In this document: positions 1-64,000 of the stretch, in pieces
How positions within the stretch are numbered: the stretch's first letter is position 1
Layout of the letters: each line of letters begins with the position of its first letter
NCBI RefSeq assembly: GCF_025231525.1
Contig: NZ_CP103057.1
Coordinates: 1,319,001-1,383,000, forward strand
Length of the DNA: 64,000 bases
Source: Sphingomonas endolithica
Lineage (GTDB): Bacteria; Pseudomonadota; Alphaproteobacteria; Sphingomonadales; Sphingomonadaceae
Reading direction: 5' to 3'
The notes under the pieces: model-generated
Databases searched by the model: none
What the model was told of the DNA's origin: nothing
Seen by the model: the letters and a program-made list of their open reading frames with translations, nothing else
Program-made: the position numbers and the translations under genes

Positions 1-321
1 GAGACGGAGTCGCGCCGCGAGGCGGGGGCACCGCCCTTTGGCCGCTTTGCCGGCATCATCGTGTCGAGCGAGGACAAGGCGGCCGCGCATGAAACAGCCA
101 CGCTGATCGGCCGCACCGCGCCGCGGCTGGAGGGCATGGAGACCTACGGCCCCGCCCCCGCCCCGCTTGCCATGCTCCGCGGCCGGCATCGCTTCCGGCT
201 GCTGGTACATGCACGCCGCGCGCTGGACGTACAGGACGTCATCCGCGAGTGGCTCGGCGCATTGGACTGGTCGAGCAAAGTGCGGGTCACCGTGGATATC
301 GACCCTTACAGCTTCGTGTGA
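1..321 (+). CDS. priA: Primosomal protein N' (PriA helicase), C-terminal end
   Basis: The reading frame is open from the first base and ends at a TGA at 319-321, so only about the last 106 residues are present. The stretch containing APPFGRFAGIIVS, then PAPLAMLRGRHRFRLLVHA, and the ending RVTVDIDPYSF match the C-terminal domain of PriA, the 3'-5' helicase that restarts stalled replication forks by loading the primosome. The helicase motifs and zinc-binding cysteines lie upstream of the window. The identification rests on this conserved C-terminal block only. Confidence 0.88.
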   Translation, partial: ETESRREAGAPPFGRFAGIIVSSEDKAAAHETATLIGRTAPRLEGMETYGPAPAPLAMLRGRHRFRLLVHARRALDVQDVIREWLGALDWSSKVRVTVDIDPYSFV

Positions 322-359
322 GCTTGAAGCACGGTGGCTTTGCTGGAACAACTCACCGC

Positions 360-1871
360 ATGACCATGACGCGATTGCTGATCCTGCTGGCGATGATGCT
401 CGGCTTCACCGCCCCGGCTCGGGCCGACGACATCTCCGCTGCCGCGCGCGGGGTCGTGCGGGTGGTGACGATCGCGGTGGTGGATGACGAGGTGGTGGGC
501 TTTGGCCATGGCAGCGGCTTTGCCGTCGCGCCCAATCGTATCGTCACCAATGCCCATGTCGTGGAGCTTGCCGCGCGGTACCCCGAGAACGTGGTGGTGG
601 GCGTGGTGCCGTCGGAAGGCGACAAATCGTATCAAGGCAAGGTGATCGCGATCGATACCGCGCGCGATCTTGCGCTGATCGAGTTCACCGGGGTCAAGCT
701 GGCACCGCTCGCCGTCTATGGCGGCTCGGTCGAGGAAGGCGGGTCGGTGACGGCGCTCGGCTATCCCGGCAATGTCGATCTCGCCACCGCACGGTCGTCG
801 GCCGATTATATCCGCCCGTTGTCGCCGATCCGCACCGAAGGCGTGTTCTCGGGCCGGCGGACGATGTCCGATGTGCAGGTGCTGCTCCACACCGCTGGCA
901 TCGCGCGCGGCAATTCGGGCGGGCCGCTGCTCGATGCCTGCGGCCGCGTGGTCGGGGTCAATTCGGCCCTGACGCGCGGCGAGGAGGGCGATGCGAATTT
1001 CGGCTTTGCCATCGCCGATGTCGAGCTCGTCACCTTCCTGCGCGCCGCCGGCCAGCCCTTCACCGCTGCGGCCAGCACATGCACGAGCATCGCCGAACAG
1101 TTACGCCAGGATAGCGACGCCGACGCGCGTGCCACGGCCGACGCGCAAAAGGCGCAGCAGGAGGCCGCAGGCCGCGCCGAGCGCGAGCGCGCCGCCGCCT
1201 TGGTCGCCGCGGGCGATGCGGCACAGCGCACGCGCGAGAACATCATCGCGCTGGCGGCCGTATTGCTGGTGGCGGGCGCGCTTGCGCTGGCGGGCGCCGG
1301 CTTCCTCGAACTGCGCGCGCAGCGCACCGCAGCGATCTGGGTCGCGATCGTCGGTGCGCTCGGCCTGGTGGCGGCGCTTGCCGTGTTCCTGATGCGCCCG
1401 AGCGGCACACCGATGCTGCCCGTCGTCACGGCGACATCGGCCGCCGCGGTCAGCAGCGACGCCGGCATGGGCAAGCTCGTCTGCACCGTCGTCCCCGCGC
1501 GCAGCCGCATCACCGTCTCCTCGACGGCGGATGTGGCGCTCGACTGGGGCGATGGCGGCTGCATGAACGGCCGCACGCAATATGCCGAGAATGGCCGCAA
1601 GTGGGACCGCATCCTGGTGCCGGGCGAGGAGCAGACCGTGTCCGTCCTGCAATTCGATCCTGCGACGCGGATCTACACCAACACGCGCTACCTGCTGTCG
1701 GGCGCGCAGATGGACAGCGCGCGCAAGATCCGCAGTCAGGTGAAGCTGAAGGCCTGTTCGCCCGATATCGCCGCCCGCGCCAATCTGTCGACGCAGCAGG
1801 CGGCGATCCGCAGCGCGCTGCCGCCGCTGCCCAATGAGCGGATCGTCTATTCCTGCAGCGCGGCGCGCTGA
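360..1871 (+). CDS. Exported trypsin-like serine protease with two C-terminal membrane helices
   Basis: The 503-residue product starts at the ATG at 360; the open frame continues upstream but overlaps priA, and only this start gives a clean signal peptide (cleavage near ARA-DD, residue 22). A chymotrypsin-fold protease domain follows, with triad candidates His66 (TNAHVVE), Asp103 (ARDLALIEF) and Ser186 (RGNSGGPLL). From about 240 to 290 there is an Ala/Arg/Glu-rich, coiled-coil-like segment. Two hydrophobic helices follow (about 295-320 and 325-345), then a roughly 150-residue C-terminal domain I do not recognise. The protease resembles DegP/HtrA-type enzymes, but no PDZ domain is visible. 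It is probably an envelope protease tethered to the inner membrane; its substrate is unknown. Confidence 0.75.
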   Translation: MTMTRLLILLAMMLGFTAPARADDISAAARGVVRVVTIAVVDDEVVGFGHGSGFAVAPNRIVTNAHVVELAARYPENVVVGVVPSEGDKSYQGKVIAIDTARDLALIEFTGVKLAPLAVYGGSVEEGGSVTALGYPGNVDLATARSSADYIRPLSPIRTEGVFSGRRTMSDVQVLLHTAGIARGNSGGPLLDACGRVVGVNSALTRGEEGDANFGFAIADVELVTFLRAAGQPFTAAASTCTSIAEQLRQDSDADARATADAQKAQQEAAGRAERERAAALVAAGDAAQRTRENIIALAAVLLVAGALALAGAGFLELRAQRTAAIWVAIVGALGLVAALAVFLMRPSGTPMLPVVTATSAAAVSSDAGMGKLVCTVVPARSRITVSSTADVALDWGDGGCMNGRTQYAENGRKWDRILVPGEEQTVSVLQFDPATRIYTNTRYLLSGAQMDSARKIRSQVKLKACSPDIAARANLSTQQAAIRSALPPLPNERIVYSCSAAR

Positions 1872-2749
1872 TCCCGGCGACGCACCCAGGAAGGCTGCAC
1901 GATCCTGCCCCGGCGTCGTGCCACGACCAGCAGCGCGATGCCGAAGCTGGTGCATACGGCGATCGCCGGCAGCGATGCCTCGGCACCGAACGTGCCGCCG
2001 GTCAGCAGGTCCGGTCCCGCGATCCGCGGCCGAAACAGCCCACCCATGTCGAAGCCCGACACCGCCACGCCGTAGATCCCGCCCTGCGCCAGGTTCCAGG
2101 CGGCATGCAGCCCGATCGCCGCCCATAGCCGCCGTGTCACCATATACAATGCAGCCAGCATCACGCCCGCCTCCAGCGCAATGGCGAACCCGGCGAACAG
2201 GGTGGCGTTCGGATTGGCGAGGTGCAACGCGCCGAACAATGCCGCCGACAGGGCGAGGGCGATCCAGCTTCCCGCCAGCCGTTCGACCAACCGGAAGAAC
2301 AGGCCACGCAACACGATTTCCTCGGTCACGCCCGAGGTGATCGCGATCGCCACCGCCGGGTACAAGGCGCTCGGCGGATTGCTGCCGATCACGCGGTAGC
2401 CGCCGAGCAGGGCGATGATCCCGATCACCACCGAAAACAGCAGCAATCCCGCCAGCAATCCCCAGCCGAGCTCGCCCGCCCAGTTGCGCGTGCCGAGTTC
2501 GTCCACCGGCCGCCGCTCGATCCAGCGCACGAACAAGGCGTAGGCGCCCATGAAGATGCCCGCCGCGCAGCACGAGAAGAGTATCGCCAGCCGCCCGTCG
2601 CGCTCGATCGGGAAGAACGGTCGGACCAGCGCCGACAGGAACGCCGCGGCCGCGACGGTGATCACGCCCAGCACCAACAACACGAGCGGGTAGTGGATCA
2701 CGCGCCAGACCCGGCTGTGCGATGGCGTGTTCGGCAGTGTCGGCAGCAT
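1847..2749 (-). CDS. CPBP-family intramembrane glutamic endopeptidase (CAAX-protease-like)
   Basis: The product is a multi-helix membrane protein of about 300 residues. The three Abi/CPBP motifs occur in order: EEIVLRG (EExxxR), FGALHL (FxxxH) and HAAWNLAQGG (HxxxN-like). These motifs form the active site in the Rce1 family. The start at 2749 is preferred because GGGGGA lies 7 nt upstream; an ATG at 2764 is the alternative. The 3' end overlaps the convergent protease gene by 25 bp. CPBP proteases process prenylated proteins in eukaryotes; bacterial members act in bacteriocin immunity or membrane protein cleavage, and nothing here tells which applies. Confidence 0.78.
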   Translation of the reverse strand: MLPTLPNTPSHSRVWRVIHYPLVLLVLGVITVAAAAFLSALVRPFFPIERDGRLAILFSCCAAGIFMGAYALFVRWIERRPVDELGTRNWAGELGWGLLAGLLLFSVVIGIIALLGGYRVIGSNPPSALYPAVAIAITSGVTEEIVLRGLFFRLVERLAGSWIALALSAALFGALHLANPNATLFAGFAIALEAGVMLAALYMVTRRLWAAIGLHAAWNLAQGGIYGVAVSGFDMGGLFRPRIAGPDLLTGGTFGAEASLPAIAVCTSFGIALLVVARRRGRIVQPSWVRRRDQRAALQE

Positions 2750-2805
2750 GTTGCGATCCCCCATGTCCCCTGACAGGTATCGATCGCGCACACGCTTGAA
2801 AAGCG

Positions 2806-3861
2806 TCAGCTTTTCTCGCGCGCACCCTCGCGTCGGCGCAGCACCATTTTGCGATCAACGCCGTAAGCATAGCCGCCCATCGTCCCGTCGGCGCGCTGCG
2901 CCCGGTGGCAGGGTACGACGATCGCGACCGGGTTCGCGCCGCACGCGGTGCCTGCCGCACGCACCGCGCCGGGGTTGCCGGCCGCTGCGGCAAGCTCACG
3001 GTACGTGCGCGTTTCGCCGACCGGTATCTGCCTGAGCGCTTGCCAGATCGCCTCCTGGAACGCCGTGCCCTGCACATCGAGCGGCAGATCCTGGTCGCGG
3101 TCGGGCGATTCCACGCTGGCCACGACGCGCGACACCAATTCGGCCAGGGCCGTCCCGCCGGGCACGATCTCCGCCCGGGGGAAGCGCACACGAAGTGCCG
3201 CTTCGCTCTCGTCGAACGACACGCGACACAACCCCTTGTCGGTGGCGGCGACCAGCATCGGGCCCAGGCTCGTCTCGGCGATCGTCCAGCGGATCGTCAC
3301 GCCTTCTCCGCCGCGCTGCCATGCCGAGGGGCTCATCCCCAGTCGTGTCGCGCCATTGGCGTAGAAGCGGCTCGGCGCCGAATAGCCCGCCTCGTAGATC
3401 GCTTCGGTCACGCTTGCCTCCCTGGTCAGCGCCGTCGCCGCGCGCGCGGCCATCAGGCCGCGGGCGTACGCCGCCGGCGTCACGCCCGTCGCGCGCTTGA
3501 ACAGGCGGTGGAAATGGTGCGGGGCATAGCCGACCTCGGCGGCCAACGCGTCCAGCGCCACCAGGTCCTCGGCCGCCTCGATCAGCGCCACGGCGCGTGC
3601 CACGGCGGTGCGGTCGCGCCCGACCTCGTCCGGCTTGCAGCGCAGGCAGGCGCGGAACCCCGCCGCCCGCGCCTCCGCCGCGTCACGATAGAACACGATG
3701 TTCTCGCGCTTGGGATGCCGCGCCGGGCAGCTTGGCTTGCAGTAGATGCCGGTGGTCAGCACCGCACCGACGAAGCGCCCGTCAGAATGCCGGTCCCGCG
3801 CCTCGAAGGCGGCCCAGGCGTTGGCGGGATCGAGCATCGGATCGGTGAGTGTCTGTGCCAT
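2806..3861 (-). CDS. ada: Bifunctional DNA alkylation response regulator / O6-methylguanine-DNA methyltransferase Ada
   Basis: At 351 residues the length matches E. coli Ada. The N-terminal Ada zinc domain carries TTGIYCKPSCPARHP and later LRCKPDE, giving the Cys4 set whose first Cys accepts methyl groups from phosphotriesters. An AraC-type helix-turn-helix region follows (PHHFHRLFKRATGVTP). The C-terminal methyltransferase domain has the catalytic VVPCHR motif. The chosen ATG at 3861 places the Cys motif where E. coli Ada has it; in-frame starts up to 3894 are possible. In the known system, methylated Ada activates its own gene and other repair genes. The gene stands alone here, with no alkA or alkB beside it. 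Confidence 0.92.
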   Translation of the reverse strand: MAQTLTDPMLDPANAWAAFEARDRHSDGRFVGAVLTTGIYCKPSCPARHPKRENIVFYRDAAEARAAGFRACLRCKPDEVGRDRTAVARAVALIEAAEDLVALDALAAEVGYAPHHFHRLFKRATGVTPAAYARGLMAARAATALTREASVTEAIYEAGYSAPSRFYANGATRLGMSPSAWQRGGEGVTIRWTIAETSLGPMLVAATDKGLCRVSFDESEAALRVRFPRAEIVPGGTALAELVSRVVASVESPDRDQDLPLDVQGTAFQEAIWQALRQIPVGETRTYRELAAAAGNPGAVRAAGTACGANPVAIVVPCHRAQRADGTMGGYAYGVDRKMVLRRREGAREKS

Positions 3862-4012
3862 AGGCTCCATGTACATCGCCCGGCGTCGCATCACATCCCG
3901 TGCCTTGCGATCAAACCTCCATCCGCAAGGACAGCGCTAACCGCTCGCAATAGGAACGATGTCTCGCCCGATGCGCTGGAGCTTCAGCCAATACGGCACG
4001 AGGATCCCCACA

Positions 4013-4960
4013 ATGTTTATGCACAACAAGCGGTTGCAATATACCGTGCGCGTTGCCGAGCCCAATCCGGTGCTCGCTTCCCTCATGCTCGAGCAGTTCG
4101 GCGGCGCCGATGGCGAATTGGCCGCGGCAATGCGCTATTTCACGCAAGGTTTGGGCGAGACGGATGCAGGCCGCAAGGATCTGCTGCTCGATATCGCCAC
4201 CGAGGAACTCAGCCATCTGGAGGTGATCGGCTCGATCGTCGCCATGCTCAACAAGGGCGCCAAGGCGCAGCTCGCCGAAGCATCGATGACCGAGGCCGAA
4301 TTGTATCTGTCGATGACGGCGGGCGGCAACAGCCATACCCAGTCGCTGCTATACGGTGGTGGCCCTTCGCTGACCAACTCGTCCGGTGTGCCATGGACGG
4401 CGGCGTATATCGACAGCCGCGGTGATCCCACGTGCGATCTGCGCTCGAACATCGCTGCCGAATCACGCGCCAAGATCGTCTACGAACGGCTGATCAACAT
4501 CACCGACGATCCCGGCATCAAGGAAGCACTCGGCTTCCTGATGACACGCGAAGTCGCGCATCAGAAGTCGTTCGAGAAGGCGTTGTACGCGATCGAGAAC
4601 AACTTCCCGACCGGCAAGCTGCCCGGCATCGAGAAATATGCCAACATCTATGTCAACACCTCGCAGGGTGATGGCGACGAGAACGGCCCATGGAACTCCG
4701 GCGAACAGTGGGAGCGGATCGACGATCTCGAAAAGACCATGCCGATCGACGGTGGCGACGGCACGGCCACGGTCGGCCTGAGCAAGTCGGATGCGGCAGT
4801 GGCCGAGAAGCTCGCCAAGCGCACCGCATCGGATCCGACCAGCGATCCGGAAACGGGTGTGGATCTCGGCGCCGGGCCGGGTGCGGGCCTGATCACGGGC
4901 GAGGACCTTGGCGGTGCCAAGGACGTGAACGACGCGGCAAAGATGGCCGACGCACTTTGA
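4013..4960 (+). CDS. Manganese catalase (di-Mn, non-haem)
   Basis: The product has 315 residues, starting at the ATG at 4013 with GAGG 9 nt upstream. It begins MFMHNKRLQYTVRV, as manganese catalases do, and carries the metal ligands of this family: EQFGG, EELSHLE (bridging Glu and His), and a later EVAHQKSFE helix. It dismutates hydrogen peroxide using a dinuclear Mn centre. The C-terminal 60 residues (GTATVGLSKSDAA to the end) are Gly/Asp-rich and look flexible. The gene is monocistronic, with a terminator-like hairpin right after the stop. A MarR-type regulator gene lies convergently downstream, but a regulatory link is only a guess. Confidence 0.92.
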   Translation: MFMHNKRLQYTVRVAEPNPVLASLMLEQFGGADGELAAAMRYFTQGLGETDAGRKDLLLDIATEELSHLEVIGSIVAMLNKGAKAQLAEASMTEAELYLSMTAGGNSHTQSLLYGGGPSLTNSSGVPWTAAYIDSRGDPTCDLRSNIAAESRAKIVYERLINITDDPGIKEALGFLMTREVAHQKSFEKALYAIENNFPTGKLPGIEKYANIYVNTSQGDGDENGPWNSGEQWERIDDLEKTMPIDGGDGTATVGLSKSDAAVAEKLAKRTASDPTSDPETGVDLGAGPGAGLITGEDLGGAKDVNDAAKMADAL

Positions 4961-4967
4961 TGGGATC

Positions 4968-5006
4968 GTCCGGCCCTCGTTGTCGAAAGCCGGACATTTC
5001 TGTTTT
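4968..5006 (+). terminator. Probable intrinsic terminator of the manganese catalase gene
   Basis: A 7-bp GTCCGGC/GCCGGAC stem with a 14-nt loop is followed by a T-rich tract (ATTTCTGTTTT). It starts 7 nt after the catalase stop codon. Confidence 0.6.
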
Positions 5007-5030
5007 CTGACGGTTGTGCGATCGAGGGCG

Positions 5031-5465
5031 TCAGTCTTCGATTGCGCCGCCGGCTACTCTTTTTAGCGCCGCGGCCAGCGTACCGCGTTCGTCGAGTGGC
5101 AAATCCGCGAAGAGTGCCGCCTCCACAGCGCTGGTGACGACCGCCAGCTTCGGCACGAGCAATGCCCCTGCGCCGGTCAGGCCGATGATCTGCACGCGCC
5201 GATCGCCGCCCCCACCGCGCCCGCGCACCAGCAGCCGCTTAGCGACCAATCGATCCACCAGTTTCGAGATCGCTCCCCGCGTCATCCCCAGCCGATCCGC
5301 TAGCCGGGTCTGCGACACCGCACCCGCCGCGCGCAACTCGCGCATCAATGTCCATTCGGCGGCGGTAACGCCGTGTGGCAGGACAGCGCGGGACAAAGCT
5401 TGATGTGCCGCGCCGGCGGCGGCGCGGAGCAGGTCGGCGACGTCGCTATCCGGGGCAGCGGTCAT
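5031..5465 (-). CDS. MarR-family transcriptional regulator
   Basis: The 144-residue product has a central winged helix: a recognition region around SQTRLADRLGMTRGAISKLV, and a wing with KRLLVRGRGGGGDRRVQI, the basic beta-hairpin typical of MarR proteins. MarR dimers bind palindromic operators near their own genes and respond to small phenolic or oxidant ligands. The gene reads toward the manganese catalase and away from the ATP synthase operon, so its target cannot be told from position. The ligand is unknown. Confidence 0.85.
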   Translation of the reverse strand: MTAAPDSDVADLLRAAAGAAHQALSRAVLPHGVTAAEWTLMRELRAAGAVSQTRLADRLGMTRGAISKLVDRLVAKRLLVRGRGGGGDRRVQIIGLTGAGALLVPKLAVVTSAVEAALFADLPLDERGTLAAALKRVAGGAIED

Positions 5466-5489
5466 CGGTACCGCCCTGGCTAAACAACC

Positions 5490-5590
5490 ACCCCGGCGAG
5501 CGCCGGGGCCCAGTCGCGGAACGCTGATTGGTCAGCGCTGCCGCCAGTTACATCGATCATCCCGAATGGACCCCGGCGTGGTACGGCGGA
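5490..5590. repeat. Decayed palindromic repeat (class B) in the MarR-atpH gap
   Basis: The 334-bp gap between the MarR gene and atpH holds a CCCCGGCGAGCGCCGGGGCC hairpin and, about 70 nt later, GGACCCCGGCG, the two arms of the repeat class seen intact at 46596-46698. The rest of the gap should contain the atp operon promoter, but I could not pick a convincing -35/-10 pair. The right arm is degraded. Confidence 0.45.
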
Positions 5591-5799
5591 GACGGCGAAC
5601 TGCAAGAACATGCACCAGGTAAAGCTCCAGCCATATGCGTTCCCTGCACCTACAACTGTTTCCTAGTCAACAGAACACACCGATCCCCTTGCATCCCCCC
5701 CGCCCCGATGCTAACCGCCCGGCAACCCATCGGAGGTGCCGCCAGCGGCGCCCCCTTCCCCATGGGGCCATGTCCTACCTATCCGAGGAAATCGATCGC

Positions 5800-6354
5800 G
5801 TGGAGCATTCCGGCGGTATTCAAGCAAGCTTAAGCGGCCGCTATGCCACCGCATTGTTCGAGCTCGCGCGCGATGCGAAGGCGATCGACATGGTCGAGGC
5901 GAGCCTCACGCGTGTCCGCGCCGCGATCGACCAGTCGCCCGAATTCGCCGAGCTGATCGTCAACCCGATCGTCTCGCGCAGCGCCGCGGCCAAGGCGATC
6001 GCCGCTTCGGCCGAGCTGATCGATATCGACGAGACGACCGAGAAATTTCTGGGCGTCCTCGCGCAGAATCGCCGCCTGGCGCAGCTCCCCGCCGTGATCC
6101 GCGCCTTCCGCAGCCTCGCCGCCGATCATCGCGGTGAGACGACGGCGGAAGTCGTCTCGGCGCATCCCCTCTCCGAAACCCAGGTCGATGCGCTGAAGGA
6201 TCAGCTGCGCGCCCGGGTCGGTCGTGACGTTGCCGTCGACCTGTCGGTCGATCCTTCCCTGCTTGGCGGACTGGTCGTGAAGATCGGTTCGCAGATGATC
6301 GACAGCTCGATCAAAACCCGTCTCAATACCCTCGCGCATGCGATGAAAGGCTAA
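5800..6354 (+). CDS. atpH: ATP synthase F1 subunit delta
   Basis: The product is about 184 residues and connects F1 to the peripheral stalk. The conserved early block GGIQASLSGRYATALFELA and the C-terminal block DPSLLGGLVVKIGSQMIDSS are typical of OSCP/delta. I chose the GTG at 5800 because GAGGAA lies 9 nt upstream and the protein then begins at the usual place; the ATG at 5770 would add ten residues. It is the first gene of atpHAGDC, followed 3 nt later by atpA. F0 genes are not in this operon, as usual in alphaproteobacteria. Confidence 0.93.
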   Translation: MEHSGGIQASLSGRYATALFELARDAKAIDMVEASLTRVRAAIDQSPEFAELIVNPIVSRSAAAKAIAASAELIDIDETTEKFLGVLAQNRRLAQLPAVIRAFRSLAADHRGETTAEVVSAHPLSETQVDALKDQLRARVGRDVAVDLSVDPSLLGGLVVKIGSQMIDSSIKTRLNTLAHAMKG

Positions 6355-7887
<1,533 letters not shown>

Positions 7888-7901
7888 ACCACTGGAGTAA
7901 C

Positions 7902-7977
7902 CGTCATCCCCGCGCAGGCGGGGATCCATAATCTCGGACGTCAAAGTCTATGGGTTCCTGCCTTCGCGGGAATGACG
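7902..7977. repeat. Palindromic intergenic repeat (class A') between atpA and atpG
   Basis: The element runs from CGTCATCCCCGCG to a mirrored CGCGGGAATGACG end. Each half contains its own short hairpin (CCCCGCGCAGGCGGGG and TTCCTGCCTTCGCGGGAA), and the halves are joined through GGATCCATA...TATGGGTTCC. It shares this CGTCAT...ATGACG architecture with the elements at 28288, 29309, 30198, 32589 and 33041. Confidence 0.8.
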
Positions 7978-7992
7978 AACTAGGGACAACGA

Positions 7993-10370
<2,378 letters not shown>

Positions 10371-10376
10371 GCAAAG

Positions 10377-10473
10377 CTCCCTCTCCCCTGCGGGGAGAGG
10401 GGCAGACCAAAACGCCAGGCTCTCCGTACTGCCCCTCTCCCCGGCCCTCTCCCCGCTTGCGGGAGAGGGAGAA
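10377..10473. repeat. Palindromic repeat between atpD and atpC
   Basis: Two hairpins face each other: CTCTCCCCTGCGGGGAGAG on the left and CTCTCCCCGCTTGCGGGAGAG on the right, joined by a spacer whose borders (GGGGCAG / CTGCCCC) also pair. This is a different sequence class from the CGTCAT elements but has the same two-hairpin layout. It occupies almost the whole atpD-atpC gap. Confidence 0.75.
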
Positions 10474-10485
10474 GGTTGAAAAGAC

Positions 10486-10737
10486 ATGCTCCACTTCGAA
10501 CTCGTCACGCCAGAAAAGCTCGTCCGCAGCGAGGACGTGTACATGGTCGTCGTCCCCGGCAGCGAGGGCGATTTCGGTGTGCTCGAGGGCCACGCCCCGC
10601 TCATGTCGACGATCCGCGACGGCGCACTGGCAATCTATCGCACCGAAAAGGGCGAACCCGAGACGATCGCGATCGTCGGCGGTTTTGCCGAGGTCAGCGA
10701 AACCGGCCTCACCGTGCTAGCCGAGGCAGTTGCCTGA
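10486..10737 (+). CDS. atpC: ATP synthase F1 subunit epsilon, short form
   Basis: The product is only 83 residues, against about 135 in E. coli. It comprises the N-terminal beta-sandwich ([33 protein letters not shown]) and stops where the C-terminal two-helix inhibitory arm would begin. The sandwich binds gamma and the c-ring, so coupling should work, but the epsilon-type autoinhibition should be absent. A zeta-type inhibitor gene is found at 34837. The gene sits just downstream of the palindromic repeat and is the last gene of the operon. Confidence 0.92.
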
Positions 10738-10859
10738 ACCAAGCATCCCACGGGCATCATGTCCGCTGAAACGGATATCCGCGCAAACCCGCGTCGTGCT
10801 TAGTAAAATGTCAAAGCTTGGTGCTTACCAGACGAGGTAACCACGAGGACTTTTACGGC

Positions 10860-12392
10860 ATGAGTGCATTTGGGCGTCGCCCCGGAACCAAGTCTGGCCC
10901 AGGCAGCCGGCCCGCATTCGGCGTCGCCCGCCCGATGCAAGGCAGCGCAGCGCGCCCTGCCGAGGTCGAGCCGGTCGGTGGCGAGCAGTTCCCGCCACTG
11001 CCGATGCCAGGTGAAACGGTCGACACGCTGTCCTCGGGCGCCATGCCGGGCGCCAATCACGAGGCGATGCAGCGGCTCGCCGAGCGCCATGCGACGTCGG
11101 GCGATGCCGGCAACAGCCGGGTCGAAGGTTTCGAAAGCTCGATTCACAAGATCAAGGAACAGGTGCTGCCGCGCCTGCTCGAACGCGTCGATCCCGAAGC
11201 CGCCGCCACGCTCGACAAGGATGAGCTGGCGGAGGAATTCCGCCCGATCATCGGCGAGGTGCTGGCCGAACTGAAGCTGACGCTCAACCGCCGCGAACAA
11301 TTCGCGCTGGAAAAGGTGTTGGTCGACGAATTGCTCGGTCTCGGACCACTCGAAGAACTGCTCAGCGATCCGACGATCACCGACATCATGGTCAACGGTC
11401 CGGACCAGACCTATGTCGAGCGCAAGGGCCAGCTGGTCCTCGCGCCGATTCAGTTCCGCGACGAGGAGCATCTGTTCCAGATCGCGCAGCGCATCTGCAA
11501 CTCGGTCGGCCGTCGCGTAGATCAGACCACGCCGCTGGCCGACGCCCGCCTTAAGGACGGCAGCCGCGTCAACGTCATCGTGCCACCGCTCTCGCTTCGC
11601 GGCACGGCGATCTCGATTCGTAAATTCTCCGACAAGCCGATCACGCTCGACATGATGGCCGGGTTCGGCTCGATGAGCCCGAAGATGGCCACCGCGCTGA
11701 AGATCGCCGGCGCCAGCCGCTTCAACGTGGTCATTTCGGGCGGTACCGGTTCGGGCAAGACGACGATGCTCAACGCTTTGTCCAAGATGATCGACCCGGG
11801 CGAACGGGTGCTGACGATCGAGGACGCCGCGGAACTCCGCCTGCAGCAGCCGCACTGGTTGCCGCTGGAAACCCGCCCAGCCAATCTCGAAGGTCAGGGC
11901 GAGATCAGCATCCGCGATCTCGTGAAGAACGCGCTGCGTATGCGCCCGGATCGCATCATCCTGGGCGAAATTCGCGGGTCGGAGTGTTTCGACATGCTCT
12001 CGGCCATGAACACCGGCCACGATGGATCCATGTGTACGCTGCACGCCAACTCGCCGCGCGAGGCACTGGCGCGTATGGAGAACATGGTGATGATGTCGGA
12101 CATCAAGGTGCCGAAGGAAGCCATCTCCCGCCAGATCGCCGACTCGGTCGAGCTGATCATCCAGGTGAAGCGCCTGCGCGACGGCTCGCGCCGGGTGACC
12201 AACGTGACCGAAGTGATCGGCATGGAAGGCCCGGTGATCGTCACGCAGGAATTGTTCAAGTTCGAATATCTCGACGAAAGCGCCGACGGCAAGATTATCG
12301 GCGAATACCGCTCGATGGGCCTGCGCCCCTACACGCTGGAGAAAGCGCGGCAATTCGGCTTCGACCAGGCATTCCTGGAAGCGTGCCTGTAA
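10860..12392 (+). CDS. cpaF: CpaF/TadA-family secretion ATPase (Flp pilus-type)
   Basis: The 510-residue product starts at an ATG with GAGGA 10 nt upstream. A Pro/Gly-rich N-terminal tail of about 90 residues precedes the conserved [12 protein letters not shown] block. The Walker A motif GGTGSGKTT is at residues 294-302, followed by [10 protein letters not shown] and the His box CTLHANSP. CpaF ATPases power assembly of Flp/Tad pili. No other cpa/tad gene lies in the window, so it is either separated from its partners or serves a general role. The 122 nt upstream, after atpC, contain no clear terminator. Confidence 0.9.
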
Positions 12393-12466
12393 GCATGGTG
12401 AGACGAGCCGGTCAGCCCGCCAAAGCAGGATAACCGGCCCATCATCGTGTTACGACGCGGTTAGCC

Positions 12467-12790
12467 TTAGCGCTCGCCCTCGCCTTCGCCCTCGCCCCGT
12501 TCGTTCTCCCCGCCTTCATGTTCGCCTTCGCCGCGCTGGCTGACCCGCTGCTGGGCGGCACGCGTGCGGCGGTTGGACTTGGCGACATGTCGCGCCCGCG
12601 CGCTACGGGCGGTCTGCCGCCGGCCCTCGCCTTCGCCTTCCGCTTCACCCTCGCCGCGCTCGTTCTCGCCACCCTCGCCCTGCTGGTCCGCCGTGCTGGA
12701 CAGTGGCATCGCGCCCGCTTGGGCGATGATCGCCTGCCCGGACTGCGCGATCACGAAGGCGCCTACGCCCATCCATAATTTCGTCCGCAT
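12467..12790 (-). CDS. Small exported Gly/Glu/Arg-rich low-complexity protein
   Basis: The product is about 107 residues from the ATG at 12790, with AGAGA upstream. It starts with a signal-peptide-like MRTKLWMGVGAFVIAQSGQA, and the rest is low complexity: two GEGG/ENERGEGE blocks flank an Arg/Ala/Ser-rich centre. The two acidic-basic blocks are near repeats (EGGENERGEGE occurs twice), so the gene may have grown by internal duplication. I do not recognise a family. It lies convergent to cpaF and divergent from the dioxygenase gene. A real gene is likely because of the clean signal peptide, but the ORF could be spurious in such GC-rich repeats. Confidence 0.5.
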   Translation of the reverse strand: MRTKLWMGVGAFVIAQSGQAIIAQAGAMPLSSTADQQGEGGENERGEGEAEGEGEGRRQTARSARARHVAKSNRRTRAAQQRVSQRGEGEHEGGENERGEGEGEGER

Positions 12791-12883
12791 AATGTCTCTT
12801 TCGTTCGGCGCATTGGCCATGGGTGTCGTCAACCGCTACTGGGCAAGGCCGGCCCGATCGTGGCCGCACCCGAGGATATCCCC

Positions 12884-13546
12884 ATGCTGATCATGATTGC
12901 CAACGTACTGGACGCCGATAGTCTCCGGTCGGTGCGAGATAAGCTGCGCGACATGGCACATGTCGACGGCCGGCAGACCGCCGGGCGGGAGGCGCGCATG
13001 GTCAAGCGCAACGAGCAGGTAGATCGTACCGATCCTGCATTGTCCGAGTTGCAGGATCTGGTGGTCGATCGGTTGCTGGACAATCGCCTGTTCCAGATGG
13101 CGACACGGCCGCACCTGGTGCGCCCGCCGCTGTTCAGCCGCTACGAACCCGGCATGGCCTATGGCAGCCATGTCGACGATGCCATGATGGGCGGCATGCG
13201 CACCGATCTGTCGGTCACCGTGTTCCTGTCGGAGCCGGACGAATATGACGGCGGCGAACTGGTGATCGAATCCGCCGCCGGCGAACAGGACGTGAAGCTG
13301 CCCGCCGGCTCGGCCGTGGTCTATCCGACGACGTTCCTGCACCGGGTGGCGCCGGTCGTGTCGGGCGAACGACGCGCCGCCGTCACCTGGGTACGCAGCC
13401 TCGTCCGCGATGCCGCCGCACGCGAGCTTCTGTTCGATCTGGAAACCGCGCGCCATGCCTTGTTCGAGCGCCTCGGCAAGACGCCTGAGCTCGACCTGCT
13501 GGCCAAGACTCAATCCAACCTGCTGCGCCGTTGGGCGGAAGACTGA
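12884..13546 (+). CDS. PiuC/YbiX-type Fe(II)/2-oxoglutarate-dependent hydroxylase
   Basis: The product is about 220 residues, with GAGGA 9 nt before the chosen ATG. It has the double-stranded beta-helix dioxygenase ligands: HVDD (His-x-Asp) in YGSHVDDAMM and the distal His in TTFLHRVAPV, with an Arg soon after for 2-oxoglutarate. The sequence is typical of the PKHD-type hydroxylase family (PiuC in Pseudomonas, YbiX in E. coli), usually linked to iron uptake and found beside TonB receptors. No TonB receptor is adjacent here and no Fur-like palindrome is visible upstream. Confidence 0.88.
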   Translation: MLIMIANVLDADSLRSVRDKLRDMAHVDGRQTAGREARMVKRNEQVDRTDPALSELQDLVVDRLLDNRLFQMATRPHLVRPPLFSRYEPGMAYGSHVDDAMMGGMRTDLSVTVFLSEPDEYDGGELVIESAAGEQDVKLPAGSAVVYPTTFLHRVAPVVSGERRAAVTWVRSLVRDAAARELLFDLETARHALFERLGKTPELDLLAKTQSNLLRRWAED

Positions 13547-13754
13547 ACGATCGCGCTGGTGATAATGGCACCTGATCGAGCACGCGGCGTGCCTGCATTC
13601 GGCCGTTACACGTGCAATGATTGTGTCAAGTTGGGCGGGTATTGCCACGCGATGAGTCGCGTGTAGACTTCGTGGGATTGCGTTGCCGGAAAGGCGCCGC
13701 TGATCGGCGGCAAACAAGAGCGGATGTCATTTAGGTAGCAGGGAGCCAGGGTTC

Positions 13755-14618
13755 ATGCCGGATCATGTCGTTGCCAAAGGCGAGACCTTGGGCGGTATCG
13801 CCGCCCGCTACGGGACGACATGGCAGGAACTTGCCGCTGCCAACGACATGCGCAATGCCAACCTGATTCGGATCGGCCAGCGGCTGCGGGTCCCGGATCG
13901 CAGCGGCCGCGCAAGTCCGGCAAGCGGGCCCGCTGCCAATGGCGCAGGCGCCACTCGCCGCGCCGCGCCGCCTCCACCGCCGCCCCGTCCTGCCCCGGGC
14001 CGCGAGGACAGCACCAATCTGTTCCTGGGCAAGCTGATGGAATTCGGCAACGCACAGGCAAAGGCCGATTTCGAGGCAGGCAAGCGCGTCGTGGTCGCGT
14101 TGCGGACCCCGACCAACTACCGCGACAATCCGAACGGCCAGTATGACGACAAGATCGCCGTGCTGCGCAAACTGAGCGACGGCACGGTCCAGATGCGCAC
14201 GTTCGATGGGTCCACCGAACCCGCCGGTGCCTATGCCCATGGACAAAGGCGCGCGGCCAGGGGCTCGCACACGGACATGAACAAGGACGGCAAGATGGAC
14301 CTCGGCCGGCTCGTGCTCGGCAATTACCGCTATCGCAAGCGCGTGGGCAATTTCATGAACGCGGTCGCCTTTCGCGCGACACGGACGCAGGTCGCTGAGC
14401 GCGACACGAACCAGGACGGCAATTTCGACGCGAACGACAGTAATCGGATCGACCGCAGCGGCGCACAGCAATCGATCCTGATCCATCGCGGCGGGTCGGA
14501 GCGTTTCACTGGGTCCGCGGCCTGCCAGACGATCAAGCCCAGCCAGTATCAATCCTTCCTCGCTGCCATCTCCATCACTTCGCAACCGGAATTCAGCTAT
14601 GTCCTTGCACGCCGTTGA
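13755..14618 (+). CDS. LysM-domain protein with EF-hand-like loops and a His/Cys C-terminal domain
   Basis: The 287-residue product has a LysM domain at residues 1-50 (VVAKGETLGGIAARYGTTWQEL ending IGQRLRVPD). A Pro/Ala-rich linker follows, then a C-terminal domain of unclear family. That domain holds two calcium-loop-like stretches, DMNKDGKMDLGR and DTNQDGNFDAND; the second fits the 12-residue EF-hand pattern. Near the end, QSILIHRGG...GSAACQTI recalls the His and Cys motifs of L,D-transpeptidase-like or phage DUF domains that act on peptidoglycan. No signal peptide is seen. The last 20 nt overlap the next gene, a predicted lipoprotein. A wall-targeting role is inferred; the catalytic activity is uncertain. 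Confidence 0.65.
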   Translation: MPDHVVAKGETLGGIAARYGTTWQELAAANDMRNANLIRIGQRLRVPDRSGRASPASGPAANGAGATRRAAPPPPPPRPAPGREDSTNLFLGKLMEFGNAQAKADFEAGKRVVVALRTPTNYRDNPNGQYDDKIAVLRKLSDGTVQMRTFDGSTEPAGAYAHGQRRAARGSHTDMNKDGKMDLGRLVLGNYRYRKRVGNFMNAVAFRATRTQVAERDTNQDGNFDANDSNRIDRSGAQQSILIHRGGSERFTGSAACQTIKPSQYQSFLAAISITSQPEFSYVLARR

Positions 14619-15246
14619 TCATCCTACCCTGCGCGCCGTTGCCGCTGCGGCATTGCTGCTCGCGAGTACCGCATGCGGCGCCACGCCCGGCGCCAATGCC
14701 GTGACCAGCGAAACCACGACAACGGCGGAACCCGCAGCAGATGCTGCCGCGCCTGCCACCCCGCCAAGCCCGGAGGCCACGCCGCTATCGGCGGATACCA
14801 ACCAATCGGGCGACGACGTCGCGCCCGGCGAAGTGTCCGGTACGGAAGCCCCGGCCGCGCGGGTGCACGGCAAATGGAAGGTGATCGACGCGGCTGGGGG
14901 GGCGAGCGGCAATGCGATGGTCGGTCGCACGCTGTCGTTCAGCGAGACCGCGCTCGGCTGGGTCGGTGCCGACGGCAAGGTATCGGCCGAATGCCCCGAC
15001 CCCTTCTATCATATCGTCTCGGATGCAACCGAGGTGCGGAAATTCTCCCCGGCGTTCAAGGTCGGCTGGGCGAAGTTCAAGCTGCCACCGGCTCAGGTCG
15101 GCGCCATGCACGTATGGGAGTGCGGCGATGCCGATTCGATCTTCGGCCCCGAAGACCCGGCCGGCGGCTCGGCTTTCTACCCCGTGGGAACGGACCGGCT
15201 GGTCATGAACTGGAACGACGGTACCGTCTTGTTGCTGCGCCGCTAG
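14599..15246 (+). CDS. Predicted lipoprotein of unknown function, overlapping the LysM gene
   Basis: The 215-residue product has a hydrophobic N-terminus ending in STAC at about residue 26. This is a weak lipobox, followed by a Thr/Ala/Pro-rich tether of about 50 residues. The folded part begins at HGKWKVID and contains GRTLSFSETALGWVG, then three Cys residues. I do not recognise it. The start codon lies inside the upstream LysM gene, which suggests translational coupling and a shared function. Confidence 0.55.
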   Translation: MSLHAVDHPTLRAVAAAALLLASTACGATPGANAVTSETTTTAEPAADAAAPATPPSPEATPLSADTNQSGDDVAPGEVSGTEAPAARVHGKWKVIDAAGGASGNAMVGRTLSFSETALGWVGADGKVSAECPDPFYHIVSDATEVRKFSPAFKVGWAKFKLPPAQVGAMHVWECGDADSIFGPEDPAGGSAFYPVGTDRLVMNWNDGTVLLLRR

Positions 15247-15400
15247 AGCGACGCGTCCAGGCTGGATCGACGTAGCGGGTTGCGTACGGTAGCGAACCAG
15301 ACGTCGCCGCCTCCTCCGTAGCAAACCATGTTCTGCTTGCTCACCCTGCGAAGCCGCGCGACAGATGGCGCAGAGATCAACGACGATCGGGGGAGTGATG

Positions 15401-16363
15401 ATGCGGCGGATGTTCGGTGAGCGCGCGGTCGGGCTGATGCGGCGCAGGGTGGCGCAGCATCTCGCGATCGGTCTGGCCGCTTGCGTGCTGGCGGTGCCCG
15501 CCCAGGCCCAGAATGATCGGATGACGCCGATCGCCACGCCGGCGCAGCCAACGGCGATCGACCTCGGCACCGGCCCCCTGCCCGGCGCGTCCGTCGCGGA
15601 ATCGTGGCACAGTCAATATGGCAGCGTGTTCGCGCGCAACGTCACCATCGCCACGCTCACACCCTTCCTGCCCGATCCGGCCAAGGCGACCGGCGCAGCC
15701 GTGGTGGTGGCGCCCGGCGGCGGCTTCCGCACCCTGTCGATGCAGAATGAGGGCTATGACGTCGCGCGCGCGCTGGCCGCGCAGGGCGTGGCGGCATTCG
15801 TGCTGAAGTATCGCCTGATCCAGACGCCCAAGGACATGCCGGCGTTCGAACGGTCGATGAGCGAGATGTTCTCGGGCGTCGCGCGCGCGCCGCGGCCGAA
15901 GCCCGACGAGGCGATGGCGGCGCTGGCGCCGCAGATCGCCGATGCACGCGCCGCCTTCGCGCTGGTCCGCCGCCGCGCCGGCGAATGGCATGTCGATCCC
16001 AACAAGATCGGCATGGTCGGCTTTTCGGCCGGCGCCATGCTGACGATGGCGACGACGCTGGCCGGGCAGGATGCCAAGCCCGCGTTTATCGGCAACATCT
16101 ACGGTCCTCTGTCCGCGGTGACCGTCCCGGCCGGCGCGCCGCCGATGTTCGTCGCGCTCGCCGCCGACGATCCGCTGTTCGGCAATGGCGGGTACGGGCT
16201 GATCGACAGCTGGCGCGCGGCCAAGCGCCCGGTCGAGTTCCACCTGTACGAACAAGGCGGGCACGGCTTCGGCATGTATCCCAAGACCACGACCAGCACC
16301 GGCTGGTTCGATGCCTTTTCGCGCTGGCTCGGCATGCATGGGATGCTGACATACGCGCGTTGA
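15401..16363 (+). CDS. Exported alpha/beta-hydrolase (acetylxylan-esterase/dienelactone-hydrolase type)
   Basis: The product is about 320 residues. A Tat/Sec-like signal (arginine-rich, then hydrophobic, ending AQA-QN) precedes an alpha/beta-hydrolase fold. The oxyanion region is VVVAPGGGFR, the nucleophile elbow is GFSAGAM, the acid is in LAADDPLFG, and the His is in EQGGHGFGMY. These match the BD-FAE/acetyl-esterase group. GGGGGAG lies just upstream of two consecutive ATGs (15398, 15401). The stop codon overlaps a TTG start of the next gene (TTGA), so the two are probably co-translated. The natural ester substrate is unknown. Confidence 0.8.
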   Translation: MRRMFGERAVGLMRRRVAQHLAIGLAACVLAVPAQAQNDRMTPIATPAQPTAIDLGTGPLPGASVAESWHSQYGSVFARNVTIATLTPFLPDPAKATGAAVVVAPGGGFRTLSMQNEGYDVARALAAQGVAAFVLKYRLIQTPKDMPAFERSMSEMFSGVARAPRPKPDEAMAALAPQIADARAAFALVRRRAGEWHVDPNKIGMVGFSAGAMLTMATTLAGQDAKPAFIGNIYGPLSAVTVPAGAPPMFVALAADDPLFGNGGYGLIDSWRAAKRPVEFHLYEQGGHGFGMYPKTTTSTGWFDAFSRWLGMHGMLTYAR

Positions 16364-17577
16364 GCCGGATCGGCGCGGCCGTTGGGATCAGGAGCACGAC
16401 CAACCCCCGCAGGCGCGCGTGCCTGCTCGCCGCAACCTTCGTCCTGCTCTCCGCCGCCGCGCCCGCCGCGACGGACACGCTTGCGCCCGACACCGAGGCC
16501 CGCTGGGTATTCTTCGATCTGACGCCGGGTAACCAGATCCGCTTCGCCATGACGGTCGATGGACGGCCGGTCACCGCCATCCTGGATACCGGGGTCAGCT
16601 ACACAGCGCTGTCGCGTTCCTATGTCGATGCGCACCGGCTTGCCGTGCGGCGTGGCGGCAGCGCCAGCGCGATCGGTGGCGTCGTGCCGATCGGCTGGAT
16701 CGACACGCGCGCGATGCAGATCGGCGGCCTGACGCGGGCTGGCGGCAGCATCAGCGTGGCGACGCTGCCGGCGAACGCGACGGGCAGCACCCGTCCGATC
16801 GAGCTGTTGGTCGGGCGCGACCTGCTCGAGGGCTATGCGCTGGACATCGATTATGATGCGCGGCGCTTCCGCCTGCTCCCCTCAGGCCGCATGCCCTTTC
16901 TCGGGGCGACCGCGCCGCTTGCCGTATCGCGCGATCGATTGGTCTATGTTGGCGAGGTGACGCTGAACGGGCGTCGGATGCGCCCGATGATCGTCGATAC
17001 GGGCGATGGCAACGCGATCACCTTCTCCGCCGAAGCATGGTCGACCGCCCGGCTGGTCGCGCGGGCGCGTACCTCGACGATCTCGTTCGGCCTGGGCGGC
17101 GCGATCGTCACCGATCTGGCGATCCTTGATGAGCTCGCCACCGGCACGCTGATCGCCCGCAATGTCGAGGTGCAGTTGGAACCCGCGCGCGGCTTTTCGC
17201 AGGCAATGGGCATGGCGGGGCGCATCGGATCCGGCTTCCTGCAGAATTACCGCGTGCTGCTCGATCCCACGGCCGGGCACATGGTGCTGAAGCCCGGCGC
17301 GCGTGCCGATCTGCCGCCGTTGCGCTCGACCAGCGGGCTGCTGGTCGCGGCCGAACCCGATCGGCTGCGCGTGCTGCACGTCATGCGCGGCAGCCCGGCC
17401 GCGCAAGGTGAATGGCGCGCTGGCGATCTGATCTGCATGGTGGACGACATGCCGATCCCGCAGGATTATGCCGGCAGCGCGATGGCAAGCTGGTCGATCG
17501 GCGACACCGGCCGCGTGGTGGCATTCGACATGTGCGACGGGTCGAAACGCCGCCTGGCACTGCGCAACTTCTACTGA
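16360..17577 (+). CDS. Exported bilobal retropepsin-like aspartic protease with PDZ domain
   Basis: The product is about 405 residues. No ATG fits, but a TTG at 16360 overlapping the upstream TGA gives a signal peptide (RRRACLLAATFVLLSAAAPA). Two aspartic-protease motifs occur about 140 residues apart: AILDTGVSYTAL and MIVDTGDGNAITF. Each sits in a retropepsin-like half, so the chain may form a complete active site alone rather than as a dimer. The C-terminus has a PDZ-like segment (VLHVMRGSPAAQGEWRAGD). Bacterial retropepsin-like proteins are mostly uncharacterised. Its genetic coupling to the esterase suggests a shared envelope role. Confidence 0.7.
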   Translation: MSRIGAAVGIRSTTNPRRRACLLAATFVLLSAAAPAATDTLAPDTEARWVFFDLTPGNQIRFAMTVDGRPVTAILDTGVSYTALSRSYVDAHRLAVRRGGSASAIGGVVPIGWIDTRAMQIGGLTRAGGSISVATLPANATGSTRPIELLVGRDLLEGYALDIDYDARRFRLLPSGRMPFLGATAPLAVSRDRLVYVGEVTLNGRRMRPMIVDTGDGNAITFSAEAWSTARLVARARTSTISFGLGGAIVTDLAILDELATGTLIARNVEVQLEPARGFSQAMGMAGRIGSGFLQNYRVLLDPTAGHMVLKPGARADLPPLRSTSGLLVAAEPDRLRVLHVMRGSPAAQGEWRAGDLICMVDDMPIPQDYAGSAMASWSIGDTGRVVAFDMCDGSKRRLALRNFY

Positions 17578-17656
17578 ATTGCAGCAGAGCGGCACGACTT
17601 GCGCCGCCCGGCGGCGACGGCCACTATGTCCGCCAATCGATCTAGGGGTCCGTCTC

Positions 17657-18451
17657 ATGCACCGCATCGCCCTTGCCGCCTTCAGCCTGGCGCTTCCCGG
17701 TCTCGCGATCGCCGCCGCGACCAGCCCCTCCCCGGCGCTGGTCGCCGCGGTAAAGGCACCCACGCGCACCCCGGCCAATGTCGCGCGCGACCGCTATCGC
17801 CACCCGGCCGAGACGCTCAGCTTCTTCGGCGTAAAGCCGACCGACACGGTGGTCGAGATCTGGCCGAGCGGCGGCTGGTACGCAGAGATCCTCGCGCCCT
17901 ATCTCGCGCAGCGCGGCGTCTATTATGCCGCGGCCCCCAGCGAGAAGGGCCTCGGCGCCGTGCAGCGTCTGCAGGCGGCGAACCCGGCGCTGTTCCGCAG
18001 CATGAAGACGGCGATCTTCCCGGCAGCAGCCGGCCAGGCCACCGTGCCCGCCGGCACGGCCGACGTCGTGCTGACGTTCCGCAACGTCCACAATTGGCGC
18101 TTTGGCGAGAGCGACCGCACGCAAGCCGCCTTCGACCAGATGTTTGCGATGTTGAAGCCCGGCGGCACCTTGGGCCTGGTCGAGCACCGCCTGCCCGAGA
18201 CGCAGGTGGGCGTCGACGAAGGCAAGAGCGGGTATATGAAGCGCTCGTCGGTCGTGGCCTACGCCACCAAGGCGGGGTTCCGGCTGGTCGGCGAGAGCAA
18301 CGTCAACGCCAATCCCAAGGATACGCACGATTATCCGGGCGGCGTGTGGACGCTGCCGCCGAGCTATGCCGAAAAGGACAAGGACCGTGCGCGCTATGCC
18401 GCGATCGGCGAGAGCGACCGCATGACGCTGAAGTTCGTCCGCCCGAAGTGA
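17657..18451 (+). CDS. Exported class I SAM-methyltransferase-like protein (COG4798 type)
   Basis: The 264-residue product starts at 17657 after TAGGGG, with a clear signal peptide (MHRIALAAFSLALPGLAIAA). A Rossmann methyltransferase fold follows: a degenerate motif I, VVEIWPSGGWYAEILAPYL, then DVVLTFRNVHNW, and LKPGGTLGLVEHR. Such proteins are annotated as predicted methyltransferases, but an exported enzyme would have no obvious access to SAM. Motif I (WPSGG instead of GxGxG) is also altered. It may bind something else or be cytoplasmic before export. Confidence 0.72.
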   Translation: MHRIALAAFSLALPGLAIAAATSPSPALVAAVKAPTRTPANVARDRYRHPAETLSFFGVKPTDTVVEIWPSGGWYAEILAPYLAQRGVYYAAAPSEKGLGAVQRLQAANPALFRSMKTAIFPAAAGQATVPAGTADVVLTFRNVHNWRFGESDRTQAAFDQMFAMLKPGGTLGLVEHRLPETQVGVDEGKSGYMKRSSVVAYATKAGFRLVGESNVNANPKDTHDYPGGVWTLPPSYAEKDKDRARYAAIGESDRMTLKFVRPK

Positions 18452-18461
18452 GCTGCTTTAT

Positions 18462-18592
18462 AGCAAGATGACGTCGGTTTGATTCACACCCGTTCGGGAT
18501 GACAGATCAATCCGAGGTCATCATGACCTAGAGCACGATGACGTCACCTTAACCGTGGGAGTGAATCCGCTCAAAGCCATTTAGCTCTACAG
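18462..18592. repeat. TAGAGCA...GATTCAC-type repeat region
   Basis: AGCAAGATGACGTC (18462) and AGCACGATGACGTC (18532) are near-identical direct copies. GATTCAC at 18481 and GTGAATC at 18561 are inverted, and the far end (TTTAGCTCTA) mirrors TAGAGC. The region fills the gap between the methyltransferase-like gene and the small membrane protein. It resembles the short TAGAGC-type intergenic repeats common in alphaproteobacteria; that likeness is from memory. Confidence 0.5.
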
Positions 18593-18784
18593 GTGAAAGG
18601 CGATGATCGCCGACACCGCGGCCGCGATCAGCGCGAGCATCTGCACGCTCGGCGAGTCGATCCAGCCAACCCGGTCCGGATCTACGCGGCGCTTGCGCCG
18701 TCGCTCGCGCAGCCCGAAGACCCCCGCGAGCATGATGGCCGCGAGCGTAATCGCCAGCCATGGCCAGGCAGCGTCGTCGATCAC
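18587..18784 (-). CDS. Small two-helix membrane protein
   Basis: This 65-residue protein starts with a GTG at 18784 and lies 13 nt after the phaR stop on the same strand, so it is probably co-transcribed with phaR. Two hydrophobic helices (WLAITLAAIMLAGVFGL and VQMLALIAAAVSAIIAFHL) flank a basic loop RERRRKRR. I do not recognise a family. The clean helix-loop-helix plan and the GGGGCG ahead of the start make it credible. Confidence 0.5.
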   Translation of the reverse strand: MIDDAAWPWLAITLAAIMLAGVFGLRERRRKRRVDPDRVGWIDSPSVQMLALIAAAVSAIIAFHL

Positions 18785-18797
18785 CGCCCCGACCAGC

Positions 18798-19376
18798 TTA
18801 TTTGTCCAGCTTCTCGATCTTTTCGGTAAGCTTGCTCAGCTCAGCCTTGAGCGACGCGATCTCATCGTCCTTACTGGCGGCGGACGGCGCGGCCGGCGCA
18901 CTCCCCGTCATCGGCATGCCAGGCATCTGGCCGCCGGGTTTGAATGCGGTGGCGGCGGCTTCGAACATCGCCATGTTGCGCTTGGCGATATCGGCGAAGG
19001 GAGAATTGGCGAACGCACCCTCCACCGCGCTCTTGAACTGGTCATGGTTGCGGCGGAAGCTGTCCATCGACGCCTCCAGATAGCCCGGCACCATCGTCTG
19101 CATCGAATCGCCATACATCGAGATCAACTGCCGCAGGAAGTTGATCGGCAGCATCGTCTCGCCGCGCGACTCTTCTTCCATAATGATCTGCGTTAATACG
19201 TTATGTGTTATGTCCGCATCGGTCTTGGCATCCACGACCTTGAAGTCGCGGCCTTCGCGCGTCATCGCGGCAAGATGTTCGAGCGTGATGTAAGAGGAGG
19301 TTTCGGTATTATAGAGCCGCCGATTGGCGTATTTCTTGATGATCACCGGGCCGTCGCCCACGCTTTGCTTCTTCAT
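18798..19376 (-). CDS. phaR: Polyhydroxyalkanoate synthesis repressor PhaR
   Basis: The 192-residue product starts at 19376, with GGGGAG upstream. The N-terminal PHB/PHA accumulation regulator DNA-binding domain (IIKKYANRRLYNTETSSYITLEHL) is followed by the second PHB_acc domain (RGETMLPINFLRQLISMYGD). A C-terminal Lys/Glu coiled coil ends the chain. PhaR senses PHA granules and represses phasin and synthesis genes. It is divergent from a PhaC-like hydrolase gene, with about 20 bp or less between the starts, and a thiolase gene follows that hydrolase. Confidence 0.92.
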   Translation of the reverse strand: MKKQSVGDGPVIIKKYANRRLYNTETSSYITLEHLAAMTREGRDFKVVDAKTDADITHNVLTQIIMEEESRGETMLPINFLRQLISMYGDSMQTMVPGYLEASMDSFRRNHDQFKSAVEGAFANSPFADIAKRNMAMFEAAATAFKPGGQMPGMPMTGSAPAAPSAASKDDEIASLKAELSKLTEKIEKLDK

Positions 19377-19395
19377 GGCGAAAGGCTCCCCAACC

Positions 19396-20475
19396 GTGTC
19401 TGAACCGCCTGTATCACCCTTTCTTACCGCACCGCAACACAGCCCCCGGCCGCTGCCACTGTTTCTCGACATGCTGCGCGCGGAGACTGCCGCATCCCCC
19501 GATCGTCAGGCAGCGGCGCTGGCGGGATTGCGCGCCTATCAACAAGCATCCCGCGGCCGGCCCCAGCGGCGCGCGCCGGCGCGCTTCCGCAAGGGCCGGG
19601 CGCGGCTGCGTGATTATGGCCACAAGGGTGGCGGCCGCCGGCCGCTGATCCTCGTGCCCTCGCTGATCAATCCGCCCGGCATCCTGGATCTCACCCCGGA
19701 CGTATCGCTGCTCCGCTGGCTCGCCGCCCAGGGCTTCCACCCCTATCTGCTCGATTGGGGCAGCCCGACACCCGCCGACCGCGCGATGGACGTCACCGGG
19801 CATGTCGAGCAGCTGCTGTTGCCGCTGATCGCCAGGCTTGGCGAACCGCCCGTGCTGGTCGGTTACTGCCTAGGCGGCACGATGGCGCTCGCCGCGGCCT
19901 GTGCCGCGCCGGTGGCGGGGCTGGCGCTGATCGCCGGGCCGTGGCGCTTCGATGGCTTCGGCGATGCCGCGCGTGCCGATATCGCCAGGCTATGGGCGGC
20001 GGCCGGCCCGGTGTGCGAAACGATGGGCGCCGTGCCGATGGAAGTGCTGCAATCGGGCTTCTGGCGGCTCGACCCCCAGCGGACGATCGCCAAGTACGAG
20101 GCGTTCGCCGCCATGGAACCGGGCAGCCGCGGCGCGCAGCTGTTTGTCGCCATGGAGGATTGGGCGAATGCCGGCGCGCCGCTGACCTATGCCGCGGGGC
20201 GGCAATTGTTCGAGGAATTCATCGCCGGTGATGTGACCGGCAGTGGCGCCTGGCGCGTGGGCGGCGTCTTGGCCGATCCCGCCGCTTTATCCTGCCCCGC
20301 GATCGACTTCGTGTCGCTCAGCGACCGGATCGTGCCGGCGGAGAGCGCAGCCGACCTGCCCGACCGGCGCGATCTCGGGGCGGGCCATGTCGGCATGATC
20401 GTCGGGCGCGGCGGACGCGCGCAACTATGGGAGCCGCTGGCGCACTGGATCGGCGCCCTGCCCCGCTCTACATGA
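19396..20475 (+). CDS. PhaC-like alpha/beta-hydrolase (putative PHA synthase-related)
   Basis: The product is about 359 residues. It has a lipase-like box with a Cys nucleophile, [11 protein letters not shown], the form seen in PHA synthases. The catalytic Asp is likely in SLSDRIVP and the His in [10 protein letters not shown]. The upstream block [18 protein letters not shown] is also synthase-like. At this length it resembles class III PhaC. I chose the GTG at 19396 (AAGG 10 nt upstream); an ATG at 19375 would overlap the phaR start. Location between phaR and a thiolase gene supports a role in PHA metabolism. Polymerase activity is not proven by sequence. Confidence 0.75.
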
Positions 20476-20501
20476 GCCAACAATATTGCAGGAGAGCCTT
20501 C

Positions 20502-21674
20502 ATGGACATCGTCATCACCGCCGCCAAGCGCACCCCCGTCGGCAGCTTCATGGGCGCCTTTGCCGCGACGCCGGCGCATGAACTCGGGCGGATCGCGATC
20601 GAGGCGGCGCTGGAGCAAGCGGGCGTCGATGGCGCCGACGTGTCGGAAGTGATCCTGGGCCAGGTGCTCACCGCCGCGCAGGGCCAGAACCCGGCGCGTC
20701 AGGCATCGATGGCCGCCGGCGTGCCCAAGGAGATCCCCGCCTGGGGCGTCAACCAAGTGTGCGGCTCCGGCTTGCGCGCGGTCGCATTGGCAGCCCAGGC
20801 GATCCAGTCCGGCGACGCCACGATCGTGGTCGCCGGGGGCCAGGAATCCATGTCGATGTCGGCGCACGCACAGCATCTGCGCGGCGGCACCAAGATGGGC
20901 AACGTCACGATGGTCGACACGATGGTCAGCGACGGGCTGACCGACGTGTTCAACAATTACCATATGGGCATCACGGCCGAGAACCTGGCCGAGCAATATC
21001 AGATCCCCCGGGCGGCGCAGGACGAATTCGCCGTGCGCTCGCAGAACCTGGCCGATGCGGCGCGGTCGTCGGGGCGGTTCGTCGACGAGATCGCGCCGGT
21101 CACGCTGAAGGGGCGCAAGGGCGACACGATCGTCTCGGACGACGAATATATCCGCGCCGGCGTGACGCTCGACAGCGTGTCGGGCTTGCGGCCGGCGTTC
21201 AAGAAGGACGGCAGCGTCACCGCCGCCAATGCCAGCGGCCTGAACGACGGCGCCGCCGCTTTGGTCATCATGAGCCGTGAGGAAGCGACACGCCGAGGAT
21301 CACCGATCCTCGCCACGATCAAGAGCTGGGCATCGGCCGGCGTCGATCCCTCGATCATGGGCATCGGCCCCGTCCCCGCCACCCGCCGGGCATTGGAAAA
21401 GGCCGGCTGGTCGATCGGCGATCTAGACCTGATCGAAGCCAACGAAGCCTTCGCCGCGCAGGCGCTGTCGGTCGGCAAGGAACTCGGCTGGGATGCGGAC
21501 AAGGTCAACGTCAACGGCGGCGCGATCGCCATCGGCCACCCGATCGGCGCCAGCGGAGCCCGGGTGCTCACCACGCTGATCTACGAAATGCACAAGCGCG
21601 ACGCGAAGAAGGGACTGGCGACGCTCTGCATCGGCGGCGGCATGGGAATCGCGATGTGCGTGGCGCGCGAGTGA
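20502..21674 (+). CDS. Acetyl-CoA C-acetyltransferase (thiolase)
   Basis: The 390-residue product is the standard biosynthetic/degradative thiolase length. The acylated Cys is at about residue 87 ([10 protein letters not shown]), the His is in [16 protein letters not shown], and the second Cys is in TLCIGGGMG. The start has AGGAG upstream (CAGGAGAGCCTTC-ATG). It condenses two acetyl-CoA to acetoacetyl-CoA (PhaA role) or the reverse. Gene order phaR | hydrolase-thiolase supports the PhaA role. No phaB is adjacent. Confidence 0.9.
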
Positions 21675-21712
21675 GGCGCTCGACTGCTATGCTGTTGTAA
21701 TACGCTCGTTTT

Positions 21713-21740
21713 CAATCTGTAGCATCATTGCAACAGATTG
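21713..21740. promoter_or_regulatory. Perfect 8-bp inverted repeat upstream of the TonB receptor gene
   Basis: CAATCTGT and ACAGATTG are exact inverted copies separated by 12 nt. They lie 39 nt after the thiolase stop and about 115 nt before the receptor start. No T tract follows, so an operator is as likely as a terminator. Confidence 0.45.
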
Positions 21741-21855
21741 AGGGCCTTTGGGACAATTCGTGTTTGCTCCAGTGAAAAAGGGTTGCGGACCTTGGGCAAA
21801 CCTTGCTCCTTGATGAACAGAACTAACAGGTTCTTCATTTTAGGGGGTCAAATCT

Positions 21856-24800
21856 ATGAAAATGTGCCATCTGCTAGGCGCTACGGCGCTTGCAAGCTCA
21901 CTGATCGTTGCCACTCCCGCTTTCTCACAGACGACACCATCCGATTCTGAAATAGCGCAGCCAGTCGGGGCTGCCGACGTTCAGCAGACTGAAACTAGCG
22001 CCGATGGATCTGATGCCGAGGGGACTGTCGTGGTCACCGGCTCGCGCATCCGTAGGCCCAACGTCGAATCGGCTGTGCCCATCGCCACCTTCGGTGGCGA
22101 AGAGTTCTTCAGACAGGGTCAGACTAGCGTCGGAGACGCACTCAACGAGTTGCCGCAGTTGCGCACGTCGGTTGCTCAGCAGACCGTAGGCGCGGGCGTC
22201 GGCGTTGCCGGCCTCAACCTGCTCGATCTGCGTGGCCTTGGGACGATCCGCACCCTGGTTTTGGTCAACGGCCGTCGCCATGTCCCGGCCGACATCCTGA
22301 ACAACGCTGCTTCGGTGGATGTCGGCTCGATCTCTACCGACCTGATCGAGCGCGTAGAAATCATCACCGGCGGCAGTTCGGCGGTCTATGGTTCGGACGC
22401 GATCGCGGGTGTGGTCAACTTCATCCTGCGCGACAATTTCAACGGCCTTCAGATCCGCGGTAACACCGGGGTTGCCGAAGCAGGCTATGGCGGCAACCAG
22501 TTCATTTCGGCGCTGGGAGGCTTCAACTTCGCCGACGACCGCGGCAACGTGACCGTGCAAGGTGAATATTCGAAGTCCAAACGGGTATTTTACTCGGACG
22601 TTCCGCATCTGCGCCAGGTCAACGGCTTTGTCGCAGTCGACGCGGATAGCACCGGGCTGCCGCAGGGCAGCGACGGCTTCCCGGATAACGTTTTCCTACG
22701 CGACATCCGCCAACCGCTGACCAACCGTTTCGGTGTGGTTGGCATTCCGCAGCAAAATGGCTCCGGAGCATGCGGCACTGGTACGCTCGCCAACAATGGT
22801 GCCCCCAATACGGCGGGCACTGCCTACACTTGCTCTTTCCTCTTCACGCCAGGTGGCCGCCTTACCCCGCTGACCGGCACGCGCGTCGGCACGGGCCCTG
22901 GCGGCTCCGTCATCGGCGGCAATGGCCAGACCGGACGCGAGGACAATCAGGGTTCGCTATTCCCACGCAACGAACGCTACAACATCAACCTGCTCGCGCA
23001 TTATGAGTTCAGCCGCGCATTCGATCTGTTCTTCGAAGGAAAATACTCGCGCATCAAGACCGTGGGCAACAACGCCGGCCCGACGTTCCTCAACAACACC
23101 ACCGCATCCTTGGGCAACGATGCCCGTCTTAATCCGCGGCTCGACAATCCGTTCCTGAATGCGGCAGATCGCGCGACGATTGCCAGCGGTTACCTTGCGA
23201 ACAATTGCACTTTCCCCCTGGGAACATCCATCGGTGCCGTGTCGTGCGTAAACAACACACCCGGCCAGGCTGGCGCGACTCCGGCGCAGGAAGCCACGCG
23301 AGCGGCTGCTTTGGCCGCTCGCAACCTGGCGATCGCAAATGGCACCTACCGCTTCCTTTTCGCCCGCACGCTGACCGATCTGGGCCCGCGCGACGAATAT
23401 TTCGACCGGGAGACCTACAGGTTCGTTGGTGGCGTCCGCGGTGATTTCAACGACGACTGGCATTACGAATTTTCGGCGAACTACGGCAAGTTCAAGGAGA
23501 CCGACGAGCTGACCGGTTATGTAAACCGTCAGCGTTTCCTCCTTTCGCTGGACGCCGGCCGCAACCCGGTCACCGGTGCGATCCAGTGCCGCTCGCAATT
23601 TGACCCAGCCGCAGCTACCGGGCTGGCGGCGTTCAGCGGCTCGGCGGCGGCGCTGGCGACGGACATCGCCGCCTGCGTTCCGTACAACGCGTTCGGCGCA
23701 CCCAATAACCAGGCAGCGATCTCATACTTCAGCTACGTTGCCCACAATCGCTCTTCGATCGATCAGCTCGATTTCCAGGGCTTCGTCTCGGGCGACTCCA
23801 GCCAGTTGTTCTCGTTACCAGGCGGGCCGGTCCGCTTCGTGGTCGGCGGTGAATATCGTCGTGAAAAGGCGTTCAACGACAGTGATGACGCCGCCGACAA
23901 TGGCATCTCGAACAACGTGTTCCTGGGCGATGCCGCGCCTGGCGCGACGAAGGTGAAGGAAGCATTCGGTGAACTTCAGTTCCCCATCCTCCGCGATACG
24001 CCGTTCTTCGAGGAACTGACGGTAACCGGCGCCGGCCGCATCTCCGACTATAACAGTGCGGTCGGTACGGTTTACACCTACAATGGTGGTGTCGAATGGG
24101 CACCGATCCGGGATATCCGATTCCGTGGCAATTACGCTCGCGCTGTGCGGGCGCCGAACGTGTCGGAAAATGGCTTCCCGAACGTAAACAACTTCGCGAA
24201 CAGCTTTGTCGATCCGTGCAACGTCAATGCGATCGGCAACAATCCGAATCGCGGCACGAATTGCGCGTCGCAGCTCTCCGCGGCACAGCTTGCGAACATT
24301 GCACCGGCGGGTTACTCGCTCGGCGTCATCAGCGGCAGCAACCCAAACCTGATCGAGGAATCGTCGGACTCCTACACGCTCGGCGCCGTCATCACGCCAA
24401 GGTTCCTGCCGGGCTTCTCCCTCAGTGCCGACTATTTCGACATCAAGGTCAAGAACGTGATCGTTTCGCTTACGGCGCAGCAGATCGTGGATGCCTGCTA
24501 TGACTCGGTTTCACTAAGCAGCCCACTTTGCGCCACGTTCAGTCGCAACCTCACCGGTGGTGCCGGTGCTGCGGGCGAACTCCCTGGCCAGATCCTGAAC
24601 TACACCGTTGTTCAGGGCCCGCAGAACTTTGCGAGCCGTGTTCGTCGCGGCCTGGATATCGAAGCGGCGTATCGCACCAACCTGACCGACAACATCCGGC
24701 TCGATACGCGCCTGAACCTGTCGCACATCTTCCAGAACAGCAATTTCGAAGACGCGACCAATCCTAACCTCGAAAACCGGCTTCTAACCGAGGTAGGCGA

Positions 24801-25185
24801 TCCAAAGAACGAGTTCCGCTGGCTGGTGGATGTCGGCTTCGGACCGCTGACGGTCGGCTATACGATGCGCTACATCAGCCCACAGCTGGTGCTCGGGCCA
24901 ACGGCGGCGACGACGTACGAGAACCTGAACCCGCTCAACGGCCAGCCGCCGCTCAACGCCGACGTATTCGACATCCCATATTATCCGAGCGTCCTGTATC
25001 ACAGCATTCGCTTCGACTTTAAGGTCAGTGGCGATGGTGATGGCGATGGTTTCAACTTCTTTGCTGGCGTTGACAACCTGACCAATCGAATCCCACCATT
25101 GGGTGCGAGCGCTGCGACGAGTTCGTCAGGTATCTTCAATGCTCGCGGTCGCAACTTCTTCGCGGGCTTCCGTGGAAAGTTCTAA
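21856..25185 (+). CDS. TonB-dependent outer-membrane receptor
   Basis: The 1109-residue product has a signal peptide cut near AFSQ-TT (residue 25). A plug domain follows, starting VVVTGSRIRRPNVESAVP with DLRGLGTIRTLVLVNGRR, and then a long beta-barrel ending in the aromatic RNFFAGFRGKF. Several predicted surface loops hold Cys pairs (for example NNCTFPLGTSIGAVSC and VDPCNVN...GTNC). The start has AGGGGG upstream, and a strong terminator follows the stop. Base composition is slightly less GC-rich than its neighbours. These receptors import bulky ligands such as siderophores, glycans or peptides; no partner gene identifies the ligand. Confidence 0.92.
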   Translation: MKMCHLLGATALASSLIVATPAFSQTTPSDSEIAQPVGAADVQQTETSADGSDAEGTVVVTGSRIRRPNVESAVPIATFGGEEFFRQGQTSVGDALNELPQLRTSVAQQTVGAGVGVAGLNLLDLRGLGTIRTLVLVNGRRHVPADILNNAASVDVGSISTDLIERVEIITGGSSAVYGSDAIAGVVNFILRDNFNGLQIRGNTGVAEAGYGGNQFISALGGFNFADDRGNVTVQGEYSKSKRVFYSDVPHLRQVNGFVAVDADSTGLPQGSDGFPDNVFLRDIRQPLTNRFGVVGIPQQNGSGACGTGTLANNGAPNTAGTAYTCSFLFTPGGRLTPLTGTRVGTGPGGSVIGGNGQTGREDNQGSLFPRNERYNINLLAHYEFSRAFDLFFEGKYSRIKTVGNNAGPTFLNNTTASLGNDARLNPRLDNPFLNAADRATIASGYLANNCTFPLGTSIGAVSCVNNTPGQAGATPAQEATRAAALAARNLAIANGTYRFLFARTLTDLGPRDEYFDRETYRFVGGVRGDFNDDWHYEFSANYGKFKETDELTGYVNRQRFLLSLDAGRNPVTGAIQCRSQFDPAAATGLAAFSGSAAALATDIAACVPYNAFGAPNNQAAISYFSYVAHNRSSIDQLDFQGFVSGDSSQLFSLPGGPVRFVVGGEYRREKAFNDSDDAADNGISNNVFLGDAAPGATKVKEAFGELQFPILRDTPFFEELTVTGAGRISDYNSAVGTVYTYNGGVEWAPIRDIRFRGNYARAVRAPNVSENGFPNVNNFANSFVDPCNVNAIGNNPNRGTNCASQLSAAQLANIAPAGYSLGVISGSNPNLIEESSDSYTLGAVITPRFLPGFSLSADYFDIKVKNVIVSLTAQQIVDACYDSVSLSSPLCATFSRNLTGGAGAAGELPGQILNYTVVQGPQNFASRVRRGLDIEAAYRTNLTDNIRLDTRLNLSHIFQNSNFEDATNPNLENRLLTEVGDPKNEFRWLVDVGFGPLTVGYTMRYISPQLVLGPTAATTYENLNPLNGQPPLNADVFDIPYYPSVLYHSIRFDFKVSGDGDGDGFNFFAGVDNLTNRIPPLGASAATSSSGIFNARGRNFFAGFRGKF

Positions 25186-25205
25186 CCGGGCGCAATAAGC
25201 TTGTG

Positions 25206-25235
25206 GGGGCGAGGCTGTGGCCTCGCCCCATTTTT
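25206..25235 (+). terminator. Intrinsic terminator after the TonB receptor gene
   Basis: The perfect 9-bp stem GGGGCGAGG/CCTCGCCCC with a 6-nt loop is followed directly by ATTTTT. It starts 20 nt after the receptor stop. Confidence 0.9.
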
Positions 25236-25290
25236 GCGCACAATAAACTACATCCAGTCAGCGATTCCGACAGCGGAGTTCGTAGGCGCT

Positions 25291-26322
25291 TTACCCCCAG
25301 TAGCGCGCGAAGCGGGCGCTCAGGCTGGTTAGTAATTCATACTCGCTCATTCCAGATTGGGCCGACGCTTCGGGCAATCCGAAGTCAATCGCGATCCAAT
25401 CACCCTCCCCGAGCGTGGCTGCGGCCGATACATCAAGTGCGACGAGATCCATCGACACTCGACCGATGACGGGAAGCATGGTGCTGCCAAAGCAGGCACT
25501 GCCCCGATCCGAAAAGCTGCGAAAATAGCCGTCGGCATAACCAAGGTTGATAATCGCAACCTCGGCGTGCTGATCCGCGCACCAGGTGGCGCCATATCCT
25601 ACCGTCGCCCCCGCCGCGACACGCCGCCGCTGGAGCAGCTGCGCTTCGGGCGCGACCACTTGGCGAACGGTGCCCTTGAACTCACTCCGCGGTACGCCGC
25701 CATACAGCGCTAGTCCCGGCCGTGTCAGATCGAAATGATAGTCGCTTCCCAGCGCAATCCCAGCCGAATTAGCCAAGCTCATCCGCCGCGCTCCCGTCCG
25801 TCCCGCCAGCACCGCAAACGCCACCCGCTGGCGCTCGTTCATCGGGCTGTCTTCATCCGCACAAGCCAGATGGCTCATCAGCGTTTCGATCTGCAGCCCC
25901 GCCAGCAGATCGAGTTCATCGACCGACAAGCCCAGCCGGTTCATGCCCGTATCGATCATCACGTCGCACGCGCCCCCGCCCGCTGCCTTCCAGCGCGCCA
26001 CTTGTTGCGCAGTGTTGAGCACGGGGCGGGCGAAGCCGGACAAGGCGGCCGGCATGTCCTCCGCGCGCACGCCGTGCAGCACCGATACCGGCAGGCCGAT
26101 CGGTGCCAGCGCCTGGGCCTCGGCCCAATTGGCGACGAAGAAGTCGCGGCAGCCGGCGCCGGCGAGGCGCTCGGCCACCTCGATGGCGCCCAGGCCATAG
26201 CCGTTGGCCTTCACCGCCGCGCCGCATGCGGCGGTGCCGCTCATCCGGTCCAGCGTGCGCCAATTGTCGATCAGGGCCTGGGTGTCGAGGCGGAGGCGGA
26301 GGGGAGCGCTAATGTCAATCAC
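25291..26322 (-). CDS. alr: Alanine racemase
   Basis: The product is about 343 residues from a GTG at 26322, which places the N-terminus (VIDISAPLRLRLDTQAL) where homologs begin; the open frame extends to 26358. The PLP-binding Lys is in AAVKANGYGLG. The second catalytic residue, Tyr, is in VGYGATW, and the NLGYADGYFR block is present. It makes D-alanine for peptidoglycan. It is convergent with the TonB receptor gene and lies 49 nt downstream of the MFS gene on the same strand. Confidence 0.9.
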   Translation of the reverse strand: MIDISAPLRLRLDTQALIDNWRTLDRMSGTAACGAAVKANGYGLGAIEVAERLAGAGCRDFFVANWAEAQALAPIGLPVSVLHGVRAEDMPAALSGFARPVLNTAQQVARWKAAGGGACDVMIDTGMNRLGLSVDELDLLAGLQIETLMSHLACADEDSPMNERQRVAFAVLAGRTGARRMSLANSAGIALGSDYHFDLTRPGLALYGGVPRSEFKGTVRQVVAPEAQLLQRRRVAAGATVGYGATWCADQHAEVAIINLGYADGYFRSFSDRGSACFGSTMLPVIGRVSMDLVALDVSAAATLGEGDWIAIDFGLPEASAQSGMSEYELLTSLSARFARYWG

Positions 26323-26371
26323 GTCGGCTGCCGTATGCCCGCCGCCCTGCGCGCACAAGGTCCGCGATTGG

Positions 26372-28009
26372 TCAGGCGGCGGCGGGCGGCACGTGCTTGG
26401 GCTCCTGCAGGCCGATCACCGTCACCACCAAGGCCATCGCCACCACGCACCACGTGTACCACAGACCGGCATAGGGATCGCCGCTGCGCGCGACGATGTA
26501 CTGGCTGATGAACGGCAAGAACCCGCCGAAATAGCCGGTGCCGATATGATAGGGGATCGACATCGAGCTGTAGCGGATGCGCGGCGGGAACATCTCCGCC
26601 AGCAGCGCCGCCACCGGGCCATAGGTGACGCCGGATAACGCACCCAAGACCAGGATGGAGAACAGGATGACGACGATATTGCCGGCCGGCGGCACGACCT
26701 TGTCCAGATTGTAGCCCGCCGCGACCAATGCCTTGTCGAGGCCGGCCGGCGTCATGTCCGCCACGCCCTCGCCGCCGATCCTGACGACCGTCGCCGGCGT
26801 GTGCTCCTTGGTATATTCGACGCCCTTCTTGGAAAAATAGTCGAGCAGCTTGCCGCATTGGTCGACCTGCTGGGCGGCGAACGGATCATAGGCGCAGGAA
26901 GGCCCAGAGACGATCACCGGTGCGCGGCGCGCGGCGGCGGACAGCCCTGGGTTGGCGGCGCTGCCCATCACCCAGAATACCGGGAACAGCAGCAGCAAGG
27001 TCGCGGCATAGCCGACCACGATCGGCTTCTTGCGCCCGATCCGGTCCGACAGGCGGCCGAAGAACACGAACCAGAACAATCCCGATGCCGCCCCCACCCC
27101 GACGATCAATTGCGCGGCGGTTTCCTCCACGCGCATCGTCGTCTGCAGGAACGACAGAACGGTGAACATCGCGGTGTACCAGATCACGGTCAGCCCGGCG
27201 GCGATGCCGAACAGCGCCACGAATAGGCGCTTGAGGTTGCCGGGATAGGTGAAGCTTTCGGTGAAGGGATTGCGCGCGGTTTCGCCCGCTTCCTTCATCG
27301 ATTTGAACACCGGGCTCTCGGACAGTTTCAGCCGCATGTAGAGCGATACGGCGAGCAGCAGCAGCGAGAACAGGAACGGCAGGCGCCAGCCCCAATCGTC
27401 CCAGATGTCGGTCGGCAACACCGCCTTGGTGGAAAGCACCACGACCAGGCTGAGGATAAAGCCCCCGACCACGCTGGCCTGGATGAAGCTGGTGAAATAG
27501 CCCGATCGGCCGGGCGGGGAATGCTCCGCGACGTAGATCGCCGCGCCGCCATATTCGCCGCCCAGCGCCAGGCCCTGCAGGATGCGCAGAAGGATCAGGA
27601 TCAGCGGTGCGGCGACGCCGATCGAGGCGGCCGAGGGCACCAGCCCCATGCCGGCAGTGGCGATGCCCATCAGCGTGATCGTGACGAGGAAAGTGTATTT
27701 CCGCCCCCACCGATCGCCGAGAAAGCCGAACAGCACGGCGCCCAGCGGGCGGAAGCCGAACCCGACCGCAAAGCCGGCCCAGGCGAACAGCGTCTGCAGC
27801 AATTCCGAGCCGCCAGGGAAGAAAGTGCGACCGATGATGCCCGATGCCGCCAGCGTGCCGTAGATGAAGAAATCATACCATTCGAACACGGTGCCGAGCG
27901 ACGAGGCACTGATGACGAGCTGGATTTCCTTGCGGCTCGGCGCCGGGCAGGCGGCGGTCGGCGGGTCGCCGGGCAGACCCGCAAGATCATCAGCGCCGGT
28001 GACGGCCAT
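26372..28009 (-). CDS. MFS transporter, metabolite:H+ symporter (MHS) family
   Basis: The 545-residue product has about 12 predicted helices. The MHS-type N-terminus (SASSLGTVFEWYDFFIYGTLA) leads into the loop signature GFLGDRWGRKYTF, repeated in the second half as GRLSDRIGRKKP. A long insertion between helices (about residues 355-425) contains two Cys residues and is predicted to be extracytoplasmic. Relatives carry proline/betaine, shikimate, citrate or alpha-ketoglutarate; the substrate here is not evident. It may be co-transcribed with alr. Confidence 0.88.
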   Translation of the reverse strand: MAVTGADDLAGLPGDPPTAACPAPSRKEIQLVISASSLGTVFEWYDFFIYGTLAASGIIGRTFFPGGSELLQTLFAWAGFAVGFGFRPLGAVLFGFLGDRWGRKYTFLVTITLMGIATAGMGLVPSAASIGVAAPLILILLRILQGLALGGEYGGAAIYVAEHSPPGRSGYFTSFIQASVVGGFILSLVVVLSTKAVLPTDIWDDWGWRLPFLFSLLLLAVSLYMRLKLSESPVFKSMKEAGETARNPFTESFTYPGNLKRLFVALFGIAAGLTVIWYTAMFTVLSFLQTTMRVEETAAQLIVGVGAASGLFWFVFFGRLSDRIGRKKPIVVGYAATLLLLFPVFWVMGSAANPGLSAAARRAPVIVSGPSCAYDPFAAQQVDQCGKLLDYFSKKGVEYTKEHTPATVVRIGGEGVADMTPAGLDKALVAAGYNLDKVVPPAGNIVVILFSILVLGALSGVTYGPVAALLAEMFPPRIRYSSMSIPYHIGTGYFGGFLPFISQYIVARSGDPYAGLWYTWCVVAMALVVTVIGLQEPKHVPPAAA

Positions 28010-28157
28010 ATTCCCCTCCCGTGCGCCAATGCAGCGCGAATGTTGAATATGTTGAGCCGCGGGAACTTTTCAACATTGCCGGTGTCCGCTGCGGTGCACC
28101 GACGCCGCGGATTAGCGGGTTTGATGCTTGTAGGACAGCAGGAAGGCATCACCAGAC

Positions 28158-28345
28158 CGTCACCCCGGACCTGTTCCGGGGTCCAACGTGCCGCACAACT
28201 ATGCTCTCGATCCACTATCCGCATCGCCAGCCGCTGGGTGGACCCCGCGCCAAGGCGGTGATCGTACCGCTTGGACATGGTCCACCTCGTCATGTCCGCG
28301 CAGGCGGGGATCCATACCGGCTTGCTTAGCTGCGCCGGGATGACG
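28158..28345. repeat. Two adjacent palindromic repeats in the MFS-mmsB gap
   Basis: The 385-bp gap at 28010-28394 contains two partial elements. At 28158 there is CGTCACCCCGGACCTGTTCC with a degraded right arm (GGTGGACCCCGCG). At 28288-28345 there is CGTCATGTCCGCGCAGGCGG closing at GCGCCGGGATGACG. No gene is seen in the gap. Confidence 0.6.
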
Positions 28346-28394
28346 AATCATGCTCGTGCCGGATAGCCGCCGACCAATTCCGGGGCGCGCGAGG

Positions 28395-29288
28395 TCAAGA
28401 TCCAGAATGCCTCTCATCCAGCATCCGGATGATGCCCGAAAAGTCGGTGCCGCCCTGCCCTTGCGCGTTGAACCGCTCGTACAATTCCGCCGCCTTGGCG
28501 CCCATCGGGGTGTCCGCATCGGCACCGGATGCGGCTTCCATCGCCAGCCGCAGGTCCTTCAGCATCAGCGCGGTGGCGAAGCCGCCCTGATAATCGTGGT
28601 CGGCCGGCGTGTCGGGGCCGACACCGGCCAGCGGCGCATAGGACGTCATCGACCAGCTCTGGCCAGACGATACGCTGGAAATGTCGAAGAACTTTTGCGG
28701 ATCGAGCCCCAATTTCTGGGCCAGCAGGAACGCCTCGCACGTGCCGACCATGGTGACGCCCAGGAGCATGTTGTTGACGATCTTGGCTGCCTGTCCGCTG
28801 CCGCCGACGCCGGCATGGATCACTGCCTTGCCCATATCGGCCAGGAACGGCTGCGCGCGCTCGAACCCTTCCGCGCTGCCGCCGACCATGAAGGTCAGCG
28901 TGCCGGCACTGGCCGCGGCGATACCGCCCGAAACGGGCGCGTCGACCATCGTGAACCCCTTGGCCTGCGCCGCTTCGGCGACGCGCCTGGCCGTGGCGAC
29001 GTCGATCGTCGAGCAATCGATCAGGATCGCGCTGACCGGTGCGGCGGCGAAGACCGCGTCGGCATAGACCGTTTCGACATGGCTGCCGGCGGGCAGCATG
29101 GTGATGACGGCCTCGGCGCCGTCCAAGGCTTCGGCGGCGCTGGCAGCGGCCAGGCAGCCCGCTTTCTCGGCCTTGGCGAGCGCCTCGGGCGAGAGATCGA
29201 AGGCGCGGACGTCATGTCCCTTCTTTGCGAGGTTCGCAGCCATGCCGCCGCCCATATTACCCAGACCGATGAATGCGACGCGTGCCAT
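28395..29288 (-). CDS. mmsB: 3-hydroxyisobutyrate dehydrogenase
   Basis: The 297-residue product has an N-terminal NAD-binding Rossmann motif GLGNMGGGMA, the substrate-binding DAPVSGGIAAASAGTLTFM block, and the catalytic Lys in GSGQAAKIVNN. It oxidises 3-hydroxyisobutyrate to methylmalonate semialdehyde in valine degradation. It is the last gene of a minus-strand valine cluster (mmsA, isobutyryl-CoA dehydrogenase, hydrolase, enoyl-CoA hydratase, mmsB). A palindromic repeat separates it from the enoyl-CoA hydratase gene upstream. Confidence 0.95.
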   Translation of the reverse strand: MARVAFIGLGNMGGGMAANLAKKGHDVRAFDLSPEALAKAEKAGCLAAASAAEALDGAEAVITMLPAGSHVETVYADAVFAAAPVSAILIDCSTIDVATARRVAEAAQAKGFTMVDAPVSGGIAAASAGTLTFMVGGSAEGFERAQPFLADMGKAVIHAGVGGSGQAAKIVNNMLLGVTMVGTCEAFLLAQKLGLDPQKFFDISSVSSGQSWSMTSYAPLAGVGPDTPADHDYQGGFATALMLKDLRLAMEAASGADADTPMGAKAAELYERFNAQGQGGTDFSGIIRMLDERHSGS

Positions 29289-29308
29289 TTCTCTCTCCTA
29301 ATCCTCTT

Positions 29309-29391
29309 CGTCATCCCGGCCTCGAGCCGGGATCCAGGGCCGCGCGCGCTGTGCTGCCGGCTCTGAATCCCGCGTCGAGCCCGGGATGACG
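29309..29391. repeat. Palindromic repeat between the enoyl-CoA hydratase gene and mmsB
   Basis: The element runs CGTCATCCCGGCCTCGAGCC ... GAGCCCGGGATGACG, with GGATCCAG/CTGAATCC inner arms. It is the same class as those at 30198 and 32589. Confidence 0.8.
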
Positions 29392-29405
29392 ATTACTCTG
29401 GTAAG

Positions 29406-30182
29406 CTACTTCCCCGTCCATGCCCCCGACCGCTTCTCGACAAAGGCGGCCATGCCTTCCTTCTGGTCGGCAGTGCCAAACAGCCCGTGGAACAATCGGC
29501 GCTCGAACTGCACGCCCATGGTCAGGCCGGTCTCAAACGCCGCGTCGACCATTTCCTTGTTCGCCTTGACCGCGAGCGGTGCCATGCCGGCGATCGTTGT
29601 GGCGGTCTTCACTGCCTCCTCGATCAATTCCGCGGCGGGGATCACGCGGCTGACGAGACCAGCACGCTCCGCTTCGGCGGCGTCCATCATGCGCCCGGTC
29701 AGGCACATCTCCATCGCCTTGGCCTTGCCCACCGCGCGGGTCAGCCGCTGCGATCCGCCCATGCCGGGCGACACCGCCAGCTTGATCTCGGGCTGCCCGA
29801 ACTTCGCGCTGTCGGCCGCGAGGATGAAATCGCACATCATCGCCAGCTCGCAACCGCCACCCAGCGCATAGCCGGCGACCGCGGCGATGATCGGCTTGCG
29901 CGTGCGGGTCAGCGTCTCGTAGCCCGAGAAATGGTTGCTGCCGTACATCTCGGCAAAGCCCTGCGCCTGCATCTCCTTGATGTCGGCGCCGGCGGCAAAG
30001 GCCTTTTCGCTGCCAGTGAGCACCGCGCAGCCCTGGCTTTCGTCGGCATCATAGACGGCCAGCGCGGCAAGCAGATCGGCCAGCACCTGCCCGTTCAGCG
30101 CGTTGAGCGCCTGCGGCCGGTTGAGCGTGATCAGCGTGACGGGCCCGCGCTGTTCGACGAGGATGGTTTCGTAGGTCGGCAT
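29406..30182 (-). CDS. Enoyl-CoA hydratase (crotonase family)
   Basis: The 258-residue product starts at 30182, with AAGGAG upstream. It has the crotonase oxyanion-hole stretches [10 protein letters not shown] and [16 protein letters not shown], and a catalytic Glu region [14 protein letters not shown]. In the valine pathway it would hydrate methacrylyl-CoA to 3-hydroxyisobutyryl-CoA. It sits between the hydrolase gene and mmsB. Palindromic repeats lie on both sides. Confidence 0.92.
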
Positions 30183-30197
30183 CGTCTTCTCCTTCTT

Positions 30198-30280
30198 CGT
30201 CATCCCGGCCTCGATCCGGGATCCAGAGCCACGAACGTCAACGTTCACCGCTCTGGATCCCGACCATCGTCAGGATGACG
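30198..30280. repeat. Palindromic repeat between hydrolase and enoyl-CoA hydratase genes
   Basis: The element runs CGTCATCCCGGCCTCGATCC ... GACCATCGTCAGGATGACG, with inner arms GGATCCAGAGC and GCTCTGGATCC. It ends 2 nt before the stop codon of the upstream gene. Confidence 0.82.
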
Positions 30281-30282
30281 GA

Positions 30283-31326
30283 TCAATGGGGCGTCCACGC
30301 CTCGCCGTCCGGCAGCGGGGCGAAAATCTGGTCGATCACATGGTCGGTCACGCCCTCCGGCGTCGCCGGCTGCCAGCGCGGTGCATTGTCCTTGTCGACG
30401 ATCACCGCGCGCACGCCTTCGATGAAATCGTGCCGCTGCACGACATGCGCGCCGACCGCATATTCCTGCCGCATCTCATCCTCGAACGTCGCCATCTGGC
30501 GCCCCTCGTGGAGCAGGCGCAGCGACACTTTCATCGTCTGCGGCGATTTGGTGCGCAGCGTGGCGAGCTGCTGCCCGGCCCATTCACCGCCATCCGCCTC
30601 CAGCACCCGGTAGATTACCTCCAGCTCGTCCGAAGCAAACAAGAGGTCGATCGCGTCACGCTGCGCGAGGATCCGCGCATCGGGCGTCGGCGTGGCGAGC
30701 GCGTCCAGGATCGCGGCAATGGCCTGCGGATCGGCCGCGATGCGCCGCTTCGCCTCCGCCAGCGCCTCGCTGGCGAGATAGTGCGTGGCCAGGCCCAGCG
30801 CGAGACACTCGGCGCCGTCCAGCCGGTGCCCGGTCAGCGCGAGATACTGTCCGGTGCGCCCCGACAGCCGCGAGAGATACCAGCCGCCGCCGACATCGGG
30901 GAACAGCCCGATCCCCGTCTCGGGCATGGCGAACTTGGTATTCTCCGTCGCGACACGGAAATCGCACGGTAGCGACAGCCCGACACCGCCGCCCATCGTG
31001 ATCCCGTCCATGAACGCCACCGTCGGCTTGGCATAGCTGAACAGGCGGTGGTTGAGCCGGTATTCGACGTGGAAGAAGGCGCGCGCCTCCACGCCGTCCG
31101 CCGCGCCGGATTCGGCCAGCATGCGGATGTCGCCGCCCGCGCAGAAGCCGCGGCCGTCCGCGTGATTGATCAGGATCGCCTCGATCGCCGGGTCGGTCGC
31201 CCAGCCGTCGAGCGCGGCCAGCATCGCCGTGCACATGCCGGTATTGAGCGCGTGGAGCGCCTTGGGCCGGTTGAGCCTGATGCGGCCGAGCGCGCCTTCG
31301 GTGGTGGTGAGAACGTCCTGCGTCAC
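30283..31326 (-). CDS. 3-hydroxyisobutyryl-CoA hydrolase (enoyl-CoA hydratase/isomerase family)
   Basis: The product is about 347 residues, longer than plain hydratases and typical of HIBCH. The motifs GFCAGGDIRML, TMGGGVGLSLPCDF and MPETGIGLFPDVGG are all family hallmarks. It releases free 3-hydroxyisobutyrate from its CoA ester in valine breakdown. No ATG fits the N-terminus; a GTG at 31326 has AGGAG 8 nt upstream. That Shine-Dalgarno sequence lies inside the arm of the adjacent palindromic repeat. Confidence 0.9.
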   Translation of the reverse strand: MTQDVLTTTEGALGRIRLNRPKALHALNTGMCTAMLAALDGWATDPAIEAILINHADGRGFCAGGDIRMLAESGAADGVEARAFFHVEYRLNHRLFSYAKPTVAFMDGITMGGGVGLSLPCDFRVATENTKFAMPETGIGLFPDVGGGWYLSRLSGRTGQYLALTGHRLDGAECLALGLATHYLASEALAEAKRRIAADPQAIAAILDALATPTPDARILAQRDAIDLLFASDELEVIYRVLEADGGEWAGQQLATLRTKSPQTMKVSLRLLHEGRQMATFEDEMRQEYAVGAHVVQRHDFIEGVRAVIVDKDNAPRWQPATPEGVTDHVIDQIFAPLPDGEAWTPH

Positions 31327-31330
31327 ATTC

Positions 31331-31408
31331 CGTGCTCCTGCGCAGGCAGGAGCCCAGGGTAACAAAGGTATGCCTCGGGGCTCTGGGTTCCTGCGTTCGC
31401 AGGAACAC
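31331..31408. repeat. Palindromic repeat between isobutyryl-CoA dehydrogenase and hydrolase genes
   Basis: Two hairpins, GCTCCTGCGCAGGCAGGAGC and GTTCCTGCGTTCGCAGGAAC, are joined by CCCAGG...CTCTGG inner arms. The outer left arm carries the AGGAG used by the hydrolase gene on the minus strand. Confidence 0.78.
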
Positions 31409-31423
31409 GGTTGCATGCCGACA

Positions 31424-32569
31424 TCATTGCCGCGTCATCTCCCGCCCGACGATCATCCGCATCACCTGGTTGGTGCCCTCCAGGATCGAATGCACGCGCA
31501 GGTCGCGCCAGAAGCGCTCGATCGGATAATCCTGCAGATAGCCGTACCCGCCATGCAGTTGCAGCGCACGATCGACGACGCTGGAGCCGGTATCGGTGGC
31601 AAGCCGCTTGGCCATCGCCGCGAACTTGGTCTTGTCGGGCGCATTCGCGGTCACCTTGGCCGCCGCGATATACAGCAAGGCACGCGCCGCCTCGAGCTCG
31701 GTCGCCATGTCGGCGAGCATGAACTGCGTGTTCTGGAAATCCGCCACCGCCTGGCCGAACTGCTTGCGATCCTTGGTGTAGCGTACCGCTTCGTCGATGC
31801 AGCGCTGCGCACCGCCCAGCGAACAGGCGCCGATATTGAGCCGCCCGCCGTCCAGCCCCATCATCGCGATGCGGAAGCCCTCGCCCAGCCCGCCGACCAG
31901 GTTCTCGCCCGGCACGCGCACCGCATCGAACATCACCTGCCGCGTCGGCTGCGAATGCCAGCCGAGCTTCTTCTCGTTCGCGCCGAAGCTGACGCCGGGC
32001 ATGTCCTTCTCGATCACCAGGCAGGAAATGCCCTTGGGGCCTTCCTCGCCGGTGCGGACCATCGTGACATAGACTTCGTTCTCGCCGGCGCCGCTGATGA
32101 ACTGCTTGGTGCCGCTGACGATCCAGTCGTCGCCATCCTTCACCGCCTTGGTCTTGAGCGCCGCGGCGTCCGATCCCGAACCGGGTTCGGTCAGGCAATA
32201 GCTCGCGATCCGGTCCATCGTCACCAGATCGGGCAGATATTTGTCCTTCACCGGCTGCGCGCCGAACCGGTCGATCATCCAGCTGGCCATGTTGTGGATG
32301 CTGATGAACGCCGAGGTCGAGGGACAACCATAGGCCATCTGCTCCATGATCAGCGCCGCCTCCAGCCGCCCGAGATTGATCCCGCCGCTCTCCTCCGACA
32401 CGTAGATCGAGGCGAAGCCGAGTTCCGCCGCCGCACGGATCGTATCGCGCGGAAAGATGTGGTGCTCGTCCCATTCCGCGGCATGCGGCGTGATGCGATC
32501 GGCAGTGAACCGCCGCGCCAGATCCTGGATCTCGCGCTGGTCGTCGGTAAGGTCGAACTGGTTGGTCAT
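31424..32569 (-). CDS. Isobutyryl-CoA dehydrogenase (acyl-CoA dehydrogenase family)
   Basis: The 381-residue product has the FAD/acyl-CoA dehydrogenase signatures SYCLTEPGSGSDAAALKT and the C-terminal QLHGGYGYLQDYPIERFWRD. Its N-terminus, FDLTDDQREIQDLARRF, is typical. Position between mmsA and the hydrolase gene points to isobutyryl-CoA as substrate, giving methacrylyl-CoA. A general short-chain acyl-CoA dehydrogenase is the alternative. The start codon lies 19 nt from a palindromic repeat that begins the antisense nuclease unit. Confidence 0.9.
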   Translation of the reverse strand: MTNQFDLTDDQREIQDLARRFTADRITPHAAEWDEHHIFPRDTIRAAAELGFASIYVSEESGGINLGRLEAALIMEQMAYGCPSTSAFISIHNMASWMIDRFGAQPVKDKYLPDLVTMDRIASYCLTEPGSGSDAAALKTKAVKDGDDWIVSGTKQFISGAGENEVYVTMVRTGEEGPKGISCLVIEKDMPGVSFGANEKKLGWHSQPTRQVMFDAVRVPGENLVGGLGEGFRIAMMGLDGGRLNIGACSLGGAQRCIDEAVRYTKDRKQFGQAVADFQNTQFMLADMATELEAARALLYIAAAKVTANAPDKTKFAAMAKRLATDTGSSVVDRALQLHGGYGYLQDYPIERFWRDLRVHSILEGTNQVMRMIVGREMTRQ

Positions 32570-32588
32570 TGGAAAGTCTTTCCGTATT

Positions 32589-32670
32589 CGTCATCCCGGA
32601 CTTGATCCGGGATCCAGAGCCGCTGGCAATGCCCATCGTGACTCTGGATCCTGACGTTCGTCAGGACAAC
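32589..32670. repeat. Left palindromic repeat of the GIY-YIG unit
   Basis: The order of parts is CGTCATCCCGGACTTGATCC hairpin, inner arm GGATCCAGAGC, spacer, inner arm ACTCTGGATCC, then TGACGTTCGTCAGGA hairpin. The right-hand element at 33041 has these two hairpin types in the opposite order, so the pair is inverted. Confidence 0.82.
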
Positions 32671-32682
32671 GGGAGACGTAGG

Positions 32683-33000
32683 GTGCAACGTGAGCCGGCG
32701 ATCTACATAATGGCGAGCGCCCGCAACGGCACGCTTTATGTCGGGGTCACGTCCAACCTGATGGCACGCATCGTTCAACACCGCGAGGGCACGCTAGACG
32801 GCTTCACCAAACGACATGGCGTCAAACGCCTGGTCTGGTTCCAGATGGCCGACACGATGGAAGCAGCGATCACCCGCGAAAAGCAACTAAAGGTCTGGCG
32901 CCGCGCATGGAAGCTGGACCTGATCGAATCCGAGAAGCCCACCTGGCGCGACCTAGCCGAAGACCTAGCCTTCCCCCCACTCCCCACACCGTCATCCTGA
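32683..33000 (+). CDS. Small GIY-YIG nuclease-domain protein flanked by inverted palindromic repeats
   Basis: The product is about 105 residues from a GTG at 32683, with GGGAG 7 nt upstream. The N-terminal half matches the single-domain GIY-YIG family (YhbQ/UPF0213-like): IYIMASARNGTLYVGVTSNL stands for the GIY...YIG strands, followed by the Arg (LMARIVQHREG) and a Glu in AITREKQLKVWRR. The C-terminus is Pro-rich, and the stop codon lies within a CGTCATCCTGACG half-repeat. The gene is antisense to the surrounding valine operon, between mmsA and the acyl-CoA dehydrogenase gene, and has complete inverted palindromes on both sides. GIY-YIG proteins nick or cut DNA; this one's target is unknown. 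Confidence 0.85.
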   Translation: MQREPAIYIMASARNGTLYVGVTSNLMARIVQHREGTLDGFTKRHGVKRLVWFQMADTMEAAITREKQLKVWRRAWKLDLIESEKPTWRDLAEDLAFPPLPTPSS

Positions 33001-33040
33001 CGAACGTCAGAATGCCAAAAACCCAGCCGCCCACCAACCC

Positions 33041-33123
33041 CGTCATCCTGACGAAAGTCAGGATCCAGAGCCACAAACGCCCCCGCCCGCCGCTCTGGAT
33101 CCTGGATCAAGTCCAGGATGACG
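33041..33123. repeat. Right palindromic repeat of the GIY-YIG unit
   Basis: The order of parts is CGTCATCCTGACGAAAGTCA hairpin, GGATCCAGAGC, spacer, GCTCTGGATCC, then TGGATCAAGTCCA hairpin ending ATGACG. It is the inverse of the element at 32589. An extra half-copy, CGTCATCCTGACGAACGTCA, starts at 32990 and overlaps the nuclease stop codon. Confidence 0.82.
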
Positions 33124-33145
33124 TGGTAAAAAACAACCACCCCCC

Positions 33146-34654
33146 TCACCCCATCGTCGGAATGACAAACGCATTGGCCCCATCCCCAACGCCACCATCC
33201 GGCCAGCGCTGCGTGATCGTCTTGACCTTGGTCCAGAACTTCACGCCTTCCATGCCGTGCTGGTTGGTGTCGCCAAAGGCCGAGCGCTTCCACCCACCAA
33301 AGGTGTGGTAAGCCACCGGCACCGGGATCGGCACGTTGATGCCGACCATGCCGACATTGACACGCGCCGCAAACTCACGCGCCGCATGCCCGTTGCGCGT
33401 GAAGATCGCCACGCCATTGCCATATTGATGCTCGCTGGGCAGGCGCACGGCATGCTCGAAATCGTCCGCCCGGACGATCTGCAGCACGGGGCCGAAAATC
33501 TCCTCCTTGTAGCTCTCCATGTCGGTCGTGACATGGTCGAACAGCGACGGGCCAATGAAGAAGCCCTTCTCATGCCCCTGCAGCTCGAAGCCGCGACCAT
33601 CGACGACCAGTTCGGCGCCTTCGTCGACGCCCTTCTGGATCCAGCCTTCGACGCGCGCCTTGTGCGCGGCGTTGACCACCGGGCCATAATGCGCGTCATT
33701 GTCGGTGCTGACCCCCACACGAAGTGCTGCGATCGCGGGCAGCAGCTTCTCGCGCAGGGCGATCGCGGTCTTCTCGCCCACCGGCACGACCACCGGCAGC
33801 GCCATGCAGCGCTCGCCGGCCGAGCCGAAGGCGGCACCCGACAGATCGGCGACGACTTGGTCGAGATCGGCGTCCGGCATGACGATGCCGTGGTTCTTCG
33901 CCCCGCCCATCGCCTGCACGCGCTTGCCCGCCGCGACACCGCGACGATAGACATAATGCGCGATGTCGGACGAGCCGACGAAGCTGACCGCGCTGATCGC
34001 CGGATGATCCAGGATCGCGTCGACCATCTCCTTGTCGCCGTGCACCACCTGCAGGACGCCCTCGGGAAGCCCCGCCTCGATGAACAATTCCGCCAGCCGC
34101 ACCGGCACCGACGGGTCGCGCTCCGACGGCTTCAGGATGAAGGCGTTGCCGGTGGCGATCGCCACGCCCGACATCCACAACGGAATCATGCCGGGGAAGT
34201 TGAACGGCGTGATCCCGGCACCAATGCCGAGCGGCTGGCGCATCGAATAGACGTCGATCCCCGGACCCGCGCCCTGGGTATATTCGCCCTTCAACACGTG
34301 CGGGATGCCGCAGCAGAACTCGATCACTTCCAGCCCGCGCTGGATATCGCCCTTGCTGTCGGCGATCACCTTGCCGTGTTCGGAGCTGAGCAGGTGCGCC
34401 AGCTCGTCCATATGCGCCTCGACCAGCGCCTTGAAATTGAAAATCACGCGGGCGCGGCGCTGCGGATTGGTTGCGGCCCAGCCCGGCTGCGCCTTGAGAG
34501 CAGCGGCCACCGCCTGGTCGAGCAATGCCTGGTCGCCGAGCTGTACGGTCGCCTGCACCTGCCCGGTATTGGGATCGAACACGTCGCCGGTCCGTGCCCC
34601 CGCCCCAGCGCCACCGCCAGAGTGGCTGGCGATGAAATGGTCGATGCTGCGCAT
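33146..34654 (-). CDS. mmsA: CoA-acylating methylmalonate-semialdehyde dehydrogenase
   Basis: The 502-residue product is an aldehyde dehydrogenase with the MmsA-type catalytic loop GSAGERCMALPV, and upstream ITPFNFPGMIPLWM. It converts methylmalonate semialdehyde to propionyl-CoA, CO2 and NADH in valine and myo-inositol catabolism. It is the first gene of the minus-strand valine cluster. The propionyl-CoA it makes is the substrate of the pcc/mce/scpA genes 17-27 kb downstream in this window. Confidence 0.95.
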   Translation of the reverse strand: MRSIDHFIASHSGGGAGAGARTGDVFDPNTGQVQATVQLGDQALLDQAVAAALKAQPGWAATNPQRRARVIFNFKALVEAHMDELAHLLSSEHGKVIADSKGDIQRGLEVIEFCCGIPHVLKGEYTQGAGPGIDVYSMRQPLGIGAGITPFNFPGMIPLWMSGVAIATGNAFILKPSERDPSVPVRLAELFIEAGLPEGVLQVVHGDKEMVDAILDHPAISAVSFVGSSDIAHYVYRRGVAAGKRVQAMGGAKNHGIVMPDADLDQVVADLSGAAFGSAGERCMALPVVVPVGEKTAIALREKLLPAIAALRVGVSTDNDAHYGPVVNAAHKARVEGWIQKGVDEGAELVVDGRGFELQGHEKGFFIGPSLFDHVTTDMESYKEEIFGPVLQIVRADDFEHAVRLPSEHQYGNGVAIFTRNGHAAREFAARVNVGMVGINVPIPVPVAYHTFGGWKRSAFGDTNQHGMEGVKFWTKVKTITQRWPDGGVGDGANAFVIPTMG

Positions 34655-34836
34655 TCTCTCTCTCCGTATTTTGTCGCCCCTATCTCACTCCGCCTTTGCG
34701 CAGGCAAGCCGCAGCAGCGCTGCGGGGAGCCCCCATTTGCATCCCGCAAGCCACGGTTAGCATGGCGTTTAGGTTGCGCCGCACGGCCCGCGCCCCTATC
34801 TCGATCGCTTATCGATTTACCCTGGGGACGAGCCGC

Positions 34837-35160
34837 ATGACCATGTTCGACGATCGCGAACGCGCATTCGAGACGAAGTACGCGCGCGACGAGGAAATGC
34901 AGTTTCGTGTCACCGCGCGGCGCAACCGCCTGCTCGGCCAATGGGCCGCGGAACAGATGAAGCTGACCGCGGAAGAGACCGACGCCTATGCCAAGGCGGT
35001 CGTCCAGGCCGATTTCGAGGAAGCCGGCGACGAAGACGTGATCCGCAAGCTGGTCAGCGATCTGACCGCGGCGGGCGTCGAGATCGACGAGGTCGTGGTG
35101 CGCGAGGCGATCAACGACAAGTTCGTCGAGGCCCGCCGCCAGCTGATGCAGGCGGAATAA
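34837..35160 (+). CDS. ATPase inhibitor subunit zeta (DUF1476 protein)
   Basis: The 107-residue product has the conserved start MTMFDDRERAFETKYARDEE and a four-helix, charged composition typical of DUF1476. In Paracoccus and other alphaproteobacteria this protein is the zeta subunit, which blocks reverse rotation of F1-ATPase. It fits with the short epsilon subunit (atpC) in this window, which lacks the inhibitory arm. It is followed by bolA (4 nt) and then the glutaredoxin gene, so the three are probably one operon. Confidence 0.88.
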   Translation: MTMFDDRERAFETKYARDEEMQFRVTARRNRLLGQWAAEQMKLTAEETDAYAKAVVQADFEEAGDEDVIRKLVSDLTAAGVEIDEVVVREAINDKFVEARRQLMQAE

Positions 35161-35164
35161 GACC

Positions 35165-35398
35165 GTGGCGATGGCGGCAAGCGAGATCGAGGCGCTGATC
35201 GTCGGCGGCATTCCCGACGCGCAGGTGGTGATCACCGATCTGGCGGGCGACGGCGATCATTATGCCGCGCGCGTGGTGTCGGAGAGTTTCCGTGGGCTAG
35301 CCCGCATCAAGCAACACCAGGCAGTCTATGCCGCGCTCGGCGGCCGCATGGGCGGCGTGCTCCACGCGCTGCAACTGACCACCGCAATTCCCGAATGA
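35165..35398 (+). CDS. BolA-family protein
   Basis: The 77-residue product has the BolA-fold motif DLAGDGDHYAARVVSESFRG and the conserved His in KQHQAVYAALGG. BolA proteins form [2Fe-2S]-bridged heterodimers with CGFS monothiol glutaredoxins and act in iron homeostasis. The glutaredoxin gene follows 10 nt downstream, which supports this role. The start is either the GTG at 35165 or an ATG at 35171. Confidence 0.9.
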   Translation: MAMAASEIEALIVGGIPDAQVVITDLAGDGDHYAARVVSESFRGLARIKQHQAVYAALGGRMGGVLHALQLTTAIPE

Positions 35399-35408
35399 GG
35401 AGCCGAAC

Positions 35409-35744
35409 ATGACCGAAGACGCACAGGCACGCATCGCCGATATGGTCGCCAAGAGCGACGTCCTGCTGTTCATGAAGGGCAGTCCGTTATTCCCGCAATG
35501 CGGCTTTTCCAGCCGCGCGATCGCCATCCTCAATCACCTGGGTGCCGAGTTCGAGAGCGTCGACGTGCTGCAGGATCAGGGCGTGCGCCAGGGGATCAAG
35601 GAATTCTCCGACTGGCCGACCATCCCGCAGCTTTACGTCAAGGGCGAGTTCGTCGGCGGTTCGGACATCATGATGGAGATGTACGAATCCGGCGAGCTGC
35701 AGCAGCTGCTGGTGGATCAAGGCGTGGTGCGCGCCGCTTCCTGA
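35409..35744 (+). CDS. grxD: Grx4-family monothiol glutaredoxin
   Basis: The 111-residue product has the CGFS active site in FPQCGFSSRAIAIL, a glutathione-binding TIPQLYVKGEFVGGSDI stretch, and the usual single-domain length. It carries and transfers [2Fe-2S] clusters with BolA. It is the last gene of the zeta-bolA-grxD group. The Shine-Dalgarno is GAGGAG just upstream. Confidence 0.95.
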   Translation: MTEDAQARIADMVAKSDVLLFMKGSPLFPQCGFSSRAIAILNHLGAEFESVDVLQDQGVRQGIKEFSDWPTIPQLYVKGEFVGGSDIMMEMYESGELQQLLVDQGVVRAAS

Positions 35745-35914
35745 TATTGGGGAGCCGGGTGCGGGCGGACCGGCGCGACACGGAAACAGCGCCTTATGGT
35801 CCGCCCTGCTGAAGCGTGAAACGCTCGGCTGCCGGTTACTATGCAGGCGGCGTGCCACTTCTTAGCAGCGGCGCATTTCTGCCGCCGCGATTGGTTAATG
35901 GCCGAAACGCCTCT

Positions 35915-35944
35915 GTGTCGATTGTAAGTTTTATCGACACTTAC
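35915..35944. promoter_or_regulatory. Two interleaved inverted repeats upstream of the ThDP enzyme gene
   Basis: GTGTCGAT (35915) pairs perfectly with ATCGACAC (35933). GTAAGT (35924) pairs with ACTTAC (35939). The stems overlap, so only one could form at a time in RNA. They end 42 nt before the start codon. The rest of the 242-bp gap shows nothing I recognise. Confidence 0.4.
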
Positions 35945-35986
35945 CGCGCTCTACCCAAGCTGGCGCCGTCGCGTTAGACTTGGTGC

Positions 35987-37636
35987 ATGAACATCAATCG
36001 TACCGGCGGCCGCATCCTGGTCGATCAATTGGTCGCCCAGGGTTGCGACCGCATCTTCACCGTCCCCGGCGAAAGCTTCCTCGCCGTGCTGGATGCGCTG
36101 CATGACACGCCGGCCATCGATCTCGTCGTCTGCCGGCAGGAGGGCGGGGTCGGCCTCATGGCCTGCGCCGATGGTGCGCTGACCGGCCGTCCCGGCATTG
36201 CCTTCGTCACGCGCGGCCCGGGCGCGACCAATGCGTCGATCGGCGTCCATGTCGCGATGCAGGACAGCCAGCCGATGATCCTGTTCATCGGCGATGTCGA
36301 CCGCGGCATGAAGGACCGCGAAGGCTTCCAGGAAGTCGATTTTCCCGCGATGTTCGCGCCGCTCTGCAAATGGGCCGCGAAGATCGACGATGCCGCGCGC
36401 ATCCCGGAATATGTCGCGCGTGCCTATGCCACGGCGATGAACGGCCGCCCGGGCCCGGTGGTGCTGGCCCTGCCGGAGGATATGTTGCTTGATGTGGCCG
36501 AGGCGCTGGACCGCCCGCGCGTCAACCGCGTCGAGCAGGATGCGCTGATCGAGGCGGCCAGCACCGCCAACGACATGCTGCGCGCGGCCAGGCGCCCCGT
36601 GGCGATCATCGGCGGTGCGGGCTGGAACGGCAATACCGCCGAGATCGTCGAGGCGTTCGGCGTCGCCACCGGCGTGCCGCTGGTCGCGGCGTTTCGGCGG
36701 CAGGATGCGGTGGGCAATGACTGCCCGGTCTATGCCGGCAATCTCGGCTATGGCCCCAACCCAAAGCTGGCGGCGCGCGTGCGGCATGCCGACCTGATCC
36801 TCGTGCTGGGCGCGCGGCTGGGCGAAGCGACCACCGATGGCTATGCGCTGGTCACGCCGGATCACCCCGGACAGTCGCTGATCCACGTCCACCCCGATCC
36901 CACCGAGCTGAACAGCACCTACCGCGCCGATCTGGCGATCTGCGCCGACCCCGAGCGTTTCGCCAATCTGATGGAAATGTTGGCCGCCGACCAACCGGCG
37001 ATCGCCGCCGGTGCCGAGGCGCATGCCGACTATCTCGCCTGGTCCACCTCCGCACCGCGCGACCTGGCGTTGGATCTCGGCCCCTGCGTGGCGACGATGC
37101 GCGAGCGGCTGCCGGACGACACCATCATCTGCAATGGCGCCGGCAATTACAGCGGCTGGTGGCACCGTTACTGGCGCTATGGCGGCTATGGCACCCAACT
37201 GGCCCCGACCGCCGGCGCGATGGGCTACGGCCTCCCCGCCGCGATCGCCGCCGCGCTACGCCAGCCCGACCGCACCGTCGTGGCCTTGGCTGGCGACGGC
37301 TGCTTCTTGATGAACGGCCAGGAACTCGCCACCGCCGTCGCCCAGGGTGTCGACATGCTGGTCCTGGTGATCGACAATGGCTGGTACGGCACCATCCGTA
37401 TGCACCAAGAAAGAGAATTTCCAGGCCGCATCACCGGCACCAAATTGCACAATCCGGACTTTGCGGCCCTGGCCCGCGCTTACGGCTGCTGGGCCGAAAC
37501 AATAGAAGCGACCACCGATTTCGCCCCAGCGCTCGATCGCGCGATGGCGGAGCAGGGCGTGCGATTGCTGCACCTCAAGACCGATGTCGAGGCGATCACG
37601 GCCGGGACTACGCTGAGCGCGGTCAGGGGACGCTAG
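35987..37636 (+). CDS. Thiamine-diphosphate-dependent enzyme, acetolactate-synthase-like
   Basis: The 549-residue product has the three-domain POX/AHAS layout. The catalytic Glu region is CRQEGGVGLMACADG, the ThDP motif begins AGDGCFLMNGQE and ends VIDNGWYGTI, and the early TVPGESFLAVLDAL block is present. It lacks a small regulatory subunit gene beside it. It may be a catabolic acetolactate synthase, a benzoylformate-decarboxylase relative, or an oxalyl-CoA or sulfoacetaldehyde-type enzyme. The substrate is not determined by sequence alone. Its stop is 3 nt from the stop of the convergent regulator gene. Confidence 0.82.
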   Translation: MNINRTGGRILVDQLVAQGCDRIFTVPGESFLAVLDALHDTPAIDLVVCRQEGGVGLMACADGALTGRPGIAFVTRGPGATNASIGVHVAMQDSQPMILFIGDVDRGMKDREGFQEVDFPAMFAPLCKWAAKIDDAARIPEYVARAYATAMNGRPGPVVLALPEDMLLDVAEALDRPRVNRVEQDALIEAASTANDMLRAARRPVAIIGGAGWNGNTAEIVEAFGVATGVPLVAAFRRQDAVGNDCPVYAGNLGYGPNPKLAARVRHADLILVLGARLGEATTDGYALVTPDHPGQSLIHVHPDPTELNSTYRADLAICADPERFANLMEMLAADQPAIAAGAEAHADYLAWSTSAPRDLALDLGPCVATMRERLPDDTIICNGAGNYSGWWHRYWRYGGYGTQLAPTAGAMGYGLPAAIAAALRQPDRTVVALAGDGCFLMNGQELATAVAQGVDMLVLVIDNGWYGTIRMHQEREFPGRITGTKLHNPDFAALARAYGCWAETIEATTDFAPALDRAMAEQGVRLLHLKTDVEAITAGTTLSAVRGR

Positions 37637-37639
37637 AAT

Positions 37640-38458
37640 TCATCCCCGCGCGGCCATCGCTATGCGGATGCGCTCCGCAGTGTCCGGGGTCGCCGGATTG
37701 TAGACGATCATGCCGAGATCGGGCCGCCCGTCGATCGAGAAAGCGGAAAATTCCAGCTCGACCAGCCCGAGTTCGGCGTGGTGGATGCGCTTCAGGCCTT
37801 CCGATTGGCGGGCCACGTCGTTCTCCCGCCACAGCGCCGCGAACTCGGGGCTGCTGCGGGAAAGCTCGTCGACCAATTGCTCGATCTCCGCGCCCGCCCC
37901 GGCGCGCGCGGCATCGGCGCGAAAGGCGCCGACGACATAGCGCGCCACGCTGACCCAATCGGCCTGCGCCACTTTGACCGGCGAATTCGAGAAGATCAGG
38001 CGCAGGATGTTGCGCCCTTCCCGTGGCAGCTTGCTGTAATCGGTCAGCAGCATCGCCGCCGCGGCGTTCCACGCCACCACGTCCCACGTCGCGGTCTTGA
38101 TGATCGCCGGGCTCACGGGCAGCGCGTCGAGCACGCGTTGCAGCCGCGGCGTGACTTCGTCGACCACCGTGTACTGCGCTTCTGGTGGCCGGCCGAGGCC
38201 AAGGATGAAGAGATGCTCGCGCTCTGGCTCGGTCAGCATCAAACCGGCGGCAATGCGGTTCAGCACGTCGGCGGAAGGCGCCCCGCCCCGGCCTTGCTCG
38301 AGCCAGGTGTACCAGGTGGGCGAGATGTTGGCGCGTTGCGCAACCTCCTCGCGGCGCAGGCCGGGCGTCCGTCGGCGGCCACCGGCAAAGCCGAACGTCG
38401 CTGCATCCATGCGCGATCGCCGATCGCGAAGGAACACGCCCAAAGCATTGCTGGCCAT
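37640..38458 (-). CDS. Helix-turn-helix regulator with MmyB-type ligand-binding domain
   Basis: The 272-residue product has an N-terminal XRE helix-turn-helix (RREEVAQRANISPTWYTWLEQG) and a C-terminal MmyB-like domain (residues 90-270) thought to bind a small hydrophobic ligand. The same layout occurs in many regulators that control a divergent oxidoreductase gene. Here a divergent SDR gene starts 100 nt away, with an inverted repeat between them. It is probably a repressor of that gene and itself. Confidence 0.9.
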   Translation of the reverse strand: MASNALGVFLRDRRSRMDAATFGFAGGRRRTPGLRREEVAQRANISPTWYTWLEQGRGGAPSADVLNRIAAGLMLTEPEREHLFILGLGRPPEAQYTVVDEVTPRLQRVLDALPVSPAIIKTATWDVVAWNAAAAMLLTDYSKLPREGRNILRLIFSNSPVKVAQADWVSVARYVVGAFRADAARAGAGAEIEQLVDELSRSSPEFAALWRENDVARQSEGLKRIHHAELGLVELEFSAFSIDGRPDLGMIVYNPATPDTAERIRIAMAARG

Positions 38459-38489
38459 CGGTGCCGTCCTGTTACGTTTTATACCATGA

Positions 38490-38505
38490 TAAAGTCACTA
38501 CTTTA
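38490..38505. promoter_or_regulatory. Candidate operator between the MmyB-type regulator and the SDR gene
   Basis: TAAAGTCACTACTTTA is a perfect 6-bp inverted repeat with a 4-nt spacer, in the 100-bp divergent intergenic region and locally AT-rich. Confidence 0.5.
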
Positions 38506-38558
38506 ACAGGATCGGAGATAGCCCGAGATGACGCCTCGAACAATCACGGAGAGTTTCG

Positions 38559-39461
38559 ATGCGTGTATTTCTGACGGGTGCGACCGGCTTCATCGGATCG
38601 CGGATCGTTCCCGAATTGCTGGCGGCTGGGCACCAGGTGCTGGGCCTGACAAGATCGGATGCGGGCGCGGCCGCGCTGGTCGCGGCGGGCGCAGATGTGT
38701 ATCGCGGCACGCTGGAGGATCCCAGCAGCCTCGGCGCGGGCGCGGCGGAGGCCGATGCCGTGATCCACACCGCGTTCGATCATACGTTCAGCAACTTCGT
38801 CGCCAATTGCGACAACGACCGGCGGGTGATCGAGGCCTTGGGCGCGCCGCTGACGGGAACCGCCAAGCCGCTGATCATCACCTCGGGTGTGGGGATTGGT
38901 GATGCCGGCCCGGGCCAGCTTGCGCGCGAGGACCTGTTCAACCAGGATCATCCCAATCCGCGTATCGCCTCCGAGCGAGCCGGCAATGCGTTGCTGGACG
39001 CGGGCGTCGACGTCCGTGTCGTGCGGTTGCCGCAGGTGCATGATACGGTCAAGCAGGGGCTGATCTCCCCTTACATCGACATTGCACGGGAACGCCGTGC
39101 TGCCGCCTATATTGGCGAGGGCACCAACCGCTGGTCGGCGGCGCACGTGCTCGACGTGGCGAAGCTCTATGTGCTCGCGCTCGACAAGGGGCAACGCGGT
39201 GCACGCTACCATGCTGTCGACGAAGAAGGGATTGCGGGGCGCAAGATCGCGGAGGTCGTTGCTGCCGGATTGGGCGTGCCGAGCATCTCCTTGTCGCCTG
39301 CGGAGGCAGAGGGACATCTTGGCTGGCTGGCGATCTTCGCCGGGCTCGACATGGCGGCATCCAGCGCATGGACCCGCGCCGAGCTTGGCTGGGAGCCTAG
39401 CGGCCCGGGATTGATCGCCGATCTGGAAGCGATGGATTATACCACGGCAGCGGCGCCGTAA
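38559..39461 (+). CDS. NAD(P)-dependent short-chain dehydrogenase/epimerase-like oxidoreductase
   Basis: The 300-residue product is an extended SDR. The nucleotide-binding motif is GATGFIGSRIV near the N-terminus, and the rest resembles atypical NAD-dependent epimerase/dehydratase proteins. The usual YxxxK motif is not obvious; SERAGNALLDAG stands where it would be. GAGAG lies ahead of the ATG. It is likely controlled by the divergent MmyB-type regulator. Substrate unknown. Confidence 0.82.
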   Translation: MRVFLTGATGFIGSRIVPELLAAGHQVLGLTRSDAGAAALVAAGADVYRGTLEDPSSLGAGAAEADAVIHTAFDHTFSNFVANCDNDRRVIEALGAPLTGTAKPLIITSGVGIGDAGPGQLAREDLFNQDHPNPRIASERAGNALLDAGVDVRVVRLPQVHDTVKQGLISPYIDIARERRAAAYIGEGTNRWSAAHVLDVAKLYVLALDKGQRGARYHAVDEEGIAGRKIAEVVAAGLGVPSISLSPAEAEGHLGWLAIFAGLDMAASSAWTRAELGWEPSGPGLIADLEAMDYTTAAAP

Positions 39462-39482
39462 ATCCAGCCTGCCAAGACGAGC

Positions 39483-39520
39483 AAAAAGGCCGCCCTGGTT
39501 CCCCAGGACGGCCTTTTTTT
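39483..39520. terminator. Bidirectional intrinsic terminator between SDR and csbD genes
   Basis: An A-tract, a GC-rich stem (GGCCGCCCTGG/CCAGGACGGCC, one mismatch) with a 4-nt loop, and a T7 tract form a hairpin usable from both strands. It ends both convergent genes. Confidence 0.9.
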
Positions 39521-39536
39521 CAATCCGACGCAGCGA

Positions 39537-39707
39537 TCAGATATCGTCGCCGAGCATGCCCTTGATCTTCCCCTTGACCTGCTCGCCCTTGCCTTCGACT
39601 TCCTGCGCAGCGCCTTCATCGCGCGTTGCGGGATCGTCGCTGTGCTGCTTCACCTTGCCGATGGCTTCGTTGACATTGCCTTTGATCTTGTCGGTGAGTT
39701 CGCCCAT
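39537..39707 (-). CDS. CsbD-family stress protein
   Basis: This 56-residue protein (MGELTDKIKGNVNEAIGKVK ... GKIKGMLGDDI) is hydrophilic and Lys/Glu/Gly-rich. It carries the CsbD pattern of KIKGNVNEAIGKVKQ followed by a second similar block VEGKGEQVKGKIKG. CsbD proteins are small general-stress-induced proteins of unknown biochemical role. The gene ends 16 nt from the bidirectional terminator. Confidence 0.85.
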   Translation of the reverse strand: MGELTDKIKGNVNEAIGKVKQHSDDPATRDEGAAQEVEGKGEQVKGKIKGMLGDDI

Positions 39708-39805
39708 GACCAATATCCTTCGATCACTGTCGCACCAACGCGAACAGTTGAAGTGTAAACGAATCAGCGGGCCACGCGTTCCCCTAACCTGCGTTAAGAT
39801 GCCTT

Positions 39806-40810
39806 TTAGATGAGACCGGCGAGCGGGCTCGACGGGTCAGCATACATGCGCTTGCCCATCCGCCCCGCAAGATAGGCCATCCGCCCGCTTTCCACGCCGG
39901 CCTTCATCGCCGCGGCCATCAGTATCGGATCCTTGGCTTCGGCAATCGCGGTGTTCATCAGCACGCCGTCGCAGCCAAGCTCCATTGCCGCCGCCGCGTC
40001 TGACGCAGTGCCGACGCCGGCATCGACCAGTACGGGCACGCTGGCACCTTCGACGATCAGCCGGATCGTCACCTTGTTCTGGATGCCCAGCCCCGAGCCG
40101 ATCGGCGCGCCCAGCGGCATGATCGCCACGGCACCGACATTTTCCAGACGCTTCGCCGCGATCGGATCGTCGACGCAATACACCATCGGCTTGAAGCCTT
40201 CGTTCGACAGGATCTCGCACGCGCGCAGCGTCTCGACCATGTCGGGATACAGCGTCTTGGCCTCGCCCAGCACCTCGAGCTTGACCAGTTCCCAGCCGCC
40301 TGCCTCGCGCGCCAGGCGCAGCGTGCGGATCGCGGATTCGGCGTCGAAGCAGCCGGCCGTGTTGGGCAGATAGGTGACCTTCTTGGGATCGATGAAGTCG
40401 GTCAGCATCGGCGCGTTGCGGTCGCTGATGTTCACGCGCCGCACGGCCACGGTGACGATCTCCGCACCCGAGGCGGCGACGGCGGCCGCATTCTGCGCGA
40501 AATCCTTGTACTTGCCCGTGCCGACGATCAGCCGCGAGGTGAAGGTCTTGCCCGCCACCGTCCAGCTATCCGGCTTCAATGCGCTCGCATGATCGCCGCC
40601 GCCGACGAAATGCACGATCTCCAACTCATCGGCATCCTCGACCATCACATCGCCCAGTGTCGAGCGCGGCACGATCTCGGCGTTGCGCTCGACCGCCACC
40701 TTCTCCGGCACGAGGCCGAGCTCGGCGGCCAGTTGCGCGATGGACAGGCCGCTGCGGACACGCTTGTGCTCGCCATTGACCGTGATCGATACCGTTCCGT
40801 CGCTGTGCAT
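39806..40810 (-). CDS. thiG: Fused sulfur carrier ThiS - thiazole synthase ThiG
   Basis: The 334-residue product joins two thiamine-thiazole enzymes. Residues 1-70 are ThiS ([15 protein letters not shown] to [11 protein letters not shown]), and the rest is ThiG, beginning [13 protein letters not shown] with [12 protein letters not shown] and the Schiff-base Lys region [15 protein letters not shown]. Free ThiS must expose a C-terminal Gly-Gly for thiocarboxylation; here the GG runs straight into ThiG ([13 protein letters not shown]). The fusion either is cleaved or works differently. The start ATG at 40810 excludes an upstream open frame that crosses a palindromic repeat. Confidence 0.93.
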
Positions 40811-40840
40811 TCCAACCCTTTCGCGTGACCCAGCCCCTCG

Positions 40841-40913
40841 CCCGTTCGCGTCGAGCGACGTCGAGAAGCCTGCCCCTGGAACCCGTGTCTCGACTTCACT
40901 CGACACAAACGGG
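40841..40913. repeat. Palindromic repeat (class D) between thiSG and aroQ
   Basis: The outer arms CCCGTTCG and CAAACGGG enclose inner TCGAGCGACGTCGAGA and TCTCGACTTCACTCGA. It lies in the divergent thiSG/aroQ gap. It belongs to the same group as the in-frame segment at 52632 in pccA. Confidence 0.65.
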
Positions 40914-40963
40914 TAGAAGGGATGCAAGATATAGGGAGCGCTGGCCGCCACCCGCAACCGAAA

Positions 40964-41407
40964 GTGCTCGATTTGTCCGACACCATCTACGTCCTTAACG
41001 GCCCGAACCTCAACCTGCTGGGCCTGCGCGAGCCCGACATCTACAGCGACGATACGCTCGACGACATTGCCGGCATGCTGGAGGATCGTGCGCGCGAACT
41101 GGATCTCAGGATCGACATGCGCCAATCGAATCACGAGGGCCATCTGGTCGATTGGCTGCATGAGGCGCAGGCAGAGGGCGCACGGGCGGTGATCCTGAAT
41201 GCAGGCGCCTATACGCACACGTCGGTCGCGATTCTCGATGCGATGAAGGCGATCACCACGCCGGTGATCGAGGTGCACCTATCCAACCCGCATGCACGCG
41301 AAAGCTTCCGCCACCGCAGCCTGGTCAGCAAGGCTGCGCGCGGAACCATCGCCGGCTTCGGCGCGCTTTCCTACGTGCTTGCGCTTGAAGCGGCTGCGCG
41401 TCTCTGA
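40964..41407 (+). CDS. aroQ: Type II 3-dehydroquinate dehydratase
   Basis: The product is about 147 residues and belongs to the shikimate pathway. The N-terminus [20 protein letters not shown] contains the catalytic Tyr-loop region, NAGAYTHTS has the conserved His, and [17 protein letters not shown] is the substrate loop. The exact start is unsettled (GTG at 40964 or TTG at 40973); an ATG at 40922 would lie in the repeat. It is followed 33 nt later by accB, a common arrangement in alphaproteobacteria. Confidence 0.93.
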
Positions 41408-41440
41408 CAGGAGGCGGCGCAAACAGGGAGAACAGGTCGA

Positions 41441-41923
41441 ATGACCGATACCAATGAAACCGATGCGATGCGGATCGATGTCGATCTCGTCCGTCAACTC
41501 GCGCAACTGCTCGACGATACCAGCCTGACCGAGATCGAGGTCGAGGATGGCGGGCGCAAGATCCGCATCGCGCGCAAGGCGCCCGCTGCGGCACCGGTCG
41601 CTGCGCCGGTCCACTACGCGCCTGCGCCGACGCCGCTCGCGGGCACCAGCACGCCCGTCGCCAACGATCCCGTTCCGGCAGCGATCCCGACCGACGCCGT
41701 CAAGTCGCCGATGGTGGGCACCGCCTATCTCTCGTCCGACCCGACTGCCAAGCCGTTCGTCTCGATCGGCGACAAGGTCGCTGCCGGCGACACCTTGCTG
41801 ATCGTGGAAGCCATGAAGGTGATGAACCCGATCCTCGCGCCCAGCGCCGGCACCGTCACCGCGATCCTCGTGCAGGACAAGCAGCCGGTCGAGTTCGACC
41901 AGCCGCTCGTGGTGGTCGCGTAA
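41441..41923 (+). CDS. accB: Acetyl-CoA carboxylase biotin carboxyl carrier protein
   Basis: The 160-residue product has an N-terminal region ([24 protein letters not shown]), a Pro/Ala linker, and a C-terminal biotinyl domain with the modified Lys at about position 126 (VEAMKVMN). It carries CO2 between AccC and the transferase in fatty-acid synthesis. accC follows 5 nt downstream. Confidence 0.96.
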
Positions 41924-41928
41924 CCCTT

Positions 41929-43278
41929 ATGCCCAAGATCAAGAAACTGCTGATCGCCAATCGCGGAGAGATTGCGCTCCGCATTCACCGCGCGTGCCAC
42001 GAAATGGGCATCGAGACGGTCGCGGTGCACAGCACGGCGGATGCCGATGCGATGCACGTGCGGCTGGCCGACCAGGCGATCTGCATCGGCCCGCCGGCGG
42101 CGGCGGAAAGCTATCTCAACATCGCCAACATCATTTCGGCGGCGGAAATCAGTGGCGCCGATGCGATCCACCCGGGCTATGGCTTCCTGAGCGAAAACGC
42201 CAAGTTCGCCGAGATCGTCGAGGCCCACGGCATCATCTTCGTCGGCCCCAAGCCCGAACATATCGTCACGATGGGCGACAAGGTCGAGGCCAAGCGCACC
42301 GCCGGCCGGCTCGGCCTGCCGCTCGTCCCGGGCTCGGACGGTGCGATCAGCGACATTACCGAAGCCAAGGAAATCGCCGCGCGTATCGGCTATCCGGTGA
42401 TCATCAAGGCGGCGTCGGGCGGCGGCGGTCGCGGCATGAAGGTCTGCACGTCCGAGGACCAGCTCGAGACTTTGATGAGCCAGGCCGGCAGCGAGGCCAA
42501 GGCCGCGTTCGGCGATGCCACCGTGTACATGGAAAAGTATCTCGGCAACCCGCGGCACATCGAATTTCAGGTGTTCGGCGACGGGAACGGCAATGCGATC
42601 CATCTCGGCGAGCGCGATTGCAGCCTGCAGCGTCGCCACCAGAAAGTGCTCGAGGAAGCCCCCTCCCCCGTGCTCGGCGAGGAAGACCGCAACCGCATGG
42701 GCGCGATCTGCAGCAAGGCGATGGCCGACATGGCCTATCGCGGTGCGGGCACGATCGAATTCCTGTGGGAAGACGGCGAATTCTACTTCATCGAGATGAA
42801 CACGCGGCTGCAGGTCGAGCATCCCGTCACCGAGATGATTACCGGACTCGATTTGGTGCGCGAGCAGATCCAGATCGCCGAAGGGCGCCCGCTGACGCTG
42901 CGCCAGCAGGACGTGGTGTTCCGTGGCCACGCGATCGAGTGCCGCATCAATGCAGAAGACCCACGCACCTTCGCCCCCTCGCCCGGATTGGTGACGATGT
43001 TCCATGCGCCGGGCGGCATGCACGTCCGCGTCGATAGCGGCCTCTACACCGGGTACCGCGTGCCGCCTTACTATGATTCGATGATCGCCAAGCTGATCGT
43101 CTACGGCACCACTCGCAACGGCGCGCTGCGGCGGCTGCGGCGCGCGCTCGAAGAGTTCGTCATCGAAGGACCGACGACGACGATCCCGTTGCACCAGGCG
43201 CTGCTCGACGATCCCGACTTCCAGGCCGGCGATTACACGATCAAGTGGCTTGAGGATTGGTTGGCCAAGCAGGGGTGA
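41929..43278 (+). CDS. accC: Acetyl-CoA carboxylase biotin carboxylase subunit
   Basis: The 449-residue product has the normal length. It has [15 protein letters not shown] at the start, the ATP-grasp glycine loop [13 protein letters not shown], and [14 protein letters not shown]. It is paired with accB. It resembles the N-terminal two-thirds of the PccA protein encoded at 51729-53822 but lacks a biotinyl domain. Confidence 0.96.
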
Positions 43279-43347
43279 GGCGCGCCGCTGCGCCACTCGA
43301 ACAACTCCGGGGTGACGCGGGCGACCTGCCCCGCTAAAGCCCGGGAC

Positions 43348-45567
43348 ATGACCGCCATCACCCCGCAGATCGTCGCCGAACACGGCTTGTCCCCGGAAGA
43401 ATATGATCGCGTGCTCGCGGCACTGGGGCGCGAGCCGAACATCACCGAACTCGGCATCTTCTCGGTCATGTGGTCGGAGCATTGCAGCTACAAAAGCTCG
43501 CGCATCCACCTGAAGAAGCTGCCGACCGAAGGCCCGCAAGTGATCTGTGGCCCTGGCGAAAATGCCGGCGTGGTCGATATCGGCGACGGCCAGGCGGCGA
43601 TCTTCAAGATGGAGAGCCACAACCACCCGTCGTACATCGAGCCCTATCAGGGCGCGGCGACGGGGGTCGGCGGCATCCTGCGCGACGTGTTCACGATGGG
43701 CGCACGGCCGGTTGCCAATCTCAACGCGCTGCGCTTCGGATCGCCCGACCACCCCAAGATGCGGCACCTGATCGCGGGCGTCGTCCACGGCATCGGCGGC
43801 TACGGCAATTGCGTCGGCGTGCCGACGGTCGGTGGCGAGGTGAATTTCCACCCGGCCTATGACGGCAACATCCTGGTCAATGCGATGACCGTCGGCGTCG
43901 CCGAGCAGGAAAAGATATTCTATTCAGCCGCCAGCGGTATCGGCAATTCGATCGTCTATGTCGGTAGCAAGACCGGGCGCGACGGCATCCACGGCGCAAC
44001 GATGGCCTCGGCGGATTTCGGCGAGGATTCGGACGAGAAGCGCCCGACCGTGCAGGTCGGCGATCCGTTTACCGAGAAACTGCTAATCGAGGCGTGTCTC
44101 GAACTGATGGCCTCCGATGCGATCGTCGCGATCCAGGACATGGGCGCGGCCGGCCTGACCTCGTCGAGCGTCGAGATGGCCAGCAAGGGCGGGGTCGGCA
44201 TCGAGCTGGTGATGGACGACGTGCCACAGCGTGAGACGGGCATGACCCCGTACGAGATGATGCTCAGCGAAAGCCAGGAGCGCATGCTCATGGTGCTGAA
44301 GCCCGGCCGCGAGGATTTCGCCGAAGCCATCTTCCGCAAGTGGGAACTGGACTTCGCGGTGATCGGTCATGTTACCGATACGGGCCGCATGGTGCTGACG
44401 TGGAAAGGCGACGTCGTCGCCGACATTCCGCTCGGGCCGCTCGCCGATGACGCGCCGCTGTACGACCGTCCGCACCTCCCCACCCCCAAGCCCGCGGATC
44501 TGGTCGACGTGCCGGAAAGCAGTGATCCGGCGGCCGATCTCGTCACGTTGATGGGCTCGCCCGATATCGCCAGCCGCCGCTGGATCTGGGAGCAATATGA
44601 TCACATGGTCGGCGGCGACACGGTGCAGCGTCCAGGCGGCGATGCCGCGGTGGTCCGTGTCCACGGCACGCCCAAGGGTCTGGCGATGACCACGGACTGC
44701 ACGCCGCGTTACTGCTTCGCCGATCCGGTCGAAGGCGGGCGTCAAGCGATCGCCGAGGCATGGCGCAACCTCACGGCAGTCGGCGCGACGCCGCTTGCCG
44801 TGACCAACTGCCTCAACTTCGCCAATCCGCAGCGGCCCGAGATCATGGGCCAGATCGTCGGCTGCCTGGAGGGCATGAGCGAAGCTTGCATCGCGCTCGA
44901 CTTCCCGATCGTGTCGGGCAACGTCAGCCTGTACAATGAAAGCAAGGCAACCGGCGGCGGCTCGGCGATCCTGCCGACGCCGGCGATCGGCGGGCTCGGG
45001 CTGCTCGCCGATTGGTCGAAGAGCTGCACGATCGCGTTCAAGGGCGCCGGCGATACCGTGCTGGCGATCGGCGAGCGCGGCGGCGATCTCGGCCAGTCGC
45101 TGTGGCTGCGCGAATTGCACGGCCGTGAGGAAGGCCCACCACCGCCGGTCGATCTCACCGCCGAACGCCGCACCGGTGACTTCGTCCGCGCGCAGATCCT
45201 GAACGGCGCGATCACCGCCTGCCACGACGTGTCCGATGGCGGGCTCGCCGTCACGCTCGCCGAAATGGCACTGGCGTCGAACCTGGGCGTGTTGGTCAAC
45301 GAACCGCAACCGTTCGGCATTGCCGGCAGCCTGTTCGGCGAAGATCAGGGCGTCTATGTCGTCACGGTCTGCGATACGTGCCTGGCCGACTTCATGGTCG
45401 CCGCCAATGCCGCCGATGTGCCTGCCGACCCGATCGGCCGCGTGATCAAGGACCGCATCATCTTCGAGCTGGACGAAGGCGACTGGACCGTGGCCGTCGC
45501 CGATCTGCGTATGGTGCATGAGGGCTTCTTCCCCAACCTAATGGGGGCTGAAGACGTGCTGGCCTGA
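43348..45567 (+). CDS. purL: Phosphoribosylformylglycinamidine synthase subunit PurL
   Basis: The 739-residue product is the small-type PurL that works with PurS and PurQ. The catalytic and nucleotide motifs [34 protein letters not shown] and the second-half [18 protein letters not shown] are present. It makes FGAM from FGAR in purine synthesis. purQ and purS are not in the window. The start at 43348 is chosen over 43312 because the upstream residues lack conservation. Confidence 0.96.
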
Positions 45568-45582
45568 GACGTTCACTTCTAT

Positions 45583-45719
45583 CCGTTCGTGCTGAGTAGA
45601 GACCGAGTAGGCCTAAGGCCGTATCGCGGGCTCGTATCGAAGCACCTTGGAACGCGGTAGCGCGTACCCTTCGATACGCCCTATCGCTATTCCCCTATGG
45701 GGCTACTCAGACCGAACGG
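45583..45719. repeat. Large palindromic repeat downstream of purL
   Basis: The outer arms CCGTTCGTGCTGAGTAG and CTACTCAGACCGAACGG pair across 137 bp. The interior has further pairs (CGTATCGAAG/CTTCGATACG-like). It fills half of the purL-bfd gap. Confidence 0.65.
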
Positions 45720-45751
45720 GGTGAAGATCATCAACCCGAAACGCATCAATA

Positions 45752-45790
45752 TTGCGAATCATCCGCAAAAGCGCTTGCGAGTAGTTCGCA
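45752..45790. promoter_or_regulatory. Two Fur-like palindromes upstream of the bacterioferritin-associated ferredoxin gene
   Basis: TTGCGAATCATCCGCAA (45752-45768) and TGCGAGTAGTTCGCA (45776-45790) are perfect 5-bp inverted repeats with AT-rich cores. They resemble the TGC-A/T-GCA type of Fur/Mur boxes of alphaproteobacteria. They end 38 nt before the start codon, in promoter position. Confidence 0.6.
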
Positions 45791-45827
45791 TTAGCCCTAT
45801 CGATACTGCCTGTCGGTGGAGCATCAC

Positions 45828-45998
45828 ATGGTCGTCTGCGTCTGCAATGCAATTCGGGAAAACCAGGTCCGCGAAGCGGCACGCGGTGGTGCCACCAGTG
45901 CTTGCCAGGCATATCGCGCGCTCGGCCGGCAGCCCAAATGCGGTCAGTGCGTGCCGTTCGCGCGATCCATTATCGACTCCGAGCGTGCTGCTGCGTAG
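45828..45998 (+). CDS. bfd: Bacterioferritin-associated ferredoxin
   Basis: The 56-residue product has the four Cys ligands of the BFD-like [2Fe-2S] domain: CVC near the N-terminus and CGQC near residue 40. GGAG lies 7 nt upstream of the ATG. Bfd reduces the iron core of bacterioferritin to release Fe2+. The bacterioferritin gene follows 96 nt downstream, and two Fur-like palindromes precede the pair. Confidence 0.92.
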   Translation: MVVCVCNAIRENQVREAARGGATSACQAYRALGRQPKCGQCVPFARSIIDSERAAA

Positions 45999-46094
45999 CA
46001 TTCGCAAGCGCTGAAATCCGCGGAAAACCGCCATTTTTTGACTGTTCCCGCATGCCGCCTTGGTTTAGTCTCGCGCAACAGCGGAGATACCAAC

Positions 46095-46580
46095 ATGCGT
46101 GGCGACCCCAAGGTCATCGACTATCTGAACGAGGTGCTCAAGAACGAGCTGACCGCGATCAACCAATATTGGCTGCATTACCGGCTGTATGACCATTGGG
46201 GCGTGCGCAAGCTCGCCGAATTCGAGCGGCATGAATCGATCGACGAAATGAAGCATGCCGACTGGGTCGCCGAGCGGATCCTGTTCCTCGATGGCCTGCC
46301 CAATTTCCAGCTACTCGGCCGCCTGCGCATCGGCGAGACGGTGGAGGAAGTGCTGAAGGCCGATCTTGCACTGGAGATGGAGGCACTGCCGCCGCTTCGC
46401 GATGCGATCGAGCATTGCGAGAAGGTGCGCGATTATGTCAGCCGCGACCTGTTCCGCCGTATCCTCGATAGCGAGGAAGAGCATGTCGACACGCTGGAGC
46501 GCCAGTTCGAGATGATCCAGCGCATGGGCATCGAGAATTACGTCCACCTGCAGAGCAAGCCGGCGACCGAAGAAGGCTGA
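46095..46580 (+). CDS. bfr: Bacterioferritin
   Basis: The 161-residue product has the ferroxidase ligands in the four-helix bundle (ELTAINQYW, ERHESIDEMKHAD, and DSEEEHVDTLE). The haem-ligating Met is in DEMKHAD. It oxidises and stores iron in a 24-mer shell. The start follows CGGAGATACCAAC. It forms a functional pair with bfd. Confidence 0.95.
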   Translation: MRGDPKVIDYLNEVLKNELTAINQYWLHYRLYDHWGVRKLAEFERHESIDEMKHADWVAERILFLDGLPNFQLLGRLRIGETVEEVLKADLALEMEALPPLRDAIEHCEKVRDYVSRDLFRRILDSEEEHVDTLERQFEMIQRMGIENYVHLQSKPATEEG

Positions 46581-46595
46581 TCGGCTAGCTAACCT

Positions 46596-46698
46596 GTTCC
46601 CCGGCGAAGGCCGGGGTCCAGGCGGACAGGTAGATGTAGTGGAGCGCAACGCGCGCCACAGATGTTCCACTCCTGGGCCCCGGCCTTCGCCGGGGAAC
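46596..46698. repeat. Palindromic repeat (class B) between bfr and the ABC permease gene
   Basis: The left part GTTCCCCGGCGAAGGCCGGG with GTCCAGG pairs with the right part CTGGGCCCCGGCCTTCGCC, ending GGGGAAC. This is the best-preserved class B copy in the window. Confidence 0.8.
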
Positions 46699-46732
46699 TG
46701 CTTGTCCTCGGCAGGCCAAAGCGCCGCAAGAA

Positions 46733-47941
46733 TCACTCATGCCTGAGCGCATCGATCGGATTGAGCGCCGCGGCACGGCGCGCAGGAAAATACCCGAACA
46801 CCACGCCAATCACCGCCGAGATGCCGAACGCAATCACGTTGATCTCCGGCACGAACAGATATTGCACCTTCAGCAGCGGCACGAGCGCGACGATCGCGAC
46901 CTGTGCGATGACGAGCCCGATCAGCCCGCCCAAGCACGACAAAGCCACCGCCTCCACCAGGAACTGCATCAGCACCTCGCGCGCCACCGCGCCGATCGCC
47001 AGGCGAATGCCGATCTCGCGCGTGCGCTCGGTCACCGATACAAGCATGATGTTCATGATGCCGATCCCGCCGACGATCAGGCTGATCGCCGCGACCGAGG
47101 TGACGATGCTGGTCAGCAATGTCGTGGTCGTCGTCAGCGTGTCGGAAATCTGTTTGGTATCGAAGATGTTGAAATCGTCTTCCTTCGATCCGGTGATGTT
47201 GCGGCGCTCGCGCAGCAGATCGCTGATCGATGCCTGTACCGTCGTGGTCGAATAGGCCGGATCGACCCCGACGAGCATCAGGCGAATGTCGCGATTGCCG
47301 GTGAAGCGGCGCTGCACCGCCTTGATCGGCATGATCACCACGTCGTCCTGATCGCCGCCAAAGCCTGCCTGCCCCCGCGCGGACAATGTCCCGATCACGT
47401 CGCACGACACTTGGCCGAGCCGGATACGGGTGCCGATCGCCTGGCCGCCACGAAAGAGGTTTTGCGCTACGGTATTGCCGATGATGCACACCGCCCGGCC
47501 CGCTTGCTCCTCGGCGCGCGTGAACAGCCGCCCATCAGCCAGTGGCCAGGGTTGCACGTCGAAATAGGCGCTGGTGGTGCCGTTGATCGTCGTCGACCAA
47601 TTGGCGCCTTCGTAGATCGCCGTGCTGGTCGCCTGCGCTTGCGGCGCGACGGCCGACACGCCGGCGATCTGCCGCCGGATCGCATCGACATCCTCCTGCT
47701 CGAAATCCGGCGGCCGCGGCCCGCCGCCGCCCCGGCCGAACCCCTGGCCTGGACGGATCTGCAGGATGTTGCTGCCCAGGCTGGAGATCGAACTCTGCAC
47801 CGCCGCCGTGGTCGCGCGGCCGAGCGTGACCATGGTGACCACTGCCGCAACGCCGATGATGATGCCGAGCGCCGTCAATACCGAACGCAACTTGTGGCGC
47901 AGGATCGATCGCAGCGCGAGGGTGAGCGTGGTGCCGAACAT
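46733..47941 (-). CDS. MacB-type ABC transporter permease
   Basis: The 402-residue product has the MacB/FtsX architecture: an N-terminal helix (RSILRHKLRSVLTALGIIIGVAAVVTMV), a large periplasmic domain with a Gly/Pro-rich stretch, and three C-terminal helices. In E. coli MacB this part is fused to the ATPase; here it is a separate gene. Its ATG overlaps the ATPase stop by 1 nt (TGATG). Works with MacA and an outer-membrane channel to extrude macrolides, peptides or haem-like compounds. Confidence 0.92.
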   Translation of the reverse strand: MFGTTLTLALRSILRHKLRSVLTALGIIIGVAAVVTMVTLGRATTAAVQSSISSLGSNILQIRPGQGFGRGGGGPRPPDFEQEDVDAIRRQIAGVSAVAPQAQATSTAIYEGANWSTTINGTTSAYFDVQPWPLADGRLFTRAEEQAGRAVCIIGNTVAQNLFRGGQAIGTRIRLGQVSCDVIGTLSARGQAGFGGDQDDVVIMPIKAVQRRFTGNRDIRLMLVGVDPAYSTTTVQASISDLLRERRNITGSKEDDFNIFDTKQISDTLTTTTTLLTSIVTSVAAISLIVGGIGIMNIMLVSVTERTREIGIRLAIGAVAREVLMQFLVEAVALSCLGGLIGLVIAQVAIVALVPLLKVQYLFVPEINVIAFGISAVIGVVFGYFPARRAAALNPIDALRHE

Positions 47942-48669
47942 CAGGCCTGAGCCTCGGTGCCTTGGGCGTGTTGCGTCTCGATGCGTTCGACCAGCCCGTC
48001 TTTGAAATGCACCACCGTGCGCGCGAACGCCGCCATGTCCGGCTCGTGCGTCACCATTAGCACGGTAATGTTGTTCTCGCGGTTAAGTCCTGCCAGCAAT
48101 TCCATAATCTCCACCGAACGTTCGGAATCGAGGTTGCCCGTCGGCTCGTCCGCCAGCAGCACTTGCGGAGAGGTCACGATGGCGCGCGCGATCGCGACAC
48201 GCTGCTGCTGTCCGCCCGACAATTCTGCCGGCGTATGATCCCACCAATCCTTCAAACCGACCTTGTCGAGCGCCGCCATTGCCGCCTCACGCCGTGCCTG
48301 CTTGGCATCGCCGCGATAGAGCAAGGGCAGCTCCACATTCTCCAGCGCGGAGGTCCTCGCCAGCAGGTTGAAGCCCTGGAACACGAAGCCCAGATATTTG
48401 CGCCGCAGCAAGGCCCGCTGGTCGCGATCCAGGTTCTCGACATGATGACCGCGAAACTCGAACGTCCCGCCGGTCGGCACGTCGAGGCAACCGAGGATGT
48501 TCATCGTCGTCGACTTGCCCGATCCGCTCGCCCCCATCACGGCGATGAAGTCGCCGGCCTGAATGTCGAGATCGACGCCCTTCAATGCCTGGAACGCGGT
48601 TCCGCCCTGACCATAGGTCTTGGTGACCCCGCGCAGTCGGATGAGCGGTTCGGACAAGTCAACCGCCAC
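47941..48669 (-). CDS. MacB-type ABC transporter ATP-binding protein
   Basis: The product is about 242 residues from a GTG at 48669, with GAGG 8 nt upstream. Walker A is GASGSGKST, the signature is LSGGQQQRVAIARAI, and Walker B is VLLADEPTGNLDS, all in the LolD/MacB subfamily. The start overlaps the end of the adaptor gene by 11 nt, and the stop overlaps the permease start. It energises the tripartite efflux system encoded by this four-gene operon. Confidence 0.93.
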   Translation of the reverse strand: MAVDLSEPLIRLRGVTKTYGQGGTAFQALKGVDLDIQAGDFIAVMGASGSGKSTTMNILGCLDVPTGGTFEFRGHHVENLDRDQRALLRRKYLGFVFQGFNLLARTSALENVELPLLYRGDAKQARREAAMAALDKVGLKDWWDHTPAELSGGQQQRVAIARAIVTSPQVLLADEPTGNLDSERSVEIMELLAGLNRENNITVLMVTHEPDMAAFARTVVHFKDGLVERIETQHAQGTEAQA

Positions 48670-50080
48670 TGCGCTGGCCTCTACTACCGCCACCAGCACC
48701 GCCGCCCGAACGCCGCCGCTGGCCACCGCCCGTGGCCGTGTTCCCGGACAATTGCCCAGTGATCACCTCCATGCCGGGCTTCAGGTCGCCGCCGGTCACT
48801 TCGGTGACCGATCCGTTGGTGTCGCCGGTGACGACGCTCACCGCCTTGGGCTGACCGGCCTCGTCCTTGACGTAGACGGTCTGGTGCCCGCCCCGGCCAA
48901 TCGTCGCGCTCCGCCCGGCGCCAGTGCCACCGCCGCCGCCGCCGCCACCGCTGCCGCCACGCCGCGGTCGGCTGGGTACGATAGCCCCGGCGATGCCCCC
49001 GCCGCCACCTGCTGCGCCGGCCGTGCTGGGATCGGCCGGCTTGAAGCGCAACGCCGCACTCGGCACCAGCAGCACATTGTTCCTGGCAGTGGTCACGATG
49101 TCGGCAGTGGCAGTCATGCCCGGGCGCAACTGCTGTCCTGGATTGGCGACGCTGAGCGTTGCCGCATAGGATACGACCTGTGCTGTCGTGGCCGTGGATG
49201 CCGCCGTGCTGCTTTGCGCACTCAGGTTAGATCCGAGATCGACGCGCGTGATCTGCGCCGGAAAGGTCTTGCCCGGGAATGCATCGACCGTGAAGCTGGC
49301 GCTCTGCCCCTGCTTGACCGAGCCGACATCGGCTTCGTCGATCGCCACTTCCAGCTTCATCGCCGACAGATCCTCGGCAATGACGAACAGGGTCGGCGTG
49401 CTGAACGAGGCGGCGACCGTCTGTCCCGGCTCGATCTGCCGCGCCAGCACCACGCCGTTGACGGGCGAGCGGATCACCGTCTTCACCAACTGCGTGGCAT
49501 TGGACGACAGCGTCGCGCGCGCCGCTTGCACGTTCGCCTCGGCCGCGCGCAAATTGGCGACCGAGCGCGCCTGTTCGGCCACGGCCTGGTCCAGTTCGGT
49601 CTTTGCCGGCACGCGGCCGTTCGACAACCGACTGACCTCCCGGAAGCGCGCCAGCGTGGCATTGGATTGCGACAGCGTCGCTTGTGCCTGCGCGACCGCA
49701 GCCTGGTTGGCGGCGAGCGCCGCCTTGCTCTGGTTGACCGTATCCTGGAACCGCGATGGATCGACCAGCGCCAGCGGCTGGCCCGCCGTGACGCGATCGT
49801 TGACGTCGACCACCACCTTGGTGACCAGACCTGACAATTCCGATCCGACCTCGACCTGGTTGGTCGGGGCGAGCTTGCCGGTGGCGGAGACAGTCACCTG
49901 GAACGATCCGCGGGCGACATTCTCGGTCGAATATTGCACTGCCTTCGTGCCGGCGAAATAGCTCTTGCCGGCAAGCAGCAGCAAAATGACGCCGATCGCC
50001 ACCAGCACCCATTTCAGGTAGCGCCGCCATGCCGGCACGGGCTTGGTGCCCAGGAAATCGTCGATGTTGCTTTCGGCCAT
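48659..50080 (-). CDS. MacA-like periplasmic adaptor (HlyD/RND adaptor family)
   Basis: The product is about 473 residues: one N-terminal membrane helix (LKWVLVAIGVILLLLAG), barrel and lipoyl halves (TVSATGKLAPTNQVEVG ... VIRSPVNGVVL), and an alpha-hairpin between. An unusual Gly-rich, Arg-containing insertion lies at about 355-395 (GGGGG...RPRRGGSGGGGGGGG), and the C-terminus is also Gly/Arg-rich. The start at 50080 has AGGG 9 nt upstream. It links the ABC pump to the outer-membrane channel. The Gly-rich parts are longer than I expect for MacA. Confidence 0.9.
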   Translation of the reverse strand: MAESNIDDFLGTKPVPAWRRYLKWVLVAIGVILLLLAGKSYFAGTKAVQYSTENVARGSFQVTVSATGKLAPTNQVEVGSELSGLVTKVVVDVNDRVTAGQPLALVDPSRFQDTVNQSKAALAANQAAVAQAQATLSQSNATLARFREVSRLSNGRVPAKTELDQAVAEQARSVANLRAAEANVQAARATLSSNATQLVKTVIRSPVNGVVLARQIEPGQTVAASFSTPTLFVIAEDLSAMKLEVAIDEADVGSVKQGQSASFTVDAFPGKTFPAQITRVDLGSNLSAQSSTAASTATTAQVVSYAATLSVANPGQQLRPGMTATADIVTTARNNVLLVPSAALRFKPADPSTAGAAGGGGGIAGAIVPSRPRRGGSGGGGGGGGTGAGRSATIGRGGHQTVYVKDEAGQPKAVSVVTGDTNGSVTEVTGGDLKPGMEVITGQLSGNTATGGGQRRRSGGGAGGGSRGQRSGG

Positions 50081-50085
50081 GGCGG

Positions 50086-51540
50086 TCATCCCTGCGGGGC
50101 TTGCGGCGCACCAGCCGCGGCATCCCAGCCGCCGCCCAATGCGAGATAAAGCTGGATCAACGCCTGCGCCTGATCGGCCTGCGCCTGGGACAGGCCGTTG
50201 CGCGCCGAGAGCAAACTGCTTTCGGTCGTGTTGAGCGTCGTGAAATCGGTCAGACCGGCACGATATTGGCTGCGCGACAGGATCGCGGAATTGTTCGCCG
50301 CATCCAGGGCAATGGCGAATTCGCGCGCGCGGCGCTGTGATGCATCCAGTGCGACGACCGCGTTCTCGACATCCTCAAGCCCCGTCAGCACGGTGCCGCG
50401 ATACGCCGCGAACGAGGCATCCGCCGCCGCCTCGTTGACGCGCACCTGGGAGCGCAGCCGCCCGCCATTGAAGATCGCCTGCGTCAGGCCGGCGAACAGC
50501 CGCCCGGCAATCTGATCGAACAAGCCGCCGACCGCGGTCGCATCCGTGCTAATCGATCCGCTGATCGCCAGCGCGGGATACAGCGCGGCCTTGGCCACAC
50601 CGATCTGCGCCGTCGCCGATGCCAGGTTGCGCTCGGCCGCGCGCACGTCCGGCCTGTTGCGCAGCGTATCGGCGGGAACGCCGACCGCCACGCGCGCCGG
50701 CCCCCGTGGGATCGGCCGCACCGCCTGAAGCTCGGCTTTGAGCGCACCGGGAGCCTGTCCCGTCAGCACGCCGATCCGCGACACCGCGGCATTATAGTTC
50801 TGCTCGATCGTCGGAATCGTCGCTGCGGTCTGCGCGCGCTGCGCGCGGGCCTGTTCGCTGTCGAGCGAGGAGACGAGACCCGCCTGCACGCGGAAGCCGG
50901 CAATTTCCAGATTGTCGTCCTGAATGGCGAGCGAGCTCCGCGCATTGGCCAATTGCTGCTGGTACAGCCGGGCCAGCACATAGTTGCGCGCCGCCTCCGC
51001 CTGTGCGGACAATTGTATGGTCGCGAGATCATAGCCGGCGGCGGCATATTGCGCGCGGCTCGCCTCCACCGTGCGACGTATCTCGCCGAACAAGCCCACT
51101 TGGTAAGATACGTCGCCGCCGATCGAGAAGCTATCGTCGGCGCCGCGCGAGATCGTGGTGATCGTGCCATCGGGCAGCGTGACCGTGCTCGCGCCTGCCA
51201 GGTCGAACGAGCGGGTATAGCCGCCCGAGCCGCTGATCGTCGGCAACAGGTTGGCGCGTGACTGGATCAGACCCTCACGCGCTTGACGCAGCCGCGCCGC
51301 GGCTTGTACGATGTCGAGATTGCCGGCGCGTGCGCGCTCGACGATCCGCGCCAGCAGCGGATCGTCGAAATTGGTCCACCATGCCGTGAGATCAGCAGCC
51401 GGAGCAGCATCGGCCGCCACCGAATAGCGCTCGGGCGCCCCCAGCGCGGACGGCGATGCGGGGCGATAATCCGGCCCGACACTGCACGCCGCGATCGGCA
51501 GCGAAGCGCTCAGCGCAAGGAGGAAGCGTGACCGTACCAT
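50086..51540 (-). CDS. Outer-membrane efflux lipoprotein, NodT family
   Basis: The 484-residue product has a lipoprotein signal MVRSRFLLALSASLPIAAC with the lipobox IAAC. Two OEP repeats follow (ARAGNLDIVQAAARLRQAREG and the later ARRPDVRAAERNL-type TLRNRPDVRAAERNLASATAQ). It forms the TolC-like channel of the tripartite pump. It is the first gene of the efflux operon (channel, adaptor, ATPase, permease). Its stop is 5 nt before the adaptor start. Confidence 0.92.
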   Translation of the reverse strand: MVRSRFLLALSASLPIAACSVGPDYRPASPSALGAPERYSVAADAAPAADLTAWWTNFDDPLLARIVERARAGNLDIVQAAARLRQAREGLIQSRANLLPTISGSGGYTRSFDLAGASTVTLPDGTITTISRGADDSFSIGGDVSYQVGLFGEIRRTVEASRAQYAAAGYDLATIQLSAQAEAARNYVLARLYQQQLANARSSLAIQDDNLEIAGFRVQAGLVSSLDSEQARAQRAQTAATIPTIEQNYNAAVSRIGVLTGQAPGALKAELQAVRPIPRGPARVAVGVPADTLRNRPDVRAAERNLASATAQIGVAKAALYPALAISGSISTDATAVGGLFDQIAGRLFAGLTQAIFNGGRLRSQVRVNEAAADASFAAYRGTVLTGLEDVENAVVALDASQRRAREFAIALDAANNSAILSRSQYRAGLTDFTTLNTTESSLLSARNGLSQAQADQAQALIQLYLALGGGWDAAAGAPQAPQG

Positions 51541-51629
51541 CAGGTACAGATGGCGAGCGCGGCGCAGTGCGTCCACCGAAACATTGTCGCAACTTGTCGC
51601 GGGGGTTCTAGGCAAGCCAATCTCGAAAA

Positions 51630-51710
51630 CCCTTCGCCCTGAGCCTGTCGAAGGGCGTGTCACAGGCGATCCGCTCGCCGCACGTGCTTCGACAGCTCAG
51701 CACGGACGGA
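51630..51710. repeat. Palindromic repeat (class C) downstream of pccA
   Basis: CCTTCGCCCTGAGCCTGTCG on the left and GCACGTGCTTCGACAGCTCA on the right form the two arms. Apart from small changes it is the same sequence as the in-frame segment at 55333-55411 in bioB, read on the opposite strand. Confidence 0.82.
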
Positions 51711-51728
51711 CGGCATACCCGACCTGCT

Positions 51729-53821
<2,093 letters not shown>

Positions 53822-53822
<1 letters not shown>

Positions 53823-54184
53823 CAATGGTTCCAGATCAGGGTTTTCAGTTGCTGCGTGCGTGCCCTGGTCAATTGGCTGCGGCACTGCGCGACCAGCATC
53901 GACTGCGCGGAGCCCCCGGCAAATTCACCGCCCTGAATCACGCACTGCGTATCGCGAAACTTGAGCCAGGCGCGCTGGCTCGCCAGCAACGCCGCGGCAT
54001 AACCGAACCCGCCGCCGCGCGATCCGTCCTGCGCGTCGAGGCTCTTCATATGCGCATAGGTCCGCTGCCACTGCGCCGTCATCGCCGCATCGGCCTGCAC
54101 ATAGGACGCGCCGGCGGAACGGTTCATGTCGGCCTGCGTCTGCACCGGTGCCGCCGCGGCGAGGAAGAGCGCGATCAGTAACAT
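53822..54184 (-). CDS. Exported LprI-like (DUF1311) protein
   Basis: The 120-residue product starts with a short signal peptide (MLLIALFLAAAAPVQTQA) and has the DUF1311 pattern: LNxxY-like spacing reduced, then SQRAWLKFRDTQCVIQGGEF and a second Cys near the end. Members include the LprI lysozyme inhibitor. It is translationally coupled to pccA by a TGATG overlap. This pairing has no obvious metabolic reason. Confidence 0.72.
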
Positions 54185-54215
54185 CTCGAAACCTCCCCTG
54201 AATTCACCACAAACG

Positions 54216-54322
54216 CGTCATCCTGAACTCGTTTCAGGATCCAGGCGCGGTCGGCCGATCCAAGGACGGTGTCAGTGAGGCAGGCGACCGCGCCTGGATG
54301 CTGAAACAAGTTCAGCATGACG
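54216..54322. repeat. Palindromic repeat between bioB and the LprI-like gene
   Basis: CGTCATCCTGAACTCGTTTC with GGATCCAGGCGCGGTCG pairs with CGACCGCGCCTGGATGCTG and TTCAGCATGACG. It covers the bioB stop codon, so the C-terminus of BioB is encoded by the repeat end. Confidence 0.8.
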
Positions 54323-55430
54323 AGCAGCTTTTGCGCATCGGCTCTTCGCCGAGCATCGGCCGCAGCCCGAGCTTGGCCATTAGCGCGGCATCCTGATCAT
54401 CGCCGGCATTGCCGGTGGTGAGCAATTTGTCGCCGGTGAAGATCGAGTTGGCACCGGCCATGAAGCACAGCGCCTGCGTCGCTTCCGACATGCTCTCGCG
54501 TCCGGCGGACAGGCGCACCATCGACAGCGGCATGGTGATGCGCGCGACGGCGACGGTGCGGACGAACTCGATATCGTCGATCTTGGCGAGCGGGGTATCG
54601 GCCAGCATGTTGCCGAGCACGGTGCCCTTGACCGGGACCAGGGCGTTGACGGGCACGCTTTCGGGGTGGCGCGGGAGGGTGGCGAGGGCGTGGATGAAAC
54701 CTACCCTATCTTCTCGAACCTCGCCCATACCGACGATGCCGCCGCAGCAGACATTGATCCCGGCCTGGCGTACATTCTCCAATGTTTCCAATCGGTTAGC
54801 GAAACTTCTCGTGGTGATTACCTCGGCATACTTTTCGGGCGAGGTATCGATGTTGTGATTGTAATAGTCCAGCCCGGCATCGGCGAGTTGCTGCGCCTGG
54901 TGCGGCTCGAGCATGCCGAGCGTCATGCACGTCTCCAGCCCCATCTGGCGCACGCCGCGCACCATCTCGATGATCGCGGGCATGTCGCGATCCTTGGGGT
55001 TGCGCCAGGCGGCCCCCATGCAGAAACGCTGGCTGCCGGCGTCCTTGGCCTGTGCCGCCGATTGCAGCACGGCGCGCACGTCCATCAGCTTGGTCGCCTT
55101 GAGCTCGGTCTCGGCATGGACGGACTGGTTGCAATAGCCGCAATCCTCCGGGCAGCCGCCGGTCTTGATCGACAGAAGGGTGCAGAGCTGCACTTCGCCT
55201 GCGGCATGGTGCGCGCGGTGGATGGTCTGCGCGCGGAACATCAGTTCGTGGAACGGGAGATCGAACAGAGCGGCAATTTCTGCGCGGGACCAGTCGGTGC
55301 GAAGGTCGGGCGTGAGCGCAACACCCTCCCCCGCTCGTGCTGAGCCTGTCGAAGCACGTGTCGCCAGTGTCTCGCTCGTAACAGGTCCTTCGACAAGCTC
55401 AGGACGAACGGTGGTCATTGTCATGGTCAC
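54312..55430 (-). CDS. bioB: Biotin synthase
   Basis: The 372-residue product is a radical-SAM enzyme that inserts sulfur into dethiobiotin. The cluster motif CPEDCGYC is intact, preceded by [13 protein letters not shown] at 55430 has GAGGAA 7 nt upstream and overlaps the scpA stop (GTGA); ATGs follow at 55424 and 55418. Residues about 7-33 are encoded by a palindromic repeat, so the usual start ([19 protein letters not shown]) is displaced by an extra N-terminal tail. Its place between scpA and pccA fits biotin supply to PccA. Confidence 0.94.
55333..55411. repeat. Palindromic repeat inserted in frame at the 5' end of bioB
   Basis: Read on the minus strand, CCGTTCGTCCTGAGCTTGTC leads to GTGCTTCGACAGGCTCAGCA. 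This is the same class and nearly the same sequence as 51630-51710. The bioB frame runs through it without stops and encodes the [19 protein letters not shown] segment. Confidence 0.8.
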
Positions 55431-57568
55431 TCAACTGTTTCCTCGACTGGCGGCATGTTGTGCCCCAGCAATTTCAAAACCTCGCCCGCGGCCTCGACCA
55501 GATTGGTGCCGGGGCCGAAGATACCCTGCACGCCGGCATCGCGCAGGTATTGATAGTCCTGCGCCGGGATCACGCCGCCGGCGATCACCTTGATGTCGCT
55601 GCGGCCGGCATCGCGCAGATGGCCGATCAGCTCGGGAATCAGCGTCTTGTGCCCGGCGGCGAGCGACGATGCGCCGACGACATCGACGTCCTTCTCGACG
55701 GCCAATGCCGCGGCTTCCCTGGGCGTCTGGAACAGCGGCCCCGGCACCACCTCGAAGCCGAGATCGCCGAACGCCGAGCTTACCAGATTGGCGCCGCGGT
55801 CATGCCCGTCCTGGCCCATCTTGGCGACGAACAGCCGGGGTTTGCGCCCTTTACGCTGGCCAATCGATTCGACGCCTTCCTTGAGGCCAAGCCACTTGGC
55901 GTCGAATTCGTGCGCGCCGCCATAGATGCCCGAGACGGGCGTCGGGTTGGTGCCGTAGCGGCCGAACACATCCTCCATCGCCGAGGAGATTTCGCCCAGC
56001 GTAGCCCGCTGCCGCGCGCATTCGACCGCGAGGCCGAGCACGTTATCCGTGCCCCGCGCGCCCTCTCGCAAGGCATCGAGTGCGGCAATGCACTTCGCCT
56101 CGTCGCGCCCGGCCTTGGAGGCCTTGATCCGCGCGATCTGCGATTCGCGCACGGCGACATTGTCGACATCGAGGATGTCGATCGCATCCTGTTCGGCCAA
56201 TTTGTACTTGTTGACCCCGACGATGACCTGCTCGCCCTTGTCGACGCGTGCCGCCTGCCCGGCCGCGGCTTCCTCGATCATCGCCTTGGGCCAGCCATGC
56301 GCGACCGCCTTGGCCATGCCGCCATCGACTTCGACGCGCTGGATGATCTCCCACGCCTTGTCGACCAGTTCCTCGGTCAGGCTCTCGATATAATAGGAGC
56401 CGCCGAGCGGATCGACGACCTTGGTCATCCCGGTCTCTTCCTGGATGACGATCTGCGTGTTGCGCGCGATGCGGGCGGAGAAATCTGTCGGCAGCGCGAT
56501 CGCTTCGTCGAGCGCATTGGTGTGCAAGCTCTGCGTGCCACCGAGCATCGCCGCCATCGCCTCGATCGTCGTGCGGATCACATTGTTGTACGGATCCTGC
56601 TCGGTCAGCGACACGCCCGACGTCTGGCAATGCGTGCGCAGCATCTTCGAGCGCTCGTCCTTGGCGCCAAGATCGGTCATCACCCGGTGCCACAATTTGC
56701 GCGCCGCGCGCAGCTTGGCGATCTCCATGAAGAAGTTCATGCCGATCGCGAAGAAGAAGCTCAGCCGCCCGGCAAACGCATCGAGATCAAGCCCGCTCGC
56801 CATCGCCGCCTTGGCATATTCGCGCCCGTCGGCGATCGTGAAGGCGAGCTCCTGCAACTGCGTCGCGCCGGCTTCCTGCATGTGATAGCCGGAGATCGAG
56901 ATGCTGTTGAACTTCGGCATGTGCGCCGAGGTGTAGCCGATAATGTCCGAGATGATCCGCATGCTCGGTTCGGGCGGGTAGATATAGGTGTTGCGGACCA
57001 TGAACTCCTTGAGGATGTCGTTCTGGATCGTGCCGTCGAGCAGATGCTGCGGCACGCCCTGCTCCTCACCCGCGACGATGAAGAAAGCGAGGATCGGGAT
57101 CACCGCGCCGTTCATCGTCATGCTGACCGACATCTGATCGAGCGGAATACCGTCGAACAGGATCTTCATGTCGTCGATCGTGTCGATCGCCACGCCGGCC
57201 TTGCCGACATCGCCGGTTACGCGCGGGTGATCGCTGTCATAGCCGCGGTGGGTGGCGAGATCGAACGCGACCGACAGGCCCTTCTGGCCCGCGGCGAGAT
57301 TGCGGCGGTAGAAGGCGTTGGAGGCTTCCGCCGTCGAGAAGCCGGCATATTGGCGGATCGTCCAGGGACGGCCGGCATACATCGACGCGCGGACGCCGCG
57401 GGTGAAGGGTGCGAAGCCGGGCAGGCCGGGATCGATATCGGCCGTGTCTTCAGCGGTGTAGAGCGGCTTGACATCGATCCCCTCGGGCGTCGGCCAGATG
57501 AGGTCGCGGCCCTTCACTTCCTTGGCGGCGGCAGCGGCCCATTGGTCGAGGGTTGGTTTGTCGGTCAC
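55427..57568 (-). CDS. scpA: Methylmalonyl-CoA mutase
   Basis: The 713-residue single-chain mutase has an N-terminal TIM-barrel substrate domain ([35 protein letters not shown]) and a C-terminal cobalamin domain with the GQDGHDRG motif at about 584-591, whose His ligates B12. It converts (R)-methylmalonyl-CoA to succinyl-CoA. The stop overlaps the bioB start. The G-protein chaperone (meaB) is not in the window. Confidence 0.96.
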
Positions 57569-57582
57569 GCTTCGCTTCCAGG

Positions 57583-57922
57583 CAATTCCCCGGCGAAGGC
57601 CGGAGTCCCAGGATGCACTCGTCCAACGCCGCCCGCATCAGATCCCAGCGTTCGTAACACCCCTGCGTGACTGAGCGCCGGCATCGCCTTCACCGTCACC
57701 CCGGACTTGTTCCGGGGTCCACTGTGCCGCCAAATCAACGGCCTGAGAGGCTGCGGAACGGTGGACCCCGAAACAAGTCCGGGGTGACGGATAAAGATAA
57801 GCTGCCGCGACTTTCCGGGTGGTTTCGCGACGAGCGAGGTGCAGCTGAAAGCGATCGCTTGACGGATGCTGCGCGCTGTTACTCCAACCTTCGCGACTGG
57901 ACCCCGGCGTTCGCCGGGGAGG
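57583..57922. repeat. Class B repeat split by a class A repeat
   Basis: The 370-bp gap between scpA and the enoyl-CoA hydratase gene contains a left class B arm at 57583 (ATTCCCCGGCGAAGGCCGGA) and a right class B arm at 57892-57922 (GACTGGACCCCGGCGTTCGC). Between them, at 57692-57789, is a complete class A element (CGTCACCCCGGACTTGTTCC ... CAAGTCCGGGGTGACG). No gene is seen in the gap. Confidence 0.75.
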
Positions 57923-57938
57923 TAGTTTAGGGCAAGCA

Positions 57939-58721
57939 TCACGCGCCCTTGAACGCGGGTTTGCGCTTCTGCAGGAACGCGATGCCGCCTTCCATCGAAT
58001 CCGCCGAGCCGCGCGCCGCGCGCTGGTTCTCGGCCTCGCGCAGCATGGCGGTCGGATAATCGACCTCCAGCGCGTGGTTCAGGCCGCGCTTCATCAGCCC
58101 GAGCGCGACGGTCGGCCCCGCCGCCAGCCGCTCGGCCAGCGCGAAGGCGGCGGCATCCAGCGCCTCGTCCGCCACCATTTGGTGGATCATGCCCCAGTCG
58201 AGCGCCTTGGCCGCCGGCACCTTTTCGCCCAGCATCATCATCTCGGTCGCGCGCGCGCGGCCGATCAGCCTGGGCACCATCCAGCTTGCGCCGCCATCCG
58301 GCACCAGCCCGATATTGACGAACGCCTGGAGGAAATAGGCCGTGTCGCTCGCCACGCAGAAATCCGCCGCCAGTGCCAGCGAGCAGCCGATCCCCGCCGC
58401 CGGCCCGCGCACCGCGCTCACCACCGGCACCGCCAGCTCGGCAAACGCCGCCATCGTCGCATTGTAATGCTCGGTCAGCGCGACGAACGTCGCGTTGCCG
58501 GGATCGTCGGCGCCGAGCGCGCCGCCGGCAACGTCCGCGCCCGAGCAGAAGCCCCGCCCGGCCCCGGTCACCAGCACCGCGCGCGCGCCAGCCAGCGCGC
58601 CGATCGCCGCGCGCAGTTCGTCGAACAGCTGCGGCGGGGCGGCGTTGAGCCGCTCGGGGCGGTTGAGCGTGAGCACCAGCACGTCGCCGCGGCGCTCGGA
58701 CAGGATCATCTCATAGGTCAT
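57939..58721 (-). CDS. Enoyl-CoA hydratase/isomerase (crotonase family, PaaG-like)
   Basis: The 260-residue product has GRGFCSGADVAGG and AVRGPAAGIGCSLALAADF as oxyanion-hole stretches, and then FVNIGLVPDGGASWMV. The Asp near VPDGG, with no second Glu, suggests a PaaG-like isomerase rather than a hydratase. The start ATG directly follows the mce stop (TGAATG), so it belongs to the propionate operon, although its reaction is not an obvious step of that pathway. Confidence 0.85.
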   Translation of the reverse strand: MTYEMILSERRGDVLVLTLNRPERLNAAPPQLFDELRAAIGALAGARAVLVTGAGRGFCSGADVAGGALGADDPGNATFVALTEHYNATMAAFAELAVPVVSAVRGPAAGIGCSLALAADFCVASDTAYFLQAFVNIGLVPDGGASWMVPRLIGRARATEMMMLGEKVPAAKALDWGMIHQMVADEALDAAAFALAERLAAGPTVALGLMKRGLNHALEVDYPTAMLREAENQRAARGSADSMEGGIAFLQKRKPAFKGA

Positions 58722-59156
58722 TCAATGATCCCCCTTCGGCGTTTCCATCAGTTCGACGAGCAGCCCGCCGAAATCCTTCGGGTGGACGAACACGATTGGC
58801 GTGCCGTGCGCGCCGATCCGCGGCTCGCCGAGCACCGTCGCGCCCTTGGCGCGCAGATCGGCGACCGCGACCGCGATGTCGGGCACCTCGAAACAGACAT
58901 GATGCTGTCCGCCGGCCGGGTTCTTGCGCAGGAACCCGGCGATCGGCGAGCTGTCGTCATACGGCTCGATCAGCTCGATCTGCGCGTTGGGCGCATCGAT
59001 GAAGCACACCTTCACGCCCTGAACCGGCAGATCGAACGGCTCGCCGATCGCAGTTGCGCCGAGCAACGTGCGATAGGTCTCGATCGATGCCGCGATCGAC
59101 GGGGTGGCCACGCCGACATGGTTGAGCCGGCCGAGGCCCGTCGCAGAGGCGCTCAT
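58722..59156 (-). CDS. mce: Methylmalonyl-CoA epimerase
   Basis: The 144-residue product of the glyoxalase/VOC fold has LNHVGVATPS with the metal-binding His, a GGQHHVCFEVPDI block with a second His, and a C-terminal VFVHPKDFGGLLVELME with the Glu ligand. It interconverts (S)- and (R)-methylmalonyl-CoA between PccAB and ScpA. The start overlaps the upstream gene by 4 nt (ATGA). Confidence 0.94.
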   Translation of the reverse strand: MSASATGLGRLNHVGVATPSIAASIETYRTLLGATAIGEPFDLPVQGVKVCFIDAPNAQIELIEPYDDSSPIAGFLRKNPAGGQHHVCFEVPDIAVAVADLRAKGATVLGEPRIGAHGTPIVFVHPKDFGGLLVELMETPKGDH

Positions 59157-59686
59157 TTCGGCTTGGCCGCCAGCGGCGCGGGCACAGTGCCCAGCGTATA
59201 GCCGCACGCGCTCAGCACCTGACGCACCGGCGCATCGCTCGGCGGCGCGGCGAATGTCGCATTGAACGCGAAGCCGGCGCCGTTGGTCGTCTCGACCCGG
59301 ACCGACTTGGCCTTGACGAGGAACATGGTGAGCGCCGTGACGTCGGCAGGCGCGGCGTCGTACGCGGCATTGCCGCGCAGCTGCCAGGTATAGCCGATCG
59401 CCGGCCCGTTATCGAAGCGCAATGCGACGACCTTGTCGGGATAGCTGCCATCGTCGCCCGCGACCTGCAGCGGCTGCTTGGCGATGAACTGCACCGACAC
59501 CACCGGCTCCGCGCCGCGATCGCATTTCACGACCAGCCGCGAGGAGCCGTCGCTCGCCGTCGTGCTGGCGGTGAGCGAACTGCCGCCACCGGCATTGGCG
59601 CGCTCGCGCGGCACCCAGGGCGCCGGTGGCGTCGCAGGCGCAGGAGCGGGAGCGGCTGCCTGCGCAAGTACCAGAAACAGGATCAT
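59153..59686 (-). CDS. Exported protein of unknown function in the propionate operon
   Basis: The 177-residue product has a short signal peptide (MILFLVLAQAAAPAPAPA) followed by a Pro/Ala stretch, then a beta-rich domain with two Cys residues (VKCDRG and LSACGYTLG). It resembles small periplasmic proteins of the invasion-associated or T6SS-associated types, but I cannot assign it. It overlaps mce by 4 nt and lies 45 nt after pccB, so it is co-transcribed with metabolic genes. Confidence 0.6.
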   Translation of the reverse strand: MILFLVLAQAAAPAPAPATPPAPWVPRERANAGGGSSLTASTTASDGSSRLVVKCDRGAEPVVSVQFIAKQPLQVAGDDGSYPDKVVALRFDNGPAIGYTWQLRGNAAYDAAPADVTALTMFLVKAKSVRVETTNGAGFAFNATFAAPPSDAPVRQVLSACGYTLGTVPAPLAAKPK

Positions 59687-59731
59687 GACCTCAGCTCCGA
59701 AACGATGGCCGATGCCGGGCCATCGCCACGC

Positions 59732-61258
59732 TTATAGCGGGATATTGTCATGCTTCTTCCACGGATTTTCCAGCGCCTTGCCGCGCAGCTTGCGCAGGCC
59801 GAGCGCGATGCGCCGGCGTGTGGCATGGGGCTGGATCACCTCGTCGATAAAGCCTTTTGCGGCTGCCACGAACGGGTTGGCGAAGCGCGCTTCGTAGACC
59901 GCGGTCTGCTCGGCAATCTCGGCGGGCGTACGGCCGCGGAAGATGATCTCGACCGCGCCCTTGGCGCCCATCACCGCGATCTCGGCGGTCGGCCAGGCGT
60001 AATTCAGGTCGCCGCGCAGATGCTTGGAGGCCATCACGTCATAGGCGCCGCCATAGGCCTTGCGCGTAATGACGGTGATCTTGGGCACGGTTGCCTCGGC
60101 ATAGGCGAACAGCAGTTTCGCGCCGTGCTTGATGATGCCGTTCAGTTCCTGGGCCGTCCCCGGCAGAAAGCCCGGCACATCGACGAAGGTGACGATCGGG
60201 ATGTCGAACGCATCGCAGAAGCGCACGAATCGCGCGGCCTTCTTCGACGAATTGATGTCGAGGCACCCGGCCAGCACCATCGGCTGGTTGGCGACAAAGC
60301 CGACGGTGCGACCCTCGATCCGGCCGAAGCCGATGATGATGTTGCCGGCATGCGTCGGCTGCACCTCGAAGAAATCGCCCTCGTCGACCGTTTTGCGGAT
60401 CAGCTCGTGCATGTCATACGGCTGGTTGGCGCTGGCCGGGATCAGCGTGTCGAGACTGTCCTCGATCCGGTCCCACGGGTCGGACGAGGGCCGCTCGGGC
60501 GTGCCTTCGCGGTTGCTGGCGGGAAGGAAGTCCACGAAGTCGCGGGCTGCGAGCAGCGCCTCGATATCGTTCTCGAAGGCCACATCAGCGACCCCCGACT
60601 TCGTGGTATGCGTCACCGCTCCACCCAGTTCCTCCTGCGTGACGATCTCGTTTGTAACGGTCTTCACTACATCTGGGCCGGTGACGAACATGTATGACGA
60701 ATCCTTCACCATGAAGATGAAGTCCGTCATCGCGGGGGAATAGACTGCGCCACCGGCGCAGGGCCCCATGATCAAGGAAATCTGCGGCACGACGCCGCTG
60801 GCCAGCACGTTGCGCTGGAATACTTCGGCATAGCCGCCGAGGGAGGCCACGCCCTCTTGGATGCGCGCGCCACCGCTGTCGTTGAGCCCGATCACGGGCG
60901 CGCCGACCTTCAGCGCCATGTCCATGATCTTGCAGATCTTCTGCGCGTGACGTTCGCTGAGCGAGCCGCCGAACACGGTGAAATCCTGACTGAAGACGAA
61001 GACCAGGCGGCCGTTGATCGTGCCCGATCCGGTGACCACGCCATCGCCGGGGATGATCTGGTCCTGCATGCCGAAGTCGATGCAATTATGCTCGACATAC
61101 ATGTCGAGCTCCTCGAACGAATGCTCGTCGAGCAACACGTCGAGCCGTTCGCGCGCGGTGAGCTTGCCCTTGGCGTGCTGCGCGGCGATGCGCTTCTTCC
61201 CGCCGCCCATCCGTGCCGCGTCGCGCTTGCGTTCGAGTTCGGCGATGGTCGAGGACAT
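59732..61258 (-). CDS. pccB: Propionyl-CoA carboxylase beta subunit (carboxyltransferase)
   Basis: The 508-residue product of the carboxyltransferase family has [20 protein letters not shown], the acyl-CoA site [13 protein letters not shown] with [20 protein letters not shown], and the later [11 protein letters not shown] region. It starts [15 protein letters not shown] with GGAG upstream. With PccA it carboxylates propionyl-CoA to (S)-methylmalonyl-CoA. It is the first gene of the propionate cluster, divergent from an ScfR-type regulator gene with TTTGCAAA-like sites between. Confidence 0.95.
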
Positions 61259-61304
61259 GCAGGTCTCCGGTGGTGCGCCGCCTCTTTTCCCGGTCGCCGC
61301 GGCT

Positions 61305-61350
61305 TTTGCAAATGTGAACTTGCGAAGTTGCGAAGGATCATCTTGCAAAG
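61305..61350. promoter_or_regulatory. Cluster of ScfR/PccR-type operator motifs between pccB and its regulator gene
   Basis: TTTGCAAA at 61305, TTGCGAAG at 61320 and again at 61328, and TTGCAAAG at 61343 lie within 46 bp of the 105-bp divergent gap. Regulators of this family (PccR, RamB) are known to bind TTTGCAAA-type half-sites. Confidence 0.7.
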
Positions 61351-61363
61351 TAGTGGCGCAAGC

Positions 61364-62788
61364 ATGCCCCGCCCCGCCCGCCTGTTCGCCGGAGACCAAC
61401 TCCGCACGCTGCGCCAGAATGCCGGCCTCAATCAAGCGGCGATGGCCGCGCGGCTCGGCGTGTCGGTCAGCTACCTCTCGCAGCTGGAAGGCGGGGTGCG
61501 GCCGCTGACGCCGAGCGTCAGCGCGGCGTTGCGGCGGCATCATCCCGGCGCGCTGGCCTCGATCGAGGATGCTGCGCCGACGCTGCGCCTGGCCGCGCTC
61601 AGCGATGCGCTGGCCGATCCGCTGCTGCCCGCGCCGCCCGCGCCCGAGGCGATCGCGCGACTAGCCGCCGAGCGACCGGAAATCGCCGACCGCTTCATCG
61701 CGCTGCACGCCGCGCTGCGGGCGGGCGAGGAACGGCTGCAGATGGTCGAGGAGCAGGCGTCCGGCGGTGGCGGGCGCAAGCCGTGGGAAGCGGTGCGCGA
61801 CTGGTTTCACAATGCCGGCAATTATGTCGATGCGCTGGACAGGGCAGCGGAAACGCTGGCCTCCGGCGACGCATTGTCCTCCCGCGAAGGCGGGAGTCCA
61901 GTCTGGGCTCCCGCCTTCACGGGAGAACAGGATGCGCTGGCGGTGGCGTTGACGCGCCACGGCGTGTCCATCCGGGCCACCGATCGGGCCAGCGATCCCA
62001 TAGCAGCGTTCGACGGCCACACGCTGACGTTGGACGCCACGATGCCGGCCGAAAGCCGCCGCTTCCAGATCGCGCACCGCCTGGCGGCGATCGCCTTTGC
62101 GAGCGAGATCGACGCGATCGTTGCGACCGCCGAACTCGAGGGGGACGCCGCGCGCAACCTGCTGCGCATCGGTCTCGCCAATTACGCGGCGGGCGCGCTG
62201 ACCATGCCCTACACCGCGTTCCGCGCCGCCGCGCGCGCGACACGGCATGACATCGATCGCTTGTGTCGCCGCTTCGGGGTGAGTTTCGAACAGGCGTGCC
62301 ACCGGCTGTCGACGCTGCAGCGGCCAGGCGCGGAGGGCATTCCGTTCTATTTCTGCCGGGTCGACATGGCCGGCAACATCACCAAGCGGCACTCGGCGAC
62401 GCGCTTCCAGTTCGCACGCTTCGGCGGCGCCTGCCCGTTATGGATCGTGCACGAGGCAGTGGCGATCCCCGATCGTATCCTGGTGCAGCAGGCAGCGACG
62501 CCCGACGGCGTACGCTATGTGTCGATGGCCAAGGGACTCGTGAAACCCTCGGGCAGCTTCACGCGCAGCCCGCGGCGTTATGCCGTGACACTGGGGTGCG
62601 AGGCGGAACATGCCGGGGACTTCGTCTATGCCGATGCGCTGGACGGGCGGGCGCAGCCGACGCCGATCGGCATTTCGTGCCGCCTCTGCCCGCGCGTCGA
62701 TTGCGACCAGCGCGCGTTCCCGCCGGCGGACCGGGGGATCTCGGTCGATCCGGACATGCGCGGGACGGTGCCGTACCGGGTGGTGTGA
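61364..62788 (+). CDS. Short-chain fatty acyl-CoA regulator (ScfR/PccR family)
   Basis: The 474-residue product has an N-terminal XRE helix-turn-helix ([21 protein letters not shown]), an IrrE-like middle region ([18 protein letters not shown]), and a C-terminal Cys-containing domain ([19 protein letters not shown]). This architecture is that of RamB, MccR and PccR, which sense short-chain acyl-CoA. Divergence from pccB makes propionyl-CoA control likely. Residues about 171-190 are translated from a palindromic repeat inserted in frame between the HTH and sensor regions. Confidence 0.9.
61876..61933. repeat. Palindromic repeat inserted in frame in the ScfR gene
   Basis: GTCCTCCCGCGAAGGCGGGA with GTCCAG pairs with TCTGGGCTCCCGCCTTCACG, then GGGAGAACAGGATG. 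It is a short class B-like element. The plus-strand frame reads through it as [18 protein letters not shown]. Confidence 0.75.
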
Positions 62789-62834
62789 GCACCGACCACT
62801 TGGTTCTTGTTCGCCCGCACATTCTACCAAAGGC

Positions 62835-62860
62835 GGTCCCCTTCCGTCAGGAAGGGGACC
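62835..62860. terminator. Perfect inverted repeat between the convergent ScfR and ahpD genes
   Basis: GGTCCCCTTC and GAAGGGGACC pair over 10 bp around a 6-nt loop. No T tract follows, so it is either a weak bidirectional terminator or an RNA-stabilising hairpin. It lies 6 nt from the ahpD stop. Confidence 0.5.
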
Positions 62861-62866
62861 GGAAGC

Positions 62867-63388
62867 TCAGTTCACCGACGCGTGGACCGTGGCGACGGCC
62901 TTCATCACCGCGCCGATGCGGACCGAGGTCTGGATCGCCTCGGCGGTGACGCCCGCCTTCTTCAGGATCTGCTCGTGGCTGTCGATGCACATGCCGCAGC
63001 CGTTCATCGCCGAAACGGCGAGGCTGAACAGCTCGAAATCGACCTTGTCGATGCCCGGCTGACCGATCACGTTCATGCGCAGCTTGGCCGGCATGCGCTG
63101 GTACTCGTCGTTACCGGCGAGGTGCGTGAAGCGGTAATAGACGTTGTTCATCGCCATAACGGCGGCCGCCGCACGGGCTGCGGTGGCCGCTTCCGGCGTC
63201 AGCTTGGGCGCGCATTCGGCCTCGGCCGCATCGACCAGCGGCTTGTAGCCGGAGGCATGGGCGCAGGTCAGCAGCAGGCCGAACTTCTGCTGGTCGGGCA
63301 GATGCGCCTCGTTGAGCAGCGAGCCGACATTGAGACGGATGTCCTTGGCATAGTCCGGGAGGGTTCCGGCAAAATCCTTGAGCGACAT
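62867..63388 (-). CDS. ahpD: Alkyl hydroperoxide reductase AhpD (carboxymuconolactone decarboxylase family)
   Basis: The 173-residue product has the AhpD active site NGCGMCIDSHEQ, with the CxxC pair and the proton-relay His, and a conserved Glu earlier. AhpD reduces AhpC in organisms that lack AhpF; ahpC lies just upstream on the same strand, separated by 187 nt with a palindromic repeat and a terminator-like hairpin. The start at 63388 is chosen over 63418. Confidence 0.95.
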   Translation of the reverse strand: MSLKDFAGTLPDYAKDIRLNVGSLLNEAHLPDQQKFGLLLTCAHASGYKPLVDAAEAECAPKLTPEAATAARAAAAVMAMNNVYYRFTHLAGNDEYQRMPAKLRMNVIGQPGIDKVDFELFSLAVSAMNGCGMCIDSHEQILKKAGVTAEAIQTSVRIGAVMKAVATVHASVN

Positions 63389-63412
63389 GATATTTCCAAT
63401 ATTCAGCCCCCG

Positions 63413-63502
63413 CGTCACCCCGGACTTGTTCCGCGGTCCACTCGTCCGCTCGGGCCGAAGGACGAGGGTACGGTGGACCCCGGGAACAAGTCCGGGGTGA
63501 CG
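63413..63502. repeat. Palindromic repeat (class A) between ahpC and ahpD
   Basis: CGTCACCCCGGACTTGTTCC and GGGAACAAGTCCGGGGTGACG pair across 90 bp, with GGTCCAC / GTGGACC inner arms. This is the same class as the copy at 57692. Confidence 0.85.
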
Positions 63503-63525
63503 GCTGGGAGCGGGGATAAAGCAGG

Positions 63526-63563
63526 CAAAGAAAGGGCGCGGAAACCCTGAGGTCTCCGCGCCC
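63526..63563 (-). terminator. Probable terminator downstream of ahpC
   Basis: Read on the minus strand, GGGCGCGGA and TCCGCGCCC pair over 9 bp with a 12-nt loop and are followed by TTTCTTTG. It begins 12 nt after the ahpC stop and would limit read-through to ahpD. Confidence 0.7.
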
Positions 63564-63575
63564 GGTTCGAACGGT

Positions 63576-64000
63576 TTACGCCGCCAGCTGGAGGACGTCG
63601 TCGCCCTTGTTCCAGTTGCACGGGCACAGCTCGTCGGTCTGCAGCGCGTCGAGCACGCGGAGCGTCTCGGCCGGGTTGCGGCCGACGTTCAGGCCATTGA
63701 CCTGGACCGCCTGGATGACGTTGTCCGGATCGATGATGAAGGTCGCACGGAACGCGACATGTTCGTTCTTGTCGAGGATGCCGAGCTGCGAGGCGAGCAC
63801 GCCACCGTTATCGGCCAGCCACGGGAAATCGGCAGCCGCCAGATCCGGGTCCGACTTGCGCCAGGCGAGGTGGACGTGCGCGGTGTCGGTCGAGGCGCCG
63901 ATCAGCACGGCATCGCGATCCTCGAAATCGCCCTTGAGGCCGGCATAGCCGACGATCTCGGTCGGGCAGACGAAGGTGAAATCCTTCGGCCAGTAGAACA
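63576..64000 (-). CDS. ahpC: Peroxiredoxin AhpC, C-terminal part (runs off the window)
   Basis: About 141 residues are visible, from FYWPKDFTFVCPTEIVGYA (with the peroxidatic Cys) to LCPCNWNKGDDVLQLAA (with the resolving Cys in CPC). The N-terminus is beyond position 64000. It reduces hydrogen peroxide and organic peroxides and is recycled by AhpD, encoded downstream. Confidence 0.95.
   Translation of the reverse strand, partial: FYWPKDFTFVCPTEIVGYAGLKGDFEDRDAVLIGASTDTAHVHLAWRKSDPDLAAADFPWLADNGGVLASQLGILDKNEHVAFRATFIIDPDNVIQAVQVNGLNVGRNPAETLRVLDALQTDELCPCNWNKGDDVLQLAA

Follow-up and report, generated by a model that had tools for sequence, protein, structure and literature searches.

Small GIY-YIG nuclease genes lie between inverted CGTC-tagged REPs whose hairpin class follows the nuclease lineage in Sphingomonadales: a candidate partner for a repeat family apparently without a transposase

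Among the described systems closest to the locus analysed here are the RAYT/REP systems (REPtron, REPIN), in which a gene likewise lies between inverted REPs and REP dimers occur genome-wide; RAYTs show lineage-specific pairing with their REPs. The enzyme there is an HUH/Y1 transposase and the repeats carry a GTAG tag, whereas the present unit combines a GIY-YIG fold with CGTC repeats. CGTC-tagged REPs have themselves been described, with a CGTC head, a stem of 8–9 bp, a loop of 4–5 nt and a CCA tail, TGTC and CCTC heads also being admitted by the definition; in the passages of the survey drawn on here they form dimers, occur as coexisting types, are found mostly in alpha-proteobacteria, and include the Neisseria repeat dRS3 as CGTC-1 (Di Nocera et al., 2013; PMC3733652). 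According to the same passages these REPs are apparently without a dedicated transposase, no tyrosine transposase gene is flanked by them in the species named, and what moves them is posed as a question (PMC3733652). The repeats of our locus share head, stem, loop, tail and dimeric arrangement with those of that survey, in whose passages no transposase goes with them, whereas the present analysis ties them to a family of nucleases. GIY-YIG homing endonucleases and UPF0213 (1zg2) have the catalytic fold in common with the protein studied here; unlike them, our gene has GIY-YIG as its sole Pfam domain match, is bracketed by REPs and sits between two open reading frames rather than in an intron or intein.

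The window, by which we mean the whole stretch of 64,000 nucleotides analysed, carries the following features in and around the nuclease locus.

29310–29392, plus strand: solo REP dimer without nuclease, at another junction of the gene cluster, akin to the nuclease arms
30198–30279, plus strand: solo REP heterodimer without nuclease, built like the arms
31332–31408, plus strand: solo dimer of another type without nuclease, GTGCTCCTGCGCAGGCAGGAGCCCAG with its inverted partner
31424–32569, minus strand: acyl-CoA (isobutyryl-CoA) dehydrogenase, neighbour, named as in the first-pass annotation
32589–32673, plus strand: left arm, a REP heterodimer forming an inverted repeat with the right arm; single-stranded DNA fold z −3.1
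Left-arm REP 1: CGTC head 32589–32592; stem 32593–32600/32606–32613; loop CTTGA 32601–32605; tail CCA 32614–32616
Left-arm REP 2, minus strand: stem 32648–32655/32660–32667 with one mismatch; plus-strand loop GTTC
32683–33000, plus strand: nuclease gene (GIY-YIG; 105 aa), starting at a GTG and ending at a TGA within the third REP copy
32990–33010, plus strand: third, single REP copy CGTCATCCTGACGAACGTCAG, overlapping the end of the nuclease gene and giving its stop TGA
33039–33123, minus strand: right arm, a REP heterodimer, inverted copy of the left arm; single-stranded DNA fold z −6.6
33146–34654, minus strand: mmsA, neighbour, named as in the first-pass annotation

The first-pass annotation of this DNA had described a 105-residue GIY-YIG frame on the plus strand between minus-strand mmsA and dehydrogenase genes, with the same two hairpins in opposite order at its ends, a left element 19 nt from the dehydrogenase start and a third copy carrying the nuclease stop. 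All of this was borne out: the frame matches Pfam GIY-YIG (PF01541, E 4.9e-14), 19 nt separate the left arm from the start of the dehydrogenase gene, the two arms are 85-nt inverted repeats, 82% complementary, each a dimer of two different hairpins whose order is reversed between left and right, and CGTCATCCTGACGAACGTCAG supplies the TGA. The hairpin at 32589–32616 fits the CGTC-tagged REP exactly in head, stem (8–9), loop (4–5) and CCA tail; the head of left-arm REP 2 is decayed (AACG in place of GACG), and the third copy by itself has an unremarkable single-stranded fold (z −1.05). With up to three mismatches allowed and near-palindromes counted on both strands, the two hairpin patterns occur 7 and 8 times in the window, where chance would give 0.16 and 0.18 occurrences.

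By its domain and fold, judged from Pfam and from structural matches of the model, the window protein belongs to the GIY-YIG superfamily. GIY-YIG is the sole Pfam domain matched, Pfam giving no HUH/Y1 catalytic domain, and the AlphaFold2 model (pLDDT 91) has UPF0213 1zg2 as its best PDB match (E 6.8e-4) and the sole one below E 0.001, followed by the GIY-YIG domain of UvrC and by Slx1 (E at least 0.016). Catalysis in this superfamily relies on two tyrosines, an arginine, a glutamate and a C-terminal asparagine; in an alignment of 15 sequences Y8, Y19, R29, H33 and E66 are invariant and position 85 is nearly always Asn. The window copy has Lys at that position, which may alter its activity.

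The genome from which the window comes (4.09 Mb) holds 113 and 105 REP copies by two degenerate patterns, against none for reversed-pattern controls. Pairs with heads pointing outwards number 23 and 39 among the first 100 copies listed of each pattern (100 of 113 and 100 of 105), so that, as in the description of CGTC REPs, copies are many and often dimeric. Seven matches to the nuclease in this genome represent six loci, since a single broken copy accounts for two of the matches. Inspection by eye places each of the six between inverted palindromic repeats, the sequence of which differs from locus to locus; their inverted match scores are 40, 23, 10, 16, 14 and 26, and the score of 10 belongs to the locus downstream of mdh, where the repeats are visible by eye only. 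Among the copies listed, neither of the two commonest REP types of this genome, ACCCCGGACTTGTTCCGGGGT (58 of 100 listed copies of the T pattern) and ATCCCCGCGNAGGCGGGGAT, occurs within 400 bp of the six loci.

Beyond this genome, the link between small GIY-YIG genes and inverted palindromic repeats proves genuine, strong and general. We assembled 135 loci, namely the six above, 29 further matches and 100 more hand-picked from the listed rows, some rows, mostly on short contigs, being passed over; since the loci were drawn from the best matches to the window protein, proteins closely related to it carry most weight in the tests. In the 100-bp bin just upstream of the gene, CGTC-REP matches point head outward in 72 cases and inward in 19, and in the bin just downstream in 64 and 22, falling to at most four per bin and orientation beyond 200 bp and out to 2 kb. 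A strict head-and-stem detector placed REPs on both sides in 69 loci, on one side in 24 and on neither in 42; as it is blind to headless types, we used an agnostic test of inverted similarity between flanks. The earlier suggestion that palindromes of this kind would be found to flank such genes holds: among 134 loci (one was left out for its short flank), 103 score at least 18, as do 33 of 300 mismatched pairs and 0 of 265 placements displaced by 900 bp, these displaced controls being an incomplete stand-in for intergenic gaps because they were not picked for intergenic position. Homologues lacking flanking repeats had been named as evidence against the idea, and the scores do speak against its strict wording, in that 14 of the 134 loci fall below 14, although in many of these a repeat can be seen at one flank or at both. 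The bracketing also extends beyond the order. Of 36 loci from named records (35 not titled Sphingomonadales plus one Sphingomonas locus, taken from 80 of at least 584 relatives), 23 score at least 18, against 49 of 300 mismatched pairs and 0 of 63 displaced placements, and the positives include Rhodanobacter, Xanthomonas, Kaistia, Pseudoxanthomonas and Neisseria gonorrhoeae. Moreover, the two sides of a locus match each other: in 62% of the 63 two-sided loci left and right stems agree to within 1 of 12 bases, compared with 15% when sides are re-paired (maximum 32% in 2000 shuffles).

In particular, we have established that hairpin class follows protein lineage, within genera and at non-syntenic sites, and that the partnership of nuclease and repeat is cognate and lineage-specific. 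Of the 135 loci, 93 are labelled with one of two loop classes, CTTGT/A-like in 59 and GNAN in 34; those with other loops were left unlabelled, and the hairpin call returned none in 11 of 111. On the protein tree of these 93 loci the loop class changes 9 times, whereas shuffles within genera give a mean of 27 and a minimum of 16. When synteny was removed by retaining a single locus for each genomic context, contexts defined strictly by homologous flanks on both sides gave 8 changes among 55 loci, where shuffles average 18.5 (minimum 11; 0/2000 shuffles) and, in a second set, 7 changes in 52 loci against 17.5 (minimum 10; 0/2000); loosely defined contexts gave 6 changes in 34 loci against 11.6 (2/2000, and 7/5000 in a separate run). 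When each locus was compared with that of the nearest protein from a different loose context, the similarity of their stems was 0.77, against 0.57 in shuffles (1/5000). Since the 135 loci are spread over 80–85 strict contexts, the pairing has been kept across many places; one set of 38 CTTGT loci forms a clade that occupies 10–11 strict contexts. An apparent clade of nine loci, read from tip order, was discarded as not being a clade, and loose single-linkage contexts (44, with groups of 33 and 23) were discarded for merging unrelated sites.

The nuclease also goes with the number of REPs. A match at E 1e-5, a threshold that admits some other GIY-YIG subfamilies, is present in 177 of 296 genomes of the order, each from a different species, and at least 10 REPs occur in 78 of these 177, as opposed to 5 of the 119 genomes without a match. 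The mean REP count is higher with the nuclease in 18 of the 20 genera holding both states (0/20000 stratified permutations). Class agrees as well: T-class REPs outnumber G-class REPs in 30 of 39 genomes with T-only nucleases and in 4 of 19 with G-only nucleases (Fisher 3e-4), the class of a genome being taken from labelled loci only (70 genomes, of which 12 with both classes were set aside). Neither REP pattern is found in 24 of the 177 nuclease-positive genomes. As regards REPs in genomes without the nuclease, which the first-pass annotation had taken as a sign against its idea, they do occur and speak against its strict wording, at least five being present in 14 of the 119 negative genomes. 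Of the 51 genomes with at least 20 REPs the nuclease is present in 50. When 12 of those 14 genomes were queried a second time for the nuclease, without a positive control, none was detected. Two genomes in which the nuclease was undetected, G010 and G212, hold 52 GNAN-class REPs and 19 REPs, respectively, and a recent loss of the nuclease from G010 is possible. In G017, of the same genus as G010, there are 71 REPs and a single nuclease match.

Considering these associations, we suggest the GIY-YIG nuclease as the strongest candidate for the partner that CGTC REPs have seemed to lack. That the locus is a unit of nuclease and cognate repeat, a GIY-YIG endonuclease between inverted CGTC REPs with lineages paired to hairpin types, strikes us as an evenly balanced call; the nuclease probably binds and cuts the hairpin, and its spreading of the repeats has a slightly less than even prospect. 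We prefer cutting that spreads and homogenises the repeats to service of the host or homing. A REP that turns single-stranded in replication, repair or DNA uptake would fold into its hairpin, and the cognate nuclease, reading stem, loop and CGTC head, would cut it; the break would be repaired from another REP copy, or the cut strand copied, so that the arms stay alike. The same repair or copying might occasionally put a REP dimer, and rarely one with the gene, into a new intergenic site, and the unit would then operate like RAYT/REP with a GIY-YIG enzyme replacing the transposase. There is a modest signal of concerted arms: they are more alike within than between loci at mdh-sucD (15/20000 permutations, using 12 of the 13 gene-bearing loci), at mmsA (93/20000) and at a third fixed site (389/20000). 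At these three sites the left arm finds its best match in the right arm of the same locus in only 4/12, 2/8 and 3/23 loci. We tentatively propose, then, that small GIY-YIG nucleases are dedicated mobilisers of CGTC REPs, non-homologous to RAYTs, whose cut-and-copy repair creates and homogenises the repeats, every lineage of nuclease evolving along with a hairpin of its own.

If this is true, the 2013 question of what moves CGTC REPs is answered. These REPs are widespread, with Neisseria dRS3 among them, yet in the passages of the 2013 survey drawn on here no enzyme is tied to them (PMC3733652), and a nuclease that is bracketed by REPs, paired with them by lineage and predictive of their copy number provides a testable origin. 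The natural pairs of nuclease and hairpin are, in addition, a large set for learning rules of recognition and a possible source of sequence-specific single-strand nucleases as tools. Our literature search, with most subscription papers beyond its reach, returned nothing linking a GIY-YIG nuclease to CGTC REPs, and the passages found of PMC1564403 hold nothing on these REPs. Within the literature searched, the tie of the CGTC-REP class to the nuclease by lineage, dosage and class is new.

An overlap with work on Ssn is likely. Ssn, a Neisseria GIY-YIG protein reported in 2025, is reportedly a sequence-specific single-stranded DNA nuclease that acts on a repeat (NTS) and modulates transformation; it is said to have about 100 residues and repeats around its gene, and in these traits it resembles the window unit. 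The N. gonorrhoeae homologue of the window protein (59% identity over 98 aa), which may be Ssn, sits among repeats resembling dRS3.

It is from this side that an alternative arises, which we regard as rather unlikely, in which the nuclease serves the host by cutting or binding REPs on single-stranded DNA, controls DNA uptake or recombination between genomes, and retains the REPs as address tags that it does not spread. Ssn is reportedly described in such terms, and the setting of the gonococcal homologue among dRS3-like repeats fits them. The gene is, moreover, under purifying selection, with dN/dS of 0.11–0.15 between the window gene and three orthologues of the same junction, rising to 0.24–0.51 towards more distant ones, and of 0.05–0.15 between closer orthologues, the last value speaking for a service to the host (0.18–0.51 for distant pairs; an early in-frame stop occurs in 6 of 135 loci), and one syntenic group of 21–23 loci spans several genera, which shows long residence and also suits a host function. 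Against this reading, the gene is patchy, 119 of the 296 genomes having no match at E 1e-5, several paralogues with different hairpins occur in one genome, more in the manner of selfish families, and the same sites exist in gene-less and decayed versions. The first-pass annotation had proposed to look for empty sites at the mmsA–dehydrogenase junction, and gene-less versions of it were found. A relative of the dehydrogenase is present in 60 of 61 genomes of the genus, and of 30 loci in the genus (mmsA lying upstream in 22) eight carry the nuclease, six have a gene-less gap of 2–114 nt, eight a nuclease-free stretch of 481–667 nt, and eight no mmsA upstream. Among 30 loci of the genus at mdh-sucD, 13 carry the nuclease, two hold decayed remnants (one found by match, L265, and one by eye, L260), nine have gaps of 35–121 nt and six have longer nuclease-free stretches; the remnants indicate loss at a formerly occupied site. 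That the nuclease also occupies the mmsA–dehydrogenase junction in a second genus was considered and rejected, as neither mmsA nor the dehydrogenase was found in the eight loci concerned (g5); the same search finds both genes at L042, of the same genus as the window.

A second alternative makes the nuclease gene a homing passenger that inserts between the halves of REPs spread by other means. The gene does lie between REP partners that are found elsewhere as gene-free dimers of fixed spacing, and homing, too, predicts an association of the nuclease with REP abundance. Considering that hairpin class tracks protein lineage across non-syntenic sites and that no other enzyme for CGTC REPs was found (Y1 alone was searched), we hold homing to be improbable.

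Further, three solo REP dimers, absent from the first-pass annotation, lie at other junctions of the gene cluster, and those at 29310–29392 and 30198–30279 were aligned with the arms. Their presence would suit a coincidence in which REPs fill all intergenic gaps or serve as terminators and the gene happens to share one; we reject this as very improbable, given the matching of left and right sides, their co-diversification with the protein and the failure of any displaced placement, not necessarily an intergenic one, to reach the score. Least credible of all is spread of CGTC REPs by a Y1 transposase (RAYT), since, for all that Y1-positive genomes are slightly richer in REPs (P 0.019 overall; P 0.008 among nuclease-negative genomes, with means of 2.8 against 1.8), Y1 transposases occur in 48 of 296 genomes and in 9 of the 51 with at least 20 REPs, 42 lacking them, the window's own genome has no detected match to PF01797 despite its 113 and 105 REPs, and the survey passages report no tyrosine transposase gene with CGTC REPs on its flanks in any species that they name (PMC3733652). 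The earlier label of a RAYT-independent repeat and nuclease system is apt as regards independence from RAYT; wholly new the system probably is not, the Neisseria relative Ssn having reportedly been linked to a repeat already.

Other repeats occur beside members of the nuclease family. In the window's own genome, a weakly similar GIY-YIG paralogue (C1:2270565–2270783) lies between inverted repeats that belong to a different type, TTCGTCTCGAG...CGAGCTTGTCGA, and the broken GIY-YIG copy (C1:3357209–3357477) retains hairpins that resemble each other on its two sides. Three of the sampled loci (L093, L147 and L122) are flanked by yet another type of repeat, CGTCATTGC...GCAATC, which lies outside the two patterns counted.
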